A stretch of DNA of 51,614 nt from Candidatus Uhrbacteria bacterium CG10_big_fil_rev_8_21_14_0_10_48_16 (lineage in GTDB: Bacteria > Patescibacteriota > Patescibacteriia > UBA9934 > GWF2-40-263). A program made the position numbers and the translations under genes. Below are positions 1 through 51,614 of this stretch, one piece after another. Location of the stretch: positions 35,713-87,326 of the forward strand of contig PFEU01000007.1 of assembly GCA_002793515.1 (NCBI GenBank), given 5' to 3'. Position 1 is the first letter of the stretch; every line of letters starts with the position of its first letter. The notes under the pieces are model-generated. The model did no database searches, was not told the DNA's origin, and was given only the letters and a program-made list of their open reading frames with translations.

Positions 1-1
1 G

Positions 2-67
2 GCGGCCGTTGCGGGGTTCACGATTGGCCCTCTGTACGAATGGTTGCGTCAATACAAACTCTCCTAA
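2..67 (+). CDS. C-terminal fragment of an unidentified protein (...AAVAGFTIGPLYEWLRQYKLS*)
   Basis: Open frame from the window edge to TAA at 65-67, followed by a terminator hairpin. Confidence 0.5.
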   Translation, partial: AAVAGFTIGPLYEWLRQYKLS

Positions 68-73
68 TGCGTA

Positions 74-112
74 AAAAGATTCTGAGCCTTGTTCTCAGGA
101 TCTTTTTCTAGG
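74..112 (+). terminator. Intrinsic terminator
   Basis: AAAAGATtCTGAG-ccttgtt-CTCAGgATCTTTTT. Confidence 0.8.
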
Positions 113-146
113 CGTTCCCTCTGATTTTAGGTATACTAATGGCGTT

Positions 147-533
147 ATGTCTGAGCTTAATCACGCTATCCCAGTTTCCGATTGGCTCTCCACACAGGAG
201 GGGAAACTTTCGGTTGACGTGATTGAAACACGCGAAGAAATTTTAGTACGTTCAGCCATTGCAGGCGTCCGAACACAAGACCTTGATATCACCCTGTCAG
301 ATGACACGCTTACCATCCGTGGATCTCGCGATCATGCACATGAAGAGCGTCGAACCGATCAAATCCACGTCCAAGAATGTCATTGGGGAACCTTTTCTCG
401 AACGATTATTCTTCCAACACATGTAGATCCTGATAGAGTCGATGCAACATTAACGCGGGGGATCTTGACGATTCGTATGAAAAAAGTTGAGATGGATAAA
501 AGAATTCCAGTCCTTGAACTGGATGACCTTTAA
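147..533 (+). CDS. Hsp20/alpha-crystallin family small heat shock protein
   Basis: ACD-like pattern: GVRTQDLDITLSDDTLTIRG ... GTFSRTIILPTHVDPDRVDATLTRGILTIRMKK. Confidence 0.9.
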   Translation: MSELNHAIPVSDWLSTQEGKLSVDVIETREEILVRSAIAGVRTQDLDITLSDDTLTIRGSRDHAHEERRTDQIHVQECHWGTFSRTIILPTHVDPDRVDATLTRGILTIRMKKVEMDKRIPVLELDDL

Positions 534-547
534 ATCGCCCCGACGTT

Positions 548-2488
548 ATGGACCACAACCTACTCAATGGAAAGACCCCCCTCTCGAATCCCGTCTCGAG
601 GGGTTTTTGGAAGGTGGGATTGCTCATCCTGGCTTCAGTTCTTGTTTTCGTCCTCATTCTCGGAGGGGGTGCCTTTGCTTGGGCACAGCAATATCAGAAC
701 CGAATCCCTCCACGCACGATGATCGATGGGATGGATGTCAGCGGACTTGACCCTGGAGCGGTTCAAATGAATCTTCAAAACCGCATCGATGACATCCTCA
801 CAAATGGGATTGAAGTTCAGGTCGATGAGGTCATAAAAACGCTTAGTCTCATCACGATCACAGACTCAGATCTCTTCGAGAATGTAGACTTTCAGCTAGA
901 AGAAACGATTTCCTCCCTCATGGAAAAACATAGCGACAACCCTTTTGCGGATACCTACGCCATGGTGACGTCCGTATTCCGTCCCGTATCCACCACTATT
1001 CCTGTCACCATTCAAGAAGATCGTGTGCGATCAAGCGTCTTATCTCTCTTTCCTGATTCGGAAGTCCTTTCTCAACGTGCAACATTTGACCTCTCATGGA
1101 ACACAGAAAAGGACATGTGGTCTATTGGGATCGTGGATGGAACATCCGGAAAAGAATTCCAATGGGACGCATTCTTTACCACCCTTGAAGACCAACTCAT
1201 CGCATTGGACACCCAGACAATCACTCTGGCATTAATCGATCAGACACCTAAAGATTTTTCTCAAGACGAGGAACATGAGCTTGTAAGCAAAGCCGCAACC
1301 GCCCTCCAAAGCGCCCCCTATCTCATCACCTATGAAGATCTTTCATGGGAACTCACGGGCGATGATCTCATCACACTTCTTGCCCCAGGCGAAGACGGGC
1401 GACTGACGCTTCTTGATGAACCTCTTGCACTTTGGATCGCTTCAATCGCAGATGAGGTAAACCAATCCGCACAAAACGCACGTCTAACGATTGAAGACGG
1501 CCGTGTGACAGACTTTGTGGAAAGTCTTGAAGGAAGAATGCTCAATGAAGAACAGTTGCGAGAAGATCTTATTTCTCTCATCTCTTCCATCCAAGAAGCC
1601 CCGATCCCGAGCATCGAATTAGTGGTTGAGGTTTCCGAACCAACGATTACCACAGGAGACGTTAATGATCTTGGGATCGACGAAATTCTCGGAACTGGAA
1701 CCTCAAGCTATCGAGGAAGTCCTGCGAATCGTCGAGCCAATATTCAAAATGGCGTCGATCTTCTCAACGGCCGACTGATCGCTCCCGGCGAAACATTCTC
1801 TCTCATTCAAGCCCTCTCTCCATTTACCTATGACAATGGATATCTCCCTGAATTAGTCATTAAGGGAGACAAAATCGAAGCAGAACTTGGCGGAGGTCTT
1901 TGTCAGATTGGGACCACCACCTTTCGAGCGGTCATGAACTCTGCTCTTGAAGTCACCGAGCGACGCAATCATTCACTTGTCGTGTCCTACTACAATGACC
2001 CAGCAAACGGAAATCCTGGAACAGACGCAACCATTTACGAACCAGCACCAAACTTTAAGTTTACAAACGACACAGATCATTACGTTCTGTTCCAAGCAGA
2101 AAATCTCACAGAAACACAGGAGCTTCGCTTTACCATGTGGGGAACAAGTGATGGAAGACACGCTTCTTACTCCCCACCAATCGTCTCACGATGGATTCCT
2201 GTTGGGGAAACGCAGTACATTGAAACAACGGACCTAGAACCAGGTGTCGAGCAATGCCAAGGATCTCACACCGGCGCAGATGCCTCCTTTACCTATACGG
2301 TTGTACGTCCTGACGGGGAAATAGAAGAAACGCTATTTGAATCTCACTACCGACCGCTTCCTCGGATCTGCCTGATTGGTGTCGAAGAAACGGTTGAAGA
2401 AGAGGAAGTTGTAGAGGAAGATCTCACAGAAGAACCAACCGACGAATCAGTAGAAGAAGTTGTAGAATCAAGTGAAACGATTGAATAG
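548..2488 (+). CDS. VanW family protein with N-terminal TM and peptidoglycan-binding-like repeats
   Basis: N-terminal TM; VanW core NGVDLLNGRLIAPGETFSL...GGGLCQIGTTTFRAVMNSALEVTERRNHS. Confidence 0.9.
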   Translation: MDHNLLNGKTPLSNPVSRGFWKVGLLILASVLVFVLILGGGAFAWAQQYQNRIPPRTMIDGMDVSGLDPGAVQMNLQNRIDDILTNGIEVQVDEVIKTLSLITITDSDLFENVDFQLEETISSLMEKHSDNPFADTYAMVTSVFRPVSTTIPVTIQEDRVRSSVLSLFPDSEVLSQRATFDLSWNTEKDMWSIGIVDGTSGKEFQWDAFFTTLEDQLIALDTQTITLALIDQTPKDFSQDEEHELVSKAATALQSAPYLITYEDLSWELTGDDLITLLAPGEDGRLTLLDEPLALWIASIADEVNQSAQNARLTIEDGRVTDFVESLEGRMLNEEQLREDLISLISSIQEAPIPSIELVVEVSEPTITTGDVNDLGIDEILGTGTSSYRGSPANRRANIQNGVDLLNGRLIAPGETFSLIQALSPFTYDNGYLPELVIKGDKIEAELGGGLCQIGTTTFRAVMNSALEVTERRNHSLVVSYYNDPANGNPGTDATIYEPAPNFKFTNDTDHYVLFQAENLTETQELRFTMWGTSDGRHASYSPPIVSRWIPVGETQYIETTDLEPGVEQCQGSHTGADASFTYTVVRPDGEIEETLFESHYRPLPRICLIGVEETVEEEEVVEEDLTEEPTDESVEEVVESSETIE

Positions 2489-2552
2489 TTTCCTTATCCA
2501 CAGAAATCTCCTTGCGCACTTAGGCCTGACAATCGTAAGATCTATGTGTTCA

Positions 2553-2592
2553 GAAAAATAAAAACGACTCGCGCATGGCGAATCGTTTTCAT
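2553..2592 (+). terminator. Hairpin terminator after the vanW-like gene
   Basis: AAAACGAcTCGC-gcatg-gCGAaTCGTTTTC. Confidence 0.65.
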
Positions 2593-2609
2593 TCATTCCA
2601 GAGAATAAC

Positions 2610-2699
2610 CTGCAGGCAAGAAATTTCATGCGAGGATGGATCGAGTCCGAAAACCTGATGTATCCACGTTATGAAATCCCATGCTTGTCGTGCCTGCAG
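2610..2699. other. Nested inverted-repeat element, candidate structured RNA
   Basis: CTGCAGGCA (2610-2618) pairs with TGCCTGCAG (2691-2699); ATTTCAT (2623-2629) pairs with ATGAAAT (2671-2677). Confidence 0.5.
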
Positions 2700-2849
2700 A
2701 TCACTCCGTGCAATGCCGTGTGTTACCAGAGAAAAGAATAGAACTCAGGATAACGCCTAAGTCTACTTGTAATCTGGAAAGTTGTCAAGTGTCTTAACAT
2801 CAATAATATTACCGCATTCTTGTGATACTGGCAATGGTTTAGCCTTCAA

Positions 2850-2882
2850 TACAAAAAACGGGCAAAAAAGCCCGTTTTTTTA
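2850..2882. terminator. Bidirectional intrinsic terminator
   Basis: AAAAAACGGGCaaaaaaGCCCGTTTTTTT. Confidence 0.85.
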
Positions 2883-2929
2883 ATATTCTTATAAATCGTT
2901 CCACGGTCTATCCACGATATGTCCCCTTT

Positions 2930-3550
2930 CTATTTAATCACTTTATCAACTAACCCATACTTTACGGACTCTACCGCACTCAAGAAATAGTCTCTTTCCG
3001 TATCCTGTTCCAAAAGCGTTTTCTTTTTTCCTGTGTGTTTTGCGAGAATCGTATTGAGTTGGTCCTTCATTTTAAGGATCCGCTCCGCATGAATTTTGAT
3101 ATCTGTTGCTTGTCCTTGAACACCTCCAAGGACCTGATGAATCATCACTTCAGAATTTGGGAGGATAAAACGTTTTCCTTTCGCCCCTGAAGCAAGCAAG
3201 ACAGCTCCCATAGAAGCAGCCATTCCTACACAGATGGTTGAAACATCTGGCTTCACATATTGCATGGCATCATAAATCGCGAGACCTGCGGTCACAGAAC
3301 CCCCAGGTGAATTCACATACAGCTTAATATCCTTTGTCTTATCCTGACTTTCAAGAAAGAGCATCTGCGCGATAATCAGGTTCGCCACATTGTCATCAAT
3401 GGCCGTCCCAAGAAAAATAATACGATCCTTTAAGAGACGAGAGTAAATATCATACGCTCTCTCCCCCGCATGCGTTTTTTCAATAACGGTTGGGATTAAA
3501 ATGGAGTCTGTTGGATCTGAGAATTCAGATCGAATAGCTAATTGATTCAT
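2930..3550 (-). CDS. clpP: ATP-dependent Clp protease proteolytic subunit
   Basis: ClpP signature: [37 protein letters not shown]. Confidence 0.97.
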
Positions 3551-3562
3551 ACATGCAGTACA

Positions 3563-4540
3563 TTACACGGTTTTATTTGCTTCTTCCACCCCCCAACATC
3601 CTTTCTGATTACAGACGAGTCGCGCATCAGAGATAACATATCCTGCCGCGCGCTTATGTCCTCCCCCACCTTGTTCTTTTGCCATCTGAGAAACATCTTG
3701 TGTGAGAGAACGCATGGAAACTTTTACATGTCCGTCTGCCGTTTCACGAAAGACACGCAACGTATCGACATCTGTCACAAGATTTAAAAAATTTGAGAGT
3801 CCATCAATTTCATCATCCGTCACCTGATTCTCCTCAATATCGGCTCGCGTCAGATAAGTGCTAATCATGTCCTTCTTTTCGCTCTCCTCAATGCGCTCCA
3901 GAGCGAGTCCCCAAACGCGAAGGGCAGAGATTGAACGATTGTGGAACATGGCGTGGATCACATCTTGCACACGCGCACCACTTAACAACAATTCTGAAGC
4001 GACCATGAGTGCCCGTTCATCTGTGGCAGCATTTGAAAATGCGGTCGTATCAAAACAGAGCCCCGTCAGCAAGCAGGTCGCCGCATCCTTCGAGGGAATG
4101 ATCTGGTTCTCTTCAAAAAATCGATGCACAACCGCTGCTGTGGCTGGAGCATCGACGACAACCTGATTCACATGCCCATACCGATTATTGGTTGCATGAT
4201 GATCGATGTTAATAACGACTGGGTCACCTGGAATTCGATCCATGAGCTGTGCGACAAACTGATCATCTGAACAGTCAAATACCACCACGAGATCGATCTC
4301 GGGATTATCAAATAGTTGAAGATCTGTTGTGCACTGATGAATGCGTGGAAGACGTTGGTATTGTTCAGGAATCGGGGAAGCCACGTACACAGGAACAATC
4401 TTCCCGTGAGAGGCCATATAATCCGCCAAAGCCAAAGACGCTCCAAGACTATCTCCATCAATGCGTTCATCAGAAATAAAGACCGGGTCCGTGGCTTTCA
4501 ATAGCAGATTATTGATTTGTCGGTGGATATACGATTCCAT
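3563..4540 (-). CDS. DHH family phosphoesterase (NrnA/RecJ-like oligoribonuclease/pAp phosphatase)
   Basis: DSLGASLALADYM, VVVFDCSD, INIDHHATN; C-terminal GGGGHKRAAG (DHHA1). Confidence 0.93.
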   Translation of the reverse strand: MESYIHRQINNLLLKATDPVFISDERIDGDSLGASLALADYMASHGKIVPVYVASPIPEQYQRLPRIHQCTTDLQLFDNPEIDLVVVFDCSDDQFVAQLMDRIPGDPVVINIDHHATNNRYGHVNQVVVDAPATAAVVHRFFEENQIIPSKDAATCLLTGLCFDTTAFSNAATDERALMVASELLLSGARVQDVIHAMFHNRSISALRVWGLALERIEESEKKDMISTYLTRADIEENQVTDDEIDGLSNFLNLVTDVDTLRVFRETADGHVKVSMRSLTQDVSQMAKEQGGGGHKRAAGYVISDARLVCNQKGCWGVEEANKTV

Positions 4541-4630
4541 AGAGGATGACGTAGCCTATCGCATCTGAAAGAGAGGGTCAACCATGCTCCATCGCTCGCG
4601 AGCGATGGAGCATGTTATAATCGATTTACT

Positions 4631-6898
4631 ATGCACCTGACGAAAATAGAGCTCCAGGGATTCAAAACGTTTGCAAAGAAAACCACCCTTTCTTTTCTCG
4701 CTCCCACCGCAGACCGTTGCCCAATTACGGCTGTGGTCGGACCCAATGGTTCTGGAAAATCTAACCTTGCGGATGCCATTCGATGGGTCCTTGGAGAACA
4801 AAGCTTAAAGCTCCTCCGAGGAAAACAATCTGAGGATGTTATTTTTTCTGGCTCTGAAGGAAAAGGACGTTCTGGATTTGCTGAAGTCAGTCTCTCACTC
4901 AACAACGAAGACGGTTCCATGCCGATCGATTATGGATCTGTCACCATCACCCGACGATTGTTTCGCGATGGAACAAGTGAATATCTCCTTAATGATGCCA
5001 AGGTGCGCCTAACGGATATTCAACTCCTGCTTGCGCAAGCCAATGTCGGGCAACGCTCCTATTCCGTCGTGGGTCAGGGGATGATCGATCATATTCTTGT
5101 TTCAACGCCAGAAGAACGAAAAGCGTTTTTTGATGACGCAACAGGCGTTAAACCGTTTCAGATCAAGCGCCACGATGCGGTATTAAAACTCAAACGCACT
5201 CATGAGAATTTGGCAGACGTGGAGATGCTTCTACGCGAGATTGAACCGCGACTACGTTCGCTCAAACGCCAAGCCTCGCGTTTAGAGCAACGCGATGAAA
5301 TCGAAACCAAGCTCCACACCCTCGAGGGACAGTACTATGGCACTCAGTGGTGGAGTCTTGCCGATCAGCTCGACGTGATCAAAAAACAATTTGAAGAAGC
5401 AGACGCACAGATCAAACAAGAACGCCTTGAACTCACGGCACAAGAAAAGACGGCCGATACGATCGAAAACGTCGATGAGAAAAAAGACACGGGACTCATG
5501 AAGCTTCAAGAAGCGTATCGAGCGGTTCAACGAAAACAAAACACCCTGCGTCAAGACCAATTCCAAACAGAAAAAGAAATCGAACTTACCCGCGTACGGG
5601 CGCAATCCAACTGGGCTCCCCTTCCTCTGCTGAAAATTGTTGAGGAAGTCGGATTCATCACAGATGGCATCAAAGGACTTCGATCGCTCAAGGACCTCAC
5701 TGAGATCTACAAAATGATTGATGATCTCCTCTCTCGATCAACAACGCTTCGTAAAAAACTTGAACGTCCAAATCCAGAAGACATCAAGCCAGATCCAGCG
5801 CTTGTTCAAAAACTTGCAGACCTCAAAGGACAAGAAGCCGGAATCAAACAAGAGCTCGCAGAGTTTGAAGCACAGATCGACGCCTACGCCACGAAAGAAA
5901 AAACGGAACGCACAGAACTCATTGAGATGCAGAAAGCGTTGCGCGAAAAACAGCGTCAAATCCACTTGTTTGAAAATCGCCGTAACGAACTTCAGATCAA
6001 TCTCGCACGTTTTGAAGAACGACAACAAGCGCTCATTCGAGAAATGAATGAGTTTATGAAAGATCGTGCGGTGGCCGTACGCGCAGAACGCGCAGAACAG
6101 ACAGAGATGTCGCTAGATGACACCTACACCGAAGTTCAACGTCTGAGATATAAGCTTGAACTCATTGGGGGAATCGATCCTGAGATCATCAAAGAGTATG
6201 AGGAAACGCGTGTCCGTCATGAGTTTCTCGATGGACAGGTTGAGGATTTGAAAAAAGCGATTCGTCACACAGAAAAAGTCATTGTAGAGCTGGATGAACA
6301 AATCGAAAAGCAATCAAAAGACGTTTTTGGAAAGATCAATAAGGAGTTCGAACATTACTTTAAGATTCTTTTTGGAGGAGGCTCCTGCCGATTGATAAAA
6401 CTCACTCGGGAAGACGAAGAGGAATCTATGAATGATGGAGTCACTCCTGATCGAGTATTTGCTGACACAGGGGAAGAGGCTCGAGATAAAGAAGCCGAGA
6501 TCGCCAAGAAGCTGGAGAAGCATCAGGATCCGATTATCGGAATCGATATTCAAGCCACGCCTCCTGGGAAAAAGCTCAAGGCTCTCAATCTGCTTTCAGG
6601 TGGAGAGCGGGCTCTCACATCGATCGCGCTCATCAGCGCCATCATGGCCGTAAACCCTTCCCCATTTGTTTTGCTCGATGAGGTGGATGCTGCGCTGGAC
6701 GAATCCAACACGGTGCGTTTCGCCTCCATCCTCCAAGATCTCTCAAAAAGCTCGCAATTCATCGTCGTCACACACAACCGCGCCACCATGGAACAAGCCG
6801 ACGTTCTCTATGGCGTCACCATGACAGACGAAGGAATCTCCAGTCTGCTCTCGATTCACTTAGAAGATATAGCCGGAGAAGGAACCGCAAGACGATAA
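4631..6898 (+). CDS. smc: SMC-family chromosome segregation ATPase, short (755 aa), no recognisable hinge
   Basis: Walker A VVGPNGSGKSNLADAIRWVLGEQS; signature LLSGGERALTSIALISA; Walker B PFVLLDEVDAALDESN; central part much shorter than canonical SMC. Confidence 0.93.
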   Translation: MHLTKIELQGFKTFAKKTTLSFLAPTADRCPITAVVGPNGSGKSNLADAIRWVLGEQSLKLLRGKQSEDVIFSGSEGKGRSGFAEVSLSLNNEDGSMPIDYGSVTITRRLFRDGTSEYLLNDAKVRLTDIQLLLAQANVGQRSYSVVGQGMIDHILVSTPEERKAFFDDATGVKPFQIKRHDAVLKLKRTHENLADVEMLLREIEPRLRSLKRQASRLEQRDEIETKLHTLEGQYYGTQWWSLADQLDVIKKQFEEADAQIKQERLELTAQEKTADTIENVDEKKDTGLMKLQEAYRAVQRKQNTLRQDQFQTEKEIELTRVRAQSNWAPLPLLKIVEEVGFITDGIKGLRSLKDLTEIYKMIDDLLSRSTTLRKKLERPNPEDIKPDPALVQKLADLKGQEAGIKQELAEFEAQIDAYATKEKTERTELIEMQKALREKQRQIHLFENRRNELQINLARFEERQQALIREMNEFMKDRAVAVRAERAEQTEMSLDDTYTEVQRLRYKLELIGGIDPEIIKEYEETRVRHEFLDGQVEDLKKAIRHTEKVIVELDEQIEKQSKDVFGKINKEFEHYFKILFGGGSCRLIKLTREDEEESMNDGVTPDRVFADTGEEARDKEAEIAKKLEKHQDPIIGIDIQATPPGKKLKALNLLSGGERALTSIALISAIMAVNPSPFVLLDEVDAALDESNTVRFASILQDLSKSSQFIVVTHNRATMEQADVLYGVTMTDEGISSLLSIHLEDIAGEGTARR

Positions 6899-6939
6899 AA
6901 CAAAAACAGATCCGAGAGAGCGGATCTGTTTTTGTTTGA
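6899..6939. terminator. Bidirectional intrinsic terminator
   Basis: AAACAAAAACAGATCCG-agaga-gCGGATCTGTTTTTGTTT. Confidence 0.9.
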
Positions 6940-6944
6940 GTCTC

Positions 6945-7035
6945 CTCAACGCAGGGCTCGAGACGAACTCGAGGACTACGTTGAGGAGCCGCGCGAACGT
7001 GACTCCTCGGGGGGTCACGCCGGGCGGCGCGTGGG
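6945..7035 (-). repeat. Hairpin-chain element copy A
   Basis: CTCAACGCAGGGCTCGAGACGAACTCGAGGACTACGTTGAG hairpin plus GTGAC...GTCAC hairpin; near-identical to copies B and C. Confidence 0.85.
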
Positions 7036-7434
7036 TCAGAGCGGACGAGGGCCGTTGTCGCGAGGCCGACGCTCGAACTTGAGGATCTTGCCCTCACGCT
7101 CGGGCTCAGGGTCATCCTTCTCGACCGGCGGGAGCTTCTGGAAAGAAAGCTTGAACCGGTTGAGGGTGATCTCAAGGTACCCATCAAGTCCCAAGCTGAG
7201 GTACATCATGCCGAGCACCGCCAAAGCGATGACAGGCACGAGCAGACCCTTGGCACCGAAGGCTATGACAGAGAGGGTCAGGCCGACGGAGGCCATGTTG
7301 ATCAGATTCGCCACCGTAAGGACGGTACCTCTCAGCTTCTGATCAGAGAGGATGGTCGACAGGAAGATGAGACCCAGACCGAAGACCATCGGAAGGGCGA
7401 CGACAATCAGAATGATGTAGTCGATGTCGGACAC
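7036..7434 (-). CDS. Uncharacterised protein with about 3 predicted TM helices and charged C-terminal tail
   Basis: 132-aa ORF (GTG start) with hydrophobic segments YIILIVVALPMVFGLGLIFL, LTLSVIAFGA, LLVPVIALAVLGMMYLSL. Confidence 0.7.
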   Translation of the reverse strand: MSDIDYIILIVVALPMVFGLGLIFLSTILSDQKLRGTVLTVANLINMASVGLTLSVIAFGAKGLLVPVIALAVLGMMYLSLGLDGYLEITLNRFKLSFQKLPPVEKDDPEPEREGKILKFERRPRDNGPRPL

Positions 7435-7452
7435 GGTGTCTCCGAATTGGGG

Positions 7453-7527
7453 TCAGTTCAGGAACTGGAGGATCCCACTGCACACGGCGAGCCAGAAGGC
7501 TCCGCAGAGCAGGAGGAGAGTGATCAT
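7453..7527 (-). CDS. Possible 24-aa single-TM micropeptide MITLLLLCGAFWLAVCSGILQFLN
   Basis: Read from sequence; its start ATG overlaps the TGA (ATGA) of a 15-codon upstream frame. Confidence 0.35.
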   Translation of the reverse strand: MITLLLLCGAFWLAVCSGILQFLN

Positions 7528-7574
7528 GGTGCTGAAGTGGAGGCCATCGGTCTCTTCACTCGGATGTTCATCCT

Positions 7575-7736
7575 TCACAGACACTCTGCACGCTCCTGTG
7601 CTTCACGAGCACGGTGGCAAGGGATCTCGGCCGTAACCCGAGCGAGCTCTTGCTCGAGCTTATCGCGATCGTCACCGCCTTCGCGCAGACGTCGCTGAAG
7701 TTCGACAACCTGCTCTTCGAGCGTAGGCTTTTCCAT
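7575..7736 (-). CDS. Small coiled-coil-like protein (MEKPTLEEQVVELQRRLREGGDDRDKLEQELARV...)
   Basis: Heptad-like charged ORF, upstream AGAGGGA ribosome-binding site. Confidence 0.55.
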   Translation of the reverse strand: MEKPTLEEQVVELQRRLREGGDDRDKLEQELARVTAEIPCHRAREAQERAECL

Positions 7737-7785
7737 GGTTCCCTCTTGGAATGAGCACTGGGAAGAAGCTCCCCAGGAGGTTGCC

Positions 7786-7875
7786 CTCAACGCAGAGCTC
7801 GATTGGATCGAGAGCTACGTTGAGGAGCCGCGCGAACGTGACTCCTCTGGGGGGGTCACGCCGGGCGGCGCGTGT
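7786..7875 (-). repeat. Hairpin-chain element copy B
   Basis: CTCAACGCAGAGCTCGATTGGATCGAGAGCTACGTTGAG plus the shared GAGCCGCGCGAACGTGACTCCTC...GGCGGCGCGTG block. Confidence 0.85.
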
Positions 7876-7976
7876 TCGTCACTTGGGGACGGGGACGAAG
7901 TTGAGCCCCGCATCCCGGGCGTCGTGGCAGGCGCTGCGCTCCTCGGGGCGGGCAGATGAGGTTCACTATCGCAGAA

Positions 7977-8558
7977 CTAGTCCGCGACGATCGCCCATTC
8001 GTCCCAGTAGGTAACGCTCTCGGAGGCCAGACGGCGCACCTCCTCGAGGGTCCAGTCATCGGCCTCGTTGTTGCCACCGGCGAGGGCCACCGTGAAGCGG
8101 TAGGGCGTGCGCGGGGCGTGCGGGGCAGCGGAGGCGATCACCGCGACGATGACGTGAGTCACACCCTCGGCGGCTTCGGACTGGATGCGCTCGGCCTCAC
8201 CGGGAATGGTGTTGATCTCGGGGTCGACGAGGTAGGCCTCGACCGTGTAGACCACGACCGCCAGGGCCTCCAGAGGGAGAGCGAACTCCCGACGGAGGAA
8301 GGGGCTCACCACACCGCGGTGCTCACGCAGGACGTAGTCGTCCGGGTTGGTGGTACGCTTGCCCTCGCCCGAGCTCACGAACGCATGCGCGCTCGCGGTC
8401 ATCCGGAGGAAGTGCTGACCCTGGGCGCGATCGGTGGCGGTGTCGTGCACCTGCAGGGCGGCCACGAGAGCCGTGTTGAAGCCGGCCTCGTCGATGACGC
8501 GGGAACCGATAGCCCTCTTATCGAAGGCATGGCAAACCACGGAGGTTGCGAAACGCAT
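7977..8558 (-). CDS. Uncharacterised protein (MRFATSVVCHAFDKRAIGSRVIDEAGF...)
   Basis: Long ORF with AGAGGAG upstream of ATG; no recognised family. Confidence 0.7.
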   Translation of the reverse strand: MRFATSVVCHAFDKRAIGSRVIDEAGFNTALVAALQVHDTATDRAQGQHFLRMTASAHAFVSSGEGKRTTNPDDYVLREHRGVVSPFLRREFALPLEALAVVVYTVEAYLVDPEINTIPGEAERIQSEAAEGVTHVIVAVIASAAPHAPRTPYRFTVALAGGNNEADDWTLEEVRRLASESVTYWDEWAIVAD

Positions 8559-8591
8559 GGAATACTCCTCTAGTGGGAACGGGAATCGTTC

Positions 8592-8683
8592 CTCAACGCA
8601 GGACTCGAAACGAACTCGAGGACTACGTTGAGGAGCCGCGCGAACGTGACTCCTCTGGGGGGTCACGCCGGGCGGCGCGTGGG
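8592..8683 (-). repeat. Hairpin-chain element copy C
   Basis: CTCAACGCAGGACTCGAAACGAACTCGAGGACTACGTTGAG plus the shared GC-rich hairpin block. Confidence 0.85.
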
Positions 8684-9124
8684 TCAGATGGACTTGGCGT
8701 AGCCGACCACGCGGGAGCGCGGAACCACGATGCAGCCGTTGATCTCGACCGTGTCCTTGGACACCTTGGTGATGCGTCCACTGACGTACTCGATCTCCCC
8801 ATCCACACGGACGAGGATCAGGACGCGCTGGATGTCATCCATGAGGGAGATCATGTCTCCCAGCGAGCTGGTCTCGTGGACGTTGCCGAAGCCCGGGATG
8901 GGCGCCGGCTTGTCGCACAAGTACTGGCCGAAGGGACGGCCGACCAGCCCCGAAAAGCGGACGCTGACCAGCTCATCTCGCACACGGAACCCGTGCTCGA
9001 GCTGAACATGGGTCCGAGTCACGCGAACGAGAATTCCGCGCAACGTCCCCCCTGTGACCGTCTCGAACGCGACCTCGCCCTCGTACCGGAGGGCGGTGGC
9101 GAGATCGTCGGTGGTGATGGGCAT
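8684..9124 (-). CDS. Uncharacterised beta-rich protein (MPITTDDLATALRYEGEVAFETVTGGTLRGILVRV...)
   Basis: ORF with GGAG upstream; two related-looking beta segments (TLRGILVRVTRTHVQLE / VSGRITKVSKDTVEIN). Confidence 0.65.
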   Translation of the reverse strand: MPITTDDLATALRYEGEVAFETVTGGTLRGILVRVTRTHVQLEHGFRVRDELVSVRFSGLVGRPFGQYLCDKPAPIPGFGNVHETSSLGDMISLMDDIQRVLILVRVDGEIEYVSGRITKVSKDTVEINGCIVVPRSRVVGYAKSI

Positions 9125-9175
9125 TGGTTGCTCCGTGGGTGGGTGGCAAATGGTCAACTTCGGAATGAAGTTTTC

Positions 9176-9290
9176 CTTGACTGACTTGTCGAGTGGTTAC
9201 TCGACAGTTCGGTTGAGGACCCCGGCGTCGACACGTGATTGGTGCGAGTCGCACCACGTCGGCCGGGGCAGGTCGTTCAGGTGCCCCGGC
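9176..9290 (-). repeat. Hairpin-chain element copy G (diverged)
   Basis: CTTGACTGACTTGTCGAGTGGTTACTCGACAGTTCGGTTGAG hairpin, then CCCCGGC...GCCGGGG hairpin. Confidence 0.6.
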
Positions 9291-9429
9291 GACATCACGT
9301 GTCCAGCCGAGGAACCTCATTCCCCACTTTCTGGCGCGCGTGGGGGGCGCGTTTCAATGATCGTAGAAGAGGAGCGGGTAGGTCATTGATGACCATCCTT
9401 TTTTTGTGACGAACCATTTAATCAGACGT

Positions 9430-10003
9430 TCGTCTTTGTCTGTTTGTCGTTCACACCGCGACCGTGATTGGTGGCGATGCAACGAACGACCGTTTGCGTA
9501 ATCGGACAACGGGATATGGGCGCAACCCATCCAGCGAATCGACTCAGCCGATCAAAGCGCGTGGTTAGCCATCCACCATGCGAGAGGAGATCTGTCTTAA
9601 CTCGTCCAAGACGAGAGGCCAAGATCCAAAGGCCCGTTTGATCAATTGGTTTGCCAGACCTTTGAGCCCATCAATCACGGGCTCCCATGCTTTGGCGCGA
9701 CCCTTCGGAGTGTTGCCACTCCCCGACGTTCCGATTGCTCGGAGGGATTCTTTAAACGGGATTGCTTCGTACTTGTACTCAGAGTTTCTAGCTCCTTTCC
9801 GTTCCTTACTCTCCGCTTATAGAATCCGCGCATAGTACGCCGGGTCATCTGTATCATCCACGACAGGTCGATAACCTGGGTTCGAACCGACACCGAAATG
9901 CCGTCGTTAACCCTCCTGTCGCTTCCTCTCAAAAGATGGGCATGAGCCCTCCTGTTCGCCCGCTCCACCTACGGGCTTGGAATGAGGATACGTCGTCTAG
10001 GTG
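9430..10003 (-). ncRNA. Candidate large structured non-coding RNA
   Basis: No convincing ORF; hairpins CTCGTC-caa-GACGAG (9601-9615), GAGCCC...GGGCTC (9664-9684), GGAGTG-TTGC-CACTCC (9707-9722), TCCGA-TTGC-TCGGA (9730-9743); the last two read as GCAA tetraloops on the minus strand. Confidence 0.35.
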
Positions 10004-10041
10004 GTTAGACGACCCTGCCAGCTATGGGGCACCGGGCAGGG
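9992..10041 (-). other. Paired hairpins just downstream of an island gene
   Basis: GTCGTCTA-ggtggt-TAGACGAC (9992-10013) and CCCTGCC...GGCAGGG (10013-10041). Confidence 0.6.
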
Positions 10042-10056
10042 ACAGTGCTTTGTTGG

Positions 10057-10392
10057 CTACAGCACGATGTCCTCCTCGTCCTCGATCTCGATCCCCGCCT
10101 CGCGGAGATCGCGGTCGATCTGGGCGAGCATGGCGCGGATCCGGAGCTCCTCGATCGAGGTCTCGACCGTGTCCACCTCGATCTCCTCGAGCTCGAAGGT
10201 GAACCCACCCACGCCCGTGAGGGCCTTGGTAGTGGTGTGGCAGTGCTGAACCAGCACCCCGCCCTCGAGGTTCACCCAGATGTTGACCTGCTCGAGGATG
10301 GTCTCGAGGTTGTCGTACTCCCCGATGACGAACCGGACCCTGGAGGTCCTGATGACAGGGACGTAGAACGAGGGCAGAATACGAGCGAGCAT
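10057..10392 (-). CDS. Uncharacterised 111-aa protein (MLARILPSFYVPVIRTSRVRFVIGEY...)
   Basis: ORF with GGAGG upstream; acidic C-terminus. Confidence 0.65.
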   Translation of the reverse strand: MLARILPSFYVPVIRTSRVRFVIGEYDNLETILEQVNIWVNLEGGVLVQHCHTTTKALTGVGGFTFELEEIEVDTVETSIEELRIRAMLAQIDRDLREAGIEIEDEEDIVL

Positions 10393-10437
10393 GCGCTTTT
10401 CCTCCAGTGGGTTCCTGATCAGGGTACTGTTTCATCC

Positions 10438-10560
10438 CTCAACTGAGTATTCGAGACTGCCAACCGGCAGGTCATATTCGAATATTCGGTCGAGGTCTCA
10501 AGCATATGCGTCGTGCTTGAGCCGTGCCCACCAGATCGTGTATGTCTGATGGGAGTGGGA
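10438..10560 (-). repeat. Hairpin-chain element copy F
   Basis: Long hairpin 10438-10494, hairpin CTCAAGCA...TGCTTGAG with GTCGTGC motif, then CCCA..CAGA..TCTG..TGGG hairpin. Confidence 0.65.
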
Positions 10561-10569
10561 CGCGTTCTT

Positions 10570-10809
10570 TCAGCGCTGGCTTTCCTCCTCCTGTCGCCGG
10601 AACTTGTAGCCGACGACGACGTTGTAGGTGAGGAAGCCAAGAAGACAGGCGATCGCGACGATGTCACCGGCGCGCTGACTCACAAAGTCTGCGAGGATGA
10701 TCAGCACGGGAGTACCGATGATGAGAGCAGTGGCACTCTCAAAGTACCTGTACATGGGCTCCTGGGCCCGCCGTTCACAGTAGGTAAGCTCCCTTTCTTC
10801 TTCGTCCAT
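10570..10809 (-). CDS. Small membrane protein with about 2 TM segments (MDEEERELTYCERRAQEPMYRYFESATALIIGTPVLIILADF...)
   Basis: 79-aa ORF, AAAGGGAG upstream of ATG. Confidence 0.65.
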   Translation of the reverse strand: MDEEERELTYCERRAQEPMYRYFESATALIIGTPVLIILADFVSQRAGDIVAIACLLGFLTYNVVVGYKFRRQEEESQR

Positions 10810-10843
10810 GTGGACTCCCTTTGGGAACGTTGGTTGATCGTTC

Positions 10844-11010
10844 CTCAACGTAGGACTCAACTGTGAATTGAGTGCTGTGTTGAGGTCCCCACGTGCGTCG
10901 TGCGTGGGGCCGTGTCGCGGAAGTCGCGACTCCCCTTTTGCCGGCGAATTCCGGCAACAGGGAGGAGATGGGTTACTGAGGTCACGACCAGCCGACGTCA
11001 CTGGTCGTGA
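10844..11010 (-). repeat. Hairpin-chain element copy D (five hairpins)
   Basis: I 10844-10884; II CCCCACG...CGTGGGG 10887-10909; III GTCGCG-gaagt-CGCGAC 10914-10930; IV TGCCGG-cgaatt-CCGGCA 10939-10956; V TCACGACCAG...CTGGTCGTGA 10982-11010. Confidence 0.8.
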
Positions 11011-11013
11011 AGG

Positions 11014-11442
11014 CTAGTCGAAGTCCGTCTCGTTCCAGGGGGCTTCGATGTTGCTGAGGTCGATCTCGTCGCAGTCATCGCCGTCCAGGTCGTCGCAGTC
11101 GTCGTCCTCGTTGTAGTCGAACTGCTCGTACCGGGCGATCTTGATGAGGGTGTCGACGAGCTCGGGCCCGCCGATCTCTTCCAGGACCGGAACGGGGATG
11201 ATCTGGGAGACCTCTCCTTCCAGCTCGAGGACGAGGAGGGCGAAGTGGTAGGGGCGGGTCTGACGCCAGGCCACCAGGTTGGCGGGCTTGGTGTCATCGT
11301 CCGCCTTGAGGACGACGGTGACCCCCTGGGGCACGCCGTCGCGGACGGTCTGGAGGAAGGTCCGGTTGGCACCGTCCAGATCCCCGTTTTCCTTCTGCTC
11401 GGCCGCGAAGCCGAACAGGTTCTCGATATCGGTCCGGTTCAT
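11014..11442 (-). CDS. Uncharacterised acidic protein (MNRTDIENLFGFAAEQKENGDL... EDDDCDDLDGDDCDEID)
   Basis: 142-aa ORF with AGGAG upstream of ATG; first ORF of the minus-strand island operon. Confidence 0.7.
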   Translation of the reverse strand: MNRTDIENLFGFAAEQKENGDLDGANRTFLQTVRDGVPQGVTVVLKADDDTKPANLVAWRQTRPYHFALLVLELEGEVSQIIPVPVLEEIGGPELVDTLIKIARYEQFDYNEDDDCDDLDGDDCDEIDLSNIEAPWNETDFD

Positions 11443-11572
11443 CTCGTGCTCCTATCCGACTTCACCTGAAATCGGATGGGGGTTGGAATGTCGTCAAGCA
11501 CCTGCTCGACGCACGGGGAGGACAGATCGTATAGGAATGGATCCGTCCTTTCCGTGCATGGGCAAGAAAAAA

Positions 11573-11614
11573 GCTGATTACCGGTTACCTTCGTGGAGAT
11601 AACCAATAATCAGC
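11573..11614 (-). terminator. Leader terminator/attenuator hairpin
   Basis: GCTGATTA-tt-GGTTA-loop-TAACC-gg-TAATCAGC followed by TTTTTTCTTG on the minus strand. Confidence 0.7.
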
Positions 11615-11651
11615 CAAGGAACGCCAATAGTGGCTTTCCGTGAACGGACAT
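11610..11651 (-). CDS. Putative 13-aa leader peptide MSVHGKPLLAFLG
   Basis: ATG to TGA between the promoter and the leader terminator; stop codon lies in the 5' arm of the terminator hairpin; GGGGAG upstream. Confidence 0.3.
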   Translation of the reverse strand: MSVHGKPLLAFLG

Positions 11652-11693
11652 TAGGTCTCTCTCCCCAATGAAGTAATTGTATTGAACGGATAT

Positions 11694-11722
11694 ACTATAT
11701 CATTTTTTGACCATTTTGTCAA
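11694..11722 (-). promoter_or_regulatory. Sigma70-type promoter for the island operon
   Basis: Minus strand TTGACA - 17 nt - TATAGT. Confidence 0.75.
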
Positions 11723-11839
11723 TACTATCAGACAGTTATTTAGCTGAATTTAGTGTATTTTTATGTATTCTGAAAGAATATCTGGTTTAAAATTGAATCA
11801 TCCTGACAAAGATCGTCCGAACCACTTTTGACGAAAGAA

Positions 11840-11866
11840 AAAACCGTCCGGGTGTGGGACGGAGGG
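11840..11866 (-). terminator. Intrinsic terminator
   Basis: Minus strand CCGTCC-cacacc-GGACGG followed by TTTTTTC. Confidence 0.75.
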
Positions 11867-11870
11867 GGAG

Positions 11871-12221
11871 CTACTCGCTACGTTCACGCTTCTTGCGCTG
11901 ATGGCGGATGCGCATGCCGTTCTGCGCGAGGGCGGTGGCGAGTTCTGATTGGAGAGCCTCGAACGGGTCGATGAACGTACTCATGCGTTCACGTCCGTTT
12001 TTTGACACCATGGGGAGATACTTCTTGAAGGCCGTTTCCAGATTGGATTCAGCCTTCTGGATCTTCTCGCGCTGAGCCTGCACCGTCTCTGCATCTGCAT
12101 GGCTCGCATGAAGCTGATCGAGCTTCTGCTGGGCGTCCCGCAGAGTCCTTCTGCAGATTTTCAGCCAGTCGAGTGCCTTTCGCAATTTGAGTCCGTTCTT
12201 TTCCAGAGTCAGATCTGTCAT
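11871..12221 (-). CDS. Uncharacterised coiled-coil-rich protein (MTDLTLEKNGLKLRKALDWLKICRRTLRDAQQKL...)
   Basis: ORF from internal ATG with GGAG upstream. Confidence 0.65.
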   Translation of the reverse strand: MTDLTLEKNGLKLRKALDWLKICRRTLRDAQQKLDQLHASHADAETVQAQREKIQKAESNLETAFKKYLPMVSKNGRERMSTFIDPFEALQSELATALAQNGMRIRHQRKKRERSE

Positions 12222-12267
12222 GGGATCTCCGTGACGGAACCAGGAAGAAACTTTCTGGGAGGCTTTC

Positions 12268-12382
12268 CTCAACCGAGAGATCGAGTTTGAACTCGAGTTC
12301 TCGGTTGAGTCCCCAAGCACGTCGTGCTTGGGGCCGTATCGCGAGATGCGATCCCCCCTGCTGGTGAATTCCAGTAAAGGGG
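12268..12382 (-). repeat. Hairpin-chain element copy E (four hairpins)
   Basis: I CTCAACCGAGA...TCTCGGTTGAG 12268-12309; II CCCCAAGCAC-gtc-GTGCTTGGGG 12311-12333; III ATCGC-gagat-GCGAT 12338-12352; IV CTGG-tgaatt-CCAG inside CCCC/GGGG 12355-12382. Confidence 0.8.
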
Positions 12383-12943
12383 CTAGTGCTGTTCGTCAAA
12401 GAGTTCGTCGAGAGCCGTATAAAGCCCGGCAAGGCTTCCGTTGTTGACGATCACATGCGCCGGAACGCTCATGAGCGCAGGCAGGTTCGTATTCCCAGGC
12501 AATGCCTCGATGGCGAGGAACTGTTCCCAGGTAAACGGACCGTCTCCAGCTCGCGCGCGACGGCACCAGCGATCGAAGCGCACCCGTCGATTTGCTTCAA
12601 TCCGCACGAGTTGAAACCCATCGAGGTCAGAGTAGACCTCGACCTCCTCCATATTTCGCACCCCTGTGATGACCACGGGAGTAAAATCCCATTGGCACCA
12701 TCGCTCGAGCACCAGCTCTGAGATGCGTGAGGCGATCCATCCGTACCCAGAACGATCCGCTTCTGCCTCAAAGAGAGCGGAAAGATCTGAAGTCTTCGGG
12801 TTCCAAATCCCTTGAAGAGAAGCGAGCTCGCGAATCCGGTCCGAATGCCCCAACCGAATTGCTTCATGTGTCTCTTGGAGATATTCGGACGCTTCGTCTT
12901 TGCCGGCACAAGGCCAACCGACGATCCCGATCACCATTCCCAT
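12383..12943 (-). CDS. P-loop NTPase/kinase-like protein (dephospho-CoA-kinase/dNMP-kinase-like)
   Basis: Walker A-like GIVGWPCAGKDEASEYL; DFTPVVITGVRNMEEVEVY. Confidence 0.7.
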   Translation of the reverse strand: MGMVIGIVGWPCAGKDEASEYLQETHEAIRLGHSDRIRELASLQGIWNPKTSDLSALFEAEADRSGYGWIASRISELVLERWCQWDFTPVVITGVRNMEEVEVYSDLDGFQLVRIEANRRVRFDRWCRRARAGDGPFTWEQFLAIEALPGNTNLPALMSVPAHVIVNNGSLAGLYTALDELFDEQH

Positions 12944-13010
12944 ACATCCCTCCAGTCATGGTATGTGACAACACAAACTACCAAGGAAAAGCCCTCGCGT
13001 CAATCATCTC

Positions 13011-13039
13011 TTGACGAAACACGGAAAAACTCGTATTGT
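13011..13039 (+). promoter_or_regulatory. Sigma70-type promoter upstream of rpsP
   Basis: TTGACG - 17 nt - TATTGT. Confidence 0.65.
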
Positions 13040-13087
13040 GCGCGCGACCGTCAAACACGCTCATGTTTGATTCATGAACCAATTATT

Positions 13088-13591
13088 ATGCTATCTATTC
13101 GACTTTCACGCGTAGGAACTAAGCGGGCTCCCGTCTATCGTATCGTTGTTATGCCAAAACATAACGATCCTTGGGCTAAGTCCACCGAAATCCTCGGACA
13201 TTACAACCCTCGAAAACAGCCAAGCGAACTCGTCATCAACACAGATCGCACAAAATACTGGATCTCAAAGGGAGCTCAAGCAACAGACACTGTTTGGAAC
13301 CTCCTTATTGATGAGAAGATTATCGAAGGCGAAAAGCGAGGCGTGACCCACATCTCAAAAAAGCGCCAAGGGAAACTTGAAGTAAAGGCGACTGAGAAAA
13401 AAGCGAAGGCTGAAGCAGCTGAAGTACAAGCAAAGGAAGCTAAAGAGAAAGCAGAGGCTGAAGCAGAAGCGGTGAAAGTCGCAGAAGCGGAAGCAAAAGC
13501 AAAAGCTGAAGCGATTCCTGAAGCTGTCACAGAAGAAGTTACTCCTCCTACGGAAGAGGCTCCTGCCACAGAAGAAACACCAGCCGAATAA
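13088..13591 (+). CDS. rpsP: 30S ribosomal protein S16 with long Ala/Glu/Lys-rich C-terminal extension
   Basis: MLSIRLSRVGTKRAPVYRIVVMPKHNDPWAKSTEILGHYNPRKQP; low-complexity tail. Confidence 0.95.
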   Translation: MLSIRLSRVGTKRAPVYRIVVMPKHNDPWAKSTEILGHYNPRKQPSELVINTDRTKYWISKGAQATDTVWNLLIDEKIIEGEKRGVTHISKKRQGKLEVKATEKKAKAEAAEVQAKEAKEKAEAEAEAVKVAEAEAKAKAEAIPEAVTEEVTPPTEEAPATEETPAE

Positions 13592-13623
13592 TGTTTATAG
13601 ACGGGGTCCTGTGACCTCGTCTA

Positions 13624-14670
13624 TTGATTTCTATGATTGAATCACGACACAAACAATTCACTACCCTTTTCCCTACTGAACCGGCTTTCCGTTGGAAACA
13701 GGTTGAGCAAGGTCTTTTTTCGTTCGCGACATCTTGGGAAGAGCTCACTTCCCTTTCAAAATATATTCGAGAGCACATCGGTTCGATCCCTTGGATGACC
13801 GTGACGCCACAAAAAATTCAAATCAGTGGAAATGGGGACACCCACAAAGCGCTTCTTCGTGTTGAAGGAGATCAGGATATTGAAACGGTGCTGATGAAAA
13901 ACAAGCGTGACGCCTGGACGATTTGCGTGTCCTCGCAGGTCGGATGCGCCATGCGGTGCGGATTTTGTGCGACAGGAAAGATGGGACTCATTCGAAGTCT
14001 TACGTCCGACGAAATCGTCGACCAATATCGATTCTGGATGCAATATCTTCAAGAGCACAAAGAACTCGAAGGACGTATTTCAAATATTGTCTTCATGGGG
14101 ATGGGAGAACCTCTCGCCAACTATGAAGAAGTAAAATATGCGCTCAACGCTATTTTGAAACATAGCGATATTGGACGCACACGTATCACCGTTTCTACCG
14201 TTGGTGTCCTTCCTCGTCTGGAACAGATGTTGACCGACAAAGATTGGCCTCATGTTCGTCTTGCCATTTCTCTACACAGTGCGGTCTCTGAAACGCGAAA
14301 ACAAATCGTTCCAACTTCTTACGATGACTTTCTTCCAAAACTCGGGGACTGGGCAAAACGTTATCTCTACCGCCACGGAAACCGCCGTCATCACCTCACC
14401 TTTGAGTATGTCATGCTCAAAGGAGTCAACGATACTCCTGACCAGGCGCGCGCGCTTGCAAAGTTCGTAAACCGCATCGGGAATGTGCGTGTGAACCTCA
14501 TCCCTTACAACCTCACCGGACTCGAATTTGAGTGCAGTACTCCTCCGGCGATCAAACAATTCCTCGAGATCCTCCAATCCAAACACGTGATCTCTACCAC
14601 TCGCCGAACCATGGGGGATGACATCGATGCTGCCTGCGGGCAACTCGCCGGCTCAAAAGAAAAAACCTAA
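13624..14670 (+). CDS. rlmN: 23S rRNA (adenine(2503)-C(2))-methyltransferase RlmN, radical SAM
   Basis: CAMRCGFCATGKMGL; NIVFMGMGEPLANYEEV; ISLHSA. Confidence 0.95.
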   Translation: MISMIESRHKQFTTLFPTEPAFRWKQVEQGLFSFATSWEELTSLSKYIREHIGSIPWMTVTPQKIQISGNGDTHKALLRVEGDQDIETVLMKNKRDAWTICVSSQVGCAMRCGFCATGKMGLIRSLTSDEIVDQYRFWMQYLQEHKELEGRISNIVFMGMGEPLANYEEVKYALNAILKHSDIGRTRITVSTVGVLPRLEQMLTDKDWPHVRLAISLHSAVSETRKQIVPTSYDDFLPKLGDWAKRYLYRHGNRRHHLTFEYVMLKGVNDTPDQARALAKFVNRIGNVRVNLIPYNLTGLEFECSTPPAIKQFLEILQSKHVISTTRRTMGDDIDAACGQLAGSKEKT

Positions 14671-14737
14671 AGGCTTTTTAAAACACTGTACCCACAGTGT
14701 TTTCCTTTTCCGTTGCTCCTGGCATACTGAACGTACT

Positions 14738-15796
14738 ATGAAATCAAAACCTCTCCTTGGCTTAATCGGTGTTCTGGCGCTCATCATGTTCGTCATATTG
14801 GTTCTTGTGATCAAACAATCTCCTCAAACAACCCCTCCTTCTGTGCCCCCCGCATCTCCCGAAACGGAAGAAAACCTTCTTGAGGCAACACCTGATGAAC
14901 CGACTGATTACTACGTTACGTTCACCCTAAACACGCAGGATTTCAGCTACCCTGAACTGAGCGCTCAAACCGTAGAGCGACTTCTCGATCTCCACGAAAC
15001 GTACCAACTCCCCGTGACGATCTTCTTTACCACCACGATGGTGGATTACTACTCAGCGTTTCAGCCAGATCTTTTTGAACGCATCCTAACCAGTCCTCTT
15101 GTGAGCATTGGCTATCATATCCGCCCCCCTGTTCCGTATCACCCAAACACCCCGCATGCACCAGATCTTTCAGAGCTCTCCATACAAGAACTTCAAGACC
15201 TTGTTCGAACCTATGAAACACATGGTCTTGATCTCGTCACAGGAGAACCCACAACGGCTCCTGGAGGGTTTGCGTATCTCGTTGAACTCGCAGGTGATCG
15301 ACCCTACATCGTTGGGGTCGCAACTGGACGTGCCCTTCCTGACGTTCTCGAAGTCTATAAGGACCTAGGTGCTGTGATGTTTGCTGGCCATAGCGGAGCC
15401 ATGAATCTTGGTGACACCACAGGACCCCTCTATACGCGCCCTGAACAATCTGAACTAAAAGCCTTTGAGCACACAGGAGAAGATGCCTCTGCACTTCTAG
15501 CAGAAATGAAAGAAGAAGCGGAAACAAAACAAGGCTCAATCGCCCCTTTCTTTCTCAATATTAAAATGCATGATAACGATTTCTTCGCCGAACAATCCGC
15601 TTGGACCACTGTTTATCTCTCGCCAAGTGCTCGCAGAAGTGGAGCTCCGTTTGATACAAGTCTTACCTCTACTCTTCTCTCGATAGACGAATCGGAGGCT
15701 CAATGGAAACTGTACGAAGATTTGCTTCGTGCTGTGGCTCAGCATCCAACGTTCAAATCAGTCAATATTGAGCAAACACATAATCTGCTTCAATAA
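14738..15796 (+). CDS. Membrane-anchored polysaccharide-deacetylase-like (NodB-fold) protein
   Basis: N-terminal TM; YYVTFTLNTQDFSYPELSAQTVERLLDLHETYQLPVTIFFTTTMVDYY ... IGYHIRPPVPYHP. Confidence 0.5.
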   Translation: MKSKPLLGLIGVLALIMFVILVLVIKQSPQTTPPSVPPASPETEENLLEATPDEPTDYYVTFTLNTQDFSYPELSAQTVERLLDLHETYQLPVTIFFTTTMVDYYSAFQPDLFERILTSPLVSIGYHIRPPVPYHPNTPHAPDLSELSIQELQDLVRTYETHGLDLVTGEPTTAPGGFAYLVELAGDRPYIVGVATGRALPDVLEVYKDLGAVMFAGHSGAMNLGDTTGPLYTRPEQSELKAFEHTGEDASALLAEMKEEAETKQGSIAPFFLNIKMHDNDFFAEQSAWTTVYLSPSARRSGAPFDTSLTSTLLSIDESEAQWKLYEDLLRAVAQHPTFKSVNIEQTHNLLQ

Positions 15797-15860
15797 TGTA
15801 ATTGCCATCTACACCTTCTTTTATTACGCAAACGTTGAAATCAAGGGGTCTTAACTTGAA

Positions 15861-16457
15861 TCAATACATTGCTCCCCTGTGAGAAGAATCTCTCATGCGT
15901 TTCAAGGGCTTTATCCAGGCATGGATAGCTAAAAATATGAGAGGGACATAGAACAAGGATGTGGTGATTGACCATGGATCTGGCCAAAACTCGTTCTCGA
16001 TCAAAAAAAGAATAAACCAACTAAATTGAGCCACGTGAGCAAAAAGTAACACAAACATCGAAACCCAAACATCTTTCTTTTTCTCAAAAAACAACCACTC
16101 TACAAGAAACGGCAGGGTTGGAACTAAAATATAGACGGATGCCTCCACCGCATGTGACCAGAAATTCAATTCACCTCCTCCAGCCCATCGAACAAACGGT
16201 AGGGTGACTGGCAGAATTAACATCCAGAACATATCACCGAGCAAGGCTCGACCGCTTAATCCAACTGCTCGGAAAATCCGTTCGTAAACAACTCCTACAA
16301 GTCCAACGGTGAAGATAAAAAAAGCAAGTCCTTCTAAATGCCCTGCTTGATCAACAACAATAGAGGCAGCCACGAGAAAATAAAAAATCAAAACAGGATA
16401 GATGACTTGAAGCGCGAACAACCAAGATGAACCAACGTTGATCTTCATAGTTTCCAA
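15861..16457 (-). CDS. Multi-pass membrane protein of unknown function
   Basis: 198 aa with several hydrophobic helices. Confidence 0.7.
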   Translation of the reverse strand: METMKINVGSSWLFALQVIYPVLIFYFLVAASIVVDQAGHLEGLAFFIFTVGLVGVVYERIFRAVGLSGRALLGDMFWMLILPVTLPFVRWAGGGELNFWSHAVEASVYILVPTLPFLVEWLFFEKKKDVWVSMFVLLFAHVAQFSWFILFLIENEFWPDPWSITTSLFYVPLIFLAIHAWIKPLKRMRDSSHRGAMY

Positions 16458-16471
16458 TCAATAATATCACT

Positions 16472-17071
16472 ATGACTCCAAACTCAAGTATACTCTATAT
16501 TTTTCCAAGCTTTTTCCTCTTGATGCTGGTCCTAGCCCTCGTATATGTCTTAAAAAAAAGAGTGCGTATTCGAGCATGGATCAAATCTCTTGAGTCTAGA
16601 GGGTATCAGCGTCTTCCTCTCCCTCGTCCATACACGCATTGGTATGCAACAAGAGAAGATGCGCCCACCTATTTTATCGTCATTGAAAAAGTCCGCACCT
16701 ATACAACGAATGATCGCGCTGTCCCTGATCTTGGTCTTGCGATATACATCCCCTTATCAACATCACTCACCCCAACCGATATTATTTATCGATGCATGCA
16801 GACAACGAGTATCTGTACACGAACTATTTTTCGCCTCCAGAATTTTATCGAAAGAATTATTCCACAGATCTTTAAACGTCCTTCGCTCATTCTGGCATCC
16901 TCTCAGCGTTTTACTGTCTACGCTCCTGAGATCCTCCCCCACTCCCTTCGTCCAAATTTTAACAAACAGACGCTGATTCTCAGAATAGGATTTTCGTGGA
17001 ACCACTCTATCGAGGATATTCAAGATATCTACGCAAGCATACAAACACGGTTAGCACACACAACCATGTGA
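16472..17071 (+). CDS. Uncharacterised protein with N-terminal TM anchor
   Basis: 199-aa ORF, ILYIFPSFFLLMLVLALVYVL. Confidence 0.65.
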   Translation: MTPNSSILYIFPSFFLLMLVLALVYVLKKRVRIRAWIKSLESRGYQRLPLPRPYTHWYATREDAPTYFIVIEKVRTYTTNDRAVPDLGLAIYIPLSTSLTPTDIIYRCMQTTSICTRTIFRLQNFIERIIPQIFKRPSLILASSQRFTVYAPEILPHSLRPNFNKQTLILRIGFSWNHSIEDIQDIYASIQTRLAHTTM

Positions 17072-17172
17072 TCTGACATATAAGCGCATTTCAATGGACC
17101 CTCGCCCTGTATCAACGTATAACCATTATCCTGAGAAAAATAGATACTCTTTTATCCTGAACGTTTTATGTA

Positions 17173-17826
17173 TCATAAACCGTTTTCTTTTCTCCATTCG
17201 GCAATCTTTTTATGATCTCCTGATAAAAGAATCTCCGGAACCTTCCAACCTTTATAGTCATCAGGCTTCGTATACTGCGGATATTCAAGTGATCCCTCTT
17301 CGTTATGCGATTCCATCTTTAACGATTCTGCCTCAATCACCCCTGGGATCATGCGTGAGATAGCGTCAAGCATCACCATCGCGGGAAGCTCTCCACCAGT
17401 CAGCACATAATTTCCAATCGAAAGTGCTTCGTCCGCAATGTGTTCTGTGACGCGATGATCGATCCCCTCGTACCGACCACATAAGAAGATAAGCTGATCA
17501 TAGGTAGCAAGACGTTTAGCATCTTCTTGCGTGAACATCTTTCCAGAGGCGGCCGTGACAATCACCCGAGTTTTCTTCAACCGACGTTTCACTTTTTTGA
17601 CCGCCTTCTCAAATGGTTCAACCTTCATCACCATTCCCGCTCCTCCACCATACGGCGTGTCATCTACGGTCTTGTGTTTGTCTGTCGTCCAATCGCGGAG
17701 ATTGTGCGCCTGCACCTGAATCAATTTGTCACGCTGGGCTCTCCCCAAAATAGATGCCTCTACATAGGGGCTCACCACTTCTGGAAAAATCGTGATGACG
17801 TCAAATTGGATTGTTCTTTTTTTCAT
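17173..17826 (-). CDS. trmD: tRNA (guanine(37)-N1)-methyltransferase
   Basis: FDVITIFPEVVSPYVEASILGRA; DDTPYGGGAGMVMK; GRYEGIDHRV; IGNYVLTGGELPAMVMLDAI. Confidence 0.97.
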   Translation of the reverse strand: MKKRTIQFDVITIFPEVVSPYVEASILGRAQRDKLIQVQAHNLRDWTTDKHKTVDDTPYGGGAGMVMKVEPFEKAVKKVKRRLKKTRVIVTAASGKMFTQEDAKRLATYDQLIFLCGRYEGIDHRVTEHIADEALSIGNYVLTGGELPAMVMLDAISRMIPGVIEAESLKMESHNEEGSLEYPQYTKPDDYKGWKVPEILLSGDHKKIAEWRKENGL

Positions 17827-17827
17827 A

Positions 17828-18961
17828 TCATGATCGATGTGCACTCCCTACGACTTCGGAAATTGAATTAAACCCATCACGATGAAGAAGTTGCGCGAGT
17901 CCGCGATTCAATTCTCCAATCAACTGCGGACCTTCGAAAATCATTCCGGTTGCAAGCTGAACGAGGGACGCTCCTTGTCGAATTTTTTCATAGGCATCCT
18001 CTGCCGTAAACACCCCACCCACTCCAATAATCACATAGCGGTCTCCTGCTTCAAGATACGTATGTGCGATAAGCGTATTAGATGCTTCGTAAGTTGGTCT
18101 TCCACTAATCCCCCCTTTCATATGAGGCTGAATTTCATCTTGCACGATCTCGCGACGACCATACTGTTTTGTGAGATTTGAAAGAATAATCCCATGCACA
18201 CGATGACGATCCATGACGGCGATAAGGGCATCAAGTTCTTCGATGGTAAGGTCAACCGCACTCTTTATAAAAATGGGTTTCGACGTCTCAATACCATCGA
18301 GACGACTAAGCAACGCCTCGAGTCGTTTGGGATCTGAAAAAGGTTCTCCTCCAAACGCATTCGGACAACTAATATTGATGACAAAAAAGTCTCCCGTATC
18401 ACGCATCGTGGTAAACCCCTGTACATAATCCTCGATCCCGGACTGCGTCTCAACGGTTCCAGGGCAATTTGTCTTTGCAATACTAATTCCTATCGGCATG
18501 GCGAACGTTTTTGTCGAAAGACGAGAACGAATGGCTTCTCCCCCATCATTCATCAGTCCGTAATACACCACAAGCCCTTTCGACTTTGGAAGTCTCCAGA
18601 GTCTTGGTTTTGCATTCCCCTTACAGGCCTGTGCGGTGACCGATCCAACAATCTCATACCCGAACCCGATACTTGGGAGAATCTGCGTGAGTCGTGCATT
18701 TTTATCGAACCCCTCGGTAAGCCCTATTGGGTTTGAAAAGTGTATTCCTAAAATCTCTTGGTGGAGAGAATCATCCTGAAATGCACATAGCTTCTGCGCC
18801 ATGCCACGTGCAAGACGAGATCGGCCAAACCGTTCACCCACCTCGCACACCTGATCATGTGTCCATTCAGGATCACATCGAAAAAAGAAGGGTTTGAGGA
18901 CGTGTTGATAGCCCCAGCGTTGAATGTTTGTCGCGAACATAAATAAAAACCGATTACTCAT
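17828..18961 (-). CDS. pyrD: Dihydroorotate dehydrogenase, class-2-like
   Basis: N-terminal helix domain; GLTEGFDKNARLTQILPSIGFGYEIVGSVTAQACKGNAKPRLWRL; NISCPNAFGG; GGISGRPTYE; IIGVGGVFTAEDAY. Confidence 0.92.
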   Translation of the reverse strand: MSNRFLFMFATNIQRWGYQHVLKPFFFRCDPEWTHDQVCEVGERFGRSRLARGMAQKLCAFQDDSLHQEILGIHFSNPIGLTEGFDKNARLTQILPSIGFGYEIVGSVTAQACKGNAKPRLWRLPKSKGLVVYYGLMNDGGEAIRSRLSTKTFAMPIGISIAKTNCPGTVETQSGIEDYVQGFTTMRDTGDFFVINISCPNAFGGEPFSDPKRLEALLSRLDGIETSKPIFIKSAVDLTIEELDALIAVMDRHRVHGIILSNLTKQYGRREIVQDEIQPHMKGGISGRPTYEASNTLIAHTYLEAGDRYVIIGVGGVFTAEDAYEKIRQGASLVQLATGMIFEGPQLIGELNRGLAQLLHRDGFNSISEVVGSAHRS

Positions 18962-18994
18962 ACAGAGTAACCGGTTTTATCTCTTTGATCTAGT

Positions 18995-19366
18995 TTAGAT
19001 CCCGAGATCATCTACAGACATATCGTCATCGGACGCACGGTCGAAGGTATCACTTGAACTTGTCTCACGTTCTCCACGATCTTCACGATCTTCGCGACGT
19101 GGACGACGTGATCCTTCTGGCTCATAGATTTTCAGGTTGACGCGGGCATTTTCCTTTGCACCCACAATCTTGAGCAATGTGCGTACTGCGCGAGCTGTCT
19201 GACCCTGACGACCAATGACATAACCCATATCTTCTGGGTTGATGTGAAGAGTGATGAGGACACCACGTTCGTCAACAATGCGTTCTGTTCGAACATCATC
19301 TGGATGATTGACGATCCCGCGGACAATGTACTCAACGAACTCTTGGTCGAATTCTTTCTCAGCCAT
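18995..19366 (-). CDS. KH-domain RNA-binding protein (KhpA-like)
   Basis: INPEDMGYVIGRQGQTARAVRTLLKIVGAKENARVNLKIYEPEG; charged C-terminal tail. Confidence 0.92.
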   Translation of the reverse strand: MAEKEFDQEFVEYIVRGIVNHPDDVRTERIVDERGVLITLHINPEDMGYVIGRQGQTARAVRTLLKIVGAKENARVNLKIYEPEGSRRPRREDREDRGERETSSSDTFDRASDDDMSVDDLGI

Positions 19367-19549
19367 AGCAATTACAGTAGTACTTATAACGGTTTCAAAT
19401 CGTTATGACCTCATGAGTGTCTCTCGACCAAGGCAGCATGGAGCCTCCCAAGACACAAGGCCAATAACCCTTATATGGTAGCCGAAACATACCAAATGTC
19501 AATCAAATCTCCTTGTCCCCAACATATCCCAATAAACAAAGACAAGCTA

Positions 19550-19578
19550 TTGACAGGTTTTAAAAGCTTTTATACAAT
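19550..19578 (+). promoter_or_regulatory. 16S rRNA promoter
   Basis: TTGACA - 17 nt - TACAAT. Confidence 0.8.
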
Positions 19579-19655
19579 GCCCGCGCTCATTACAACTGAA
19601 CAATCTCCAAATCATGCAAACAGCTTTTAACAACCGAGCTGTTTTAGACAGAAAT

Positions 19656-19685
19656 TGTCTTTTGTATGATTGCAACGTTTATTCC
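19656..19685 (+). other. 5' arm of pre-16S processing stem
   Basis: TGTCTTTTGTATGATTGCAACGTTTATTCC complementary (few mismatches/wobbles) to 21319-21348. Confidence 0.75.
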
Positions 19686-19734
19686 AGACACAGTAATTGT
19701 GTCGAAACTAACAGAGTCTTGATTTATCAAGATT

Positions 19735-21232
<1,498 letters not shown>

Positions 21233-21318
21233 TAAGGAATCATCCAGCATTGACTGGACATGATCCTAGGTCGAGATCAGTTCTCTGATCGGAACAAAGC
21301 ATTTGTGAGAATGCGAAT

Positions 21319-21348
21319 GGGGTAAACATTGCAATCATAGAGAAGACA
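21319..21348 (+). other. 3' arm of pre-16S processing stem
   Basis: GGGGTAAACATTGCAATCATAGAGAAGACA, partner of 19656-19685. Confidence 0.75.
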
Positions 21349-21373
21349 AGCACGGAGATTTGTTCAAGAGCCA

Positions 21374-21404
21374 AAAACACCCAGTGTTACTGGGTGTTTT
21401 TGTT
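21374..21404 (+). terminator. Intrinsic terminator after 16S
   Basis: AAACACCCAGTgttACTGGGTGTTTTTG. Confidence 0.85.
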
Positions 21405-21491
21405 TAGAAAATAGAATTTACCCCCTTGCCATGTTTTCACCATTTTGTTATAGTTCTCCCGTCATTTCGGGAAAAAATGCCTAAATTCTAC

Positions 21492-21568
21492 GGGCGTATA
21501 GCTCAGCTGGTTAGAGCGCTACACTGATAATGTAGAGGTCGGAGGTTCGAGTCCTCCTACGCCCACCA
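21492..21568 (+). tRNA. tRNA-Ile(GAT), CCA encoded
   Basis: Cloverleaf GGGCGTA...TACGCCC; anticodon loop CTGATAA. Confidence 0.95.
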
Positions 21569-21574
21569 CCCATC

Positions 21575-21649
<75 letters not shown>

Positions 21650-21681
21650 AAAAAGCACTGGATCACCAGCGCTTTTTTGTT
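21650..21681 (+). terminator. Intrinsic terminator after tRNA pair
   Basis: AAAAAAGCaCTGGatcaCCAGcGCTTTTTTG. Confidence 0.85.
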
Positions 21682-21709
21682 TCCTTAATTTGAAGGTTGC
21701 TTATCCATC

Positions 21710-22093
21710 CTATTCTTCACTCACGGAAAGAAGTTGTACGCCGTTTACTATCATCTCTATGTGAGCTGATCGAGTTACATTCCCTTCTGAGAGCGTGAGA
21801 TCTGCAGAGCGGGCATCTCCCCCCTCATTCACCACAGAGACCGTACAGACCGCATCGACTGTTGAAACGGCCGTAGGACTGTAATCTGGATCGAGATTAA
21901 GCTGAATGAGAAGTTCATCCATGCAACCGAATAGATGGGCTCGTATAGAAACAGCACTCACCTGCTGATCTGAGTCAATAAAACTATTAAACCCAGCTGT
22001 CGCCAGCGCTGACATCATCGCAACAGCCGAGAGACCTACAACCAGGACGGTAAAGAGGAGAACGGCTCCCTGTTCGTGTTCACGTACATTCAT
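21710..22093 (-). CDS. Pilus-associated PilX-like/hypothetical protein with N-terminal TM
   Basis: EQGAVLLFTVLVVGLSAVAMMSALATAGFN; last gene of pilin cluster. Confidence 0.6.
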   Translation of the reverse strand: MNVREHEQGAVLLFTVLVVGLSAVAMMSALATAGFNSFIDSDQQVSAVSIRAHLFGCMDELLIQLNLDPDYSPTAVSTVDAVCTVSVVNEGGDARSADLTLSEGNVTRSAHIEMIVNGVQLLSVSEE

Positions 22094-22641
22094 AGCTCTG
22101 TTGTATATGGCTGTAAACTGATCGTCGTATCCGTCGAAAATGAGATATCTCGATACGGAGACCCGTCTGCATTGAGAACACTCATCGTCATGCTGATATT
22201 CAATCCCGTTAATGTTCCAGCGCTATCACGAACGACCGCGACATTCCAGACATTCACATCAATATCCGAATCTGTGATCCATTGCACATTGGATGCTGTC
22301 TCTCGTTCTAAACGATCTATTGTCTGATCACCCCCGATAAATGCGATTGCGTCCGCTGTACGGCTTAACGTCACAGAAACCCCCTCTGCATCCACAAATA
22401 CGAGAGAACTATCGTCTGTCGCAAGTGACGAGCCTGTGACATCAATCGATTGTGCTTGATTTAATTCATATTGAATTTCAGAAAAAAGAACCGCGGCTTT
22501 TTCCTCCATACGGATTTTCGGATCTACCGACTCTGACTTTTGAATATATCCTAATGTCACCATCACAAACGATGGAAGAAGAATGGCTAAAAGCCCAATA
22601 TAGAGGACGGTTTCAATAAGACTAAATCCTTTACTTTTCAT
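22090..22641 (-). CDS. Type IV prepilin-like protein
   Basis: MKSKGFSLIETVLYIGLLAILLPSFVMV (class III signal peptide). Confidence 0.9.
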   Translation of the reverse strand: MKSKGFSLIETVLYIGLLAILLPSFVMVTLGYIQKSESVDPKIRMEEKAAVLFSEIQYELNQAQSIDVTGSSLATDDSSLVFVDAEGVSVTLSRTADAIAFIGGDQTIDRLERETASNVQWITDSDIDVNVWNVAVVRDSAGTLTGLNISMTMSVLNADGSPYRDISFSTDTTISLQPYTTEL

Positions 22642-22646
22642 AGAAG

Positions 22647-23519
22647 CTAATACGTTGGCGTAAATGGTCCAAACGTAATGGAAGATCCATCTGTACACTC
22701 ATACGTAACCGTGATGGTCGTACCATCCATGGTTGCATCAAACTGTGTCTTTCCCATCTCGATTGTATCGCCATCGGCAATATCTCCATCATCTCCGTCA
22801 AGCACGGTCCCACTCACCTGCGTCCCTAATGGAGTTCCTGGCCCTGAGCTCGACCAGAACTTATCTGCATCAAAAAAGATTTGTTGAATTTGAGCTCCGT
22901 TGTCCCACGTAAGAATCATCTTATCGATTTCCTTTTCTTCCCCAGTGTTATTTGTAATATAGATCTCACGCAACTGTTTTCCCCCAAACCAACTTGCCCC
23001 AAGAACATCCCATTCAAGTTGGCCACAATCACCCCCTGGAACAAAGCAGGATCCGCTCGGATCATCCCAATTCGTTCTGAGTGTACGTAAGAGGATCGTT
23101 TGTGGATTCCCACGAAGATCACTCCAACTCACCTCACTTTCCAAAAACAGACTATCTGTATCCACCTCACCACCAGAGCCAATGATCTGACAAGCGCCAT
23201 CACGCTCGACCGCTTGAACCCGTACCACCCGCGTCATACCATTCCCCAGATCTTCTGGACCTGAACTTCCGAGCGTCCATTGATTCGAAGCAAAACCCAA
23301 TGACCCAACGTCTGTGAGTGCGAGCTCCTCAAAACCAATTGTCTCAAGAGCTCCAATCCCCTGATGAGCCTTCCAAAGCGCCTCCTGACGGGTCATAGAC
23401 TCAGCAGTCGTCCTGTGTGCCGTAAGAAGCAATCCAAAGGCTCCAACGAAGAGAAACCCGGCAAATGCAATGGCAAGCAAAGCTTCTAATAATGTGTACC
23501 CTTGTATAGATCGGATCAT
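22647..23519 (-). CDS. Type IV prepilin-like minor pilin
   Basis: MIRSIQGYTLLEALLAIAFAGFLFVGAFGLLL. Confidence 0.85.
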   Translation of the reverse strand: MIRSIQGYTLLEALLAIAFAGFLFVGAFGLLLTAHRTTAESMTRQEALWKAHQGIGALETIGFEELALTDVGSLGFASNQWTLGSSGPEDLGNGMTRVVRVQAVERDGACQIIGSGGEVDTDSLFLESEVSWSDLRGNPQTILLRTLRTNWDDPSGSCFVPGGDCGQLEWDVLGASWFGGKQLREIYITNNTGEEKEIDKMILTWDNGAQIQQIFFDADKFWSSSGPGTPLGTQVSGTVLDGDDGDIADGDTIEMGKTQFDATMDGTTITVTYECTDGSSITFGPFTPTY

Positions 23520-24031
23520 AATTCGCGTGTGACAAATCCCTGCTCAGAAATAGTAACCGATCGTGGAACGCCAAAAACCTCAAGGTCCACAGATCCGTAC
23601 ATGGAAGTCTGACCAGAATAACGAGTAAACACCACTTCATGATCATTTCCTGTCACTGGGGAAGATCCAGAAAAATCCACGGAGATGAGATCTATCTTGT
23701 CTGAAAAAGCGAATGATTGATCAAGAGAACTATTGCGGGTTGCATAACTAGCGCCCTGGAAAACAATTACTTCACTCAGGTTTCGTGTCACTTCATCATA
23801 CGGCAAATACACCCCCCAATCCCCTCCTTCTACTCCATCGCGTGCGCGTCGAGAAGCAGTCGTTAAAATATTTTCGAGGTAGGCATCCGATGGTCCGATG
23901 AATAATCGCTTAGACACTTGAGAAGCCCCTACCGCAGTAAATCCAAAAAGAACACTAAAAATCGCTATACTTACGAGAGCTTCCACAAGCGTAAAACCTT
24001 GATTCTTTTTAGAATGATCCAATGACTTCAT
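23516..24031 (-). CDS. Type IV prepilin-like minor pilin
   Basis: KKNQGFTLVEALVSIAIFSVLFGFTAVGAS. Confidence 0.88.
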   Translation of the reverse strand: MKSLDHSKKNQGFTLVEALVSIAIFSVLFGFTAVGASQVSKRLFIGPSDAYLENILTTASRRARDGVEGGDWGVYLPYDEVTRNLSEVIVFQGASYATRNSSLDQSFAFSDKIDLISVDFSGSSPVTGNDHEVVFTRYSGQTSMYGSVDLEVFGVPRSVTISEQGFVTREL

Positions 24032-25085
24032 AAATCGGGGTCATAACGGCAAGAGCTAATCCCCCCACCATCACACCAATAAATATCAGAAGGAATGGTT
24101 CAAGAAGCTGGGAGAGATTATCTGTCACATCAGAAACTTCCTGCTCGTAAAATTTTGCGAGATAAATAAGCATGTCCCCTAGTGACCCAGCCTGCTCCCC
24201 CACATAAATCACGTGTGTGGCCATAGAAGGAATGAGTCTTGGATGCATTTCAAGAACAGAAGAAAGATCATTTCCTAATTTTATGGCCTCTGTTAATTTA
24301 TCGAAAATATGCTTGTAATACACGTTATCCAGAACGTTCTGTGTAATGATCACAGCTTCATCAATCGGAATTCCGCTTTGAACCATCGTTCCAAGGGAAC
24401 GAGTAAATCGAGCCAAATTTACTTTCTTGGCGATCCCTCCAATAATAGGAACAAGAAGGATCATGCCATGAAGTGCTGGATCAAAAAATGAAATTTTACG
24501 AACCGTTCCAATCAACAATAGAAAACCAATAATACCAGCAACTGTAAGTATTCCGTGAGCAGAAACAAACGTCGCAACCGCAATCAATATCTTTGTGGCT
24601 AACGGAAGTTCCACGTCCAATGACTCGAACATATCGATCACATTTGGAAGGACGAACACAAAAATTCCAGCCGCAATAAGGAACGCAACGATAACAATAA
24701 TCATTGGATACATTAATGCCCCACGGATTTTTGAGTTCAACTCATATTCCTTCTCCATCTGACCCACAACGTTCAGAAGATTCCCCTGCAAATTTCCTGA
24801 TGATTCACCAGACGCTACGAGATTGATGAATAGCGGACTGAACACATGAGGAAACGCTGAGAGTCCTACGGCAAGTGTCTCTCCATGCTTCACGGTCATT
24901 GAAAGATGATCCAGAATTCTTTTCAAAGAACCTTTTGCTTGCTTGTTCAGGACGTCTACTGACTCATCGATCGCTAATCCGGCTCCAAGAAGAACCGAAA
25001 GATACTTCGCAAAGATAAGCTTATCTTTGCGTGAGAGCTGGACATTGAGTCTCAACCAAATGGCTTTAAGGGCATTCTCTCTCAT
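24009..25085 (-). CDS. pilC: Type II secretion/type IV pilus inner-membrane protein PilC/GspF
   Basis: GspF repeats: LSVLLGAGLAIDESVDVLNKQ; LGTMVQSGIPIDEAVIITQNV; EPFLLIFIGVMVGGLALAVMTPIYEV. Confidence 0.95.
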   Translation of the reverse strand: MRENALKAIWLRLNVQLSRKDKLIFAKYLSVLLGAGLAIDESVDVLNKQAKGSLKRILDHLSMTVKHGETLAVGLSAFPHVFSPLFINLVASGESSGNLQGNLLNVVGQMEKEYELNSKIRGALMYPMIIVIVAFLIAAGIFVFVLPNVIDMFESLDVELPLATKILIAVATFVSAHGILTVAGIIGFLLLIGTVRKISFFDPALHGMILLVPIIGGIAKKVNLARFTRSLGTMVQSGIPIDEAVIITQNVLDNVYYKHIFDKLTEAIKLGNDLSSVLEMHPRLIPSMATHVIYVGEQAGSLGDMLIYLAKFYEQEVSDVTDNLSQLLEPFLLIFIGVMVGGLALAVMTPIYEVIGSF

Positions 25086-25087
25086 AC

Positions 25088-26368
25088 CTACTCTTTCATT
25101 ACACGAATAAGCTCTTCGATCGTTGTTTCTCCTTCACGAACTTTTTCAACCCCATTTTGAATCAATGTCGTCATCCCCTCTGCAACAGCCATGTCTTCGA
25201 TTTCCTGGCTACTCACACGCTTCACAATGAGTTTTTGAATCGCCTCCGTCACCTCCATCACTTCATAAATACCGACACGCCCTTTATAACCCGTGTTATT
25301 GCATTCAGCACACCCCGTCACTTCAATGAGTTGCAATTTTGTCTTCCCTTGAAAAAGGAGCTCCAATGTTTGTTCGTCCAAGCTCGCCTCCAAATCCGCT
25401 CGTGATCGCTCCTTCTTTTTTCGACACGCCTCACAGGCGCGACGCATGAGCCGTTGGGACACCGCTGCATTCAACGTCGAAGCAAGTAAAAAAGGTTCTA
25501 CCCCCATATCGAGCAAACGGGGAATCGTGGTTGCCGCATTATTTGTATGGAGTGTCGAAAGAAGTTTATGCCCAGTCAACGCGGCATTCACCGCAATTTG
25601 CGCTGTTTCTTCATCACGTATCTCCCCCACCATAATCACATCTGGATCTTGTCGAACAAGGGCACGAAGACCTTTTGCAAATGTGAGTTTTGCAGATGAG
25701 TCCACCTGACTCTGATTCACTCCTGAGATAAAAAACTCAACAGGGTCTTCAATGGTTGAGATATTAATAGATCGTTTATTGAGAATTTCGAGGATGGCGT
25801 AAATGGTTGTGGTTTTTCCTGAGCCTGTTGGTCCTGTGGTAAGAATCATCCCCCAAGGCTTATGAATGGCCCGAATAATGACATCGTAATCTTTCTTCTC
25901 AAATCCTAGTTGTTCAAGCGTGAGATTATGTGACTCACTTGATAATAGACGCAGTACCGCCTTCTCTCCGACATTGGTCGGCATCACAGAGGCTCGAACA
26001 TCTACGGTTCCTGTTGCCGTCGCAAAACTATCTCTTCCATCTTGCGGAGCTCGATGCTCGTCCGTCCGCATATGGGTCCGGATCTTTAACAAAGCAATAA
26101 TGCGATGATGCAGTTCATTGGGAATCGTGAAGTAATCATGCAATATGCCATCTATGCGCAAACGAATACGAGCTTCATCCTTATCTGGTTCAAGGTGAAT
26201 ATCAGAGGATCGAAACGCATGGGCAAATAACAACACTTCATCATACAATTTTGATGTCGCATTTCCTGATGTATCGGTGAGAGCCTTCTTGATGTCTTCA
26301 TCAATCCGTTCTCTTGTTTGTGCTTTGATGGGTTGCGTTATCTTGGAACCTTCTTTTTTCTTTGCCAT
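25088..26368 (-). CDS. pilB: Type IV pilus assembly ATPase PilB/GspE
   Basis: TTGPTGSGKTTTIYAIL; IEDPVEFFISGVNQSQVD; RQDPDVIMVGEIRDEETA; CxxC pairs. Confidence 0.96.
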   Translation of the reverse strand: MAKKKEGSKITQPIKAQTRERIDEDIKKALTDTSGNATSKLYDEVLLFAHAFRSSDIHLEPDKDEARIRLRIDGILHDYFTIPNELHHRIIALLKIRTHMRTDEHRAPQDGRDSFATATGTVDVRASVMPTNVGEKAVLRLLSSESHNLTLEQLGFEKKDYDVIIRAIHKPWGMILTTGPTGSGKTTTIYAILEILNKRSINISTIEDPVEFFISGVNQSQVDSSAKLTFAKGLRALVRQDPDVIMVGEIRDEETAQIAVNAALTGHKLLSTLHTNNAATTIPRLLDMGVEPFLLASTLNAAVSQRLMRRACEACRKKKERSRADLEASLDEQTLELLFQGKTKLQLIEVTGCAECNNTGYKGRVGIYEVMEVTEAIQKLIVKRVSSQEIEDMAVAEGMTTLIQNGVEKVREGETTIEELIRVMKE

Positions 26369-26404
26369 ACGTCTCTAGTATAGCAATTCAAGACTCTTTC
26401 TGAA

Positions 26405-26436
26405 ACAAAAAACACCGGGACAAGCCCGGTGTTTAT
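26405..26436 (-). terminator. Hairpin terminator between pilin and pilB
   Basis: Minus strand AAACACCGGG-cttg-TCCCGGTGTTTTTTG. Confidence 0.75.
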
Positions 26437-26441
26437 CACGA

Positions 26442-26975
26442 TTATCGTGAAGCTGTAATTTCTGTTGTGGTCTGTTCATTTTCGCAGGATCGTACCGTCA
26501 CAATTCCATTTGAATCAACGGAGATCGTGTATCCTGATCCTTCGTTTCCTGAAGCACTTCCATCATCCCAAGTCACCACTCCGGCAGGGCTCACAGGCAT
26601 GGAGTCCATATATCCTCCAGTAACCAACCCGGCAATGTCTACACAACTCGTGTCAGCCGTCACGGCTGTTGTACAAGCTGTGTTGTTATCATCACATCCA
26701 GCAGCCATCGTAGCTCCATTTACCGCCATATACACACTGCCAGCCGTAAGTCCGGCGATAGATGCGAGATGATCCCCTCCATTATCTACTTGGTAGAGTT
26801 TCACCGCTGACAAAATTTCCTGAACGTCATTCTGTCGAACAGCGTCACGAGCCTGACCAAAACGTGTCGCTGGATCAAGAGCGACGAAGATGACCGCCAC
26901 GAGGATTCCAATAATGGCGATAACGACAAGAAGTTCAATGAGTGTGAACCCTTTTTCCTGAGTGAAGGATTTCAT
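26442..26975 (-). CDS. Major pilin-like protein (PilA/GspG type)
   Basis: EKGFTLIELLVVIAIIGILVAVIFVALDPATRFGQARDAVRQNDVQEILSAV. Confidence 0.93.
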   Translation of the reverse strand: MKSFTQEKGFTLIELLVVIAIIGILVAVIFVALDPATRFGQARDAVRQNDVQEILSAVKLYQVDNGGDHLASIAGLTAGSVYMAVNGATMAAGCDDNNTACTTAVTADTSCVDIAGLVTGGYMDSMPVSPAGVVTWDDGSASGNEGSGYTISVDSNGIVTVRSCENEQTTTEITASR

Positions 26976-27071
26976 AGAAAAGATGATTACGTAAACTTAG
27001 AATTTATTACACATATAATAACACAATGTCAGAAATGTACTCGAATATCATCCACACCCTCATCCACAAAC

Positions 27072-28064
27072 TTACTCAATCAAATCCTCATCCTGTAATT
27101 TCTTCATGGATTGTGCCATAGAGATCATGCCTTGTTTCTTGCCCGTTTGAATAGCGGAGCGAATCGTTGGAAGATTATTTGTGCGAATGGCATTTTGCAC
27201 GGCCATACTACTTAAAAGGATCTCTCTTGCAGCCACGACCCCTCCCCCCTTTGCGGGTAAGAGCTGTTGGGCAACCACGATCTTGAGCGTGGCAGACAAC
27301 TGAACTAAAACCTGTTGTTGTGATGCCCCCTCAAAAACATTCACGATACGTTCTACCACCTCTGCGGCGTTTGGAGCATGTAAGGTTGAAATAACCAAGT
27401 GTCCCGTTTCTGCTGCAGTGAGAGCCAGTGAAATAGTCTCAGGATCACGCATCTCCCCCACAACAATGACGTCAGGATCTTGACGAAGGACATGTCGCAA
27501 CCCGAATTGGAAACTAGGGAAGTTAATTCCGAGCTGTCGTTGCTCAATAAGCGACTTGTCATTTTGAAATCGATACTCGATCGGATCCTCAAGGGTCACG
27601 ATATGTCTGGCGTGCCTTTGGTTGATGGCTTGAATAATCGCCGCCATGGTTGTTGATTTTCCAGATCCTGTTGGTCCACTGATGACCACAAATCCCGATT
27701 CCATGTCTGCGATCTCTAACAAGGCATCTTCGAAAAGCAGTTCCTCAGGGGTTGGAATCTTCGAAGGAATAAGGCGGATAGCAAGTCCCAGACCATTAGA
27801 TTGTTGATGGATGTTTACACGAATGTTCACATCCCCGACAGAGCTCCCTACATCAACATCTCCTGATTCTGCCAACTCTTTCAGCTGAACTTGAGTCAGA
27901 AGGGCATTAACAATTTTTTGAACGGAGGCATTCGTCAGTACGTCCTTTCCTAAAATCTGAATCTCACGATGCACGCGCATAACAGGAATAGCTCCTGCCA
28001 CAAGGTGTAGGTCCGATGCTTTGGCTTCCACAGCCAACTGTAAAAAGATTTTTAACTCCTCCAT
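27072..28064 (-). CDS. pilT: Type IV pilus twitching motility ATPase PilT
   Basis: ISGPTGSGKSTTMAAII; LEDPIEYRFQNDKSLIEQRQLG; RQDPDVIVVGEMRDPETI. Confidence 0.96.
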   Translation of the reverse strand: MEELKIFLQLAVEAKASDLHLVAGAIPVMRVHREIQILGKDVLTNASVQKIVNALLTQVQLKELAESGDVDVGSSVGDVNIRVNIHQQSNGLGLAIRLIPSKIPTPEELLFEDALLEIADMESGFVVISGPTGSGKSTTMAAIIQAINQRHARHIVTLEDPIEYRFQNDKSLIEQRQLGINFPSFQFGLRHVLRQDPDVIVVGEMRDPETISLALTAAETGHLVISTLHAPNAAEVVERIVNVFEGASQQQVLVQLSATLKIVVAQQLLPAKGGGVVAAREILLSSMAVQNAIRTNNLPTIRSAIQTGKKQGMISMAQSMKKLQDEDLIE

Positions 28065-28156
28065 AATGATTCAAGTATAGCAAAAATTCGTTAGATCTTC
28101 ATGTGCTCAAGGGCTCTTGATAAATATTCTGTATATTGATATAGTCTTGCCGTTAT

Positions 28157-28233
28157 CGGGATGTAGCTCAGTAGGCTAGAGCGCTTGGTTTGGGACCAAG
28201 AGGCCGCAGGTTCGAGCCCTGTCATCCCGACCA
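28157..28233 (+). tRNA. tRNA-Pro(TGG), CCA encoded
   Basis: CGGGATG...CATCCCG; anticodon loop TTTGGGA. Confidence 0.94.
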
Positions 28234-28235
28234 CA

Positions 28236-28311
28236 GCGGGTGTTGTATAATGGCTTATTATGTCAGCCTTCCAAGCTGAAGATGAGGGTTCGATTCCCTT
28301 CACCCGCTCCA
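28236..28311 (+). tRNA. tRNA-Gly(TCC), CCA encoded
   Basis: GCGGGTG...CACCCGC; anticodon loop CTTCCAA. Confidence 0.94.
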
Positions 28312-28313
28312 CC

Positions 28314-28350
28314 AAAAAACCTCGGTTTCAACCGGGGTTTTTTGTTTCAG
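28314..28350. terminator. Intrinsic terminator
   Basis: AAAAAACCtCGGTTtcaACCGgGGTTTTTTG. Confidence 0.85.
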
Positions 28351-28354
28351 CTTT

Positions 28355-48187: not shown

Positions 48188-49363
48188 ATGATCTATTTCA
48201 TCCTTGGAAGCCATCCGGATCTCTCCCTCACAGAGATTAAAGCCGTTTTGGGGTCTGACTACCAACCTGTCTTCAAATCCAAAACGGTTTTATTGAATAA
48301 AGACGTTTCAATTGACCTCACTACCCTGCAAGAACGTCTGGCAGGAACGATTAAAATTGGACGGATTGTGAAGGAAACAACCGTATGGAACAAAGAAGAG
48401 GTAACAGAATTCCTCTCTGATCTTGCGCGTGAGGCAAAAGGAAAGAATAAGATTAGTTTTGGACTCAGTGTCTACGACCTCGATGACACAAAGGCTACAA
48501 AAACGTTCGAACGAAATCTCGACGCCATCGGGCTTGAGATCAAAAAACGATTGAAAGAAACCGAACGTCCCATTCGCTACGTCAAAGGAAAAGAACCTCA
48601 ACTCTCATCAGCCATTATCGAAACAAATGGCGTGCTCTCTTCTGGTGGGGAGTTTGTTTTCTTTATTTCAACACGAGGAATCTTTATCGGACAAACACAA
48701 TCCATCCAAGATTTCAAAGCGTGGTCCCATCGTGACTTTGGACGTCCCGCTCGAGATGCAAAAGCTGGCATGCTTCCCCCAAAGCTCGCCCGTATGATGA
48801 TTAACCTGGGAGGGATCGATCCAAAAGGAAAAATCGTTCTTGATCCGTTTTGTGGATCAGGAACCGTCCTTATGGAAGCAGCACTCATGGGTGCCACAGA
48901 AATTATCGGAAGTGACATTTCTGGGAAGGCAACGGCCGATACGGCAACAAACATGAAATGGCTTGCAGAAAATTTCGACTATGTCCCGCCCTCACAATCT
49001 ATTTACACAATCCCTGCCGCCGAACTTCCTTCTCTTTTTCAAAATCAAGTTGATCTCCTCGTGACGGAAGTCTTTCTTGGAAATCCACGAACACGCACCA
49101 TCGATGCTCAAGAGGGAAAGCGACTCGAGCAAGAGCTTCTTCCTCTCTTTGAAGATGCGTTTCGAGTCCTCAAAACGCTCATGAAACCTGAGGCAAAAGC
49201 GGTGGTGGCATTCCCCGCGTTCAAACAAAAAGACGGTACTTGGTACCGTCTTCCCCTGCGATCACTTTTACCCAAACTGGGTTACACAGCACACGAGAAC
49301 TTTCTCTATTTCCGTGACAATCAATTTGTGGCACGTGACATTTATGTACTCACTCTAAAGTGA
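48188..49363 (+). CDS. THUMP/UPF0020-type RNA methyltransferase (TRM11-like)
   Basis: KIVLDPFCGSGTVLMEAALMGATEIIGSDIS; KAWSHRDFGRPARDAKAGMLPPKLARMMINLGG. Confidence 0.85.
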   Translation: MIYFILGSHPDLSLTEIKAVLGSDYQPVFKSKTVLLNKDVSIDLTTLQERLAGTIKIGRIVKETTVWNKEEVTEFLSDLAREAKGKNKISFGLSVYDLDDTKATKTFERNLDAIGLEIKKRLKETERPIRYVKGKEPQLSSAIIETNGVLSSGGEFVFFISTRGIFIGQTQSIQDFKAWSHRDFGRPARDAKAGMLPPKLARMMINLGGIDPKGKIVLDPFCGSGTVLMEAALMGATEIIGSDISGKATADTATNMKWLAENFDYVPPSQSIYTIPAAELPSLFQNQVDLLVTEVFLGNPRTRTIDAQEGKRLEQELLPLFEDAFRVLKTLMKPEAKAVVAFPAFKQKDGTWYRLPLRSLLPKLGYTAHENFLYFRDNQFVARDIYVLTLK

Positions 49364-50418
49364 CATACATCTCCATCTTGCATCGTATACTCTTTTCCCT
49401 CTACACGAAGTTTTCCTGCGTCACGTGCGCCTGACTCCCCTTTGTACGTCACAAAGTCTTCATAAGTAATGACCTCAGCACGAATGAATCCCTTTTCAAA
49501 ATCTGTATGAATGACTCCTGCTGCCTGCGGAGCTTTCGTCCCGCGCTCGATCGTCCAAGCGCGGGTTTCTTTTTCTCCGCTTGTGAAATACGTTATGAGA
49601 TTGAGAAGTTCGTAACATTTGGCAATCAGCCGATCAAGACCTGACTGCTTCAGTCCAAGCTCTGCGAGAAACAGCTCCTGATCTTCGGATGACATCTCCA
49701 TGATTTCGCTCTCGACTTTGATGCTCAATGGAAGCGCAAGACGTTCAGGCCCAAGCGGACTCTGCCAATCGGATTTCGAGGCTGTCGCCTCATCCACATT
49801 AACCACATACAAAATAGGTTTGTTTGTCAGAAGCGCTATATCACGAACTACCTTCTTTTCGTCGTCTGTTAGCTCAATAGAGTTCGCCATCTTTCCTTGT
49901 TCGAGCACCGCAAACCATCTTTGCAGAACAGACTCTTCCATTTCGAGTTCTTTTGTCTTTCCGGCGCGCATTTTTCCTTGCACGGCAGAGAGGCGTTTTT
50001 CAACCGTTCCAATATCCGCCATGGCGAGTTCAATTTCGATGGTTTCAACATCTCGAGCAGGATTAATGTCTCCTTCCACGTGATGCACGTTCGTGTCTTC
50101 AAAATCTCGAACAACATGCACAATCATATCGACCTCCCGAATGTTGGCGAGGAATTTGTTTCCAAGTCCTTCTCCTTTATGAGCCCCCTTAACAAGACCG
50201 GCAATATCAACAAATTCGATCGCTGTGGGGATGAGTTTCTGTGAGCCTGACATTTCTGACAATTTTGCTAAACGTGCGTCAGGTACCTCAACAACCCCAA
50301 CGTTTGGTTCGATCGTACAAAACGGAAAGTTCTCACAATCCACCTGTTTTTTGGTCAGCGTTTTAAATAAGGTGGACTTTCCCACGTTCGGAAGCCCAAC
50401 GATTCCAACTTGTAGCAT
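49342..50418 (-). CDS. ychF: Redox-regulated ATPase YchF (Obg family)
   Basis: [64 protein letters not shown]. Confidence 0.98.
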
Positions 50419-50478
50419 ATAACATGTGTATTCGATGGCGAGTATATCGATAAAAAGACTCTGTGTCGAGATATTTAA

Positions 50479-50502
50479 AAGCGGACATCATGGGGATGTC
50501 CG
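50479..50502. other. Hairpin between ychF and GC-rich ORFan
   Basis: GCGGACATC-atggg-GATGTCCGC. Confidence 0.65.
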
Positions 50503-50543
50503 CGCGTTGGCTCACCTGGCTTGGCTAGGTGGCCGGAGTCGGC

Positions 50544-51545
50544 TCAGCTCGCGGGGGGCGGGCTGATCTCCTCCTCGGGTGCCTCGATCGGGACGTCGAG
50601 CTCGCCGTCGTTGCCGTCGACGGTCTCGTCGCTGACGATGACCTCGTCGTCGGCCTCGGGCTCGGGCTCGTCGGAGCCGGTGTCGTCGGCCTCGTTGTCG
50701 GCCTCGGGCTCGTCGGTGGTGCTGGTGCCGGTGTCGTCGGCCTCGTCGGTGCCATCCGCGGAGGAGGCGCTGAGGGCGTCCTCGTCGACGGGCTCGTCGG
50801 CGTCCAGGCTGGCCTCGGGCTCGTCGGTGGCCTCGGGCTCGTCGTAGGTGCCCATCTCTTCGCGGAGCTGGGCGTCGAGCTCGGACATCTTGGCCTGGAG
50901 GGTGAGCCGGTCGATCTCGAAGGCCCCGTTGAGACTGTCGATCATGTTGTCGATCGCGCGCTGCTGGATCACCAGCTTGGCCATGACCTCGGTGACGACG
51001 TCCATGAGGACCACCGTGATCGCGAGCGTCACCTTCTGGGCGAGCTCGTTGTTGAGCAGATCGGCGAACCGGCTCTCGTGCTCCAGGTAGCCGATCAGGA
51101 GGATCGGCGAGCCGTCACGGTCCTTCGTGATCATGTAGCGCACGCCGTTGATCTCCGACGGACCGCCGGGGACGAGGATGTCCATGTCGAGCGCCGGCCT
51201 GCCGGTCTCCCTGCTGATGTTGTTGGCCATGTCGCGGGCGAACTGGGCCATCCTCCCGGCGAAGCCGAAGCCGCACTTGGGGCAGACGCCCGTCACGCGC
51301 AGGGTGCGGGGATCGACGATGTCGACCATCTGCAAGGCGGCGACCTCGAGCGGCGAGGCGACCAGGTCGAGCACCACGTCGCGGGCGACGGCGTTGACGG
51401 TCTCGGCGCCCGGGAAGGCGCGCAGGTCGCGGATGTAGCTGTCGAAGTAGTCCTTGAAGGTGGTGATGTTCTTGAACCACATCACCAGCGAGCGGCGCTG
51501 GTGGTCGGTGGTGGCCTCGGGGGGTCTGGCACAGATGTTAGTCAT
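50544..51545 (-). CDS. GC-rich ORFan with hydrophobic middle and Asp/Glu/Ala/Pro low-complexity acidic tail
   Basis: 333-aa ORF; CPKCGFGF motif; tail DEPEATDEPEASLDADEPVDED...; start may be internal (MWFKNITTF). Confidence 0.7.
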   Translation of the reverse strand: MTNICARPPEATTDHQRRSLVMWFKNITTFKDYFDSYIRDLRAFPGAETVNAVARDVVLDLVASPLEVAALQMVDIVDPRTLRVTGVCPKCGFGFAGRMAQFARDMANNISRETGRPALDMDILVPGGPSEINGVRYMITKDRDGSPILLIGYLEHESRFADLLNNELAQKVTLAITVVLMDVVTEVMAKLVIQQRAIDNMIDSLNGAFEIDRLTLQAKMSELDAQLREEMGTYDEPEATDEPEASLDADEPVDEDALSASSADGTDEADDTGTSTTDEPEADNEADDTGSDEPEPEADDEVIVSDETVDGNDGELDVPIEAPEEEISPPPAS

Positions 51546-51559
51546 TATTTTGTAAGATT

Positions 51560-51589
51560 CTTCGCAGTAGTAAGCGAAGTTTTTTGTTT
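51560..51589 (+). terminator. Terminator-like hairpin
   Basis: CTTCGC-agtagtaa-GCGAAG-TTTTTTG. Confidence 0.65.
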
Positions 51590-51614
51590 GAAAAAGTGTT
51601 GTGTCTTTTTTGTG

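Follow-up and report, generated by a model that had tools for sequence, protein, structure and literature searches.

The window, a stretch of 51,614 nucleotides from Candidatus Uhrbacteria (ABY1), contains an array of small orphan genes and seven hairpin elements, all on the minus strand and flanked by smc and rpsP. A co-oriented run of small orphan ORFs had been described in a sequence-only reading of this DNA and is borne out here; the promoter and conserved leader at its head (about 11722-11450) were absent from that reading. The promoter (TTGACA-17-TATAGT, 11694-11722, minus strand) is conserved in the relatives G002 and G035, and the leader that follows it (11450-11690, minus) displays 77-79% identity in the same two genomes. 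Within the leader are a conserved 22-nt hairpin, CATTGGGGAGAGAGACCTAATG (11649-11670), a terminator-like hairpin with a U-run (11567-11614) and further hairpins. When genomes were scanned for exact matches to the leader motif, only two named genomes were returned, one of them Candidatus Uhrbacteria. The region of promoter and leader (11450-11722), which includes the terminator-like hairpin, may hold an attenuator or a small RNA. The run ends at a bidirectional terminator-like inverted repeat (6898-6937) with 17-bp perfect arms and A/T-rich ends, which lies between the array and smc, and no clear promoter was seen other than that at the head. The GC-rich island that had been proposed exists in the window (59% versus 47%), but the arrays of G031 and G035 show no clear contrast, and the property is lineage-dependent. 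Elsewhere in the window ARAGORN calls a tRNA-SeC (32666-32759, plus strand) inside a 1340-aa ORF on the opposite strand; it has no Rfam tRNA match and is probably a false positive.

In the orphan regions the longest plausible ORF with a Shine-Dalgarno sequence was taken as the gene. At the rpsP end, just before element E, stands a dNMP-kinase-like gene (12383-12943) with a GWPCAGKD P-loop, which matches the PHROG deoxynucleoside monophosphate kinase (1e-13) and AAA_18, and whose homologues adjoin the G035 and G002 arrays. It is followed by a coiled-coil-like orphan of 116 aa (11871-12221; blastp 56% over 111 aa to L040:11894-12241) and, as the first gene past the leader, by a 142-aa orphan (11014-11442) with a homologue in G002. 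The next orphans, of 79 aa (10570-10809, membrane-protein-like) and 111 aa (10057-10392), belong to no Pfam family, as does the 193-aa orphan at 7977-8558. Three overlapping or closely spaced small orphans (53, 43 and 132 aa, two of them membrane-like; 7036-7736) have homologues in the G023 and G019 arrays. The remaining gene encodes a 146-aa orphan (8684-9124) that possibly carries tandem Hfq/LSm-like barrels. This is a low-confidence lead: the single-sequence AlphaFold model has a pLDDT of 55, and its top 50 PDB fold matches are Hfq at E 0.06-0.13. Distant homologues of this protein occur in arrays L039 and L040. Among 120 array proteins scanned, those identified were the kinase, with three members matching AAA_18, and two MopE-like lipoproteins from G008; the other matches were scattered, weak and single. 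A small Cys-rich family ending in HPxTxCxCxPxPEWQexCHC is found in the arrays of four genomes (L038:15491-15709, L042:10501-10662 and others), and short related ORFs (for example MIKDILETVQFIKE...) lie inside several arrays, on the strand opposite to the array genes, at L046:4905-5204, L047:10304-10573, L042:10003-10338 and L041:10780-10971.

The repeated hairpin element

The seven elements, all read on the minus strand, are present where they had been placed. A covariance model of hairpin I built from all seven (R1) recovered each of them, and hairpin I is thus one family: E (12264-12382; E 3.7e-13), D (10840-11013; 3.3e-14), F (10434-10569; 3.4e-11), G (9172-9300; 1.1e-12), C (8588-8683; 6.5e-15), B (7782-7875; 5e-13) and A, the last (6941-7035; 4.1e-15). 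Every element folds more stably than its dinucleotide shuffles, by 3.6 to 10.2 standard deviations (z -10.2 for E, -7.4 for C and -6.1 for D), and none of 200 shuffles was as stable as the native fold in any case. The CTCAAC...GTTGAG core by itself occurs five times in the window against 0.17 expected, and the core of element F, ACGGCTCAAG..CTTGAGACCTC[AG]AC, is common to other genera, as seen in an alignment with the copies of G009, G004, G023 and G039. Hairpin I also covaries, with 80 doubly changed paired cells compared with 24.5 in shuffles.

Hairpins I and II abut, as had been claimed, but on the transcribed strand hairpin II comes first. The order in the transcript is stop codon, hairpins IV and III where these exist, hairpin II, hairpin I, a leader and the next start. 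Four hairpins are present in D, and the extra hairpins of E (IV/III) belong to a block in common with D that is 74% identical over 123 nt, in agreement with the earlier description of these two elements. In A, C, D, E and F the element starts at most a few nucleotides from a stop codon, which for E is that of the dNMP-kinase-like gene itself, while the stop nearest to B among the called genes is about 100 nt away. The next Shine-Dalgarno sequence and start lie 30-50 nt past hairpin I. The proposed repetition of one gene, or small gene group, plus one element needs correction at G, which follows no ORF and instead ends conserved noncoding sequence some 700 nt long. Element A has no following gene before the terminator-like repeat at 6898-6937. 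Rfam 15 covariance models gave no match at E≤1 in window positions 6900-13100; the claim that no named element has such a layout therefore stands, and the literature searches made found no paper describing this array layout.

A noncoding RNA, and the array in relatives

The interval from element F to element G includes a stretch (9300-10022, minus strand) in which all three sense frames are closed. It is 70-77% identical in relatives, where element G aligns with the same RNA as its 3' end. The noncoding stretch is about 700 nt long and the structured RNA about 550 nt. In its core (about 9565-9890) compensatory changes occur in 26 of the 58 predicted pairs versus 10.9 in shuffled data, and an invariant motif, AAGGGTCGCGCYAAAGCATRG, was found in 6 of 381 genomes of the class, every one an array carrier. 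On these comparative grounds the stretch is a new, previously undescribed structured RNA. It resembles the large RNAs OLE, GOLLD, ROOL and HEARO in Rfam in being long, highly structured and of unknown function; unlike these, it has no Rfam match at E≤1 and is confined to array carriers.

The search of related genomes for intergenic matches, suggested by the sequence-only reading, was positive. An enlarged hairpin I model (R2) detected elements in 18 of the 73 draft genomes of the order, and most of these elements form arrays, usually one per genome, whose gene content differs between genomes. In the window's family the array occupies the smc-rpsP site in nearly all carriers, while in family f4 arrays occur at other sites. 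The smc-rpsP site is empty in some relatives, G024 and G007 having about 75-100 nt between the two genes. Orphan families reappear across arrays at changed positions in blastp comparisons; the 116-aa protein, for example, has its G004 homologue at the other end of the array. Thus, gene content turns over whereas the site and the element stay. In G031 a Y1 (HUH) transposase-like gene sits between the array and smc (L042:12103-12726), with copies of a direct repeat, each some 120 nt long, at L042:11977-12086 and 12603-12723.

No plasmid match was found. A viral origin was considered and rejected, as the viral contigs searched contained no copy of the leader or of the noncoding-RNA motif, and the Cys-rich family and the kinase are without viral relatives. 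One array family, of 243 aa, occurs in families f1, f4 and f25, in G714 and in a single large viral contig; in this 336-kb contig (L099:4998-5717) the member is 44% identical and is unaccompanied by hairpin elements.

A second element type

In G008, a member of the same family but of another genus, the same smc-rpsP site holds six two-hairpin elements between orphan genes; their sequence is unrelated and they were undetected by R2. In G093, which belongs to another family of the class, 14 two-hairpin elements, again of unrelated sequence, occupy a site between PfkB and DUF2207 genes, and shorter runs lie between the same two genes in G337 and G332. The G093 locus (L103:5150-18520) has fourteen orphan or lipoprotein-like genes with this second element type, and a comparable promoter stands in front of the f25 array. 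Structure and place are kept in G008 and G093 while sequence changes.

The 3' arm of hairpin I in G093 is the Shine-Dalgarno sequence, which pairs with CCTCC in every copy and sits a few nucleotides ahead of the start. Indeed, the predicted probability that the Shine-Dalgarno sequence of the next gene is unpaired has a median of 0.03, and is below 0.3 in 14 of 14 cases. The f25-type element displays compensatory changes, with covariation of the upper stem in G093. Elements of this type that are predicted to bury the Shine-Dalgarno sequence also stand at three successive junctions of the G008 NAD salvage operon (L112:8289-10225), whose genes encode NadD/NAD kinase, NAPRTase and NAD synthase. 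Gene capture plays no role in this operon. The presence of the f25-type element in a conserved NAD operon, where it controls access to the next start, therefore indicates an RNA device and not a cassette site.

Roles of the elements

The Uhrbacteria locus appears to represent a gene array of a new kind, in which the hairpins probably separate adjacent genes. The reading that we put forward, and hold at about an even chance of being right, is that the array is an operon of orphan genes with one strong promoter, whose repeated element folds in the RNA and insulates the cistrons of a shared message. In such a fast-changing operon, hairpins II and I would fold back to back past each stop codon, or past each small gene group. 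The element would form in the shared message, at a distance that a ribosome terminating at the stop codon would not cover, and the double hairpin would separate that ribosome, together with the 3' end of the cistron, from the next start region. As the hairpins would hold adjacent cistrons apart, each gene or group with its element would be a self-contained unit that could enter, leave or change place in the array while its neighbours stayed undisturbed. We infer that the elements are transcribed, that the window version insulates translation and perhaps protects 3' ends, and likewise the mode by which genes are exchanged. Of the roles listed in the sequence-only reading, translation insulation and RNA processing are thus favoured and integron-like recombination is disfavoured, because the two-hairpin plan recurs with unrelated sequence, the Shine-Dalgarno sequence is buried in the second type and the element occurs in the NAD operon. 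Also in line with insulation are the compensatory changes in hairpin I and in the f25-type element, the single strong promoter with its conserved leader, the relatives in which the smc-rpsP site is empty, and the position of most elements immediately behind stop codons; within a genome, repeated copies extend from the stop codon precisely as far as hairpin I does at its 3' side. In conflict with insulation, the window family leaves the Shine-Dalgarno sequence outside hairpin I and unburied, with a median unpaired probability of 0.38 and the start codon a median of 47 nt downstream.

It could be argued that the locus is instead an integron-like cassette array, in which hairpin I is a single-strand recombination site, a gene plus its element is a mobile cassette, and a tyrosine or other recombinase is encoded elsewhere. 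The layout is indeed cassette-like, as in integron arrays and attC sites (including CALIN): co-oriented and mostly orphan genes, each with its stop codon followed by an imperfect palindrome, one head promoter and a fixed chromosomal site with varying content. Related genes are present in different arrays and positions, AAC and GTT triplets stand in 51 and 52 of the 58 hairpin I arms, respectively, and homology blocks start or stop inside this hairpin. A cassette-like way of working is possible because genes appear exchanged and homology blocks have these boundaries. It should be emphasized, however, that attC sites are recognized by RYYYAAC and GTTRRRY core boxes and by extrahelical bases on the folded bottom strand (PMC3053210), while in the arrays RYYYAAC occurs in 3 of 58 elements, GTTRRRY in 1 of 58 and both in none. 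Judged from the consensus, in which 1x1 and 2x2 internal loops interrupt a symmetric hairpin I, the stems appear near-symmetric with no clear extrahelical base. The window element adds an abutting hairpin II, and the core sequence is lost between lineages, the G008 and G093 versions lacking AAC/GTT, while an element of the same type as theirs resides inside the NAD operon. IntI (TIGR02249) exceeded the cut-off in none of 15 carriers, which are draft genomes, and in several carriers the one tyrosine recombinase gene is Xer-sized and lies away from the array. We consider the integron-like explanation unlikely. IntI, a tyrosine recombinase and a Y1 transposase were each considered as a necessary partner, and none was supported. 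REP elements with RAYT/Y1 transposases are also repeated intergenic hairpins, but the array elements are confined to one locus and unscattered, and Y1_Tnp is absent from carriers G019, G023, G035 and G093 (4 of 11 searched) while present in non-carriers.

A role in mRNA processing or 3'-end protection, whereby an RNase cuts the double hairpin or the hairpin blocks exonucleases and each cistron gains a separate stable message, is consistent with the very stable folds, with the closure of the noncoding RNA by element G and with the location of the elements on the 3' sides of genes, the last gene (at element A) included. That A has no gene behind it is easier to reconcile with a function at 3' ends or in recombination than with one as a leader; a 3'-end role is therefore also likely for the elements. 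Nevertheless the part conserved in G093 is a Shine-Dalgarno stem, a feature of translation, and as the full explanation we consider processing rather unlikely. Highly improbable is the view that these are ordinary terminators or attenuators between independent genes. They are GC-rich hairpins past stop codons, but in the sequences listed their stems have no U-runs after them, terminator-like hairpins with U-runs standing instead at both ends of the run, and the only clear promoter is that at the head. To return to insulation, hairpins that bury ribosome binding sites are known between cistrons, and the 3' arm of the G093/G008-type hairpin is likewise a Shine-Dalgarno sequence. The arrays differ in that one element family, with a second abutting hairpin, stands at nearly every junction between orphan genes, and in that the array element lies where the terminating ribosome does not reach, the Shine-Dalgarno sequence in the window version being outside the hairpin.

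A bias towards the RNA strand was also considered. The first count gave 59 G.U against 14 A.C pairs, but a symmetric recount gave 43:23, with nearly all of the excess in one genome (20:19 in the remaining genomes and 15:14 in G093). The recount was not decisive, and the argument was therefore withdrawn. Sense and antisense fold energies likewise gave no decision between the strands.

A broader proposal, which we advance tentatively and rate as rather unlikely, is that the locus is a fixed-site ABY1 cassette operon of orphan genes, in which each captured gene has its own RNA insulator, promoter and leader are shared, and the large RNA, possibly with the Hfq-like protein, acts on the elements. 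If this were true, the array would be an integrase-free platform for gene capture in which RNA structure makes any inserted gene expressible. Genomes of Patescibacteria are very small, yet these lineages retain a site for orphan genes, a reused RNA element and a new large RNA. The element, the leader and the noncoding RNA represent three new RNA families that are testable in ordinary laboratory bacteria. Should the elements allow a single promoter to serve foreign genes that are each expressed independently, they would provide a second natural solution, beside integrons, for the storage and expression of captured genes.
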